From: Candidatus Woesearchaeota archaeon
Lineage (GTDB): Archaea > Nanobdellota > Nanobdellia > Woesearchaeales > WJIZ01
DNA length: 42,420 bases
Direction of reading: 5' to 3'
Assembly (NCBI GenBank): GCA_018303125.1
Contig: JAGVYS010000007.1
Location: 1-42,420 of the forward strand
Shown: positions 1 through 42,420 of the stretch, piece by piece
Layout of the letters: each line of letters opens with the position of its first letter
How positions within the stretch are numbered: the stretch's first letter is position 1
Translations under genes and position numbers: made by a program
Notes under the pieces: generated by a model
The model's database searches: none
What the model was told of the DNA's origin: nothing
What the model saw: only the letters and a program-made list of their open reading frames with translations

Positions 1-14
1 CTGAACTATTAAAG

Positions 15-71
15 TTTGCGAAAACGACGAGGGTCGCATATATCGCAAATTCATCTACGGGCTGAAGCCCG
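15..71. repeat. Two nested hairpins at the window edge, possibly an IS200/IS605-type end
   Basis: Seen: an inverted repeat TTTGCGA/TCGCAAA (15-21 and 43-49), followed by a strong hairpin CGGGC-TGAA-GCCCG (58-71). Structured ends with GC-rich hairpins of this look are typical of IS200/IS605 and solo tnpB elements in archaea. No transposase gene is visible here because the sequence begins at base 1. The repeat could equally be a transcription terminator for a gene left of the window or for the minus-strand gene ending at 84. Weak call. Confidence 0.25.
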
Positions 72-83
72 CAGGTTTCTTTG

Positions 84-725
84 CTATGCTCCCCCTAAAT
101 TCTTGCCTACATCTTCAGACTCATTTTCAGGTAAATGCAGATAATAGCGCAGTGGCCTGTCATTTTCAGGAACTTTCAGCTGCAAAAACAGATTTAGGCT
201 ATCAGCTATAATACTCCTTGCGATGTCTTTTTCTGCCCCACCTATATAGCGATAATGCTTTACAAGGAATGAATAATATTCTGGCAGTGTTACCTGCCTC
301 CTTGCTTTCTTATCTGGACTTTCTTGGCTTCCACTTGAGTAGAATATGCCCGGAATGCAGCTTGCCAATCTTGAATAGGCATTACCATGCTCCCCGAGAT
401 TAGAGCCCTTTTCAGACCATTTTAATGTCGTTTCCAATGTTTGCAAAGTGCCATCGAGACTCCCCAATGTATTTTCATCAATTGCAAGGCTTATCAATGG
501 CCTATGGGATGTTCCGTACGAAATACTTCCAGACCATATGGCTGCTGAAACAAGCTTGTTAAACTCAGTAAACAGAGGAGATGTATATAGAAGAGGCAAT
601 AATCCCTTAGCTTCAAGAAAATGCCTCGATTCTCTGGCCTGAGGCAGGTCAGGATTCTTGTAAGTAGACAAGAATGCTTCCAATGTTACAATTGGTGACT
701 GCTTCGCAAGTACGGTAGCTGCCAT
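84..725 (-). CDS. Hypothetical protein, 213 aa
   Basis: I do not recognise this protein. It is soluble-looking, with no signal peptide or membrane segment, and has mixed helix-forming composition with a charged C-terminus rich in Glu and Asp. The start at 725 is supported by a TATA-like TTAATATA centred about 27 bp upstream on the minus strand and no Shine-Dalgarno, which fits a leaderless mRNA. It ends shortly before the hairpins at the left edge. The next gene, at 972-1532 on the same strand, is about 250 bp away and has its own promoter, so the two are probably separate transcripts. Confidence 0.6.
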   Translation of the reverse strand: MAATVLAKQSPIVTLEAFLSTYKNPDLPQARESRHFLEAKGLLPLLYTSPLFTEFNKLVSAAIWSGSISYGTSHRPLISLAIDENTLGSLDGTLQTLETTLKWSEKGSNLGEHGNAYSRLASCIPGIFYSSGSQESPDKKARRQVTLPEYYSFLVKHYRYIGGAEKDIARSIIADSLNLFLQLKVPENDRPLRYYLHLPENESEDVGKNLGGA

Positions 726-971
726 ATATTGTAGTAACTGAGTAGTGGTATATTAATCTTTCCAAGGATTATGTATAGAAGAAAAATCAAGATACTTAAT
801 TATTTTTAATATTGATAATGATAACCTTCTGTGCCAGGATATGCTTGAAAATGATGCAACCCAACTTTGACAGTTCTTCAATTATTTTGATGGAAAATAT
901 AGGATAATGGTAAATTATTAATTATAATCTGCCTTTTATTTGAAATGAGCAAAAAGATGTATGCCAAAATA

Positions 972-1532
972 TTATGGCAGGACTCCTTCCCTATTGCTAA
1001 AAATTAATGAGTATACTCTTTTTTCCAGCCTGACGCCTCCGCCTACACCTCTCAGTTCATCTGGTGTTTTGTCAAGATGGTCTGCAAGAAATGGAGTAAT
1101 CCTGTCCTTATTCATTTCTAACCATACTGGGTCTTCTGCCAAAGCGTCTAATGGTAACCTCTCTCTGCGAGAGTATATGTCACTTCTGCCTTCATATCTA
1201 GTCCCTTCAGAAATAATGTCCCTGATAGCTGAACCTATCTGAGGATTATATGGCGGCAAATTTGTGACCCCCAAAGTTTCCAGTTCTGCGCAGATTAAAG
1301 AGTAATAATCTTTTGGGTCAATTGTGCTTCTGTAATCAAATTGTGCAAAGGTGCTAAATATTGCCCTCATCATTTCACTTGGTGACGGTGCAAAACCATT
1401 GTCATCATACCATGCAGCTGCACGCCTATGCGATGGCTGAAAGGTTATTTTACTTCCGTGTTTTTCATCAAACCTCTCGTACTTGAAGGCCGGATCCTGT
1501 TCCACGAATTTTCCATTGCCATTTCTTTTCAT
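972..1532 (-). CDS. Hypothetical protein, 186 aa
   Basis: Not recognised. It is a soluble, charged protein with an aromatic-rich middle and no signal peptide, membrane helix or known catalytic motif that I can see. The ATG at 1532 is preceded by a GGGAG ribosome-binding site about 8 bp upstream, and an AT-rich TATA-like stretch (TTATATAAT) lies near 1577, so the message has a short leader of about 20 nt. It lies between the PhoU-type regulator gene and another unknown gene, all on the minus strand. The spacing does not suggest one operon. Confidence 0.6.
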   Translation of the reverse strand: MKRNGNGKFVEQDPAFKYERFDEKHGSKITFQPSHRRAAAWYDDNGFAPSPSEMMRAIFSTFAQFDYRSTIDPKDYYSLICAELETLGVTNLPPYNPQIGSAIRDIISEGTRYEGRSDIYSRRERLPLDALAEDPVWLEMNKDRITPFLADHLDKTPDELRGVGGGVRLEKRVYSLIFSNREGVLP

Positions 1533-1625
1533 GTATGCTCCCTGTATAATCGATAAAAGGAGGTAATTATTATATAATTTATAAAGTTCACTATTAAATT
1601 AGGTAGTAATCTACGAGAAGTATCC

Positions 1626-2498
1626 TTAAAGCACTTCCTCGCTTATGTGATGAACAGGATAAAATAAGGCAAGAAGATATGGGTTTATGGCTTCATTTGA
1701 TTTTTCTATCGCCTTAAGATATTCCTGCTCCTTTTCCTTTATCTCGCTTATCAATGCCCTGTTATGCGTAAAGAGGACTTTCTGGTTAAGCTTCAGCAAT
1801 TCTATCAGTATAGTCATGCCTATGCATGCAGCATTATTCTTTTCCTTTACTTCCATTTCTTTTATCATGTCCCGCATTATGTCGCTCATGCTTTCAAGGT
1901 TCCTTATTATGGAGTAGATTGAATTCGTAAGGTCCCTTTCCTTGTAACCATACATATTAAGGATTCTTCTGCAATACAAGTCAAGCTTGTTCATGAGGCT
2001 CTCATACTTTATGATTCCCTGCAGATTTGAGAAATCCCCTGACCTGAAAACATCTGCAAGTTCTTGTAACATGCTTACTGCTATGTTGAATATTCTCTCA
2101 TATACCTGGTCAAAGGTTGATGAGTCTATCTTGACTATGTTCTGCAAGGTAATTGAGCCTTCCTTCTGCTCGACTATCTCGAAGCCTGTGAGCATGAACA
2201 TGCTCTTCTCAACAGAGTCTATAACACTAGGGTCCTTAAAATTAAGCCTTATCGTGTCATAGCCTCTAACATAGGGTGAGACAAAAAGCCTTTTTGGAAA
2301 CTGGGAGAAGGATTCATAGTTCACTGATATCTCCCTTGCACTATCACCATTCTCAGAGGGAGTTATGAATAGAGAACTGCCCTTCTCAATGACATGCAAC
2401 TCATCTCCTTTCTTTATGCTGTTTAGCCTTATCCATTTTGCAGGTAAGCTTATCATGTGGGTGCATGGACCCTGCTGGACTACTTTTCTCTTCATCAT
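1626..2498 (-). CDS. PhoU-family phosphate uptake regulator with N-terminal AbrB domain
   Basis: The first ~45 residues form a SpoVT/AbrB swapped-hairpin domain (MISLPAKWIRLNSIKKGDEL), a DNA-binding fold. The rest (about 90-290) is an all-helical PhoU-like region with two helical bundles. Archaeal AbrB-PhoU proteins are thought to regulate phosphate uptake; no pst transporter genes are in this window. The ORF track starts at 2657, but those 53 extra residues are low-complexity translation of an AT-rich promoter. I chose the second of two tandem ATGs (2498; 2495 is the alternative reading), because a TATA box (TTTATATATTTA) lies about 25 bp upstream, which fits a leaderless transcript. Family call is firm; the regulated target is unknown. 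Confidence 0.8.
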   Translation of the reverse strand: MMKRKVVQQGPCTHMISLPAKWIRLNSIKKGDELHVIEKGSSLFITPSENGDSAREISVNYESFSQFPKRLFVSPYVRGYDTIRLNFKDPSVIDSVEKSMFMLTGFEIVEQKEGSITLQNIVKIDSSTFDQVYERIFNIAVSMLQELADVFRSGDFSNLQGIIKYESLMNKLDLYCRRILNMYGYKERDLTNSIYSIIRNLESMSDIMRDMIKEMEVKEKNNAACIGMTILIELLKLNQKVLFTHNRALISEIKEKEQEYLKAIEKSNEAINPYLLALFYPVHHISEEVL

Positions 2499-2791
2499 TG
2501 CATATTTGGAGAGGTAGTTTATATATTTAAATATTATTATATTATTATTACTTATTATTATATTAGCTAAAAATATAAATATTATGTAATACTTGGATTT
2601 TGTAATGCATAACAACATGAATATACATGAAACCAGCATGAAGGTGAAAGGTTCCATATTCTCAACAAGCGGAAGAAGAGGGATTGGCCTAAGGGAGCCG
2701 ATAAGGGATATATATTTGAGCCGCTTGAATCATCTAACATAAGATAATATACGCAAAAAAATATTTAAGTGAAATTAAATCTCTGCGCAGA

Positions 2792-3229
2792 ATGGGAGAT
2801 AGTAAAAATAGTATTGAGTATAGGTTGGAATTCCTGATTGATTTTTGTGATAAATATGCTTTGACTGTAAATGAAGTAAGGCCAAATGACTTCCCTAACT
2901 ATGGCTCCTTTGTTTGTTTTACTGATAATCCCAATGCCGTCAAGGCAAGACTGCTTCAGGTCATGGCTGAGAATAAGGTTACAATAAGCCAGTGTGACCC
3001 CGCTAATAATGCCTCCCCTATATCACCGCCAATACATTATGAGGATCCTGGATATTTAGTAACTGCCAAAAGCAAAGAAGATCTCGAGCTTCGGCTGAGG
3101 TGGTTTAAGCGTACAGTCATAGAAAGGGCTTATAGGGAAATAACTGACCTATCAAGGCAACTGATTCCCAATCCAAAGGAAGGAAATGGAAATTCCATTG
3201 ATAATAGCGTCATAGGATTGCAGATTTGA
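2792..3229 (+). CDS. Hypothetical protein, 145 aa
   Basis: Not recognised. It is a small soluble protein with an acidic N-terminal helix, a central proline-rich segment (SPISPPIHYEDPG) and a basic helix (RLRWFKRTVIERAYREI). There is no signal peptide or membrane segment. ATATTTAAG lies about 27 bp before the ATG, fitting a leaderless mRNA and supporting this start. Its 3' end runs into the remains of a ribbon-helix-helix gene on the other strand. Confidence 0.6.
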   Translation: MGDSKNSIEYRLEFLIDFCDKYALTVNEVRPNDFPNYGSFVCFTDNPNAVKARLLQVMAENKVTISQCDPANNASPISPPIHYEDPGYLVTAKSKEDLELRLRWFKRTVIERAYREITDLSRQLIPNPKEGNGNSIDNSVIGLQI

Positions 3230-3367
3230 TTTTATTTTTTCAACTTTCTCCTTTATGGCTTCCCTGATAAAACTGCTTACCGATGTGCCTGCTTTCTCCT
3301 TAAGCTACTCCCACATCCTGTTGGTGCAGTAGAAGCTTCTCCTCTCTCTCCTGTCCAATATTTCCAT
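3230..3367 (-). pseudogene. Ribbon-helix-helix (CopG-like) regulator, broken by an in-frame TAG
   Basis: Too short for the ORF track. Reading from ATG 3367 (RBS GAGGTG just upstream) gives an N-terminal strand (RRSFYCTNRMWE), then a TAG at 3305-3307, then LKEKAGTSVSSFIREAIKEK in the same frame. The two halves together match the usual RHH pattern: a short strand, helix 1 ending in 'W..LK', then 'SVSxFIREAIKEK' helix 2. No natural stop is seen before the frame runs into the convergent gene at 2792-3229, so the 3' limit is approximate. The gene is probably inactivated, unless the stop is a sequencing error. Confidence 0.6.
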
Positions 3368-3444
3368 TAAGCATCACCTCTTTGTGAAGCTTGATGAAAA
3401 ATCCGCTATAAATATCTGTTGGGCAAATTTAAGTTACAAAGAAA

Positions 3445-4875
3445 TCAGTAGCATTTCCCGAAATAAGCTGATGAATATGCGTCCTTGCCGCAATGGATGC
3501 ATCTTTTCAACTCTTCCTTCTGGCCGAATGGGATGCACCTTGAATTGGCGCTTGTCTTTTCCTTAATTGCTTCCTCGCACTGAACGCTGCCGCAGAATGG
3601 CGAGAAGGCAATTTTCTTGCCCTCAATAGCCTTGAGGAACTGCTCCCAGGAAGAAGTTTCAACTATGCTGTGCTTCAGCTTCTCATGAGCCCGGGTGAAC
3701 AAATGATTCTGGATATCATCAAGGATTTCGGCAATTTTGGCTTTTACTGCAGAGTCCTTTACATCAATTTTTTCCCCTGTATCCCTTCTTGCGATAACTA
3801 CCCTTTTCTTCTCTATATCTTTCGGCCCTATCTCTATCCTTAAAGGAACGCCCTTTAATTCCCAGTCATTGTATTTCCAGCCAGGTGAATAGCCTTCCCT
3901 TGAATCAATATGGATCCTGAATGAGCCCAATGCCTTCCTTATTCTGGCACATTCCTTCAGTATTTCTTCCTTGCCTTCGTCAAAGACTATGGGGACAATA
4001 ACTGCCTGTATGGGCGCTATTTTTGGAGGAAGGATGAGACCTTTGTCATCGCCATGCTGCATGACTGCTGCACCGATGAGCCTTGTCGAGAATCCCCATG
4101 AGTTCTGCCATGGCAGATGGCTTTCCTTATCCTTGCCTAGGAAGCTTATGCCGAATGCTTTTGCAAATCCCTGGCCAAGATTATGAGATGTCCCGCACTG
4201 CAGGAATTTCCCGTCAGGCATGAATGCTTCAATTGTTGTTGTGTATTCTGCGCCTGCAAATGTCTCCATCCTTGACTTCATGCCTTTTATTACTGGCACA
4301 GCCAGTATCTCCTGCAGCAGTTTTTCATATTCATCTAAAATGCCAAGGGTTTCCTTGTCACACTCTTCCCTGCTTTCATAGACGCAATGCCCCTCCTGCC
4401 AGAGGAATTCCCTTGAGCGCAAAAAAAGCTTGACATCCTTAACTTCCCATCTTATTATGTTGCACCACTGGTTTATCCTCAGAGGCAAATCCCTATGGCT
4501 TCTTATCCATCTTGAATATGAATCATAGATTATAGTTTCAGATGTAGGCCTGAGGGCAAGGCTTTCCTCTTCATCCTTTCCTTTGACCCATGCGACTTCC
4601 GGGGCAAAGCCTTTGGCGTGCTCTGCTTCCTTCTCAAAGAATTTCTTTGGTATAAAGACAGGGAAATATGCGTTCTGGACTCCCCTTTTTTTAAGGATGC
4701 CGTTGAAATACCCCATGATACCTTCCCAGATGGAGTAGCCGTAAGGCCGTATTATCATTGTCCCCCTGACTGGAGAGTAATCTGCAAGCTCTCCCTTGAC
4801 TACGACTTGGCCATACCATTCAGGCATGTCCTGCTCCTTGTTCACGGTTATGCCCCTTATGTCCTTCTTTTCCAT
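3445..4875 (-). CDS. proS: Prolyl-tRNA synthetase, archaeal/eukaryotic type
   Basis: Charges tRNA-Pro with proline in the cytosol. The 476-residue length is normal for the short archaeal type without an editing insert. Class II motifs are visible: RPTSETIIYDSYSRWI, the motif 2 region (WCNIIRWEVKD), and motif 3-like QHGDDKGLILPP. An anticodon-binding domain follows (about 285-390). The C-terminal domain has Cys residues for zinc (CGSVQC...CIHCG) and ends in Tyr (FGKCY), as is typical of this subfamily. The minus-strand promoter region upstream (about 4900-4945) is AT-rich with TATATA elements. It is apparently a single gene. Confidence 0.95.
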   Translation of the reverse strand: MEKKDIRGITVNKEQDMPEWYGQVVVKGELADYSPVRGTMIIRPYGYSIWEGIMGYFNGILKKRGVQNAYFPVFIPKKFFEKEAEHAKGFAPEVAWVKGKDEEESLALRPTSETIIYDSYSRWIRSHRDLPLRINQWCNIIRWEVKDVKLFLRSREFLWQEGHCVYESREECDKETLGILDEYEKLLQEILAVPVIKGMKSRMETFAGAEYTTTIEAFMPDGKFLQCGTSHNLGQGFAKAFGISFLGKDKESHLPWQNSWGFSTRLIGAAVMQHGDDKGLILPPKIAPIQAVIVPIVFDEGKEEILKECARIRKALGSFRIHIDSREGYSPGWKYNDWELKGVPLRIEIGPKDIEKKRVVIARRDTGEKIDVKDSAVKAKIAEILDDIQNHLFTRAHEKLKHSIVETSSWEQFLKAIEGKKIAFSPFCGSVQCEEAIKEKTSANSRCIPFGQKEELKRCIHCGKDAYSSAYFGKCY

Positions 4876-4986
4876 TTTAAATCAGCCTGCAGTTGCTTCA
4901 GGCAATATTTATATATAGTTTTCGGAAGCCATTTCCATTAGTTATATAACTTCCGGCAGTATGCATTGAGCATGACAGAATTAATT

Positions 4987-5327
4987 TCATTGGCATAAAA
5001 GGCAAAAATGCCTTTCGAGCGGGGTGAGAAATGATGGGTAAGGGAAAATCAAAGGGATGCTGTTAATAGCAACAAGTGCTTTCCGCTGATAAATGGTCAG
5101 CGGCAGGCTCACTAGGTTATATATGCCAGGAATTTTCCCATTTTCTGAATCAACAAAAACATCTGTACCATCTCCAGCATGAATCTCAACAACATATGCA
5201 ATCCTTCCATATTTCTCCCCAATGAATACATCTGCAACGCGCCATGAAATGCCTTTTTTGCAATGGCTACAGCCTCTTCCTCAGAAATCCGGGGAATTGT
5301 GCCTTGTTTAGATAAATTACAATGCAA
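4987..5327 (-). pseudogene. PepSY-domain protein, frameshifted
   Basis: The ORF track shows only the first half (5112-5327). The frame opens with ISEEEAVAIAKK, the usual first helix of a PepSY domain. After the A-run near 5250 the sensible coding moves to another frame: ISWRVADVFIGEKYGRI, then YVVEIHAGDGTDVFVDSENG, which completes the domain with the typical 'v.vD...G' end. The A-run has six As; seven would restore the frame. The second frame stays open to 4987, though the recognisable domain ends near 5110. The start is uncertain: a TTG at 5327 inside the end of the VKOR gene. PepSY proteins are usually exported or membrane-linked modulators. Confidence 0.65.
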
Positions 5328-5709
5328 GGAAACTCAAAATAAATATTGCGAAATTGACCAGATAGGCTGCATTGCAGACAATGCAATATTTTCTTATCCT
5401 GAAATGCATCAGGTAAAAAAGATAGATTGTGGCAAGCATTGCAAGCAGTGAAATGCCGAAGACAATAGTGTAAAGGCCAATATATGCGAAAAGAATTACA
5501 AGAAAGTAATATGCAATGCCAATTATGGCATTTGAAATGCCAAAAAGATGGGAATAACTGCTTGAGATAACCTGCGTACATGATAGTTTGCTAGAAATAT
5601 CGCAAGCCGCCTTATAGCCAGAATCATTTGCAAGCTTCCTTCCCACATAAAGGATGTAAAGCGACAAAACTATCCCTAAAACTGAAACTGCATACATTGC
5701 GAAATTCAT
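5317..5709 (-). CDS. Vitamin K epoxide reductase (VKOR) family membrane oxidoreductase
   Basis: A 130-residue protein with four predicted membrane helices. It carries the VKOR cysteine set: two loop cysteines (Cys36 and Cys44 in ACDISSKLSC), the SHLFGISNAIIGI helix, and a C-terminal CxxC (CIVC, near 109-112). VKOR homologues pass electrons to quinone to drive disulfide formation in exported proteins, so it could oxidise the cysteine-rich lipoproteins in this window. There is no fused thioredoxin domain. The 3' end overlaps the start of the PepSY gene by about 11 bp, suggesting translational coupling. It starts 12 bp after the upstream minus-strand gene (5722-6354), so the three may be one operon. 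Confidence 0.85.
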   Translation of the reverse strand: MNFAMYAVSVLGIVLSLYILYVGRKLANDSGYKAACDISSKLSCTQVISSSYSHLFGISNAIIGIAYYFLVILFAYIGLYTIVFGISLLAMLATIYLFYLMHFRIRKYCIVCNAAYLVNFAIFILSFLAL

Positions 5710-5721
5710 TGCCGTCTACCT

Positions 5722-6354
5722 TTATTTTTTGAGCAGCTTGAATGCGTGCGTCCACTCGTTTCGCAAAAATCCCGGGATGCACCACAACATGCACAATGGC
5801 TCTATAGCCCTGGCCGCTTCTGCCTTTCCCATGTCTTCAGCTTCAAAGCCGAACTTATCGAGAATCCTGCTTACTTCCTTTTTCGCCTTATCACTGTTGC
5901 CGCAGATGAACATTGTTGGTTTTGAGCCTGAAAAATCAGGATTTACCATAAAGGCGTTCCCTATGCTGTTGAATGCCTTCACAAAATTGGCATCCTGGAA
6001 AGTTTCCTGCAGCTGCTCCATAAGCGAATTGTCAAGCGAGGTGAAGAATTTCAGCACTCCATTTTCCGGCGGAGCATCTGCAATTGGATTTGTAGTATCA
6101 ATGATTGTTTTGCCATTGATATTTCCTGCTGCCTTGAGAGCATCCTTTGCTGCTGTGCCCTTAACCGCAAGCACAATTATTTCCCCAAATGAAGCTGCTT
6201 CTGAAAAGCTTCCTGTTTTTGCCTTGTTTTTTGACTTCCATTCTGAAAGCTTTTGCTGATTGCCTGTTCCCACCATCACTTCATAGCCGTGCTTCATGAA
6301 GCCTCCTGCCAATGCCTTCCCTACATCACCTGAACCTAAAATGCCTATTTTCAT
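5722..6354 (-). CDS. F420-dependent NADP oxidoreductase-like, NAD(P)-binding protein
   Basis: Rossmann-fold protein of 210 aa. It has the N-terminal dinucleotide motif GILGSGDVGKALAGG, a second conserved strand (IIVLAVKG), TIIDTTNPIADAP, and a C-terminal part (VKAFNSIGNAFM...PTMFICGN) typical of the F420-dependent NADP reductase (Fno-like) superfamily. Members move hydride between NADPH and F420 or reduce other substrates. F420 use cannot be inferred from this window, which has no F420 biosynthesis genes. The start is ATG 6354; the upstream AT-rich region shared with the divergent gene at 6446 holds the promoter. Probably first in an operon with VKOR. Confidence 0.75.
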   Translation of the reverse strand: MKIGILGSGDVGKALAGGFMKHGYEVMVGTGNQQKLSEWKSKNKAKTGSFSEAASFGEIIVLAVKGTAAKDALKAAGNINGKTIIDTTNPIADAPPENGVLKFFTSLDNSLMEQLQETFQDANFVKAFNSIGNAFMVNPDFSGSKPTMFICGNSDKAKKEVSRILDKFGFEAEDMGKAEAARAIEPLCMLWCIPGFLRNEWTHAFKLLKK

Positions 6355-6445
6355 TTTGTACCTCCTATTTTGCTAACCCATCCTCCAATAAAAATCTTAC
6401 TGCCCCATGCAAAATTTTTATAAATGAAGAACTCTCATTTTACTT

Positions 6446-7069
6446 ATGGTACGCATTGTGCCTGCAAAATGACTGAAGTATTTCCTTCTGCTGGAATTCC
6501 TGATTTTTGGCAGCCTGGGGGGTTTTTTAATCTATAATGGAGTTTACCTTAAATTTAACACAAGCAACCCTTTCCAGGATATATTCTTTGGCATTGTGCT
6601 GATTCTTATCCCTGCTGGAATAACTACATATGTATTTACTTTCGGCAGGGCGAGGAAGCTCGAAATAGATGAAAAAGGGATAAATTTCGGACGGCAATAT
6701 TATGGGCCTTTCAACAAAAAAGGGCCGTTTAGCATATGGAAAGGAATAAAGAGGCATAAAGAAGAGCTCTTTATTGCATGGGATGAGATTGATGCTGTCC
6801 ACATAGGTGAATGGAGCAGGTGGTGGCTTAGGTATTCATCCTTGGTAACTTTGTACATGGGAGACAAAAGAGCCACAACTATAGATGGTGCCTTGACTGA
6901 ATTAGGGATTCCTGTAAAAAGGATGAATTACTATTTCCTTACTATAGAAACAAAGAAAGGGGATTATTACTCCTATGACCTTCAGTTCAATTTAATGAGC
7001 GACGCAAAGAAGGCCATCATTGACATGGGGAGAAAGGAAATCATAAACGAGGAATCTTACAACATCTGA
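6446..7069 (+). CDS. Two-helix membrane protein with PH-like C-terminal domain; in-frame TGA near the start
   Basis: The ORF track begins at a GTG (6596), but the frame upstream encodes a convincing first membrane helix and loop (KYFLLLEFLIFGSLGGFLIY). The only sensible start is ATG 6446, which lies about 28 bp after a TATA box (TTTATAAA), as expected for a leaderless mRNA. Codon 9 of that reading is TGA (6470-6472). Residues after about 70 (RKLEIDEKGINFGRQYYG onward) look like a membrane-anchored PH-type beta domain. It may be a nonsense pseudogene, have a non-ATG start just after the TGA, or contain a sequence error. Converges with the GDPD gene 3 bp away. Confidence 0.55.
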
Positions 7070-7072
7070 GGA

Positions 7073-7855
7073 TTACCATTCAAGGACATCGTCAAAAACA
7101 TAAATCTTGTCATTGAAGTCCCAGAAAGCAAGCTTAAGGCTGCTTGGGAGCTTTTCCCTTAGCATTTTGTAATTGTTCATGTTTACGCCATGCAGCATGA
7201 CATAGTCTGCCCCGGTTGCCTCGACTTTATCATAGAATCCCTCAACCAGTTCCTCAGAAGGGAAATAGGAAACAGGATGTATCCAGTAGATTAGGCCTGT
7301 GCTTATATCCGGATATTCTGCTGTTACATATTCAACAACACCTGGTGAAACAGAGCTTATCATGACATTCTCAAGAACGCCCCTTTCGGCTGTGTCCTTG
7401 ACAACAAAATCAACAAGCCGCCTGTCATCTGCCTCATTGCCCTGGCTTTTGATCTCTATGTTTATTGGCTTTGACTTCCCTATTATGCCCATAACTTCCT
7501 CATAAGTGGGAATGTAGAAAGACTCTGTTTCCTTTAGCTCATCATAGCTCATTGCAGAAATCCATCTTAATTTTTTCTGGAGCCTTAGCAGTGTATAATC
7601 ATGGTAGACAACTATTTTCTTGTCCTTTGTATACTGGATATCAAATTCAATAAATGTGAATTCCGGAGAAGTTACTGCATCCTTGAATGCTTCGAGTGTA
7701 TTTTCAGTGTCCTGCACTGAGCTGCCTCTATGTGCGCCAATTACGCTTGGCTCATTTGCAGCAGTTATGTCAGGTGAATGTGAAAGAAGGAATACTATGC
7801 CGCAGACTGCAATAATCAATGACATCAATGCCAATCTGCCTTTCTTAGCTTGCAT
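7073..7855 (-). CDS. Glycerophosphodiester phosphodiesterase, membrane-anchored or secreted
   Basis: GDPD-family TIM barrel. The catalytic pair and metal ligands are visible: AHRGSSVQDTENTLEAF, FIEFDIQYTKD (E-x-D), VVYHDYTLLRL (His) and INIEIKS (Glu). An N-terminal hydrophobic helix (LALMSLIIAVCGIVFLL) without a lipobox suggests a signal anchor or signal peptide, so it acts outside the cytoplasmic membrane. The enzyme releases glycerol phosphate from glycerophosphodiesters. At 260 aa it is of normal length. The start is ATG 7855. Confidence 0.88.
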   Translation of the reverse strand: MQAKKGRLALMSLIIAVCGIVFLLSHSPDITAANEPSVIGAHRGSSVQDTENTLEAFKDAVTSPEFTFIEFDIQYTKDKKIVVYHDYTLLRLQKKLRWISAMSYDELKETESFYIPTYEEVMGIIGKSKPINIEIKSQGNEADDRRLVDFVVKDTAERGVLENVMISSVSPGVVEYVTAEYPDISTGLIYWIHPVSYFPSEELVEGFYDKVEATGADYVMLHGVNMNNYKMLREKLPSSLKLAFWDFNDKIYVFDDVLEW

Positions 7856-7921
7856 AGCAGAATATAATCTCCCTTGAGTATTTAATCTTTTCTATTATTA
7901 CTATTTATTAGTGACTACAAA

Positions 7922-8725
7922 TCAGGATGCCATTGCCCTTGCAGGGCCTGCGATTTCTACTGACCTTGCGCCCTTCTCGTCATTAATCACTGACTTCACG
8001 AGCTTCATGTAATCCTTTGCGCCCCTTGAGCTGTTGTCATAGGAGAAGATTGACTTGCCGTATTTCGGCGCCTCCTTCAGCTTTGAGTTTACCCTTATCG
8101 GCTCAGAGAGCATGTCATAGAACTCGTTCCTCATCTTGTCAAGGCTCTCCCTGCAAATCTTATTGCGCTTGTCATGCAAAGTCGGAATTATCTTCGTTAT
8201 CTTTGTGGATGTGCCGAATGTATGGTTTATAGTGACTATTGCCTCCATTATTTTCTTCAGGGCATGATAGCCTAAGTAATCGGTCGGCACAGGGATGAAT
8301 GCTTCATCACAATAAATAAGCGCGTTCTGGTTGAGTATGCTTAAAGAAGGGGATGCATCAATTATAATATAGTCATATCCCTTTACTTTTTTCATCTTTT
8401 CAGAGAGAGTGAATTGCGCATTGCCCTTCTTTGACAGCAGTGCATCTGCTTTTGTGAGAGTTTCCTTGCTTGGTATTATGTCGAAATTCTTCGCGAGGTT
8501 CCTTATGCATTCTCCCGGGTCTGCATTGTCTATAAGCATGTCATAGATATCCTTCTCTACCTCATGATGCAGCGAAACCGCGACATTGCCCTGCGCGTCC
8601 ATGTCAATAAGGAGAACTCTTCTGTCATTCCTTGAAAGCCCTGCAGCAAGATTCACTGCAGTTGTTGTCTTGCCAACACCGCCCTTTTGGTTTATCACGC
8701 AGATTTTTCTCATTTTATCCCTCAT
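7922..8725 (-). CDS. ParA/Soj-type partition ATPase
   Basis: Deviant Walker A motif near the N-terminus (QKGGVGKTTTAVNLAAGL), switch region VLLIDMDAQGNVAVS and Walker B-like YDYIIIDASPSLSILNQNA mark the ParA/MinD superfamily, ParA branch, at the usual length (267 aa). These ATPases segregate DNA or position other cargo. No parB-like gene is adjacent: upstream is the large lipoprotein gene on the other strand. Two starts are possible, ATG 8725 (GAGG just upstream) or ATG 8713; the second gives the classic short lead before the Walker motif. A TATA element (TATATATTAGTATA) lies 30-40 bp upstream. Confidence 0.88.
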   Translation of the reverse strand: MRDKMRKICVINQKGGVGKTTTAVNLAAGLSRNDRRVLLIDMDAQGNVAVSLHHEVEKDIYDMLIDNADPGECIRNLAKNFDIIPSKETLTKADALLSKKGNAQFTLSEKMKKVKGYDYIIIDASPSLSILNQNALIYCDEAFIPVPTDYLGYHALKKIMEAIVTINHTFGTSTKITKIIPTLHDKRNKICRESLDKMRNEFYDMLSEPIRVNSKLKEAPKYGKSIFSYDNSSRGAKDYMKLVKSVINDEKGARSVEIAGPARAMAS

Positions 8726-8910
8726 CCTCGCTGTTTAGTGGGTAGCTGAAAGTGTATACTAATATATAAAACTTACTGAATTGCACCTTAAGTCTGTTTA
8801 ACTTCGTGCCGAGAATGCAATTATCCTATTTTAGATACTAGTATAGTAAAATGATAAAATTTATATACCGGCTTATTTCTAAGGCTATAAACCAAATTGG
8901 AGGATTTAAA

Positions 8911-11900
8911 ATGAAAAAAATGTTCGTTATATTGCTAGTCTTGTCGATAATGCTTTATGCCTGCGGGGAAAAGGATGCCGCAGAGGCCGATGATGGCCTT
9001 GGTGTGAAAACAGGAGCTGCTATGTTCGCACCTAAGGCAGCTGATAGCCAAATCAGCGGATTCCTGATAGAGAGCGGCAATAACAAGGTGAATTTGTATG
9101 AAGAGCTTAATAGCGTAGTCAACAGTGTCGGAGGAAAAGAGTTTGCTGCGCTGAAGGATGGCAAATTTATGGGGATATCTTCATCTGCAAGCTATAAGCA
9201 GAGCCTGTCTTTGCCATCTGCCTATGTTGCATGGGATGTTGACCCGGACTCATCGCCTGAGGACCCTGCCTATTACCTCGGATTCAACAATGGAGAGCAA
9301 GGATTGTACTACAAGCTTACATTTGGCGATAAATTTCCTTCATCTTCCTTGTCTGATGGCAGCACTCTTCATGATTTTATTAGTTTTGTTGACCAAGACA
9401 GCGATTTTGGAATCACTCTCTTAGGCAAGAAATATTACGTGACCTCGGCAAAAAAGAACAAGGATAACAGCATTTACATGAGGCTTGTGGAGAATAAGGC
9501 AAGCGATACACTCGAGGAATATGGTTTAGGGAGATACTTTGTGAATGGGAATGCTTATACTGTCCAGATTAACGCGATTGATGCAGAAGCAAAAAAGGCA
9601 GAAATATTTGATGGAGAAAGTGGGAAATTTATTACCCTAATGTCTGAAGGCGAGTCATATCCCCTTGAGAATGGAGTTTATATTGAAATAATTTCCATAA
9701 GTGAGTCCGAGGTGCCGGGAGTCGCTAAGACAGATAAGAAAGTAACATTTGTTTTAAGTGATAATATTGTAGAGTTGGACGGCTTTAACAAGCGCCTGAT
9801 AATAAATGACGAAACAATAGATGATGTATGGGTTAATATGCCTGCGACAACGGATGGTATAGGGAATGTGGCCTGGAATGGCCTGACAATCAACTGGGTT
9901 CCGACTGATGACTATTATATACCTGAAGACGGAAGGCTTTCAGAGCAGGTAAAGGACCATAATGATTATTCCCGTTTCCTCAAGTCACTTGGAGTAGATT
10001 ATTATTTTCAGGGATTGACTAACGAAGGAGATGATGTGATTAATATATTGTCTTCCGGCTCAAGCGGGTATGGTGACCCATATAGAATTAGTTTCACTAA
10101 CAAGAGAGGAACACTCTATGATTTTACGCTTGGCTATTATGATAGCTCAAGCCCCCTAAAAATCAGCTGGGGAGAGAGCAGGGAAGACCCATTAAAGTTC
10201 AGGGCAGGAGACAGGGTATGCGAGAATGACCTTTTTATAGTTGAATCACGGAGCAGCATTTCAAGGGTGCTAAGGCTTCTTGATGTTAATACTGATGCGA
10301 GGCTTGTCACAATCGGGGACATTGGGACAATGGAAAAATATGATTACAGCTACAGGAAATCTGGGAAGTACCAGATAGCAAAGGTAGCGATGGATGGCGA
10401 GAATTATGAGCTTGCTATAGATGAGGATGAGGAAAATTGCGTGCTATTGAGGAAGATTTCGCCGTATGCAAACAGTGCAAACCTCTGGACAAAGTATGGC
10501 GTTATATCCCTTACCGAACCTTCACTGGGTGGCAAATACGCTATAACCATAAACGAAACCAACATCAATTTATTTGCAACTGGCCAATACTCCTTTAGAT
10601 TTGAGCTTGACAGCGATGAAAGGTTCAAGCTTTTGCGATATAATCTATGGGATTATGGTTTGGAAACCAATGTAGGAATGGCAACTCTTGACAGTGATGA
10701 TAACGCTGAGGAAGGAGTCTCAAGCAAAGGCACCCATATAAAGCATTACAATATGGACAAGCAGGATGCATGGAAGATAAAGATGCCAAAGTATGATGTT
10801 GAGGCTAAAGTTTATTTGACACCATATCCGTCAAGCACAAAGGCAATTAACAAAGTGCCGTTAGGAATTAAAGATTTATCGGAATATCCTAGAGGGCTTG
10901 TATCTAGTGGCAGATTCAGAGGTTTATTTGTTGTTGGTGATAATGCGCCGGCAGATGATGTCATTTCTCTATCAGATGTAATTTTGGCTGTACAGTATAC
11001 GGGTGGCACAGAAGATACTTTAACAAAAATCAAAACTGAGTCTGTTCTGGCTTCTGGCATAAAGGATGTGTATATGTGGCAGAATTTGGTATTAATAGGC
11101 ACTCTTGATTCAAATCCCTTAATAAAGAAATTTATCTCAAGCGTCAGCAACTATGGGGAGATTCACCTGCTTGAAAATAGCCTCTATTCCGCTATTATCG
11201 TTACAGGAAAAACAAAGGAAGGAGTGAATAAGGCAGCAAGTGTGGTTGCCAATGCAAAGGAGCTGAGGGGCACATTCATGGCAATTGATGAGGGCGGAAG
11301 GATTAGCTATGGTTCAAGATCTTCTTTATCCGGTAGCGGGTCTTTGTCATGCACAGTTATTTCGGAGCTTTCTTCAACAGTAGCAAATTTACGCAATACT
11401 AATGAGGTCAAATCCGGCAACAGCAAGATTATCCTAAAAGAAGGCGTAAAGGCAATAACTGGTGACTATATTGTCGCGCCTAGTGCCAGAGGCGGATTTG
11501 TTTTACAAGTTGTAAGCATTGAAAACTACAACAATGAAAGAAAAGATTTCGTTGGTGACTTTGCAATATTTAAGGATGTTGCAACAGGGGAGGAATTGAT
11601 TTTATACCCAAATGAGGAACGCAAAGCTACATTATATCTTCACGGTGAGTGGTACTTTATTGAATATGGGACAGAATACACAGCGAAGCAAACAAATTAT
11701 GTAATTTTGAACGCCGCTCTAGAAAATTACAAAGGATATAATTTCGAGGGATGTGGCTTTGGCGAGGGTTCATCCGCTACTGCTTTGGATTGTAGCCTGA
11801 TAGCCGCGGATGTTGTATCGGATATAGCAGATGCCAAAATTCGACACTCGAAAAATAATGTAAGACTAAAAGAAGGTGATGAGGTAAACATATATGATAG

Positions 11901-12831
11901 TGTACTGTTGCCTACACCGAAAGGAGGCAAACTTCTTAATGTCTTGTTAATAGATTTCTTAGATGATGAAAATAGCATCTATGTAAAAGACGGCAATGGG
12001 GAAGAATATACTTTTCGGGTAGACAATGAAAATGAAGCATCAATTGGAGGCAAGAAGGGAGTTATTGGAAAAGGGACAGCCATATTTAATGGGATACAGT
12101 ATCAGTTCTCCTATTTTCATGACTTAGTTAATATAAAAAGATATGTGACCTTCACACCCTTGGCTGAAGAGTACAAAGGATACAACTTCGAGAGTTGCGG
12201 ATTTGATAAACTAGGCTATTGCGATTTGATATCCTATGAGATTAAGTCCCTAGTAAAGAAAGAAATGAAGGCAGGCAGAAACGTCATATTGAAATCGCTT
12301 GTTAGAGCAACTAAAAATGACTTGATACTATTGCCTACACCTAAAGGCGGTGCTATTCTGGATGTTGACTATTCTGGAAATAAATTGGTTATAGGGTTGA
12401 CTGATTACGAAGGTCGAAAGGTGTACGATATGACAGAGAAGTTAGTTAGACCATGGTTTTTTGATATGATTATTCATGGAGCTAGGTTTGCGTTTTCAAT
12501 TGCGGATGGAAGCTTTATAACAGTTATGTCTGGAGATTACCCGAACTATAGCTTTGAGGGATGCGAGTTCAAGACTGCGCCGACATCTACATCATTAGCA
12601 GCCGGTACTTTCACCCACTGCGACATTGGAGGACGATGGGGCTGGAGGGAAGGCACATCTTCCTGCCCTGTCGGGACAAATCGCGTTGTCGATTCGTGTC
12701 CTGCAGAATCAAGCCAGTATGGTACACAAGGCTGCTATTATACAGGAAGCAACCAGGGCGGAGCGAAAAACCCATGCTGGGACTTTGAGCATGACCAGAG
12801 TGATGAATGCTGCTTTTACATGTGCAGCTAA
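8911..12831 (+). CDS. Giant surface lipoprotein with S-layer-like module and repeated C-terminal domains
   Basis: The start was moved from the ORF-track 8851 to ATG 8911: a TATA box (TTTATATACC, ~8860) lies between the two, and GGAGG is placed 8 bp before 8911. The 1306-residue protein begins with a signal peptide and lipobox (SIMLYAC), so it should be lipid-anchored at the surface. Residues near 670-800 resemble archaeal S-layer proteins (GLFVVGDNAPADDVISLSDV, MWQNLVLIGTLDSN). Downstream, related units recur: GYNFEGCGF, GYNFESCGF, NYSFEGCEF, and three copies of a LPTPKGG-type segment (LLPTPKGG twice, VAPSARGG once). The last ~80 residues are Cys-rich and could be disulfide-bonded, perhaps via the VKOR protein. 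No enzymatic motif seen. Confidence 0.8.
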   Translation: MKKMFVILLVLSIMLYACGEKDAAEADDGLGVKTGAAMFAPKAADSQISGFLIESGNNKVNLYEELNSVVNSVGGKEFAALKDGKFMGISSSASYKQSLSLPSAYVAWDVDPDSSPEDPAYYLGFNNGEQGLYYKLTFGDKFPSSSLSDGSTLHDFISFVDQDSDFGITLLGKKYYVTSAKKNKDNSIYMRLVENKASDTLEEYGLGRYFVNGNAYTVQINAIDAEAKKAEIFDGESGKFITLMSEGESYPLENGVYIEIISISESEVPGVAKTDKKVTFVLSDNIVELDGFNKRLIINDETIDDVWVNMPATTDGIGNVAWNGLTINWVPTDDYYIPEDGRLSEQVKDHNDYSRFLKSLGVDYYFQGLTNEGDDVINILSSGSSGYGDPYRISFTNKRGTLYDFTLGYYDSSSPLKISWGESREDPLKFRAGDRVCENDLFIVESRSSISRVLRLLDVNTDARLVTIGDIGTMEKYDYSYRKSGKYQIAKVAMDGENYELAIDEDEENCVLLRKISPYANSANLWTKYGVISLTEPSLGGKYAITINETNINLFATGQYSFRFELDSDERFKLLRYNLWDYGLETNVGMATLDSDDNAEEGVSSKGTHIKHYNMDKQDAWKIKMPKYDVEAKVYLTPYPSSTKAINKVPLGIKDLSEYPRGLVSSGRFRGLFVVGDNAPADDVISLSDVILAVQYTGGTEDTLTKIKTESVLASGIKDVYMWQNLVLIGTLDSNPLIKKFISSVSNYGEIHLLENSLYSAIIVTGKTKEGVNKAASVVANAKELRGTFMAIDEGGRISYGSRSSLSGSGSLSCTVISELSSTVANLRNTNEVKSGNSKIILKEGVKAITGDYIVAPSARGGFVLQVVSIENYNNERKDFVGDFAIFKDVATGEELILYPNEERKATLYLHGEWYFIEYGTEYTAKQTNYVILNAALENYKGYNFEGCGFGEGSSATALDCSLIAADVVSDIADAKIRHSKNNVRLKEGDEVNIYDSVLLPTPKGGKLLNVLLIDFLDDENSIYVKDGNGEEYTFRVDNENEASIGGKKGVIGKGTAIFNGIQYQFSYFHDLVNIKRYVTFTPLAEEYKGYNFESCGFDKLGYCDLISYEIKSLVKKEMKAGRNVILKSLVRATKNDLILLPTPKGGAILDVDYSGNKLVIGLTDYEGRKVYDMTEKLVRPWFFDMIIHGARFAFSIADGSFITVMSGDYPNYSFEGCEFKTAPTSTSLAAGTFTHCDIGGRWGWREGTSSCPVGTNRVVDSCPAESSQYGTQGCYYTGSNQGGAKNPCWDFEHDQSDECCFYMCS

Positions 12832-13001
12832 TCCGGAAAAGAAGCATTTATGGATGGGGATTTGTCTGCTGGATATGAATAATCTAGCGGACTACTATTT
12901 TTTCTGGTGATGTTTTATATGTAAAAATCTAGAGTTACTTATATTCTCTCAGAAGAAAGCAACAACAACTTATGGATAGGAGACTTTTTTATTGTGATTT
13001 G

Positions 13002-13733
13002 TTAATTTTCATCTTCAAACTCTCGTAATTTAGCAGTCAATGCATATTGTACAATACTTTGTCTTGCCGGGTCCAAAAGTACATGCTGTGCTATAACATA
13101 AAGCAAATCTGAACGGTAAATTATTTTTTCTATGGCTTTTTTCAATAATTTGGAATGTTTAATTTTTTGCTGGCTATATGCAATCAATGCATATAAGTCA
13201 CAAGCATCTTTATTTTCTTTATCTGATTTATCACGTGAGAAAAGTGCGATGCATTTTAAAGCAATTAAAGTATCAATATTTGCTAAACTAAATCCATTCA
13301 TATTAAAATAGGTTATATGCTTTAACGGTTCAAGGTGCCAACTCTTTAGTGCATTTGTTTGCCTATCACAAAATAAATCTAAAAAGATATGAATTAGATT
13401 GAAAATTTCTTCTTTCTCCGCATCCTTCTGTGAAATATACTTTTTAGATTCCCTATTGTAAATTCTTTCCCACCGAAAGTACATGCCATTAGGAGTAAAA
13501 CCTAAATCTTTTATTAGTTTGTGAAATTCATCTTCTTTAGAATGGTCAAAGCTAATGTCTATATCACGAGAACCCATATAATTTTTACCAAACGCTTTGG
13601 AGTAGGTATTATCAACATAAAAAAAAGTTGCCCAACCGCCAATTATAGCAATACGGATATTTTTTTTATCACATTCCCTAGACATTTCTTTTAGCAAGTT
13701 TAAAGATAACTCGGTTTCGGTAGGGTCATACAT
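13002..13733 (-). CDS. AbiEii-like nucleotidyltransferase, putative toxin
   Basis: A 243-residue protein with the nucleotidyltransferase signature: IAIIGGWATFF, then MGSRDIDISF (G-S-x-x-D-x-D), giving the two metal-binding aspartates. A helical C-terminal region follows, with ANIDTLIALKCIALFSRDKSDKENKDACDLYAL, here quoted only in outline, as in AbiEii/MNT-type proteins. It is the second gene of a two-gene operon, overlapping the upstream antitoxin-like gene by 8 bp. Gene order (regulator first, NTase second) is that of type IV AbiE systems, where the NTase blocks growth, probably by nucleotide addition to RNA. The region is visibly AT-richer than its surroundings, a sign of transfer. Confidence 0.72.
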   Translation of the reverse strand: MYDPTETELSLNLLKEMSRECDKKNIRIAIIGGWATFFYVDNTYSKAFGKNYMGSRDIDISFDHSKEDEFHKLIKDLGFTPNGMYFRWERIYNRESKKYISQKDAEKEEIFNLIHIFLDLFCDRQTNALKSWHLEPLKHITYFNMNGFSLANIDTLIALKCIALFSRDKSDKENKDACDLYALIAYSQQKIKHSKLLKKAIEKIIYRSDLLYVIAQHVLLDPARQSIVQYALTAKLREFEDEN

Positions 13734-14379
13734 ATTTATGATACTTCCTCATTATAACGTTTAACAATTCTTTTGATGCTTCTACCCCTCTTCCTCCATA
13801 GGAAAATAAATCTGCGTATAGCTGCGGTAATGAAACTAAATTTACATCCCTTACATTCATGATTCCTTCAAAATATTCTTCATCTATCAAAAGACAGATA
13901 ATACTCCCATTTTTTCCTATAGGGAGCATATTTTCATCTCTGAAAAAAGTTTCCCATCTCTTTAAATCCTTCTTAAGTATATAGAGATGAGTATCCGAAG
14001 GTGCAACATAAGGACTAACATGCTCAGTAGCTGAAAATAAAGTAAATGCGTATTTCAATTTTAATTGTCGTGCTTCGTTTGCTATTTTGAGCATAATATA
14101 TTGTGGTCTTTCGGCAGCTACAAATTCTTGACGCTCAAGCTCCCTAATGGAATATGTGTATCCCCAAGCAGTCATTAACTTTATTGGGTCAATAACTTTG
14201 ACTCCTTTGCTTATTGTAACGTATTCGCTTCGCTCTAAACGTAAAACTAACCTTTTTGCCATAGCTGGAGTAACTCCAGCTTTTTTCGCTAAAGTGCTCA
14301 ATTGAAGGCTTGAACCATCTTCTAGAGCATTGACTAGAAGAATCCTTATCAATGCATTAAGTTTTTCAGGTATTAACAT
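13726..14379 (-). CDS. AbiEi-like winged-helix antitoxin/autorepressor
   Basis: 217 aa. The N-terminal ~75 residues form a winged helix (LSTLAKKAGVTPAMAKRLVL), followed by an AbiEi-type central/C-terminal domain (e.g. VAPSDTHLYILKKDL) of the family annotated as type IV antitoxins. The known role of AbiEi proteins is to neutralise the NTase toxin and repress their own promoter through the winged helix. Here the promoter region just upstream carries four ACTATACT repeats, the first overlapping the likely TATA element about 25 bp before ATG 14379. The gene overlaps the toxin-like gene by 8 bp. The pair is confidently an operon; membership of AbiE is inferred from order and domain type. Confidence 0.7.
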   Translation of the reverse strand: MLIPEKLNALIRILLVNALEDGSSLQLSTLAKKAGVTPAMAKRLVLRLERSEYVTISKGVKVIDPIKLMTAWGYTYSIRELERQEFVAAERPQYIMLKIANEARQLKLKYAFTLFSATEHVSPYVAPSDTHLYILKKDLKRWETFFRDENMLPIGKNGSIICLLIDEEYFEGIMNVRDVNLVSLPQLYADLFSYGGRGVEASKELLNVIMRKYHKYV

Positions 14380-14397
14380 ATTAAATCACTTTACTAA

Positions 14398-14470
14398 ACT
14401 ATACTTTATTAGCTACTCTTATACTATACTAAGTATGGTTATACTATACTTTAAATAGATGTACTATACT
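14398..14470. promoter_or_regulatory. Four spaced ACTATACT repeats, putative AbiEi operator
   Basis: Exact ACTATACT occurs at 14398, 14423, 14443 and 14463, at steps of 25, 20 and 20 bp, close to two DNA turns. The second copy also forms a small palindrome (ATACTAAGTAT). The array lies directly upstream of the AbiEi-like gene and its first unit overlaps the expected TATA position. Such spacing on one face of the helix suits cooperative binding by the winged-helix antitoxin. Confidence 0.65.
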
Positions 14471-14578
14471 ACTATTAAAATATTACTATAAAAAAGGTAG
14501 TAAAGGGTATACCAATCTACATAATGAAAAGTATATGTCTAGCATGTTTACGAATAATGTGGATAATTCGCAGGACTG

Positions 14579-14644
14579 CTAAGGTCTCAGGTATGGCACA
14601 ATCTTTGGTATAGCCCAAAAGAGGAAAAATAGCAAGAATGCCAT
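14579..14644 (-). CDS. Possible 21-residue hydrophobic peptide, leaderless
   Basis: Too short for the ORF track. ATG 14644 opens a 21-codon frame that is almost entirely one membrane helix (MAFLLFFLFWAIPKIVPYLR). A strong TATA box (TTATATATAT, 14671-14680) lies about 30 bp upstream on the minus strand, the spacing used by leaderless genes elsewhere in this window. An overlapping 54-codon frame from ATG 14683 looks less protein-like. No known family. It lies in a 630-bp region without other genes between the AbiE-like operon and TFB. Coding is plausible but unproven. Confidence 0.35.
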   Translation of the reverse strand: MAFLLFFLFWAIPKIVPYLRP

Positions 14645-14684
14645 AGTAGCTGTTCCTGTGATGAACCGCTTTATATATATCCAT

Positions 14685-15008
14685 TATTATCATCTCCGGG
14701 CTTAACGATAAACGTCTTCATATTTAAAGGCTGATAAAATTATAAGCTTTCATTTAACCTGCCAGTAGTAGCTGTTATGGTTTAAATGCCAATTTTGGAG
14801 CTTTTTATCTACCCTTATAAATTGACCTTCTAATTCTTCAAAATTTTGCACTTATAGGAGTTTATGTCCGATGTGGGAGTTTATAGCCAAAGCCGAATTA
14901 TAGAAAGCTTTATATACACTCTTTGATTTCTCTTTATAAATTTTTATATAATGAAATGGATATAATCAAGAAAAATAAGGGGGGTTCTTGATTCGCAAGG
15001 TGGTATGA
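14685..15008 (+). promoter_or_regulatory. Upstream region and promoter of the TFB gene
   Basis: No gene seen. TTTTTATATAAT at 14941-14952 is a good TATA box. Transcription from about 14970 would give a ~35-nt leader carrying AAGGTGG before ATG 15009. A second TATA-like element (TTTATATAC) is at 14911. Two short direct repeats are present: GGAGTTTAT twice (around 14858-14882), and AGTAGCTGTT here and in the small gene to the left. Their role is unknown. Confidence 0.5.
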
Positions 15009-15929
15009 ATGGCTGATATGGTCAAAAAATGCCCTGAATGCGGCGGTATAAACCTTTTCTGGAATCGCGAAAAAGGCGAGATTATCTGCAGAGACTGCGG
15101 GCTTGTCATTGAGGACAAGATGGTAGACTTCACGCAGGAATGGCGTGAGTTTGATTCTAATGAGTCTGAGAGCAGGAGAAGGACAGGAGCACCTATGACC
15201 TTTACCCAGTATGACCAGGGATTGGGCACAGAGGTAGGCCAGAAATCGGATTTATTCAAGCTTGACAGCGGTGACAGGAACAAGTTCTTCAGGCTCAGGA
15301 AATGGCAGTATAGAATATCAACTGCAATAGAAAGAAACCTAAAGCTGGCATTGGCTGAGCTGAAAAGAGTTTCTTCATTCCTTAAATTGCCTAAATCTGT
15401 TGAGGAAGAGGCAGCAAGAATCTATACGCTTGCTGTGCAGAGGGGGCTTGTAAGGGGAAGGAGCATGGAAAGCGTTGTTGCGGGCGCGTTATATGCTGCA
15501 TGCAGGCGCCATGAAGTGCCAAGGACGCTTGATGAGCTTAGCGAGGCTTCCGGGATAGAAAAGAAGGAAATAGGAAGGACTTACAGGTTTGTAACGAGAG
15601 AATTGGGCCTGACAATATTGCCTTCAAATCCTGCCGATTACATTGCAAGGTTTGCATCTGCCCTGAAATTGTCGGCAGAGACGCAGTCAAATGCAATAGA
15701 GATACTTGAAAAGGCGCAGAAGATTGAGCTTACATCCGGAAGAGGACCGACTGGGATAGCATCTGCTGCTTTATACGTTTCAGCCCTTCTCCATGGGGAG
15801 AAGAGGACGCAGAGAGAAGTTGCGGATGTGGCTGGTGTAACTGAGGTGACGATAAGGAACAGGTACAAGGAGCTTCTTGAAGAACTTAAGCTTGAGAAGG
15901 AAATCAAGAAGACCAAGAAGAGGAAATAA
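15009..15929 (+). CDS. tfb: Transcription initiation factor B (TFIIB homologue)
   Basis: Archaeal general transcription factor that bridges TATA-bound TBP and RNA polymerase. The N-terminal zinc ribbon is clear (CPECGG...ICRDCGLV). The B-reader/linker region includes SRRRTGAPMTFTQYDQGLGT, and two cyclin-like repeats follow: first (about 115-200, with VVAGALYAACRRHEVPRTLDEL), second (about 210-300, ending GVTEVTIRNRYKELLEEL). The 306-aa length is normal. ATG 15009 is preceded by a ribosome-binding site, which is unusual here because many neighbours look leaderless. The next gene starts 15 bp downstream and is probably cotranscribed. Confidence 0.96.
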   Translation: MADMVKKCPECGGINLFWNREKGEIICRDCGLVIEDKMVDFTQEWREFDSNESESRRRTGAPMTFTQYDQGLGTEVGQKSDLFKLDSGDRNKFFRLRKWQYRISTAIERNLKLALAELKRVSSFLKLPKSVEEEAARIYTLAVQRGLVRGRSMESVVAGALYAACRRHEVPRTLDELSEASGIEKKEIGRTYRFVTRELGLTILPSNPADYIARFASALKLSAETQSNAIEILEKAQKIELTSGRGPTGIASAALYVSALLHGEKRTQREVADVAGVTEVTIRNRYKELLEELKLEKEIKKTKKRK

Positions 15930-15944
15930 TTCTTAGGTGATTTT

Positions 15945-16703
15945 ATGTCTTTAATCAACAAATTGAGCTATTGGTTTAATTGCCATAGAATAAATAAAGC
16001 TCTCAAAAATCAGCAGCCTGTTGCTGTTATATCTGATGTTCTGGGCAACAGAGGAGCGCTTGAGGCGGTCCTTGCAGATATTGAAACCCGTAATCCTGCT
16101 GTAATTGTCAACCTTGGCAATTTGGTAGGTGGAAAAGAATCGACAGAGTGTATTGAAATGGCAATGGAAAGAAAAATCATTTCTGTTAGGGGCAATTATG
16201 ACATATCTGCCGCAAGAGCAAAACTTGAGAGAGCATCTGGCTGGGATGACGTAGAGCTAAATAACAGACAAGTAAGTTATCTCAGAGATTTGCAGGCTGT
16301 TTATAATGTCGGTTATGCATATTTCACACATGCTACCCCTCTTAGGAGGGAACTGCTTGCGCTTCCTAATGGGACTGACAAGCATTATCCTACCATATCC
16401 CTCCATCCTGCGCAGAATACTAATTTTGCTCAAGCAGTTGAAGGAGCTTTCGAGCGTGCAGATGCAGATATAATATTTGTCGGCCATACATGTATCCCGG
16501 CTATTATAATAAAGGATGGGCAAATCTTTGATGCTAATGTATTTTCAAACCCTTATGCTGACAATGAAAGATTTATAGCAAATCCCGGCTCAGTTGGTGA
16601 ACTGAAGGATTTTCGATCGGACAGAATGTCAGGATTAGCATCATATGCAATGCTTCATCAGCGCAAAGTATCTTTCCACACAGTAACATATCAGCAAGGA
16701 TAG
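15945..16703 (+). CDS. Calcineurin-like phosphoesterase homologue with degenerate active site
   Basis: 252 aa with the layout of YfcE/ApaH-like metallophosphoesterases, but key metal ligands are changed. The usual SDxHGN is SDVLGN (His lost), GDxVG is LGNLVGG (Asp to Asn), and GNHD is GNYD (His to Tyr). THA, GHT and NPGSVG motifs near the C-terminus remain. With so many ligands altered the protein is probably not an ordinary phosphoesterase; it may bind a ligand or use fewer metals. AGGTGA precedes ATG 15945 and the gene follows tfb by 15 bp. The 3' end overlaps the convergent alkyltransferase gene by 13 bp. Confidence 0.75.
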   Translation: MSLINKLSYWFNCHRINKALKNQQPVAVISDVLGNRGALEAVLADIETRNPAVIVNLGNLVGGKESTECIEMAMERKIISVRGNYDISAARAKLERASGWDDVELNNRQVSYLRDLQAVYNVGYAYFTHATPLRRELLALPNGTDKHYPTISLHPAQNTNFAQAVEGAFERADADIIFVGHTCIPAIIIKDGQIFDANVFSNPYADNERFIANPGSVGELKDFRSDRMSGLASYAMLHQRKVSFHTVTYQQG

Positions 16704-17023
16704 GAAAAAAGCTTTTCCTTAAAGTTTGCAATTCTGCCTTTCTCTACCTTAATGCCTTCTTTTTCAAGGAGATTTATTTTTCTTATTGAGTTTAGCTTGC
16801 CGTAATACCCTCCGAGAGAGCCATTTGAATTTACGACACGATGGCATGGAGTGGCATGGGTATTTTTGTTTTTCTTCAAGGCCTGGCCCACTGCCCTGTA
16901 TGCCTTTGTGTGCAGGGCCTTGCCGATTTCTTTGTAGGTAGTTAGTTTACCCTTAGGTATTTTTCTGCACAATTCCCATACCTTGCTCTCAAATGAAACA
17001 GTGACCATTTTAGATAGTACCAT
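16691..17023 (-). CDS. ogt: O6-alkylguanine-DNA alkyltransferase, single-domain form
   Basis: Transfers alkyl groups from O6-alkylguanine in DNA to its own cysteine. The active-site motif ATPCHRVV is intact, with the helix-turn-helix region before it (YKEIGKALHTKAYRAVGQAL, with the Arg finger) and SNGSLGGYYGKL after it. The protein has 110 aa and only the C-terminal catalytic domain. The N-terminal RNase H-like domain of many Ogt proteins is absent. Cys is present, so this is not an alkyltransferase-like (ATL) protein. Either ATG of the MVLSKM start could be used (17023 or 17008). Confidence 0.88.
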   Translation of the reverse strand: MVLSKMVTVSFESKVWELCRKIPKGKLTTYKEIGKALHTKAYRAVGQALKKNKNTHATPCHRVVNSNGSLGGYYGKLNSIRKINLLEKEGIKVEKGRIANFKEKLFSYPC

Positions 17024-17061
17024 TAAGCTTTCAATGTATATATAAGTTTTCTAGTTCGGAT

Positions 17062-17643
17062 TTACAAAGATTTGAGGAATTTCAGGACAGGCATGATTTC
17101 CATTTTTTCCTTATATTCCTTTGAAAGAAGAATCAATTTTTCTTTCTCCAGAATTATTCCCCTTGCCATGAGAATCCTCTGCATCCTGCCATTCGAGATA
17201 TATTGCAGGAACTGCGTGATATTTTTCGGCTTTTGAGTGTGATGGCATCTCTCAAAATCAATCATGACTGGCTTTCCATTCCGTATTATTATGTGCTTGT
17301 ATGGGTTCTGCATCTCTTCTTTGCCGATACCCATCATGTCCATATCATAAAGCTGTTTTACTATTTCCGCAAGTATCCTCATTATTTCTCCCCTTTCAGC
17401 ATGCAGAATATGCTTTTCAAGAAGCTCCCCTTCCACATATTCCATTCCCAAACTTGAATTTTCAAAGAAAATAAATTTCGGGCCTATGCCTTTCTTGTTC
17501 AGCTTTGGAAGAAACTGCGCCTCAATATCTATCCTATGCGTCTCTGATTTCGGGTTTTTTTCCTTGATTACTATTTTTTCCTTATTGTATTCTGCTAAAT
17601 ACGCAATGCCTCTCTTTCCCTTTGCAAGCAGCCTTTTATCCAT
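17062..17643 (-). CDS. Predicted Ser/Thr protein kinase, COG2112-like
   Basis: Compact kinase-like fold, about 193 aa from ATG 17643. The ORF-track start 17721 would lie inside the upstream gene. A glycine-rich start (LLAKGKRGIAYLAEY), a lysine strand (KIVIKEKNP), hinge EYVEGELL, and the metal-binding VMIDFERC correspond to the small archaeal kinase family. The catalytic loop lacks canonical HxD and reads EMQNPYKHIII, which I recall as typical of COG2112 rather than damage. The substrate is unknown. ATG overlaps the TAA of the methyltransferase gene by 8 bp, so the two are coupled. Confidence 0.7.
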   Translation of the reverse strand: MDKRLLAKGKRGIAYLAEYNKEKIVIKEKNPKSETHRIDIEAQFLPKLNKKGIGPKFIFFENSSLGMEYVEGELLEKHILHAERGEIMRILAEIVKQLYDMDMMGIGKEEMQNPYKHIIIRNGKPVMIDFERCHHTQKPKNITQFLQYISNGRMQRILMARGIILEKEKLILLSKEYKEKMEIMPVLKFLKSL

Positions 17644-18223
17644 TTGCAAGCCTGTAACAAGATATATCCTCGAAAAATATGTGGATTGATTCAAGCATTT
17701 CTGCCTTGTAGCCATATTCATCCATCAATGAGCCTACCTTTTCCTTTCCTGTTGCTGATGAGAATATGAGCAATATGCATCCTGCCGAAGAAAGGTATGC
17801 CTTTGCTTCCTTAAGAAATTTGTCTATTATCTCATGCCCTTCCTTCCCGCCGTCCAATGCAAGCTCTGGCTCTTTTTCTTCAGGAAGATAAGGTGCATTG
17901 AAAATTATTGTATCGAACTTATTGCCTTTTTTTCTTGGCTGTATGCCCTTGAAAATTCCATCCACTATTATGACTTCCTTTTTCTCAAAAACAGAGAAAA
18001 GGTCAGAATGAATAAGAAGTATTTTGTCAGAATGAATGTGCCCATTGCAGTAAGTCAATGCTTCCTGGTTGATATCAACGGCAATAACGAAATCCGCTTT
18101 TTTTGAGGCTGCAAGAGCCTGTATGCCTGTTCCTGTGCCTATGTCAAGGCAAATGCCTTTTGCATACTTTTTCACGTATTTTTCAAGCAGGTAAGAATCT
18201 TCTGCTGGTTCGTAAATGCTCAT
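17636..18223 (-). CDS. HemK-type methyltransferase, Mtq2-like (release-factor glutamine methylase candidate)
   Basis: 195-aa SAM-dependent methyltransferase. It opens with YEPAEDSYLL, typical of the archaeal/eukaryotic Mtq2 group, followed by SAM motif I (CLDIGTGTGIQAL), an acidic strand end (VIAVDINQEA) and the substrate-amide motif written NAPYLP instead of the usual NPPYLP. LALDGGKEGHE is also conserved in this group. Mtq2 methylates the GGQ glutamine of aRF1/eRF1. The Pro-to-Ala change at the catalytic motif is worth noting. It is first gene of a two-gene operon with the predicted kinase. The TATA element AAATATTT lies upstream. Confidence 0.8.
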   Translation of the reverse strand: MSIYEPAEDSYLLEKYVKKYAKGICLDIGTGTGIQALAASKKADFVIAVDINQEALTYCNGHIHSDKILLIHSDLFSVFEKKEVIIVDGIFKGIQPRKKGNKFDTIIFNAPYLPEEKEPELALDGGKEGHEIIDKFLKEAKAYLSSAGCILLIFSSATGKEKVGSLMDEYGYKAEMLESIHIFFEDISCYRLANG

Positions 18224-18292
18224 TCTCTTTCCTTCACCCTAAAATATTTAAATGAGTGCTACTTCCCATTTATATAACTTATATAAATTAAA

Positions 18293-18868
18293 ATGCCATC
18301 TGTAAAAATCTCGGACAAAGTCAATGGAAGGGTTATACTTGATCCTGCACAGTTTATGCAACAGAGTATAGAAGCAGCTATTTTAATTAATACGCATAGA
18401 AAGGAATTGCCAGCAGACTCCAGTTATAACGGAAGGGTCATCATCGCTGGGATAGGTAATAATGGGGAAGCAGTTCTGGATGCCATGAAACCGTACTTAA
18501 TGGAAACTCTTAATGGTGCTGTTTATGGCTTTGTTGACACAAGTTTATCAGGATACCACCTAGTTAGTGAAGAAGTTTTCGGAGTTGATAGAACTACACA
18601 TTTACCTACTGATGTAGATAGAAGTTATGCTGTCCTTGTGGCTGCAGACACTTTTAATAGCCTAACGCTATTGGGTGCCATCAAAGAATTGTTTGCACTA
18701 GGACGCCCGAAAAGAGTCGATTTGGTCACGCTCGTTAATGATCCTGGTAGAAGAGTGATACCATTACACCCTAATCTTTCTTTCTTGGAAACCGAAATAT
18801 CTGACCAACATGGTGTTTATTTTAACGCTGCATCAAAAATAACAAGAATGTATGAAAATGAACATTAA
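18293..18868 (+). CDS. PyrR-like phosphoribosyltransferase-fold protein lacking the PRPP loop
   Basis: 191 aa. The overall pattern follows PyrR/uracil phosphoribosyltransferase proteins: N-terminal 'ILD' segment, a GIG strand (VIIAGIGNNGEAVLDAM), then a region aligning with the PRPP loop and GRP...LVDRGHRELPI. Here the loop reads AVLVAADTFNSLTLLGA in place of VILVDDVLYTGRT, so the acidic pair and TGRT are gone, while LGRPKRVDLVTLV and RRVIPLHPNL are kept. I infer a non-catalytic relative, perhaps a nucleotide or RNA sensor. A TATA box (TTATATAA) is ~25 bp upstream of ATG 18293 and there is no RBS, so it is probably leaderless. Confidence 0.55.
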   Translation: MPSVKISDKVNGRVILDPAQFMQQSIEAAILINTHRKELPADSSYNGRVIIAGIGNNGEAVLDAMKPYLMETLNGAVYGFVDTSLSGYHLVSEEVFGVDRTTHLPTDVDRSYAVLVAADTFNSLTLLGAIKELFALGRPKRVDLVTLVNDPGRRVIPLHPNLSFLETEISDQHGVYFNAASKITRMYENEH

Positions 18869-18882
18869 TAGAGATTGCTGCA

Positions 18883-19803
18883 TCAGCCCAAACGTTTCTT
18901 TGACACATAATTATAAGCATTAAATGCAGCTGTAACTCCCTCAGCAACTCCTGTTATTGCCTGCTTGAAATCAGTATTGACAACATCCCCTGCGGCATAT
19001 GCCCCTTCTACATTTGAAAAGCCATGCCTGTCTATTATTACCTCTCCCTTGCTATCAAGCGCCATGCCTATGTCCTTAGCCAAACTGGATAGGGGTATAT
19101 GGCCTATTGCAATGAATGTTGCATCAAGCGCAAGTTCCTTTGAGCCATTGTGAGCCTTGTCAAGTATCACCTTATTGACAAACCTGTCCCCTTTTATTTC
19201 AACAACATTTGTCTTGTTTATAACCTCTATCTTGCTGTTGGCCTCTATCCTTCTTAAGTTGACAGGCTCAGGATGTATCTTGTCGCCCCTGTAAATCATG
19301 TAAACCTTGCTAGCGTATTCGGCAAGCACAAGGGCATCCTTGGCAGCAGAATCAGAGCCGCCTATTATGGCAACAACCTTGTTCTTGTAGAATGCGCCAT
19401 CGCATAACGCGCAGTAATGGACTCCCTTGTTTGCAAATTCCTTTTCGCCCGGAACATTAAGCTTCTTCCATTCGGTTCCTGTTGCAAGTATTATAGATGT
19501 TGCAAAGTACTTTGATTCCCTTGTTGTGACTATGAAACCGTCTTTTGCCTTCTCAACTTTGTCAACCTTAATCTCCTTCATATCGACTTTGTAATCAAGG
19601 GCATGCTCCCTTAGCTTCTCAGCAAGCTCTGTGCCGGTAATCATCTTGAAGCCTGGATAATTTGCAACCTCATTAGTTGTCATTATCACTCCTCCCATTA
19701 CATCGCCCAATAGAAGGGTCTTCATCTCGAACCTTCCAGCATACATTGCAGCGCCGAAGCCAGTTACGCCGCCGCCTATTATCACCAAGTCGTATTTTTC
19801 CAT
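18883..19803 (-). CDS. trxB: Thioredoxin reductase (NADPH, FAD)
   Basis: 306-aa flavoprotein with the TrxB layout: N-terminal FAD motif IIGGGVTGFGAAMYAGR, active-site cysteines in YCALCDGAFY, NADPH-binding VVAIIGGSDSAAKDALVLA, and the C-terminal FAD motif AYAAGDVVNTDFKQAITGVAEG. It reduces thioredoxin or related disulfide carriers in the cytosol. CALC replaces the commoner CATC, as in several archaeal enzymes. The minus-strand TATA box sits inside an inverted repeat (19814-19835) about 27 bp before ATG 19803; no RBS, so probably leaderless. Confidence 0.93.
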   Translation of the reverse strand: MEKYDLVIIGGGVTGFGAAMYAGRFEMKTLLLGDVMGGVIMTTNEVANYPGFKMITGTELAEKLREHALDYKVDMKEIKVDKVEKAKDGFIVTTRESKYFATSIILATGTEWKKLNVPGEKEFANKGVHYCALCDGAFYKNKVVAIIGGSDSAAKDALVLAEYASKVYMIYRGDKIHPEPVNLRRIEANSKIEVINKTNVVEIKGDRFVNKVILDKAHNGSKELALDATFIAIGHIPLSSLAKDIGMALDSKGEVIIDRHGFSNVEGAYAAGDVVNTDFKQAITGVAEGVTAAFNAYNYVSKKRLG

Positions 19804-19813
19804 GCTTCGCGTG

Positions 19814-19835
19814 ACTTTATAGCGACTTATAAAGT
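19814..19835 (-). promoter_or_regulatory. Inverted repeat over the trxB TATA box
   Basis: ACTTTATA at 19814-19821 pairs with TATAAAGT ending at 19835, separated by 6 bp. The right arm coincides with the expected trxB TATA position (~27 bp upstream of ATG 19803). A dimeric repressor bound here would block TBP. This would suit redox control, but no regulator is identified. Confidence 0.45.
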
Positions 19836-19866
19836 TTTTGATGAGGCATTTTGAAGAAAATATTGA

Positions 19867-20595
19867 CTATAACATGTCAAGGATGACTTTTGCAATCATT
19901 AAAAATGCTATTGCAACCATTGCTTTCCTGATGAATCGGCTGCCGTGCTTCACGGCAAGATGCGAGCCCATCCATGCGCCTATGAAGCTTCCGAGGAACA
20001 TTGAAACAATCAGCAAGACAGAAACTGTTGAGCTTAACACAAGGATTGTTGATGAAATCAGTATTTCCGGAATGGCTGCAACTATATCTGTGCTCCTTGC
20101 CACCAGATAATCCTTGCCAAAGAAATAAACCAGTACAAGAACAGCAAATGTTGCGCCTGCCATGGCAAGAGCGCCACTCCATATGCCAACAACAAGCATA
20201 AGCAATAACCCGATAACTTTTGCTTTTTTGTGCTTTACTGGCCTTGCCTTCCCGAGCAGGAAAAAAATGCCGACAAAAACTCCAGCAAGAACAACGAATC
20301 TAAGTATAGTGTCAGGAAGATTCACAACCGTTATTGTGCCGACAAATGAGCCAATGACCAAGGGTGCCATTATCATAAATGCAAGATTCCAGTCAATACT
20401 TTTTGATTTCAAATAACCATTTAATGCACCCGTAACTGTTCCTGCATCTGATACCCTGTTCAGGGCAAGGGCATTTACAGGAGGGATGCCGAAAGCAAGC
20501 ATTGTCGGCACAGCAAAAACTCCTGCTCCACCTGAAATGGCATTTATAAGCCCCATTAACAGTCCAAGAAAAAATATCAGGATTATTTCTACCAT
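19867..20595 (-). CDS. TauE/SafE-family membrane transporter
   Basis: 242-residue protein with about seven or eight membrane helices and the family hallmarks GLLMGLINAISGGAGVFAVP near the N-terminus and GVFVGIFFLLGKARP mid-protein. The family exports or takes up sulfite, sulfonates or organic anions; the substrate here cannot be told. A short basic linker (RPVKHKKAK) separates the two helical halves. Followed on the same strand by trxB 64 bp downstream, with trxB having its own promoter. The left end of the IS481-type element lies 56 bp upstream of its start. Confidence 0.85.
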   Translation of the reverse strand: MVEIILIFFLGLLMGLINAISGGAGVFAVPTMLAFGIPPVNALALNRVSDAGTVTGALNGYLKSKSIDWNLAFMIMAPLVIGSFVGTITVVNLPDTILRFVVLAGVFVGIFFLLGKARPVKHKKAKVIGLLLMLVVGIWSGALAMAGATFAVLVLVYFFGKDYLVARSTDIVAAIPEILISSTILVLSSTVSVLLIVSMFLGSFIGAWMGSHLAVKHGSRFIRKAMVAIAFLMIAKVILDML

Positions 20596-20650
20596 TCAAC
20601 TGTATTTCCAAATTGGATTTATTTAACTTTTGATGCCTAGTACACTTGTA

Positions 20651-20850
20651 TAGTACCGAAATCACGTAACCTTCCTATGGAAATTTCTTTATATAAATCG
20701 TTTCGCAAATCTTAAAAGCGAAATTTTTTCATAGACCTCTTTTTTGAAGTAGGCTAAATGTTACCTAATAACGATGCATGTAGGTACCACATCGTCGTTA
20801 AAACCTATAGTACCGATATTACGTAACCCGTTCCGAAATCATGTAACATT
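20651..20850 (+). repeat. Three tandem copies of the IS481 left end
   Basis: Copies: TAGTACCGAAATCACGTAAC (20651-20670), TAGTACCGATATTACGTAAC (20808-20827) and CCGAAATCATGTAACATT (20833-20850). Between the first and second is 137 bp with no gene. It contains a hairpin TTTCGC...GCGAAA followed by a T-run (about 20699-20730), which looks like a terminator, and an AACGATG...CATCG inverted repeat near 20770-20795. The outer copy may be the scar of an earlier insertion. Confidence 0.6.
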
Positions 20851-20860
20851 TTCTAGTTTT

Positions 20861-21729
20861 TTACAAACGTTTTTCGTATGCTTCATTAGGAGTCATGTAA
20901 TCTAGTGCCTCACTCGGTCTCTCATTATTATAGTATTCAAAAAATTCATCCAATGTATTAAATCGGTCATCAAATTCTGTATCCAGAATGTGAAAGAACT
21001 TCTCACATTTTCCATTGGTCTGTGGATGTCTCACTTTTGAAGGAACAAGTATTATGCCCAACTCCTTTAAAACTTCTTGAAATTCATGATCAGCCTCTCC
21101 ATCCTTATCTGTTTTTACTGATACATACTGTGTTCCATGATCAGTATTCAGAATAAAGGGAGTTACTAAATTGTCACCTACAGACTTGTAAAGGCCCAAT
21201 AGTGCATTTCTAGTAGTCTGCTCGCCGAGACAATGACCCATCACTTTTCTTGTGCAATCATCAATATAAATCTGGATCGTTTGGCCATTTAATTTCGAAG
21301 CCTTAATGACATGGCCATTGGTATGCCGCATATAGTTAGGTAGTGGCCATTCGTAGCGTTTGTATTTTCTTGGCTTTCTTTTCTTAAGATTGGGTTTTTG
21401 AAAGCCTTCTTTTATGAGAACCTGACTCACTTTCCTAAGAGAAACGCCAAATCCTTTTTTTGTTAGAATATTATGAAGATTTCTCCCTCCACATCTATAT
21501 TTTCTGTAAGTCTGTACTACAAGATCATAGAATTTGGGATTTAATGGCTCAAAGAGTCTGCCAGAGATATGATCTTTAAGACCTTCTTTGCCTTCGTTTT
21601 CATATTTTTTCCGTATTTCCCAAACAGTTTTTCGGGTTACTTTCTGAGCCAATGCAATGCTCTTTATTTGAGCTCCCTTCTTTATCTGTTTAACAATCCA
21701 CTCACGTTTTTTTTATTAAGTTTATACAT
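20861..21729 (-). pseudogene. IS481-family transposase (DDE integrase fold), frameshifted in an A-run
   Basis: The ORF track begins at TTG 21652, but the helix-turn-helix start lies upstream. ATG 21729 gives MYKLNKK, then an 8-A run, after which the next frame continues REWIVKQIKKGAQIKSIAL into the annotated ORF. Nine As would make one reading frame of about 290 aa. The rve catalytic domain follows, with the aspartates in QIYIDDCTRKVMG and LNTDHGTQYV, and the Glu in NGKCEKFFHILDTEF. The C-terminus YYNNERPSEALDYMTPNEAY is typical. It may be a disabled copy, an assembly error, or slippage on the A-run. Confidence 0.8.
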
Positions 21730-21857
21730 ATTGATTCACCGTAGAAAAGATATCTTACTTTATTTATAAACTAAAAGAAATGTTACGTAATTATGATACT
21801 AATCAAGGCATTATTTTTCTAGAAAGTATTATATATATGGCTTGCATGATTTAACCT

Positions 21858-22097
21858 ATGAAGGATACACTTCTTTCAAGGAGCGTACTTTTTGCGCCTT
21901 TGCTAATAGCTTTTTTATGGATGGGGCTACTTGTCCTTAATGCAGGCTCTCCTGATGCTTCGCAAAAGCTATCTCCAACGAAACTTGATTACATTGTGAA
22001 TGTCTTATTTGTTTTCATAATAGTTTATTCTGGAGTTCTTGCAGTTGTATTTTACAATATGAAGCATAAAAGAATTCATAAGATTATACATAAGTAG
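21858..22097 (+). CDS. Small two-helix membrane protein, 79 aa
   Basis: Two clear membrane helices (LLIAFLWMGLLVLNAG and VNVLFVFIIVYSGVLAVVFY) joined by a short polar loop, ending in a basic tail (KHKRIHKIIHK), which puts the C-terminus in the cytoplasm. No family recognised. A TATA box (TATTATATATA) centred about 25 bp before ATG 21858 indicates a leaderless transcript. Its last ~14 bp overlap the end of a convergent small gene. Confidence 0.6.
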   Translation: MKDTLLSRSVLFAPLLIAFLWMGLLVLNAGSPDASQKLSPTKLDYIVNVLFVFIIVYSGVLAVVFYNMKHKRIHKIIHK

Positions 22098-22257
22098 ATT
22101 TTAATGAGCCATAATCCTTCTTTGAATAGCTTTCTGAATAATACTCTTTGGCAGCCTTATAGTCCATTGCTCCAAAGTGCGATGTGCAGAATACGCATGC
22201 AAGGGCAAGCACTGCAATGCCTGAATAGCCTGACGATATCCTTGATATAAGCGACAT
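22084..22257 (-). CDS. Small membrane protein, 57 aa
   Basis: Below the ORF-track limit. ATG 22257 to TAA 22084 encodes one N-terminal hydrophobic helix (GIAVLALACVFCTSHFG) and a polar Tyr/Ser/Lys-rich tail (KAAKEYYSESYSKKDYG). A TATA element (AATATATAAGC on the plus strand) sits about 27 bp upstream, giving a leaderless message like its neighbours. The track's 70-aa ORF 22101-22313 overlaps in another frame and looks like a shadow. Function unknown. Confidence 0.5.
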   Translation of the reverse strand: MSLISRISSGYSGIAVLALACVFCTSHFGAMDYKAAKEYYSESYSKKDYGSLKSTYV

Positions 22258-22332
22258 AAACTTGTTGTTGCTTCAGAATATATAAGCTTTTTCTGCGCTG
22301 GATTTTTAAGCACATTATGATTTCAGAGCAGC

Positions 22333-24399
22333 ATGTGCGGAATACTTGGCATATTCAATGCAAGCGGAAATGTGAAGGAAGCGCTGCTATCAATGGCAGA
22401 AAGGGGAAGGGATGGTTGCGGAATCTGCGACAGCAGCAACTGTCATTACTCTCCTGACATAGCTGGCTTGCCAGCTATAACTACAAACTGCATGGCACAT
22501 CTCCTGCATTCTGTTGTTGGCTGTGTCAACCAGCCACTGAAGAAAAAAGGGATTTTTATAGCCAATTGCGAGATATACAACTGGAATATCCTTGACAAAA
22601 AGTATTCTTTCAATTCCAGGAATGATGCTGAGCTATTAATGGATTTGCTGGAGAAAAAAGGCATCTCTGAGGAAGTACTTGATGAGCTTGATGGAGTTTA
22701 TGCTGTAGCATATCTTGGTGAAGGAAAAGTGCATATAATGAGGGATATACTGGGAGTTAAGCCATTATGGTATTCCATAGAGGAGGGATTTTGCTTTGCA
22801 TCCGAAAGGAAGGCGCTTGTTAAGCTTGGACTGAAAAAAATAGAGGAGCTTAATCCGAGAATTATCATGTCATATGATACAAAATCAGGAGAAGCAATGC
22901 AGACAAGGAGACAGTTTCTTGCCAGTTCTAACTTAGATAGCAATTATGCTGCTGTCACAGAGAAGCTTCTTCTTGAGGCAGTAAGTAAGCGGATTCCTGA
23001 TGGAAAATTCGGCATACTTTTCTCAGGTGGCATAGACTCAACATTTATAGCTAAGATATGCAAGGATTCAGGAAGGGAATTCGTATGCTATGCAGCAGGA
23101 ATTAAAGGAGAGAGGGAATCTTTTGACATCATTCAGGCAAAGGATGCTGCCTCGAGGCTCGGCTTTAAGCTAAAGACAATTGAGATTTCAAAGGAAGATG
23201 TTGAGCAATATCTGGCAAAGATAGTTCCATTGATAGAGGACAGCAACGTGGTCAAGGTGGGAGTAGGCATTACAATGTTCGCAGCATGCGAGCTCGCAAG
23301 AAAGGACGGCATAAAAGTCATATTCTCTGGATTAGGCTCTGAGGAATTATTTGCAGGATACGAGAGGCATAAGAATGCTCTTGATGTGAATGTAGAATGC
23401 CTCTCCGGGCTGCTGAAAATTTATGAGAGGGACTTGTATAGAGATGATGTGATAACAATGCACAACAATCTTGAGCTCAGGCTTCCTTTCCTTGACAAGG
23501 CTCTTGCAAGGTATGCATTAGGAATACCTGCAGAAATGAAGATATTGACAGAGAGGAACAAGGCCATACTAAGAGATGTGGCAAAGAAAATCGGCATTCC
23601 AGTTGACATAGCTGAAAGGAAGAAAAAGGCAGCGCAGTACGGCTCAGGCTTTGACAGGGCAATAGGGAAACTGGCAAGAAATGAGAAGATGTCCAAATCA
23701 GCTTATCTTGAAAGGTTTTACAGAAAGCCAAATGTTAAGCTTGCTGCCTTATGGAGCACAGGAAAAGACAGCGCATATGCAGCATGGCTGATGAAGAAGC
23801 AAAATTATGAAATATCCTGCTTAATCTGCCTAAAGAGCGCAAACAAGGATTCCTATATGTTCCATACACCCAATGTCGGAATAGCAAATCTGCATGCAGA
23901 GTCAATGAAGGTGCCGCTGATAATGAAGGAGACAGCAGGCACAAAAGAAGAAGAGCTCGATGACTTAAGAGATGCCCTTGCCGAGGCAAAGGAAAGATAC
24001 GGCATACAGGGAGTTGTAAGCGGGGCAATATTCTCTAATTACCAAAGAGAGAGAATAGAAAGAGTATGTGACAGGCTCAGCTTAAAGATATTCTCTCCTT
24101 TATGGCACAAGGACCAGGAAGCTGTTCTGGGTGAAATTTCAAGCAATGGCTTTGAAGCAATAATAGTGTCAATTGCTGCTGAAGGCTTAACTAAAGAATG
24201 GCTGGGAAAGAGAATTGATTTTGATTTGATACGCAAGTTGAAATCACTCAAAGGAATAAACATAAGCGGCGAAGGCGGAGAGTATGATTCTTTAGTTATA
24301 AATTGCCCACTTTTCACAAAGCCGCTTAAGGTTCTTGGCTCAAAAATAGAAGAGGACACAAAAAATTCAGCAAGGCTGCATGTGGAATGCTTGCTATAG
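22333..24399 (+). CDS. Asparagine synthase-Dph6 (diphthine-ammonia ligase) fusion protein
   Basis: 688 aa. Residues 1-~190 are a class II glutamine amidotransferase with Cys2 (MCGILGIF), shorter than usual. Residues ~215-460 are the AsnB synthetase domain with PP-loop LFSGGIDSTFIAKI. From ~468 a second ATP-pyrophosphatase domain begins with ALWSTGKDSAYAAWLM and ends with the Dph6/DUF71 hallmark GEGGEYDSLVINCPLF. Dph6 amidates diphthine on EF2 using ammonia; AsnB makes asparagine with glutamine-derived ammonia. The fusion suggests the amidotransferase feeds ammonia to one or both ligases. A TATA-like ATTTTTAAG ~27 bp upstream supports the start. The reading frame is intact across the joint. 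Confidence 0.85.
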   Translation: MCGILGIFNASGNVKEALLSMAERGRDGCGICDSSNCHYSPDIAGLPAITTNCMAHLLHSVVGCVNQPLKKKGIFIANCEIYNWNILDKKYSFNSRNDAELLMDLLEKKGISEEVLDELDGVYAVAYLGEGKVHIMRDILGVKPLWYSIEEGFCFASERKALVKLGLKKIEELNPRIIMSYDTKSGEAMQTRRQFLASSNLDSNYAAVTEKLLLEAVSKRIPDGKFGILFSGGIDSTFIAKICKDSGREFVCYAAGIKGERESFDIIQAKDAASRLGFKLKTIEISKEDVEQYLAKIVPLIEDSNVVKVGVGITMFAACELARKDGIKVIFSGLGSEELFAGYERHKNALDVNVECLSGLLKIYERDLYRDDVITMHNNLELRLPFLDKALARYALGIPAEMKILTERNKAILRDVAKKIGIPVDIAERKKKAAQYGSGFDRAIGKLARNEKMSKSAYLERFYRKPNVKLAALWSTGKDSAYAAWLMKKQNYEISCLICLKSANKDSYMFHTPNVGIANLHAESMKVPLIMKETAGTKEEELDDLRDALAEAKERYGIQGVVSGAIFSNYQRERIERVCDRLSLKIFSPLWHKDQEAVLGEISSNGFEAIIVSIAAEGLTKEWLGKRIDFDLIRKLKSLKGINISGEGGEYDSLVINCPLFTKPLKVLGSKIEEDTKNSARLHVECLL

Positions 24400-25248
24400 G
24401 AAACTTTGCCTTATAATCTCCTTGTAAATATCAACATTTTCCAGCACAAAGGATTCTACCCATGCGGCAAGGAACAAAATTACCAGGGTAAATACAAGTG
24501 AGATTGCGGTATTTGTCAGGATACTGTTGAATTTCTTTGAGAATGGGCTTTCCCTCATCAAAGCTTTCGATATCACACCTGCTGTTGTCGCAGAGCAAAT
24601 GTAGGCAAATGCCTCAAGAAGCATATGGGGAGTTACGATGGACAGTATAAGCAGGAAATAGGCAAATGGGTCATTGTTGACATTCAATGCAGCTGTCTTT
24701 GCTAATGTGCCAAAAATCGTACCCCAGACAGAAGCGTTCCATATAATAAGGAAAAGGCCGCCATCACCTATCAGGAAAGATGTCATGAATATTACGGTCA
24801 GGACAACAAAATTATGTGTAAGCAGGTTTGTAAATAATGGTGAAAAGAATCCTGCCTTTCCTGTTGTATCACCATAAAGGACATTTACCTGATTCTCGAA
24901 TATATGGTTTGTTGCAAGCGTCGGAAGCATGATAGAGAAAATGGAAAATGTTAGGAGAATCCCAATGAACAAGAGGATATAGACAATGAATATGTTCCTG
25001 TGGTCTTTCATGAAAACAAGAATGTTAAATTCCTTTTTTTTCGATTCAATCTTTTCCTCACTTGTCATGAGGCTGCTTATTGTCGGATAAGCTATGAGCG
25101 AGATTATTGCCACTGCAACTATTGCAGGGTCCTCTGGGAAAAGAAGCACAGCAATGCCTATGCCTATTATTCCATAACCTATGCCTAAAAGCAGGGCATA
25201 CAGAGGATTCCTTTCCACAAGCCTTAGGTTGTATATGTGCTCAAGCAT
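24394..25248 (-). CDS. SpoIIM/DUF95-type multi-pass membrane protein
   Basis: About 284 aa from ATG 25248; the track start 25275 lies inside the upstream gene. There are about six membrane helices. The C-terminal half has the stage II sporulation protein M pattern (LTHNFVVLTVIFMTSFLIGDGGLFLIIWNASVWG, outlined only) with the conserved N and G residues and a following PHMLLEAFAYI, where the P-H-...-E is a hallmark. Archaeal homologues have unknown roles, possibly in membrane remodelling. ATG overlaps the TGA of the upstream gene by 8 bp, so they form one operon. Confidence 0.7.
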   Translation of the reverse strand: MLEHIYNLRLVERNPLYALLLGIGYGIIGIGIAVLLFPEDPAIVAVAIISLIAYPTISSLMTSEEKIESKKKEFNILVFMKDHRNIFIVYILLFIGILLTFSIFSIMLPTLATNHIFENQVNVLYGDTTGKAGFFSPLFTNLLTHNFVVLTVIFMTSFLIGDGGLFLIIWNASVWGTIFGTLAKTAALNVNNDPFAYFLLILSIVTPHMLLEAFAYICSATTAGVISKALMRESPFSKKFNSILTNTAISLVFTLVILFLAAWVESFVLENVDIYKEIIRQSFL

Positions 25249-25975
25249 TTTTTGTCTCCGAAAGAACAGAGTCAATTACTTTTTCAGGATAGCCATATTT
25301 CAGCAACCCTTCCCTTACCTGCTCTTTTGTGTACCCTCTTTTTTGATACTTATTTACATAATCCCTTATGGCTTCTGTTTTTTTGTTCGCTATTCCTACA
25401 AGCCCATGCTTTCTCCTTGCCTCGAAAAGCAGCAATATTATTGGTATTGCGACAACTATTGTCATTACAGTCCATGGAACAAAGTCTGAAAAAGAAGGCT
25501 GGCCTGTTACCATGCCAAGAGCCCTTTCAGCATCCTCCCTTGAATCAAATGCAATTAGGATGTTGGAGCCAGAAAGGGAAATGCTAGGTTCTCCTGAATA
25601 TGTGCCTTCTATTAGCTCATCCATGAGCATGTTTGTGCCTGGCGAGCCGATGACAACTAGGCTTCCGGAAGCAGAGATATCTTTCTCTTCCGTAAGCGCG
25701 ATGCCAAGATGCGAGGCAATCTTTTCCGCATATTCTCTTTCATATTCCTGGGCATTAGTGCCAATTACTGCCGTATACCTTTCAGGGCTGCCCCGGATAG
25801 TCTCAATAAGCAACGAGTATTTTCCATCATAAGCGCTTCCTGTGCCAGAGAAACGGCCAGAAGTTCCTGCGAGAGTAAACACATAGAATACTATTATCCC
25901 TACAAGTGCAAATAAAACAAGCTTCTCCAACTCTTTTTCGTTAGTCCTCCTTTTTTGTTTCACATTATAACCCAA
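25241..25975 (-). CDS. Membrane protein with an extracytoplasmic S-layer-like domain, 244 aa
   Basis: One N-terminal helix (LVLFALVGIIVFYVFTLAG), an outside domain of about 120 residues, a second helix (WTVMTIVVAIPIILLLF) and a cytoplasmic C-terminal tail ending in a small helical motif (GYTKEQVREGLLKYGYPEKV) of the kind seen in many archaeal membrane proteins. The outside domain (GSLVVIGSPGTNMLMDELI, then NILIAFDSREDAERAL) resembles the 'NLILVGGPxxN...' module of archaeal S-layer proteins. It is coupled to the SpoIIM-like gene downstream. Exact role unknown. Confidence 0.6.
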   Translation of the reverse strand: MGYNVKQKRRTNEKELEKLVLFALVGIIVFYVFTLAGTSGRFSGTGSAYDGKYSLLIETIRGSPERYTAVIGTNAQEYEREYAEKIASHLGIALTEEKDISASGSLVVIGSPGTNMLMDELIEGTYSGEPSISLSGSNILIAFDSREDAERALGMVTGQPSFSDFVPWTVMTIVVAIPIILLLFEARRKHGLVGIANKKTEAIRDYVNKYQKRGYTKEQVREGLLKYGYPEKVIDSVLSETKNA

Positions 25976-26017
25976 TATAGAGCAATATTTAAAAATATTG
26001 GATTTTTATGCTTTGGA

Positions 26018-26452
26018 ATGGCAGATTGCATTTTTTGTATGATCTCACAGGGCAAGGTGCCTTGCCACAAGGTTTATGAGGATGAAAAATGCTTTGCTTT
26101 CCTCGACATAGCGCCTGTCAGCAGAGGACATGTCTTGGTAATACCTAAGGAACACGCAGCCAAGATGCATGAGCTTAGCGATGAGTCATGCCCTGCCCTG
26201 ATGTTGGCTGTAAAGAAAGTCTCGAAGGCCGTGCAGGAGGCATTCTCATGCGATTTTAACATCCTGAACAATAATGGGAAGATGGCAGGACAAGCAGTCC
26301 ATCATGTCCATTTTCATGTTATACCCAGGAGAGGAATAAAGGAGGAATTTTCATTCAACTGGGTGCCCAGAAAACAACAGGGTGATGATGATGCGGAAGA
26401 GATTCTTGAGAGGATAAAGGAGCGCATCATTGGCAGTGCAAATAAGCAATAA
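26018..26452 (+). CDS. HIT-family nucleotide hydrolase
   Basis: 144 aa from ATG 26018. The track's 25955 start overlaps the divergent gene and lies before the TATA box (ATATTTAAAAATATT, ~27 bp upstream), so I reject it. The histidine triad is intact (VHHVHFHVIPR). A CxxC near the start (ADCIFCMI) is the usual zinc-binding lead of this group. GHVLVIPKEHA is also conserved. Members hydrolyse dinucleoside polyphosphates or AMP-lysine/AMP-NH2 adducts. Leaderless transcript likely. Converges with the TrmB-type gene. Confidence 0.9.
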   Translation: MADCIFCMISQGKVPCHKVYEDEKCFAFLDIAPVSRGHVLVIPKEHAAKMHELSDESCPALMLAVKKVSKAVQEAFSCDFNILNNNGKMAGQAVHHVHFHVIPRRGIKEEFSFNWVPRKQQGDDDAEEILERIKERIIGSANKQ

Positions 26453-26474
26453 AGCGAAGGGGAATGCTCTTACT

Positions 26475-27209
26475 TTATGGACTTGCAGCCTGCCACATAA
26501 GCTCAAAGTATTTTCTGTAGCCATCGGCAATTGACTTGTTCTTAATCACAACCGCAATCGGCTCTTTTTCAGAAAGTAGCAGGATGGCTGAATTGTCTCC
26601 ATAAATCCTTAGGGCAGCCATGGAAGAATAGTGCTCAGGTATATACCTTATTTTGCTGAGTGGGTGCTTCTTTAAACCCTTTCTTGCCTTCTCGCTGTAT
26701 ATTAGCCTGTTCTTTATTTTTGCCTTAGCCCTTTTACTGGCGAAATGTCTGATATAATGCTTAAACATATTCTCAAGCTGATAGCCTGGGCTGACACCAA
26801 TATAACCCTTTCCTGTTCTCAGGATATGGTCAAATACTGTTTTTAAGCCTTCAACTCCCCTGAAAAACCTCACGTCATGTCCTTCTTCAAATTTTGTCCT
26901 TAAATCCAGCTCTGGCATGATTTTATTAAGCCTCTCCTTTAGGTTATCCAGCCTGAACTTTCTTTCTTCCACCAGCCCAATCAGCCTTTTTGGGCTTGCA
27001 GGGCTGAAGACTTTCTTGTTGTTAACTATAACAGAGCTGACGAGCCCTTTTTCAACCAATCTTCCAATGGAATCATATATATTTCTCCTGTGCATTCCAG
27101 TTTTCTCCATAATCTGCCCTATCCCGGCAGTTCCAAGGCCCAATAGTTCCATGTAAATTTTAGACTCGCTATTGGTCAATCCAAGTTCAGACAAAATTTT
27201 ATCATGCAT
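26475..27209 (-). CDS. TrmB-type sugar-responsive transcriptional regulator
   Basis: 244 aa from ATG 27209; the track uses TTG 27230. The N-terminal winged helix (LGLTNSESKIYMELLGLG, then TGMHRRNIYDSIGRLVEKGL) is a good match to TrmB, followed by a coiled-coil segment (LVEERKFRLDNLKERLNKI) and a C-terminal effector region (~100-244). TrmB proteins regulate sugar transport and metabolism, commonly of trehalose or maltose. The divergent gene encodes a sugar glycosyltransferase-phosphatase, and a palindrome covers the TATA box between them, so the pair is probably regulator and target. Confidence 0.8.
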   Translation of the reverse strand: MHDKILSELGLTNSESKIYMELLGLGTAGIGQIMEKTGMHRRNIYDSIGRLVEKGLVSSVIVNNKKVFSPASPKRLIGLVEERKFRLDNLKERLNKIMPELDLRTKFEEGHDVRFFRGVEGLKTVFDHILRTGKGYIGVSPGYQLENMFKHYIRHFASKRAKAKIKNRLIYSEKARKGLKKHPLSKIRYIPEHYSSMAALRIYGDNSAILLLSEKEPIAVVIKNKSIADGYRKYFELMWQAASP

Positions 27210-27242
27210 ACATATTGGACAGCTTGCCAATTCTTAAATTTT

Positions 27243-27263
27243 GTGGTAACCTTATATCACCAC
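27243..27263. promoter_or_regulatory. GTGGT-N11-ACCAC palindrome between TrmB and the glycosyltransferase gene
   Basis: A 5-bp arm inverted repeat encloses the minus-strand TATA box (GATATAAG) of the TrmB-type gene. It lies just upstream of a plus-strand TATA candidate (CTTTAAATAA, ~27269). One bound dimer could affect both divergent transcripts. The ~120-nt region that follows contains CAGTATA twice. Confidence 0.5.
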
Positions 27264-27418
27264 ACTGCTTTAAATAATCTGGAGCTGCAGTATAGGTATA
27301 ACCGAAAAATTTCAGTATAGCACTGCATGAGTTGGGGGAATGGAAGCAACAGCCTGAATGAAAATAGGCTTTCAGCATGTAGAATACAGAGTAAAATTCA
27401 ATTGCCTTTAAACTAACG

Positions 27419-29359
27419 ATGAAAATATTTTTCGCAAGCCAGTCATTTTACCCACATATAGGGGGAGTATCAACATACCTTCTCAATCTAGCCATAGGGC
27501 TGAGCCAGGGAGGCAATGAAATAGTTGAAGTCCACCTGAGGATTCCAAATGAACGGACAGAAGACACTGTAAAAGGCATCAAGGTTTATCGCATACCTCG
27601 GACACCCATTAGGGAAGGATTGCTTAAGGGATACAGCAATTTTAAGGAAAGAATCTATAAGGAGTGTCATGGTGAAGGGGATTTCTTCAAGAAAGAGCCT
27701 CTTGTGACCTATGGTTACGATGAATATCTCCAGATAAACTCATTACTCGGCAAACAGATAGAAGACCTTCTGGAAAAAAACCCAACCGAGATAGTACACA
27801 TACACGATTTTCAGCTCCTCATGGTTTACAAGAATGTGCCAAGGGGGGTGCCAGTTATACTGACATGGCACATACCTTTCATGGATTCAATTTCAAACCA
27901 CTTGAAGCGATTCCTGATTAGGCACATGAAAGGATTTGACAAGGTGATTTTTTCATGTGATGAATACGCGAAATCGGCAGTCAAATGCGGATTACCTCCC
28001 AACAGGGTGGAAGTGATACATCCCATCGCAAACACCACCATGTTTAGGCCAAAGAAACACGATAATGAGCTGAAACGCCTGTGCAATATCCCTAACGACT
28101 GCAAGACTATATTGTGCGTACAGCGCATCGACGCAAAGAGCGGTCATGTCCAGTTAATTAAATCCATGCAAAGCGTACTTGCCGGGTTTCCAAAGGCAAG
28201 GTTGGTATTTATAGGCGGAAAATCCATGACAAGCAAGATATCAAAGGAGAGGGAAAACATCGAGAAGGAGGTCCATGCCCTTGTAAAATCCCTCGGCCTG
28301 CAGAACAGTGTATTTTTTGCAGGGAGCATTGAATACGAAAAGCTTCCCGCATATTACAATTCTGCGGACATTGTTGCCCTTACATCGAAGAATGAAGGTT
28401 TCGGCCTCGCTGTCACAGAAGGGATGGCCTGCGGAAAGCCGATAGTAGCCACAAATGTTCCAGGCATAGTTTTGCAGGTGCAGGATGCCGTAAATGGATT
28501 TATCGTAGAGCCGGGAGATTATGAAAAAACGGCTGAAAAGATACTGGAGCTTCTGAAAAATGATAAACTCAGAGAGGCAATGGGAAAAGAAAGCCTATGC
28601 ATAGCCAAATCAAGGTTTTCAATGTCAAAAGGCATAGATATGCATCAAAGGCTCTACAGAAAACTGATTAAGTCAAAAACTGACTGGTGCCTTAAGACTG
28701 TAAAATTGGAGCATGTTTCTGCCATTATCACTGACTTCGACAGGACTATTACTGACAGACCGGGTGTCATAAATAAAACTGTCTTGGATGGGCTCGATTC
28801 TCTGAATAAGCCATTAATCTTGGTTACCGGAAGGGTGATGGATTATGCAAAAGAGCTTTTAAGGAAATATCCTGTATGGGACTGCATAATTGCAGAGAAT
28901 GGTAGCTATGCATATTTTCCAGGCAAGGACCTTTGCTGGAGCTTTACTTCCGGGCCGTTCGAGGAAGCAAAAATGATTCTCAGGAGAGAGAATTTTCCAG
29001 CAGATTTCGGAAATGGTGTAATCAGCATTTCCAAGTCGATTGAAGCTAAAGCAAAAGAGGTTTTAGGCAGCGTGGCAAGGCATATAGGATTCATAACCAA
29101 CGCGGATGAAGTGATGCTGCTCCCGGAAGGAATAAATAAAGGCATTAGCGTCAAGCTTGCTTTGGATTACATGGGAATAGACCTAAAGAACACAGTAATA
29201 ATTGCTGATGGGGAGAATGACATAAGCCTCTTTGCAAATCCTGGATTTAAAGTAGCAGTGGCAAACGCAGACGAGAAGCTCAGGCTTCTGGCAGATGAGG
29301 TCACAGACAAACCCTCTACAGAGGGTGTGCTTGAGGTAATAGAAAAATTAAGAATGTAA
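27419..29359 (+). CDS. GT4 glycosyltransferase fused to a HAD phosphatase (sucrose-phosphate synthase/phosphatase-like)
   Basis: 646 aa. Residues 1-~415 form a GT-B glycosyltransferase family 4: FYPHIGGVSTYLLNLA, acceptor region IVHIHDFQ, and the sugar-nucleotide motif NEGFGLAVTEGMACGKPIV (E-x7-E). From ~430 a HAD domain of the Cof/SPP type begins: DFDRTIT (motif I), LVTGR (motif II), Lys in EGINKGISV, and IADGENDISLF (motif IV). The domain order is that of sucrose-phosphate synthase-phosphatase: make a phosphorylated glycoside, then remove the phosphate. The product could be sucrose, trehalose or another compatible solute. MscS follows 10 bp downstream and a TrmB regulator lies upstream, which suggests osmotic adaptation. 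Confidence 0.85.
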   Translation: MKIFFASQSFYPHIGGVSTYLLNLAIGLSQGGNEIVEVHLRIPNERTEDTVKGIKVYRIPRTPIREGLLKGYSNFKERIYKECHGEGDFFKKEPLVTYGYDEYLQINSLLGKQIEDLLEKNPTEIVHIHDFQLLMVYKNVPRGVPVILTWHIPFMDSISNHLKRFLIRHMKGFDKVIFSCDEYAKSAVKCGLPPNRVEVIHPIANTTMFRPKKHDNELKRLCNIPNDCKTILCVQRIDAKSGHVQLIKSMQSVLAGFPKARLVFIGGKSMTSKISKERENIEKEVHALVKSLGLQNSVFFAGSIEYEKLPAYYNSADIVALTSKNEGFGLAVTEGMACGKPIVATNVPGIVLQVQDAVNGFIVEPGDYEKTAEKILELLKNDKLREAMGKESLCIAKSRFSMSKGIDMHQRLYRKLIKSKTDWCLKTVKLEHVSAIITDFDRTITDRPGVINKTVLDGLDSLNKPLILVTGRVMDYAKELLRKYPVWDCIIAENGSYAYFPGKDLCWSFTSGPFEEAKMILRRENFPADFGNGVISISKSIEAKAKEVLGSVARHIGFITNADEVMLLPEGINKGISVKLALDYMGIDLKNTVIIADGENDISLFANPGFKVAVANADEKLRLLADEVTDKPSTEGVLEVIEKLRM

Positions 29360-29369
29360 TCATTGCAAA

Positions 29370-30404
29370 ATGGCATTAAACAACATGATATACACAGAAA
29401 TTATCATTGCAACTGCAGGAATTATAGGCTCATTCATCGCAGCCAAATTGCTCTGCTTTGTGTTGGATAGATACATAAAATCATTTACAAAGAAGACGAA
29501 GACAGATATTGATGACCGGATTCTTGCGGCACTGGAAAGGCCGTTCATAATTCTCGTTGTAATTATAGGGCTGTATTTTTCACTATTGCAGGTTGATTAT
29601 GTCCGCCAATATGTAGGGATAATGAATGATGCTTTCTTCGTACTCAGTGTTTTGTGGACTGTTTTTGTGCTATACAGGCTTACAAAAGTTCTCATGGAAA
29701 AATGGGTTTCCACTAATCCGTCTTTTCAGAACATGCCTAGGCTTGTCGTTAAGATAGCTGATGTCCTAATCTATTTCATAGGCCTGATAATTATCCTCAA
29801 GCACTTCAACATAGAGATAACTCCCTTCGTTGCGACATTAGGGATAGGTGGCATTGCCATAGGCTTTGCTCTTCAGGACACACTCTCAAATTTTTTCTCC
29901 GGCTTGTACATAATCTCCGACAGGCCGATAAACATCGGTGATTTCATTGAGCTAGAGGACGACATAAGTGGCTATGTCGAGGACATAGGCTGGCGCACTA
30001 CCAGGATAAGAACACTGCCAAATACGATGGTAATAGTCCCAAATTCAAAAATTGCCTCATCTATAATAAAAAATGATACTCTACCTGTCCCGGAAATGAG
30101 CATAGTAATCCAATGCGGAGTATCCTATGCCTCAGACCTTGACAAGGTTGAAGAAGTCACGATAGACACAGCCACGGAAATACAGAAAAACACTGAAGGC
30201 GCAGTCAAGGATTTTAAGCCCTTCATAAGATACCATACCTTCGGAGATTCAAACATAAATTTTTCTATTATACTGAGGGTTAAGACATTTGTTGACAAGT
30301 ATCTGGTGACGCATGAGTTCATCAAAGCCCTGAAAAAGGCATATGATAAAGAAGGCATAGAGATATCGTGGCCTGTCAGGAAAATTTACTACGGCAAGAA
30401 ATAA
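29370..30404 (+). CDS. mscS: MscS-family mechanosensitive ion channel
   Basis: 344 aa with about four N-terminal membrane helices. The pore helix and beta domain match MscS: FVATLGIGGIAIGFALQDTL, SNFFSGLYIISDRPINIGDF, then IRTLPNTMVIVPNSKI. The cytoplasmic alpha/beta cage (about 240-344) follows. It opens under membrane tension to release solutes during hypo-osmotic shock. It starts 10 bp after the glycosyltransferase-phosphatase gene and has no promoter of its own, so it is probably cotranscribed. This gives a solute-making and a solute-releasing activity in one transcript. Confidence 0.93.
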   Translation: MALNNMIYTEIIIATAGIIGSFIAAKLLCFVLDRYIKSFTKKTKTDIDDRILAALERPFIILVVIIGLYFSLLQVDYVRQYVGIMNDAFFVLSVLWTVFVLYRLTKVLMEKWVSTNPSFQNMPRLVVKIADVLIYFIGLIIILKHFNIEITPFVATLGIGGIAIGFALQDTLSNFFSGLYIISDRPINIGDFIELEDDISGYVEDIGWRTTRIRTLPNTMVIVPNSKIASSIIKNDTLPVPEMSIVIQCGVSYASDLDKVEEVTIDTATEIQKNTEGAVKDFKPFIRYHTFGDSNINFSIILRVKTFVDKYLVTHEFIKALKKAYDKEGIEISWPVRKIYYGKK

Positions 30405-30508
30405 TGCCAATGATTCTATCGACTTTTCAGGCATACCTTAAATAGCCTTAGTTTTATGCACATGGAAAGATAAGCTTTAAAATGGAACTGTTGTTCTATT
30501 TGTCCTAC

Positions 30509-30629
30509 GGCGGTGTAGCTCAGCCTGGTTAGAGCGCTAGACTCATAAGCGTATGAGTTATGAGACATTATGTCGATGATGCTAAGCAGGGTTATCTAGA
30601 GGTCGTGGGTTCAAATCTCGCCACCGCCA
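30509..30629 (+). tRNA. tRNA-Met (CAU), elongator, with intron at 37/38
   Basis: Acceptor GGCGGTG pairs with CACCGCC (30622-30628), discriminator A. D-arm GCTCAGCC...GAGC; anticodon stem CTAGA/TCTAG; loop C-U-CAU-A-A; T-arm GTGGG-TTCAAAT-CTCGC. The anticodon is at 30544-30546. A 46-nt intron (30548-30593) sits between positions 37 and 38, the canonical archaeal site. Exon features resemble archaeal elongator tRNA-Met. tRNA-Ile2 with a CAU anticodon to be modified is the alternative. CCA is not encoded. Confidence 0.88.
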
Positions 30630-30786
30630 CTTTTCTATCCGGCAAGTCTACGGTAGGGCGCAATTGTATGGATGAGTATGCTATCCCAGATTGCAATGCT
30701 TAATTCTTTGCGATTGACTGGAAACCATTAATTTTGTTCCGGAATAATCCCAAATTTTATATATTCCAAATAATAAATGAGATAGT

Positions 30787-31755
30787 ATGAAATATAGGCT
30801 ACTCCAACTTGGTGTGTTAATTGTTGCAATTCTGTTTCTTTATGGATGCGCAAAAGAGAATCCTAGCGAACTAGTCTCAGGAGACCTTTGCGGTGAAATC
30901 TCTTATCAGGATTCAATCTATCAAATCAACTTGTGCAATGGTTTGGGAAACCTCATATTCAGCCAAGCAACGAATGCAAAAATATCTGAATTTAATCCAT
31001 TCTTTGTCAGAATTTCAGATGCAGAGTATAATGAGACACATGTTTTCAATTTTAATGGCATTGAAAACATAACCAGCTGTAGCAGTTGCCTTGGAATTGG
31101 TACGCCATATGACGGCACAAATATGGGAGCACCAGATGAACAGATATTTTGCAAGCTTCAGCTTCCGATAAAATTCCACTGGTATTATGACTTGCCAAAT
31201 AGTGAATATGGCCCTGACAGCCCTGGTTGGTGGATGGAGGATGAAAGATATATCCGCTTCCTGGACACCGTGACAGACTTAAAATGGGGAAACCTGCAAA
31301 TTTACGACAAGAAGACCGGAAAGAGGGTAATGTACGAATGGTGGGGGTCAGATTGCACCAAAGAGGAGTCTGACTTTTCACCAAGTTGGCCATCTTTTAT
31401 CCCATCTGCCCCGGTTTTCGGAAAATCAGGCAATATATCATTTCTTAGTTTAAATGCCCCAACATCCTTTAGGGATAATCCTAATAACGATCCGGCATTC
31501 TATGATCAGATGTGGGGACGTGGATACCCTGTCCAGTTATCGCGCTATAATCCAGATGCCCGTCTCACTAACAAGGTGAGCGTAAACGGCATCGATTGCT
31601 ATACTGCATCTTCGTTAAATACCGAAGCAGCTGACATATGCATAAATAAAGAGTTATGCATCGTTGATTATGCAAACTCACCTAGCTTAAAGCGAGTTAT
31701 ACTCTCCAATGATTTTAGCGATGATGTGTTTAATCTGCCTGCTGTCTGCAAGTAA
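30787..31755 (+). CDS. Lipoprotein, 322 aa
   Basis: Signal peptide with lipobox (ILFLYGC), so a surface-anchored lipoprotein. Residues ~30-110 share a cysteine-containing unit with the lipoprotein at 40767-41426: CGEI...NLC...FVRISD...CSSC here, CGKI...DLC...FVSITD...CKAC there. The rest is Trp/Pro/Asp-rich with several cysteines (SDCTKEE, DCYTASS, LCIVDYA). No known enzyme motif. A TATA box (TTTTATATATT) is about 27 bp upstream of ATG 30787. Convergent with glnA. Confidence 0.65.
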   Translation: MKYRLLQLGVLIVAILFLYGCAKENPSELVSGDLCGEISYQDSIYQINLCNGLGNLIFSQATNAKISEFNPFFVRISDAEYNETHVFNFNGIENITSCSSCLGIGTPYDGTNMGAPDEQIFCKLQLPIKFHWYYDLPNSEYGPDSPGWWMEDERYIRFLDTVTDLKWGNLQIYDKKTGKRVMYEWWGSDCTKEESDFSPSWPSFIPSAPVFGKSGNISFLSLNAPTSFRDNPNNDPAFYDQMWGRGYPVQLSRYNPDARLTNKVSVNGIDCYTASSLNTEAADICINKELCIVDYANSPSLKRVILSNDFSDDVFNLPAVCK

Positions 31756-31822
31756 ATTTAATGGATAATCTAATTCTAGTATAACTAATTGTAGCTTATA
31801 GTTCTAACAAATAAAGAAAAAT

Positions 31823-31837
31823 GCCTTCTAGGAAGGC
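31823..31837 (-). terminator. Terminator hairpin of glnA
   Basis: Directly after the glnA stop codon, GCCTTC-CTA-GAAGGC forms a perfect 6-bp stem with a 3-base loop, followed on the minus strand by ATTTTTC. The shape is that of an intrinsic terminator; archaea mostly rely on the T-run. It lies between two convergent genes. Confidence 0.6.
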
Positions 31838-33298
31838 TCAGAGGTCATAATAGAGGTTAAATTCCCATGGATGCGGCCTTATCCTTATAGGGTCTATTTC
31901 CTTTGCCCTCTTATAGCCAATCCATGTCTCTATCAGGTCCTTTGTGAATACCTTCCCATGCAGAAGGAAATCATGGTCGTTTTCAAGCGCGGATATTGAC
32001 TCTGCCAATGAGCCCGGTACGCTTTTTACGCTTTCTAACTCCTTGCCTTCAAGCTCATAGATGTTCTTCTCAAGCGGCTCGCCTGGGTCAATTTTTCTCT
32101 TTATTCCGTCAAGTCCTGCCATTAGCATGGCTGAGAATGCAAGGTACACATTAGCTGAAGGGTCTGGTGTTCTGAACTCTATTCTTTTCGCGTTTTCGCT
32201 GTTAGAGTACATTGGAATCCTTATTGCAGCGCTCCTGTTTCTTTTTGAGTATACTAAGTTAACAGGCGCCTCGAAGCCAGGCACGAGCCTTTTATATGAG
32301 TTTGTGGTCGGAGCTATTAGGCCGCAAAGTGCAGGGGCATGCTCAAGCAGGCCTCCAATGTAATATTTCGCGGTTTCACTCAGCATTGCATAGCCATCCT
32401 TGTCGTAAAACAGATTTTTCCCTTTTTTCCAGAGGCTCATGTGAGTGTGCATGCCGCTTCCGTTATCGTTGAACAACGGCTTAGGCATGAATGTTGCTGA
32501 TTTGCCATGCTTTGCAGCTATATTCCTGATAATATACTTGTACATCATTACCTGGTCGGCCATCCTAACCATAGGAGAATAACCCATGTCAATCTCGCAC
32601 TGGCCGCCTGTGGCAACCTCATGATGGTGGCACTCAATATGGATGCCTGACCTTATGAGAGTTGTAACAATCTCGTTCCTTATGTTTTGCAGCGTGTCAG
32701 TTGGAGGAACTGGGAAATAGCCTTCCTTGTACCTTGTCTTGTAGCCGAGGTTGTTTGCTTCACTTCCCGTATTCCATGCTCCTTCATTAGAGTCAATATA
32801 ATAATAGCCGCAATTCTCCCTCTGGTCATACCTTACGCTGTCAAAGATGAAGAACTCAAGCTCAGGTCCATAATGGCCAACTTCGGCTATGCCTGTCTCC
32901 TTTAGGTAGGCTTCTGCTTTCTGTGCCACATATCTAGGATCCCTTGAGAAGAACTCGCCTGTTTCAGGCTCCTTTATGCTTCCTATCATACTCACTGTTG
33001 AATCTGAGAATGGGTCCGTAAACATTGTCTTGACATCAGGCATCAGCAGCATGTCGCTCTCATAAATCTCCTTGAAGCCCCTTATTGAGCTTCCATCAAA
33101 GCCGAATCCCCTTGAAATTGAGCCTTCGTTAAATTCTGATATAGGTACTGTAAAATGCTGCCATATACCTGGCATGTCTGTGAATTTCATGTCAACGAAC
33201 TTTGCAGTGTCCAAGCCGTGCCTAAGGCTGTCTGCAAATTCTTTCCTTGATTTTAAATGCTCCTCATCTATGAATTTGGTCATGCCTTCAGGACTCAT
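31838..33298 (-). CDS. glnA: Glutamine synthetase, type I
   Basis: ATP-dependent synthesis of glutamine from glutamate and ammonia; cytosolic dodecamer in this family. The 486-aa protein shows the GSI landmarks: GFGFDGSSIRGF, metal-binding ELEFFIFD, the ATP-binding region DNGSGMHTHMSLW, glutamate-binding LVPGFEAPVNLVYSKRNRSA, and IEFRTPDPSAN. A Tyr at LEKNIYELEG aligns with the adenylylation-site region of GSI-beta; no adenylyltransferase is present here. GGGAGG precedes ATG 33298 by 7 bp, and a TATA element lies around 33355, so this gene has a leader and RBS. Glutamine feeds the AsnB-Dph6 and PurM-related pathways. Confidence 0.96.
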   Translation of the reverse strand: MSPEGMTKFIDEEHLKSRKEFADSLRHGLDTAKFVDMKFTDMPGIWQHFTVPISEFNEGSISRGFGFDGSSIRGFKEIYESDMLLMPDVKTMFTDPFSDSTVSMIGSIKEPETGEFFSRDPRYVAQKAEAYLKETGIAEVGHYGPELEFFIFDSVRYDQRENCGYYYIDSNEGAWNTGSEANNLGYKTRYKEGYFPVPPTDTLQNIRNEIVTTLIRSGIHIECHHHEVATGGQCEIDMGYSPMVRMADQVMMYKYIIRNIAAKHGKSATFMPKPLFNDNGSGMHTHMSLWKKGKNLFYDKDGYAMLSETAKYYIGGLLEHAPALCGLIAPTTNSYKRLVPGFEAPVNLVYSKRNRSAAIRIPMYSNSENAKRIEFRTPDPSANVYLAFSAMLMAGLDGIKRKIDPGEPLEKNIYELEGKELESVKSVPGSLAESISALENDHDFLLHGKVFTKDLIETWIGYKRAKEIDPIRIRPHPWEFNLYYDL

Positions 33299-33527
33299 TT
33301 TTTACCTCCCATATAGCAGACACATGTCCGCAACTATTCATAGTGCCTGTTAGATATATTATATATCTTTTCGTTGTTCTATTTTACAATAGTTTAAAAT
33401 TTCTCTTAATTTTATATTATTTTATAATTTTATACCTTGAAATATGCATAAAATATACAATTTTTTGGCTTAAATTGCAGATATTCAGGGCATCGGATTT
33501 ATAAATCAAGATATAAACCGGCTAGCG

Positions 33528-34037
33528 ATGAACCAGGAAGTGAATGATTTTATCCAATTCGCAATTGAACAATATAGGGGATTGGCTCATTTTTGCACAT
33601 TCATGCCCGGAGCAAAATATGGGGCAGTATACAATGGCAATCATCTGCCATGGAGGCATGTAATAGTAGAGGACGTAGGCATAGGAAGTGCAGTATCCGT
33701 TGTACACCCTCTGGCAAAACAGTTACAGCTTGATGGCGAAGTAATTGAGCAGGTACGATTTCTGCCAGGAATGAATGTGGGAGAAGGCAATAGCATATTT
33801 ATTAATCATTTTATTGGAAATGACGATTCTGGTCTTAATCCCTCAGTTATAATTGGAGAAGTTCCTGTCGATAACCATATGTACCCTAATGAAATAATTA
33901 TATTCAGGCCATATGATGCTTCTAAAGTGCAAGAAGTGCTTAGGACAGTCATTTCCAGGCATAATGGTACATACAGCTTTGATAATTATGTCATTGAAAA
34001 ATATGTAAGAGGTCATGGGCACTGTAGGAATCGCTGA
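33528..34037 (+). CDS. Hypothetical protein, 169 aa
   Basis: Not recognised. Soluble, no signal peptide; rich in Val, Ile and aromatic residues, suggesting a mainly beta or alpha/beta fold. His-containing segments (LPWRHVIVEDVG, INHFIGNDD, VRGHGHCRNR) could be ligands but match no motif I know. TTTATAAAT about 25 bp before ATG 33528 indicates a leaderless mRNA. It resembles in style the other unknown single genes (2792, 18293) in the window. Confidence 0.6.
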   Translation: MNQEVNDFIQFAIEQYRGLAHFCTFMPGAKYGAVYNGNHLPWRHVIVEDVGIGSAVSVVHPLAKQLQLDGEVIEQVRFLPGMNVGEGNSIFINHFIGNDDSGLNPSVIIGEVPVDNHMYPNEIIIFRPYDASKVQEVLRTVISRHNGTYSFDNYVIEKYVRGHGHCRNR

Positions 34038-34060
34038 ATCTTTTTATTCCACGCAAAAAA

Positions 34061-34144
34061 CTATTTCTTCTCGAAAATGCTCCATATTACATAAATAGGA
34101 ACAAAAAATACTAGCGCACCGAGAATTAAGCTTTGAACCTGCAT
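34061..34144 (-). CDS. Possible 27-residue single-helix membrane peptide
   Basis: Below the track limit. ATG 34144 to TAG 34061 encodes one hydrophobic helix (LILGALVFFVPIYVIWSIF) with a basic end (EKK), the usual pattern of small archaeal membrane proteins. There is no good TATA box or RBS just upstream, but it is 47 bp downstream of the gene at 34192-34449 on the same strand and may share its transcript. Tentative. Confidence 0.35.
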   Translation of the reverse strand: MQVQSLILGALVFFVPIYVIWSIFEKK

Positions 34145-34191
34145 GGGTAGCAATGATTGCCAGGAACATGAGCCGATACAGCCAGCTTTTG

Positions 34192-34449
34192 TTAAAGTAT
34201 GCCATTATTTGTTTTAAAGCCATAGAAAGGGATTTTATAGTCATGCTCTATAATTGCTATGGCGTCATTAACTCCATCCCCGTTGAAATCCTCACCAACC
34301 GGACGGAAACTCCTCGGAAAATAAGCATTATGTGTATACATGATTGCAGCCCCTACAAGAGTTACCGCAGCTACAGCTCCAATTACAATAAAATTAAGTG
34401 GATTGCTATTGGATGTTTTAGACATAGATATAGGGTTGTTTCTTATCAT
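34192..34449 (-). CDS. Small membrane-anchored protein with a DxNxDG calcium-type loop
   Basis: 85 aa. One membrane helix (NFIVIGAVAAVTLVGAAIMY) after a polar N-terminus, then an outside segment with EDFNGDGVNDAIAI, the Asp/Asn/Gly loop seen in FG-GAP, VCBS and dockerin-type calcium sites. No family assigned. A TATA box (TTATATAAGG) about 24 bp before ATG 34449 supports a leaderless start. Overlapping plus-strand ORFs look like shadows. Confidence 0.6.
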   Translation of the reverse strand: MIRNNPISMSKTSNSNPLNFIVIGAVAAVTLVGAAIMYTHNAYFPRSFRPVGEDFNGDGVNDAIAIIEHDYKIPFYGFKTNNGIL

Positions 34450-34518
34450 ATAAACTTTCCTTATATAATTAAATTCGCTGAAATAAGGATAGCCTTGCTC
34501 AGAGAACTTAAGATGATT

Positions 34519-35681
34519 TTATTCGGTTAACTTTTTCTGCCCGCGCTCGTGCCACCTTGAGTTATGGAATAGGTTGAGTCCTGGGTCCAGGATTACATCT
34601 CCTCTCATTTTCGGGGGGTGTTTGGCTATGAACTCCAAATCAAGCTCCACGCCCCAACCAGGCTTATTCGGCACAGTGAATTCTCCGTCAGTAACTTCTG
34701 TATACCAGTCTGCTGCCTTTTTTACATGTGCATCTGCATAATCATTGAAGTGCTCCAGAACCTTTGCGGGCCTGATAGCTGCCATTAAATGTATGCCTGC
34801 CAGAGTTGAAATTACTCCCCCTACATTATGCGGAGCAACCATGATTGAATGAGTTTCAGCAGCCTGAACGAGCTTCATTGCCTGCAATACTCCAAAATTG
34901 GTAGGGTCTACTTGGATTATGTCAGCACCTCCTAACTCAAATAGCCTATGGAAATCTGAAGGAGGGTATAGCCTCTCCCCAGTTGCCACCGGAATCTTTG
35001 ACTTTGACCTTACATATGCATGCCCCTTTAAATCAGTTGGCCTGCACGGTTCCTCTATCCATCCCGGCCTTATGCCTGCATCATATATAGCATCTGCAAT
35101 CTCAAGCGCTTGATGGGGAGAAAATCTTCCATGCATCTCAACGAATATCTGCATATATTCTGGTACTGCCTCATTAACTGCCTTAATAAGGTCAATTGAC
35201 CTCCTGAATTCTTTCCTGCTCAGCTCATGATTTCCGCTCCCGAACGGGTCAAATTTCAGTCCCTTATAGCCCTTTCCTACAACTGCTAATGCCGCACTCT
35301 GGAATTGCTTTGGCTCTCGCTCAACAGTGTACCACCCATTCGCATAGGCAGGTACCTTATCACGCATTTTGCCGCCGAGAAGCTGGTAAACCGGAACGTT
35401 CATGGACTTTGCTTTAGCATCCAGGCAAGCCATTTCAAGTATGGAATAAGCTGTAATCGTCCGCTTCCCGGGACATTGAAATCATCTAAGGTAAATCTCT
35501 GGTACAATGTCTCTATGTCATGTGCGCTGTGACCTATGAAATGGTGCTCAGTGTCCCTAAGAAGCTGAACAACTGAATGAGTCCGCCCGACAACTCTTGA
35601 TTCCCCATAGCCTTTGATGCCTTCTTCAGTTGTAAGAACAACATAAGTAAGGTTTCGCCATGGTGTGCCTAAGACATGCAC
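34519..35681 (-). pseudogene. Mandelate racemase/muconate lactonizing enzyme family (galactonate dehydratase-like), frameshifted
   Basis: Two track ORFs (35400-35681 and 34519-35433) are one gene. The N-terminal capping domain (LTTEEGIKGYGESRV) runs to DDFNVPG, then the frame changes near 35455-35475 and continues TITAYSILEMACLDAKAKS. One extra A in GGAAGC would restore it. The barrel has KGLKFDP (Lys), VEMHGRF, WIEEPCRP, VATGERLY and VAPHNVGG, the acid/base and metal sites of sugar-acid dehydratases such as DgoD. The start is unclear: GTG 35681 is the first usable codon but the frame extends upstream. It is inactive unless the shift is a sequence error. Confidence 0.75.
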
Positions 35682-35804
35682 ATCATACTTTGCTATTTTA
35701 AGTTCCTGAATATCAATCTCCCCCTAATACTGTGAGAATGCCGAATATTATTTAAGCCTTTTCCGATTTTTAATATCAACAATATCTAAGGTTACAGAAA
35801 GTAT

Positions 35805-35891
35805 AGCCCCGCTCGGATTCGAACCGAGGTCCCCGCCTCCAGAGGGCGAGATGATTGGTCCCCCGAGGATTGACCGCTACACTACGGGGCT
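35805..35891 (-). tRNA. tRNA-Gln (CUG) with a ~15-nt insertion in the D-arm
   Basis: Minus strand. Acceptor AGCCCCG/CGGGGCT; T-arm CTCGG-TTCGAAT-CCGAG; anticodon stem TCGCC/GGCGG with loop CU-CUG-GA, so anticodon CUG. Between positions 9 and 27 there are 33 nt where about 17-18 are expected. AATC is duplicated around CTCGGGGGACC, and removing one 15-nt unit gives a normal D-arm (GTGTAGCGGTCAATCATC). A non-canonical intron at the D-loop is the likely reason. No CCA encoded. Confidence 0.8.
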
Positions 35892-35946
35892 ATGGCAGTG
35901 CAGGATAACTATCGGCTTTTAAACCTTTTTGGAAAGAACTTATTTT

Positions 35947-36606
35947 TTACTGAGAACTATCTTTCTTCTGCTCTTCCTCTTCAGGAATATCTTCTTCAGC
36001 AGGCTCTTCTATTTTTTTCCTTTCCTTCGGCTTCTTTGCAGTGGCAGACTGGTCCTTGTTAAGGCTGAAAGATATTACCTCACATGATTTAATCGGGTAT
36101 ATTTTCTTTATCTTCTCCTTTGTTTCTTTCATGACACTACCCTTGACAATATCCTCGCAGAATTGGACATAGTCTGTCTGTGATGCCATCTTCGAAACGA
36201 GCTTTATGACCTCTGAGTGAATCTTGGACGTCACTGAACCGCGAACTATCTTCTGCGTCACAATAAGTATCTTTATTGTCACAACCTTTTTGTCTTTGGT
36301 TACGGCATTCATTACCTCATCTATTCTTGAACGGCCCTTCTTTACAATTCTCCTGACCATTGTCGGCATGAGCCTGAGCCCTAAGAATGATGTAAAAGCC
36401 TTATTACCCTCAACTTTGTCAACAACGAAGCTTATTTCAGTTGACTGCTTCTTCATATCATCAGAAAAAACCGCAAAATTAACCTTAATTTTCTTGCCTA
36501 TAAGCAAGGCTGGCTCAGAAACAAGAGTTTCGCCTATTTGCCTGTCCTGAAACATAGGAGGTGCAATCAAGCTTACCCAGTTCTTTTTTGAAATTGGTTT
36601 TGACAT
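35947..36606 (-). CDS. rps3ae: Ribosomal protein eS1 (S3ae)
   Basis: Archaeal/eukaryotic small-subunit protein, 219 aa. The start KKNWVSLIAPPMFQDRQIGE and following ETLVSEPALLIGKKIKV are characteristic, as are VRRIVKKGRSRIDEVM and the central KILIVTQKIVRGSV. The C-terminal ~35 residues are an acidic Lys/Glu tail (EEPAEEDIPEEEEQ), longer than I would expect. TTTATATA is about 30 bp before ATG 36606 with no RBS, so the message is leaderless. It sits between gyrB and tRNA-Gln on the same strand; the 53-bp gap to gyrB has its own promoter. Confidence 0.93.
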   Translation of the reverse strand: MSKPISKKNWVSLIAPPMFQDRQIGETLVSEPALLIGKKIKVNFAVFSDDMKKQSTEISFVVDKVEGNKAFTSFLGLRLMPTMVRRIVKKGRSRIDEVMNAVTKDKKVVTIKILIVTQKIVRGSVTSKIHSEVIKLVSKMASQTDYVQFCEDIVKGSVMKETKEKIKKIYPIKSCEVISFSLNKDQSATAKKPKERKKIEEPAEEDIPEEEEQKKDSSQ

Positions 36607-36658
36607 TTTTGCTGAGACTCATAGATGGTATATAAAGATATCGCCAAGGCCAGAAACA

Positions 36659-38608
<1,950 letters not shown>

Positions 38609-38661
38609 TTATGCTGTCTATAATTGAATAATTTTAATGAAATAATCATGGTGATTCAGGA

Positions 38662-38907
38662 TTGCTTGACAAATTGATAGCTGAAGCTGAGCAGCAAACG
38701 GATAGTGGCTTGAGAATAATCGTGGAAGAGAAGGAATGTTTGGGTTACTGCAGATTGGGGTTGCGGGTTGACGTAGAATTGCCAAATGGTCAAAAAATCA
38801 GATATGCTATGGAAGCTGGCCAAGGAAGATACCCGACAGTCATCAATTCAATTGAAGATGACTCAGTTCAGACCATAATACGAGCAAATCTTCCATCACA
38901 GGAATGA
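38662..38907 (+). CDS. Small protein with CxxxC, thioredoxin-like ferredoxin-like, 81 aa
   Basis: Not firmly recognised. The segment RIIVEEKECLGYCRLGLRVDVEL, here in outline, followed by a glycine turn and a final helix, resembles the second half of thioredoxin-like [2Fe-2S] ferredoxins (CLGxC...G...V), but only one Cys pair is present, so a cluster could form only in a dimer. The TTG start at 38662 follows GGTGATT about 10 bp upstream; there is no ATG in frame. Divergent from gyrB. Confidence 0.45.
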   Translation: MLDKLIAEAEQQTDSGLRIIVEEKECLGYCRLGLRVDVELPNGQKIRYAMEAGQGRYPTVINSIEDDSVQTIIRANLPSQE

Positions 38908-38967
38908 ATTTATTACCTGTTAATTTTTTCCGCAATCATTTTATTCTCTCCCATTAATACTCTGAAT

Positions 38968-39141
38968 ATGGACAATCGCCTGCTTAAAATCTGCGAGAAG
39001 ATGGCAGAGGAAGAGAGGGAAAAGAAGAGTAAAAAGAAGAAAGCGTTAGAGCTTCCTAAGGAAAAAAGGCTGCAGTATTATTCTGGATGGGGGAGGGGCA
39101 ATTCAAGCAAAAAAGAAGATAAGCAAGAAAGGCTTGTATGA
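38968..39141 (+). CDS. Basic small protein, 57 aa
   Basis: Below the track limit. ATG 38968 to TGA 39139-39141 gives a very Lys/Glu-rich helix (EKMAEEEREKKSKKKKALEL) followed by KRLQYYSGWGRGNSSKKED. Composition suggests a nucleic-acid or ribosome-associated peptide. A weak TTTTATTC element is ~25 bp upstream. The tail stops 7 bp before the convergent purM stop. The coding call rests on codon pattern and the sharply charged composition. Confidence 0.5.
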   Translation: MDNRLLKICEKMAEEEREKKSKKKKALELPKEKRLQYYSGWGRGNSSKKEDKQERLV

Positions 39142-39148
39142 AATTTTT

Positions 39149-40237
39149 TCAATAACCTTCGAAAGCTGTCTTGCCTCTAAGAACTGTCCTTGTTTTCGGT
39201 GCTTTCTTAACTTCCCCAACAATCTGACCTTTTGCAATTGATGCAACATCCTCAGTTTCTTCCTTATTACAGATTATGAAGAATCCCATGCCCATGTTGA
39301 ACTTGGAGTACATGTCCTTGTCAGACAATCTTGATTCTTTCTGCAGGAGCCTGAATATAGGAGAAGGCTCAATAGGATTGTCAATCCTGAACTCGAACTT
39401 TCCGGGGAACCTGTTGAAATTCTTCAGGCCATATCCAGTATTGTTCACTCCAACAGCCTCAAAGTCCTTTGTGACTTTCGCCATTGCCCTTACATATATT
39501 TCAGTAGGTTCGAGCATCACTTCCCCTAAAGTTTTGCCGTCAAAATCAGAGTCAAGGCCGAATTTTCCTGTGTAATTTTTCCTGAATATACTTCTTGTCT
39601 CGAAATCACCATTAAGCAATATATGCCTTGCAAATGTAAATCCGTTTGAATGAAGTCCAGATGAAGGCAGTGCAACTATGCTTTGACCGTCCTTCAGGGA
39701 AAAGTTCACCTTTGCTTTTTCCACAAAGCCTATCATTCCGCCGGCAATGTCGAAGCCATATCCTGGCCTGATGCCTGACATAAGCTCATCCACAGATGCA
39801 GTCTCGCCTTTCCCGAAATTAATCCTTATGGAATTCCTAAGTATTGATGAGGCATCGCATTGCTCCAGCCCATTAACTATGCCTTTGACTATGTCTCCTG
39901 TCTTGCCTTCTTCCTCTATCTTGTGTTCCGCGGCTATATAGTCTATGAATAAGAATGGCGACATATTGCCTATGGTGGCAAGGTCATTGGCTGACATTGC
40001 TACCAAGTCGATGCCTATTGAGTCATATTTATCCATGGCAGAGGCAAGGATTACTTTTGTGCCAACACCATCGATAGAGCATGCAAGAAAATGCTTTGGA
40101 AATACTTCCTTGTTCTCATACACTTCGCAGAACATGCCGGCGGAGCTTTTCAGCATATTGCTCTTCATTGATGTAGGGATAGCCTTTTTTATAGCATCAA
40201 CTGCGTTTTTTTCCCTTTTACCGTAATCTGTATTCAT
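39149..40237 (-). CDS. purM: Phosphoribosylformylglycinamidine cyclo-ligase (AIR synthetase)
   Basis: Purine biosynthesis, FGAM to AIR with ATP. 362 aa, slightly longer than the usual ~345. PurM landmarks: ACSIDGVGTKVILA, DSIGIDLVAMSANDL, IVALPSSGLHSNGFTFAR, LGEVMLEPTEIYVRA and the C-terminal FNMGMGFFIIC. The opening ADYAxAGVDI is replaced by TDYGKREKNAVDAIK, a known archaeal variation in the N-terminus. AT-rich TTTTAAAA lies ~25 bp before ATG 40237, suggesting a leaderless mRNA. No other pur genes nearby, so the pathway is scattered. Confidence 0.93.
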   Translation of the reverse strand: MNTDYGKREKNAVDAIKKAIPTSMKSNMLKSSAGMFCEVYENKEVFPKHFLACSIDGVGTKVILASAMDKYDSIGIDLVAMSANDLATIGNMSPFLFIDYIAAEHKIEEEGKTGDIVKGIVNGLEQCDASSILRNSIRINFGKGETASVDELMSGIRPGYGFDIAGGMIGFVEKAKVNFSLKDGQSIVALPSSGLHSNGFTFARHILLNGDFETRSIFRKNYTGKFGLDSDFDGKTLGEVMLEPTEIYVRAMAKVTKDFEAVGVNNTGYGLKNFNRFPGKFEFRIDNPIEPSPIFRLLQKESRLSDKDMYSKFNMGMGFFIICNKEETEDVASIAKGQIVGEVKKAPKTRTVLRGKTAFEGY

Positions 40238-40274
40238 ATGCGAATGGAAATCATCAAGCTTTTAAAATTTCCTG

Positions 40275-40622
40275 TTAGGCCATCTTAAGCTTGCCTGTTA
40301 TCCTGTCTATTTTCTCTTCCTTGTCAGGTCCAATGCCAAGGCAAGTTACTGTACCGGGCTCAACAACTGTCCTGCCTGCGTCTGTAATTAGTGCATTGAC
40401 TAATCCTAAATCATCTGCATCTTTTTTGTATTTGAGGAGCTCTTCTTGGCTTGCTACCTTAAGCACTACTTTTTTCATGCCTAAAGAACGCCATTTCTCA
40501 ATCTCATCCTTGTGGCTCCTAAGCATCGATTCCGTTGAAGCATGCGCAACTTGGGAGCTTGCCTTTCCAATAGGCATCTTGAGATCTGACCTGATAATTA
40601 TGACCTGCTTGTAGCCCTGCAT
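40275..40622 (-). CDS. pth2: Peptidyl-tRNA hydrolase, Pth2 type
   Basis: Releases tRNA from stalled peptidyl-tRNA. 115 aa, the full family length. KQVIIIRSDLKMPIGKASSQ and VAHASTESM carry the conserved Lys, Gly, Gln and His region, and the C-terminal DAGRTVVEPGTVTCLGIGP is diagnostic. It lies 37 bp upstream of purM on the same strand, so they could be cotranscribed, although purM seems to have its own promoter. Confidence 0.95.
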   Translation of the reverse strand: MQGYKQVIIIRSDLKMPIGKASSQVAHASTESMLRSHKDEIEKWRSLGMKKVVLKVASQEELLKYKKDADDLGLVNALITDAGRTVVEPGTVTCLGIGPDKEEKIDRITGKLKMA

Positions 40623-40766
40623 GTTTAAATTAAATTCAGGAAGGATTTAAGCTTTTTGCATTCGGGATTGGTGTTCTATTTCATTTTCCTTATCGGAATG
40701 AGAGCCTAGAATTGCTTACAGTATGGCACAAACTGTCACAAAATCACACTGCGAAGAGGGGTATGT

Positions 40767-41426
40767 TTAATTTTTTTGTGGAACCGATGGGTAGTCACAA
40801 GCTTTGCAATCATCTATTTGTCGGATTGAGCCAAAACCTATTACTATGGGTAACGACGAAAGCTCTGGGTCTGTAATGCTCACAAAGCCCGAATCAAAAG
40901 CACTTACTTTATCTCTAAGGGCTTTGTCCAAAGACAAGCTTATTTCAAAACCATGGCCTTTGGACACATCACATAAATCAAACTTATAATGTCCTGTATA
41001 GTTTTCCAGCCCGTTTATTTTCCCGCAAATTCTTTGTGCCGTCGTTCCTGGCAGTGCTGGCTCGAGAGCCAAGTTGAACGTCTTGATACACTGCAATGAA
41101 AGCGTATCAAAAATCTTTGTTACTGTTCCATACCCTTCTTTCTCGAATGTCACCATAAGGGTAGAAGGAGCAGGATCGCCGCCTGCGAGTATGTTTGTGA
41201 GATTGAATTTACCTGAGGCGTCAGTGACTTTTTTTTCCCGGTCGCTTGTAATTTTTATCCCTGCTGCAGGTGTCCCGTCAGGATAAGTTATTGTTCCTGA
41301 GAGGCAGGGCTTATAATTTTGTCCTGTGCCTTCTGATACTGTCGGCTGGGTGATAGGAGGTTCTTGGCAGCCCGAAATCAACAGCAGGCACAGCAAGCAG
41401 ACTACGCAATATATGTTTATTGTCAA
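40767..41426 (-). CDS. Lipoprotein with carboxypeptidase-regulatory-like beta domain, 219 aa
   Basis: Signal peptide and lipobox (LLLISGC). Residues ~40-120 form a CarboxypepD-regulatory/DUF4480-type beta sandwich (CLSGTITYPDGTPAAGIKIT, TDASGKFNLTNI). Residues ~130-219 form the cysteine-containing unit shared with the lipoprotein at 30787 (CGKI, DLC, FVSITD, CKAC). Surface location is inferred; function unknown. The two paralogues are 10 kb apart and on opposite strands. Confidence 0.7.
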   Translation of the reverse strand: MTINIYCVVCLLCLLLISGCQEPPITQPTVSEGTGQNYKPCLSGTITYPDGTPAAGIKITSDREKKVTDASGKFNLTNILAGGDPAPSTLMVTFEKEGYGTVTKIFDTLSLQCIKTFNLALEPALPGTTAQRICGKINGLENYTGHYKFDLCDVSKGHGFEISLSLDKALRDKVSAFDSGFVSITDPELSSLPIVIGFGSIRQIDDCKACDYPSVPQKN

Positions 41427-41477
41427 TTTAACACCTTGTAAGGGAATGGGTTATTCAGTTTAAAATTATTTGCTTTA

Positions 41478-41732
41478 TCAGTATCTCCGATTGTAGTCCC
41501 ATGAATACAAATATTCAATGCTAGAATAATGAATATAACCTGCGGTAATGCGCTGTCCGCCTTTTTCTGCAATGGCAACACGCCAGTAATAAGCATCCTC
41601 AATGCCCGATTTCCCCCAAACGTGCATAGCTGACGCTGTTTTATGCCTCAAGTGCCATGAATTTCCAAGTAACCCCACAGCATTGCCTACTCAATATTGT
41701 CAAGGTATCTCTTAAACGGGGCATAGTAATGC
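41478..41732 (-). pseudogene. C-terminal remnant of an unknown gene, frameshifted and cut by an IS remnant
   Basis: The track shows only 41478-41678. Upstream in the neighbouring frame a protein-like stretch (YYAPFKRYLDNIE) ends at TAG, and one extra base there would join it to VGNAVGLLGNSWHLRHK, giving about 84 residues ending SSIEYLYSWDYNRRY. The coding stops at 41732, exactly where the ISAzo13-type remnant begins. So an original gene was probably truncated by insertion and then decayed. Family unknown. Confidence 0.5.
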
Positions 41733-42011
41733 ATGTTTTTGTTGACGATCCACAGCAAATGGAACAAAATAGAGCACAAATTGTTTAGCTTTATTAGCAT
41801 GAATTGGAAAGCCAAGCCACTTTATGACTATGCAACCATAATCAATCTCATCTCTGCCATAACAACGCAAAGCGGACTAAAAGTCTACGCAAGACTTGAC
41901 AAAAGGAAATATGAAAAAGGCATCAAAGTGAGTGATGAGGAATTTGGGGCAATCAAGATTGGCCAGAATTCTTTTCATGGAAATTGGAACTATACAATTA
42001 AACCGAATTGA
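41733..42011 (+). pseudogene. ISAzo13-family transposase, C-terminal remnant
   Basis: 92 codons: SKWNKIEHKLFSFISMNW, then a region ending in YEKGIKVSDEEFGAIKI and FHGNWNYTIKPN. This is the well-conserved C-terminus of ISAzo13 transposases (normally about 400 aa), where 'SKWNxIEHrLFS' carries part of the DDE active site and 'WNYTI' the end. The N-terminal ~300 residues are missing, including the first catalytic Asp residues. ATG 41733 is only the first ATG in the fragment, not a true start. The natural stop is kept. Confidence 0.8.
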
Positions 42012-42051
42012 AGTAGGCATTTTATTTTGCGGTAAATCCTAAGCACTGTTG

Positions 42052-42420
42052 TTGACCTTGACCATCTCCTGCCAATGATCTTCAAGGTAAGGAAAGGTCC
42101 GGTCAGCGACCATTGGGACTCGCTGGCTTTGGTTCGTAAGGCCTCATCGCATAAAGAAGCTCAAAAGCTTTGATGCTGATAAGGGATATACGAGCGAGAG
42201 GCTCAGAAAATATGTGGTTGAAAGATGCAAAGCAGAGGACTGCATCAAGGTAAAGAACCATGATGTGTCAGTATGGAAAACTAAAGGGCAATATCTAAAA
42301 AAGGCAAAGAGGAGGAAGCTAAGGGCAAATTACCGGGCATTGTGTGAAACCTATCATAGCGTGCTAAAGAGGGTAACAGGAAGCGCTGTAAGGTCAGTAA
42401 AGGTAAGCATGCAGAACAAG
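42052..42420 (+). pseudogene. IS5/IS4-like DDE transposase remnant, frameshifted, continues past the window
   Basis: Not in the ORF track. One frame reads LPMIFKVRKGPVSDHWDSLA then LVRKASSHK; near 42150-42160 the coherent frame changes and continues KSFDADKGYTSERLRKYVV, then RANYRALCETYHSVLKRVTG up to the last base. 'D-K-GY' and the 'E..hSvLKR..G' pattern are the last Asp and Glu regions of IS5/ISNCY-like transposases. Upstream in-frame stops near 42030 mean the N-terminus is gone or further shifted. It is a different family from the ISAzo13 remnant just before it. Confidence 0.65.

Follow-up and report, generated by a model that had tools for sequence, protein, structure and literature searches.

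The operon considered here raises the question of what reads a series of short repeats in its promoter, and whether these repeats form an operator unlike those described for AbiE toxin-antitoxin systems. The window (the whole 42,420-nucleotide stretch of DNA analysed) is contig G000:C54 of a 1.35-Mb Woesearchaeota-type genome. On its minus strand lie two genes, 13726-14379 followed by 13002-13733, preceded by four identical 8-bp sequences. The favored answer, held at a probability of roughly three in four, is that the array provides docking sites through which the antitoxin would control its own operon, a pair of the COG4861/DUF1814 AbiE type.

An AbiE-Like Gene Pair

The first gene (13726-14379, minus strand) encodes a 217-amino acid regulator-antitoxin of the AbiEi_2/COG4861 type, with an N-terminal winged helix-turn-helix (HTH) and a degenerate nucleotidyltransferase-fold C-terminal domain (CTD), and the second (13002-13733, minus strand) a 243-amino acid DUF1814/AbiEii-like nucleotidyltransferase, the predicted toxin. 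The two overlap by 8 bp, and the same bicistronic order, regulator first and nucleotidyltransferase second, was found in the homologous loci checked. The overlapping AbiE-like order noted in an earlier, sequence-only reading of this DNA is thus borne out, and Pfam matches, motifs, and predicted fold agree with it. In Pfam, the first product matches PF09952 (AbiEi_2) at 25.2 bits, above the gathering threshold of 21, while the second falls just below threshold for PF08843 (AbiEii; 21.0 bits against 22.5) and has a further, weak match to NTP_transf_5. NCBIfam gave no usable match, and PADLOC only weak matches to AbiEii and CasR. PF09952 corresponds to COG4861 (PMC7251935), and by this match the predicted antitoxin is a member of the COG4861 branch, not of the studied COG5340 branch.

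In an alignment of 16 homologues of the predicted toxin, GGW, SRDID, D119, K160, R167, and KDxCD are invariant, and the catalytic motifs as recognized from sequence are intact throughout. The spacing of K160, R167, and D179 is identical to that of K173, R180, and D192 in motifs III and IV of the Streptococcus agalactiae AbiEii, each of which is required for toxicity (PMC3985639), whereas the GG-to-DID stretch of motifs I-II is longer (x23 versus x15). The AlphaFold model of the toxin (pLDDT 95.3) has 5uvd, LnuA, MenT1, ANT(2'')-Ia, and JHP933 as fold neighbors (best E-value 4e-6). That of the antitoxin (pLDDT 89.8) shows the winged HTH followed by the CTD; its PDB neighbors include ANT(2'')-Ia, the fungal nucleotidyltransferase-like 5uvd, and MenT1 over ~170 columns, and its HTH resembles MntR/IclR. 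These Foldseek matches have weak E-values (0.01-0.06) and probabilities of up to 1.00. For the solved S. agalactiae AbiEi, Beck et al. reported 5KQJ, 4FO1, and 5UVD as neighbors (PMC7319586), and two of the three (5kqj and 5uvd) recur among those of the CTD modeled here. A PDB sequence search returned just HTH proteins and one weak nucleotidyltransferase. Because Pfam matches, gene order, the spacing of AbiEii motifs III/IV, and fold neighbors common with true AbiEi all point the same way, the prediction that the operon encodes an AbiE-like toxin-antitoxin pair is supported.

Direct Repeats in the Operon Promoter

Upstream of the operon, ACTATACT occurs as an exact match at 14398, 14423, 14443, and 14463, with spacings of 25, 20, and 20 bp, confirming an earlier observation that the last three copies stand 20 bp apart. 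Read in the sense of the genes, the unit is AGTATAGT, and the four candidate operator units on the minus strand are unit 4 (14398-14405), closest to the start codon, unit 3 (14423-14430), unit 2 (14443-14450), and unit 1 (14463-14470). The 25-bp step counts against a strict 20-bp design. A degenerate extra unit, AGTAAAGT, lies at 14388-14395 on the same strand with one mismatch and resembles the TAAAGTG units of two homologous loci, L022 and L025; a second one-mismatch copy lies at 14393-14400, and a single inverted copy, also with one mismatch, at 14432-14439.

Over the whole window and both strands, ACTATACT is present in seven copies against 0.81 expected, a count reached by none of 100 shuffles. 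The promoter region has a GC content of 23%, which makes the local chance of repetition less extreme than it appears: when 14380-14520 was shuffled 5000 times with dinucleotides preserved, 11 of the shuffles held four copies of some 8-mer, so that the four-copy array, taken at this locus alone, is only moderately improbable. It is nevertheless specific. The lag-20 self-match of the operon promoter is 23, whereas 31 further promoters of the window score 3.5 on average and never above 6. A genome-wide search for two units spaced 20 bp apart, allowing up to two mismatches, matched nowhere outside this array.

A candidate TATA-like element, TAATAAAG (14405-14412, minus strand), stands ~28 nt upstream of the ATG. 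Confidence in it is low, and it was singled out because an analogous TATATAAAG stands at a similar distance in the homologous locus L018. With this element, a leaderless transcript is possible. An alternative candidate of equally low confidence is TATTTAAAG, near 14448-14456.

A 20-bp Period Conserved Among Homologous Promoters

Of 353 genomes in the order, 59 yielded AbiEi homologues, usually in one copy and in many cases as partial or weak matches; in the full-length loci examined, the partner toxin gene lies downstream of the antitoxin gene. Promoters were compared in three sets: set I (the window's own, L018, L020, L021, L022, and L025; relatives 58-68% identical to the own sequence), set II (L023, L024, L026, L027, and L028; 36-44%), and set III (L029-L047; ~30%). 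Sets I and III are well-supported clades, and set II does not resolve as a single clade.

A lag of 20 is the strongest self-match period in both set I (six loci, z = 12.3) and set II (five loci, z = 14.7), with a harmonic at 40 and a signal reached by none of 100 shuffle sets. Direct-repeat scores exceed those of shuffles (z = 7.6 and 10.0, respectively), while inverted repeats do not rise above them (z = 1.5 and 1.7), and a COG5340-type inverted-repeat operator was rejected for both sets on these grounds, despite the inverted unit at 14432-14439. The letters of the repeat are less constant than its period. Units of set I include AGTATAGT, TAATGTA, AAAGTA, and TAAAGTG, and the unit of set II is TGAACAT followed by a TATA-like stretch. 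Since the period recurs while the letters change, the array goes beyond chance, and an origin as chance repeats in AT-rich DNA, which the 11 local shuffles might have encouraged, was rejected by this comparison. The prediction that the array would be found upstream of homologous operons thus holds for sets I and II as a 20-bp direct-repeat design with drifting units; loss of the repeats where the operon is kept, which the sequence-only reading had named as refuting its view, is not what these promoters show. TGAACAT has a weak internal symmetry (TG-AA-CA), and one dimer on each such unit is conceivable.

Strong lag-20 tiles occur solely at the operon promoter in 9 of the 11 loci, and the tandem TGAACAT pattern is likewise confined to it in five genomes, each of a different family, that were searched throughout; the reversed TGAACAT control matched nowhere in them. 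These distributions bear on the idea that the units are duplicated BRE/TATA core-promoter elements serving several start sites, with the antitoxin uninvolved. In set II, TATTTAAA or TATATAAA follows TGAACAT in each 20-bp unit, and short AT-rich units in a region of 23% GC could partly reflect TATA-like sequence. The conserved part, however, is TGAACAT or AGTATAGT and not the TATA box, the lag-20 signal is absent from the 31 other window promoters, the arrays are unique to the operon promoter in whole genomes, and the letters of the sites shift with the recognition helix of the antitoxin (see below), which together leave this explanation unlikely.

Several deviations count against an autoregulatory array. 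The arrays of L022 and L025 are weak, with two units about 19-20 bp apart, the best array of L020 lies further upstream, and in a further close homologue, L078 (1400-1450), the array is an 18-bp, partly inverted version. Among other features of the homologous loci, ~280 bp separate the antitoxin and toxin genes of L027 (2121-2400), where most others overlap or nearly so. The AbiEi CTD also appears within open frames of ~400 amino acids at G268:C4:20552-21004, G198:C82:5809-6264, and L042, which suggests fused or extended antitoxins. No relative was found in the viral contigs scanned, and a viral origin was set aside on this result.

Covariation of Sites and Recognition Helix

In most of 18 set III loci, the palindrome CTTACATGTAAG, exact or nearly so, stands at -47 and a site resembling CTTACAT at -10, a palindrome-to-half-site distance of 37 bp with the TATA box between them. 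The phased direct-repeat design put forward from the window alone accordingly describes sets I and II but not this sister clade. The recognition-helix region also differs by set, reading PAMAKRLVLRL in set I, SLGITSKIVNQL in set II, and TRQWVILFLREL in set III. Within set III, L038 and L040 have the helix SFPWVHEFL, in which SFPWVHEF replaces TRQWVILF, and each of these loci departs from the rest in its palindrome and its distal half-site alike (CCGATATATAGG with CCTACAT or CCTATAT) while the 37 bp are kept. In L032, a perfect palindrome is retained through changes on both arms (CTTCCATGGAAG). Site and helix thus appear to covary, a correlation that is expected if the antitoxin reads the sites.

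This covariation is relevant to whether some other regulator, encoded by the host or by an element, reads the array while the antitoxin lacks autoregulation. Such an arrangement has a precedent in MenAT1, in which autoregulation is absent (PMC11375011), but MenA1, a small protein of two helices, lacks a winged HTH (PMC10435456). Given in addition that changes in the HTH go with changes in the site from clade to clade and that the array accompanies the operon into unrelated contexts, a separate regulator is quite unlikely.

Genomic Setting

The operon has a GC content of 32.7%, compared with 40.9% for the window. An earlier description of the locus as AT-rich therefore applies to the operon and does not extend to the giant neighboring gene, at 41.3%. 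The region is flanked by conserved genes for ParA (7922-8725) and TFB (15009-15929). In the four same-family relatives with both genes on one contig, the ParA-TFB gap is 243 bp (G004), 409 bp (G003), 1.1 kb (G002), or 1.6 kb (G005), whereas in the window it measures 6.3 kb (8725-15009) and holds the giant gene and the AbiE operon. By this comparison, 8725-15009 is a variable slot, and the operon is part of an insertion specific to the lineage; the operon copy of G003 is on a different contig from its ParA-TFB pair. The flanks of the ten homologous loci and the window (11 loci) are almost wholly non-homologous, from which it follows that operon and array persist together and that the site in the window is a variable slot. 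The suspicion of an accessory island is directly supported by these comparisons.

Iterons and partition sites typically show direct repeats of ~20 bp. The array might therefore be bound by a protein that replicates or partitions an integrated element, as an iteron or centromere-like series, with the operon a mere neighbor, and both the nearby ParA gene and the position of the operon inside an insertion favor such a view. ParA, however, is a conserved flank that sits beside TFB in relatives that lack the operon at this site, it is absent from the short contexts of the ten homologous loci, and the array always lies directly upstream of the antitoxin gene. On these observations, the link to an element's own Rep or ParAB that an iteron or centromere array would show is not seen. 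This origin is considered very unlikely.

Other features of the region were noted. The giant gene (8851-12831) encodes a 1326-amino acid lipoprotein-like surface protein with zero Pfam matches up to E = 1; incomplete relatives occur elsewhere in the family, the same genome has a shorter partial paralogue (G000:C22), and the protein may be S-layer related. In relatives (L101 and L102), a conserved GTATACGAAA(A/T)TGTATAC-like palindrome stands upstream of ParA, between ParA and TFB, and may serve as an operator for ParA or as a partition site. An rve integrase-core transposase gene at 20861-21652 may mark a mobile element close by.

Comparison with Characterized Operators

AbiEi of the studied type is a monomer that represses its own promoter and bends DNA, and relatives of the antitoxin described here are known to autorepress through repeats in their promoters (PMC3985639, PMC7319586). 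The operators of AbiEi and MenA4 are built from 23-bp inverted repeats, two or four in number (PMC7319586, PMC3985639), as the sequence-only reading had correctly stated for bacterial repressors; the operator descriptions found in the literature all concern the bacterial COG5340 branch. The S. agalactiae system (AbiEi COG5340/AbiEii COG2253; PMC3985639) has in common with the window a leading antitoxin built of a winged HTH and a CTD with nucleotidyltransferase-like fold, promoter repeats, and the toxin motif III/IV spacing given above. It differs in its COG5340 antitoxin, its shorter motif I-II stretch, and its operator of two 23-bp inverted repeats; the window has a COG4861/AbiEi_2 antitoxin, an archaeal promoter, and tandem direct repeats at 20 bp. 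Mycobacterium tuberculosis MenA4-MenT4 (Rv2827c-Rv2826c; PMC7319586) has four antitoxin sites, matching in number the four candidate units, but these form two 23-bp inverted-repeat pairs with gaps of 13 and 4 bp, in contrast to the single orientation and 20-bp period of the window.

Within the COG4861 branch, the COG4861-COG4849 gene pairing described in PMC3985639 is that of the window, and Rv0837c of MenAT2 is, like the window antitoxin, a COG4861 protein. PygAT of Pyrococcus yayanosii (PYCH_15320-15330; PMC5126054) is an AbiE-type pair from an archaeon, carried on a genomic island, of COG5340/COG2253 type as opposed to COG4861, and is presented there without a promoter description. Archaeal AbiE systems are reported to be enriched in DPANN (PMC12988326). 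Because such systems are already known, the new part is the operator layout and not the system. A title and abstract search of the literature found neither a COG4861 operator nor AbiEi direct repeats. The phased direct array is a predicted operator whose layout differs from those characterized for AbiEi and MenA4, and among the literature found this putative operator is the first layout for the COG4861 branch.

A Model for Autoregulation and Its Implications

In the proposed mechanism, the winged HTH of the 13726-14379 protein would bind each AGTATAGT unit. As the units are 20 bp apart, or about two helical turns, successive monomers would lie head to tail on one face of the DNA. Covered by this row of monomers, the archaeal TATA/BRE elements and the start region would be closed to TBP/TFB and to RNA polymerase, and the operon would be repressed. 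A fall in antitoxin would lift repression and leave the nucleotidyltransferase unneutralized, and the free toxin might then act on its target to arrest growth. By analogy with MenT, which targets tRNA ends (PMC10435456), this target could be tRNA acceptor ends. The role of the system would probably be antiviral defense or element stability.

A broader proposal is put forward tentatively, with doubt slightly outweighing confidence: the COG4861-type antitoxins of these archaea would bind as a head-to-tail row on one face of promoter DNA, one monomer per 20-bp unit, and those of the sister clade would use a palindrome with a half-site 37 bp away. If this is true, operator geometry has been remodeled in a single toxin-antitoxin family whose genes have remained unchanged. 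For the COG4861 branch, the proposal yields a concrete sequence-level prediction, namely phased direct repeats as the operator and recognition helices that match them. With two operator geometries in one family, the arrangement of AbiEi monomers on DNA would become testable with short probes.

Follow-up and report, generated by a model that had tools for sequence, protein, structure and literature searches.

Does the window, by which we mean the whole 42,420-nucleotide stretch of contig JAGVYS010000007.1 from Candidatus Woesearchaeota archaeon (GCA_018303125.1), carry a self-contained osmotic circuit? An earlier note had proposed that a TrmB-type regulator, a divergent glycosyltransferase-phosphatase fusion and an MscS channel together provide for the synthesis and emergency release of a compatible solute. 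We found the three open reading frames, and the 10-bp gap between the last two, exactly where they had been placed. Of the osmoadaptation reading itself, we keep the pairing of fusion and channel and a soluble compatible solute (very probably trehalose) as the predicted product, but not the membership of the TrmB gene.

Domains and catalytic residues of the fusion

The fusion gene (27419..29359, + strand) encodes a protein of 646 aa, which we propose to be a trehalose-6-phosphate synthase/phosphatase. Its GT-B glycosyltransferase domain (residues 1-425; 27419..28693, + strand) matches Pfam Glycos_transf_1 (1.3e-41), and its HAD-IIB phosphatase domain (residues 435-646; 28721..29356, + strand), which is of the SPP/archaeal phosphoglycolate phosphatase type, matches Hydrolase_3 (3.7e-21). 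Among 25 homologues, R236, K240 and E326-x7-E334 of the glycosyltransferase are invariant, as are D439, D441, T470, K574, D597, N600 and D601 of the phosphatase. The protein thus fits a GT4 glycosyltransferase (a Glycos_transf_1 domain with R, K and E-x7-E) joined to a HAD-IIB phosphatase (DxD, T, K and GDxxND motifs; TIGR01484, 44.0 vs 41.8).

We considered that the fusion might act on glycolipids or cell-surface glycans, as an MshA/PimA-like enzyme with no osmotic role, since general GT4 models such as MshA come out on top by bits (MshA 111, BshA 100, TreT 70.5 and OtsA 47), and no trehalose model scores as high as the donor half or the general GT4 models. The fusion falls short of the curated TreT cut-off (70.5 bits vs 775) and of that for Pfam TreT_GT1 (25.5 vs 27), and the GT20 domain PF00982 covers only residues 224-388 (41.4 bits), compared to 142 bits for PF00534. 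However, the MshA-like models all score under their own cut-offs, and on these grounds we rejected an assignment by resemblance to MshA or BshA. Moreover, a phosphatase is fused to the glycosyltransferase, the window gene lies outside any glycan cluster, and trehalose genes adjoin most members of the family (see below). We regard a glycolipid or glycan product as very unlikely.

The acceptor half of the GT-B domain (residues 1-225) is OtsA/TreT-like, whereas the donor half is GT4. In a search of 177,635 PDB sequences (E<=10), the acceptor-half profile matched trehalose enzymes only: OtsA (4e-6 to 4e-5 at best), a trehalose-6-phosphate phosphatase entry and TreT (0.06), with no sucrose-phosphate synthase among the matches. 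In contrast, a control profile made from other GT4s of the same genomes matched BshA, PimB and GlgA, and no trehalose enzyme at all. The TreT N-terminal model matched all 25 fusion members (E<0.001), each of which carried the SPP-type HAD domain; the phosphatase models that match the family are Hydrolase_3, S6PP and the SPP subfamily, and none of the 25 members matched the OtsB family. Since the HAD domain is of the SPP/phosphoglycolate-phosphatase type rather than OtsB, the assignment of its substrate rests on context.

These same properties raise the alternative of a different soluble, phospho-derived product, such as sucrose, glucosylglycerate, mannosylglycerate or a related glycoside, with the TreT and GH15 genes near its relatives marking a general sugar region. 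The SPP type of the HAD domain favors this idea, as do the sucrose-phosphate synthase glycosyltransferase models, which match every fusion member (TIGR02472 weakly in all), and the best PDB match of the whole fusion by phmmer, cyanobacterial Tll1590 (6kih), which we take to be a sucrose-phosphate synthase. Set against this are the acceptor half, which matches trehalose enzymes only while the GT4 control does not, and the neighboring genes, which encode trehalose-type enzymes that would not use sucrose. Thus, although the fusion shares the GT4 plus HAD-IIB architecture of the SPS-SPP fusions for sucrose, its acceptor half and gene neighbors point to trehalose, and we consider a different glycoside unlikely.

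Trehalose genes around the fusion in Woesearchaeales

The fusion family is present in 28 of the 287 genomes of the order (Woesearchaeales), and at 19 of 25 loci the fusion adjoins TreT or a GH15 trehalase-like gene. Within 4.3 kb of the fusion we found TreT at 14 of the 25 loci, GH15 at 6 and MscS at 7 (a count that includes the truncated MscS of locus L057), such that one or more of the three lies nearby at 22 of the 25. The profile of the TreT-like neighbors matched solved TreT at 1e-150, and the neighboring GH15 is closest to the archaeal trehalase TreH1 (3.5e-118), at a score under NCBI's cut-off. The association extends to whole genomes: across the 287, in statistics that ignore kinship, the fusion co-occurs with TreT (p=4e-7) and with GH15 (p=2e-5), and one or the other is found in 20 of 28 genomes with the fusion compared to 26 of 259 without it (p=3e-12, kinship likewise ignored). 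Canonical OtsA is practically missing from the order, with a GT20 OtsA in 1 of the 287 genomes; we also considered, and rejected, a canonical OtsA elsewhere in the window's genome. Based on the TreT and GH15 neighbors, the PDB matches of the acceptor half and the near-absence of OtsA from the order, we conclude that the fusion very probably makes trehalose, a soluble compatible solute, and not a glycolipid. The window's genome has neither TreT nor GH15; thus, the trehalose evidence applies here by homology to relatives. We found nothing specific in the literature on Woesearchaeota and trehalose.

The family resembles TreT and OtsA in part. Like TreT (PDB 2x6q, 6zj4), the fusion is a GT4 enzyme, its family is matched by the TreT N-terminal model, and a quick tree groups the two; unlike the fusion, TreT takes free glucose as acceptor and has no phosphatase domain. 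OtsA (GT20) is the nearest solved structure to the acceptor half, and as with OtsA/OtsB a HAD-IIB phosphatase follows, but the donor half is GT4 and the HAD domain is not of the OtsB type. One tentative reading, to which we give somewhat less than even weight, is that the family is a trehalose-6-phosphate synthase/phosphatase that evolved independently in Woesearchaeales and replaces the missing OtsA/OtsB, joining an acceptor half like that of OtsA/TreT to a GT4 donor half and a phosphatase of the SPP/PGP type, with a partner slot for alternative trehalose exits (TreT, trehalase or an exchangeable MscS). The locus suggests a route to trehalose in small archaea that lack OtsA and, if the fusion makes trehalose-6-phosphate, a link between the GT4 and GT20 trehalose enzymes.

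The fusion-MscS pair and its proposed function

The channel gene (29370..30404, + strand) begins after a junction of 10 bp (29360..29369, + strand), which is too short to hold a full promoter outside coding sequence. It encodes a 344-aa MscS-type mechanosensitive channel (labelled type A) in which MS_channel_2nd (7.3e-22, Pfam) and the TM2/3, beta and C-terminal domains (PF21088, PF00924 and PF21082, all exceeding their cut-offs) are recognized; the solved structures that it matches are YnaI/MscS, and tension-gated conductance is a prediction.

Comparison with relatives supports the conclusion that fusion and MscS are a conserved, co-inherited pair. Two loci from another family of the order, L056 and L058, share with the window exactly the fusion plus MscS block (27416..30391, + strand; ~70% DNA identity), and similarity drops to zero outside it. 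Moreover, in the closest relatives the slot 3' of the fusion holds an MscS from either of two unrelated subfamilies; the DNA of loci L057 and L058 is 91% identical until the fusion stop codon, beyond which the two carry MscS genes of different subfamilies. Of the four relatives with names, two were recovered from groundwater.

We considered that the adjacency of MscS and fusion might be a neutral accident of recent horizontal transfer. The pair does look transferred, MscS is missing from most other fusion loci, and 5 of the 7 fusion loci that bear it form one clade. However, two unrelated MscS subfamilies fill the same slot in near-identical relatives, and this exchange of channels in one slot argues that selection has kept the valve in the unit. 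Furthermore, two other, distant loci, L070 and L065 (a fusion-GH15-TreT-MscS cluster), also have MscS near the fusion, compared to a chance expectation of ~0.3 for the 20 loci that lie outside the clade, as estimated from 3 MscS per genome. An accident of transfer thus seems improbable. Among plasmids, we found no close relative.

We think it likely, though well short of certain, that the GT4-HAD fusion and MscS form a functional unit in which the fusion makes trehalose and the channel releases solutes on hypo-osmotic shock. In this unit, the N-terminal glycosyltransferase would use a nucleotide sugar as glucose donor and glucose-6-phosphate as acceptor, and the C-terminal HAD domain of the same polypeptide would remove the phosphate from the resulting trehalose-6-phosphate to give free trehalose, a step that would render synthesis irreversible. 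Trehalose would build up as a compatible solute until membrane tension at hypo-osmotic shock opened MscS, which is probably co-transcribed with the fusion, and solutes left the cell. In relatives, the synthase is paired with TreT or the GH15 trehalase-like enzyme in place of the channel or in addition to it; TreT is reversible in some archaea. Because the window's genome lacks both enzymes, MscS is the sole recognized trehalose exit here.

The combination is less novel than had been thought, since co-transcription of a mechanosensitive channel with a fused synthase/phosphatase, under the same model of synthesis and release, was described for the msc-gt-tpsp operon of Thermoproteus tenax, an operon presented there as confined to Thermoproteus and Pyrobaculum (Zaparty et al. 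2013, PMC3634074). Both systems join a glycosyltransferase-HAD phosphatase fusion for a compatible solute to an MscS-like channel. In contrast, the T. tenax TPSP consists of GT20 and TPP domains, whereas the window protein, GT4-like with an SPP/PGP-type HAD, has no full-length GT20 domain and no OtsB-type phosphatase; the T. tenax MSC is 197 aa and upstream, whereas the window MscS is full-length and downstream. The T. tenax operon also includes a GT4 protein, and its TPSP depends on an activating GT4 partner, whereas the window's genome has no TreT-like glycosyltransferase and no identified partner for the fusion. Thus, the idea of trehalose synthesis and release was already known from one distant archaeal group, and the window enzyme is a separate, undescribed and apparently independent design; the locus would be a second, apparently independent operon in which making a solute is coupled to a pressure valve. 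An MscS gene also stands beside compatible-solute synthesis genes in ect clusters (PMC6915088, citing Widderich 2016 on Nitrosopumilus), with a solute and enzymes unrelated to those of the fusion.

The TrmB-HTH gene and its palindrome

The regulator (26475..27230, - strand; 251 aa from a TTG start, or from an ATG at 27209) is a local regulator outside the conserved unit. Its HTH (residues 13-80) matches the TrmB family (2.7e-12; 46.8 bits vs a Pfam cut-off of 25.6). The earlier note had called it a sugar-type TrmB, but its resemblance to TrmB is confined to the HTH: no match to the sugar-binding domain appeared up to E=5, and the TrmB/TrmBL1 equivalog models scored 29-39 bits vs cut-offs of 600-650. 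The proposed three-gene order is kept across relatives only for the fusion and MscS; in the pair-bearing g120 relatives an HxlR gene stands where the window has the TrmB gene, and the window's genome has 13 TrmB-HTH genes, this one included. For these reasons we do not count TrmB as a third conserved gene of the unit and withdrew it from the osmotic circuit.

The palindrome TGTGGT-N11-ACCACA (27242..27264) lies between the divergent genes and spans the regulator's probable TATA. A bare inverted repeat is not above chance, since 66% of intergenic shuffles yield a repeat with 6-bp arms, but this particular sequence is uncommon: allowing 1 mismatch, the window would be expected to contain it 0.03 times. 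Similar palindromes occur at equal distance upstream of other TrmB paralogues; thus, it looks like an autoregulatory operator, through which the TrmB-HTH protein would most likely repress its own promoter. As the palindrome accompanies the regulator family rather than the fusion, we rejected it as evidence of fusion control. The known TrmB operator TATCAC-N5-GTGATA was also rejected, as it is missing from the intergenic region. The DNA 5' of the fusion shows no conservation when the window is compared with its relatives, and so holds no shared operator.

A full circuit, in which a sugar-sensing TrmB controls both fusion and MscS through the palindrome, would account for the divergent layout with the palindrome between and for the TrmB-HTH gene (36% identical) that follows MscS at the far end of the L065 cluster. 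We nevertheless hold it to be unlikely, given the HxlR gene in relatives, a regulator with no detectable sugar-binding domain, the palindromes before paralogues elsewhere and the lack of the known operator. An effect of TrmB on the divergent fusion promoter may occur but would be incidental to the unit, and the gene at L065 makes some regulatory role of TrmB possible.

The fusion family and its predicted activity

The earlier note had described a three-gene osmoadaptation module, and we found that its coordinates for all three ORFs were exact. Pfam and NCBIfam assign these to a TrmB HTH regulator (26475-27230, minus strand), a fusion of a GT4 glycosyltransferase with a HAD-IIB phosphatase (27419-29359, plus strand, 646 aa) and, after a gap of 10 bp, a complete MscS channel (29370-30404, plus strand), in an archaeal genome of 1.35 Mb in 54 contigs. 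Of the 287 genomes sampled from the order, 28 carried the fusion (E<=1e-60), and all 11 matches in a class-wide sample of 378 genomes fell within this same order; the named relatives that carry it are Candidatus Woesearchaeota, and the order is taken to be Woesearchaeales on the strength of these names. Twenty-five homologues, with 45-71% identity to the window protein, could be aligned across almost their whole length, and the catalytic residues of both domains are invariant among them. The fusion is a real protein family, and since the catalytic residues of both domains are invariant, both glycosyltransferase and phosphatase activities are expected.

We compared a profile of the N-terminal half of the fusion with all PDB sequences and found that all 11 sequences matched (E<=10) are trehalose enzymes, namely OtsA from several species, with 4e-6 as the best E-value, as well as TreT and an entry deposited as trehalose-6-phosphate phosphatase. 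In contrast, a control profile of the N-halves of other GT4s from the order matched BshA, PimB, GlgA and others, with no trehalose enzymes. Moreover, the Pfam TreT N-terminal model matched 25 of 25 members at E<0.001 (the window member lying slightly under the gathering score), and a quick maximum-likelihood tree placed the fusion and TreT together against other GT4s (SH-aLRT 98), although TreT lies on a long branch. The donor half belongs to GT4, and the C-terminal domain is a phosphatase of the SPP/phosphoglycolate-phosphatase type rather than OtsB. We consider it fairly probable that the fusion works like a fused trehalose-6-phosphate synthase/phosphatase (TPSP). We do not assign it to the TPSP family, since the tests for that family's two defining domains were both negative.

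Trehalose-type genes near the fusion

We called ORFs around the relatives' loci and examined the 25 loci, window included, with a nearly full-length fusion gene. A TreT-like gene lay within 4.3 kb at 14 loci, a GH15 gene at 6 and an MscS gene at 7, such that 22 of the 25 had at least one of the three. The TreT-like profile matched solved TreT structures at 1e-150, and the closest match of the GH15 neighbour was the archaeal trehalase TreH1, with a score under the curated cut-off. At one locus (L065), fusion, GH15, TreT and MscS follow one another on one strand, and a convergent TrmB-HTH gene closes the row.

Among the 287 genomes, TreT was present in 13/28 with the fusion versus 19/259 without, and GH15 in 8/28 versus 8/259; one or the other occurred in 20/28 versus 26/259 (P = 3e-12, overstated since genomes were treated as independent). 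Within the set of genomes that carry the fusion, TreT and GH15 tended to be mutually exclusive (P = 0.03). Canonical OtsA (GT20) was found in a single genome of the 287, and a search of the window's own genome yielded no TreT-grade gene and no GH15. In genome G247, TreT is broken into two overlapping ORFs (L056:3368-4553), so that it is either a pseudogene or affected by a sequencing frameshift.

Probable transfer of the pair and apparent exchange of the channel

The window fusion is nested in the tree within a clade of another family of the order, apart from the member of its own family (G006). DNA similarity to two relatives' loci, L056 and L058, spans 27416-30391, which is the fusion and MscS, with none outside; protein identity in this comparison was 76-79% for MscS, 69-71% for the fusion and 57-58% for a PurM-like gene (named by eye) found in both regions. 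The simplest reading of these few markers is that the pair was acquired by horizontal transfer.

The channel itself appears exchangeable. Loci L057 and L058 are 91% identical in DNA as far as the fusion stop codon, and the slot that follows holds an MscS of the window's subfamily (type A) in L058 and of an unrelated subfamily (type C, ~27% identical) in L057. Because the L057 contig breaks off within this gene, misassembly is possible there, but a third locus, L010, has type C in the same slot too. In L056 (5927-6772) and L058 (11123-11959), a second MscS of a third subfamily stands in tandem after the first, 48-51% similar to another MscS of the window's genome (L091).

The earlier note's concept of joint solute synthesis and release is known in kind, because Thermoproteus tenax has an operon in which the gene for a fused GT20 trehalose-6-phosphate synthase/phosphatase is accompanied by those for a GT4 protein and a mechanosensitive channel, and the model proposed for it is that trehalose is made under stress and let out through the channel (Zaparty et al. 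2013, PMC3634074); mscS also lies within some ectoine gene clusters (PMC6915088). That operon was stated to be unique to Thermoproteus and Pyrobaculum (Zaparty et al. 2013), and its synthase is GT20, whereas the donor half here is GT4. Within the collections searched, we found no precedent for the enzyme, the lineage or the channel exchange, which we therefore regard as new.

The regulator and its palindrome

Relatives share the proposed three-gene order only in part: the fusion and MscS recur together, but an HxlR-type gene holds the divergent position opposite the fusion in four loci (L010, L056, L058 and L080). We counted 13 TrmB-HTH matches above the cut-off in the window's genome and recognised no sugar-binding domain in the window's own regulator.

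The palindrome TGTGGT-N11-ACCACA (27242-27264), between regulator and fusion, is not above chance as an inverted repeat within its region. TGT-type palindromes were found in 8/31 regions upstream of TrmB paralogues versus 4/281 other upstream regions (the window's own counted once in each); five lie at -53 to -55, and three besides the window's have TGTGGT/ACCACA. Since such palindromes recur upstream of TrmB paralogues, the window's fits a candidate autoregulatory operator. The DNA upstream of the fusion showed no conservation between window and relatives.

We also noted TGTGGTG..ACCACA or TGTCCT..AGGACA ~55 bp before TrmB-HTH genes (L105:1436-1458, and in L098, L101, L088 and L087), possibly an operator code for the order's large paralogue set. 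The exact TGTGGT-N11-ACCACA recurs with longer arms in the window's genome (L091:11-33, contig C15), upstream of a pyruvate kinase-like ORF, where it may be a second regulatory target or a stem-loop.

Two other features of the window deserve mention. A single 688-aa ORF (22333-24399, plus strand) joins a glutamine amidotransferase/asparagine-synthetase-like half to a diphthamide synthase half (PF01902, 1.1e-62), possibly an ammonia-supplying diphthine-amide ligase fusion. Directly 3' of MscS, a 121-bp Rfam tRNA match (30509-30629, plus strand), which exceeds normal tRNA length and was missed by ARAGORN, is probably an intron-containing tRNA.
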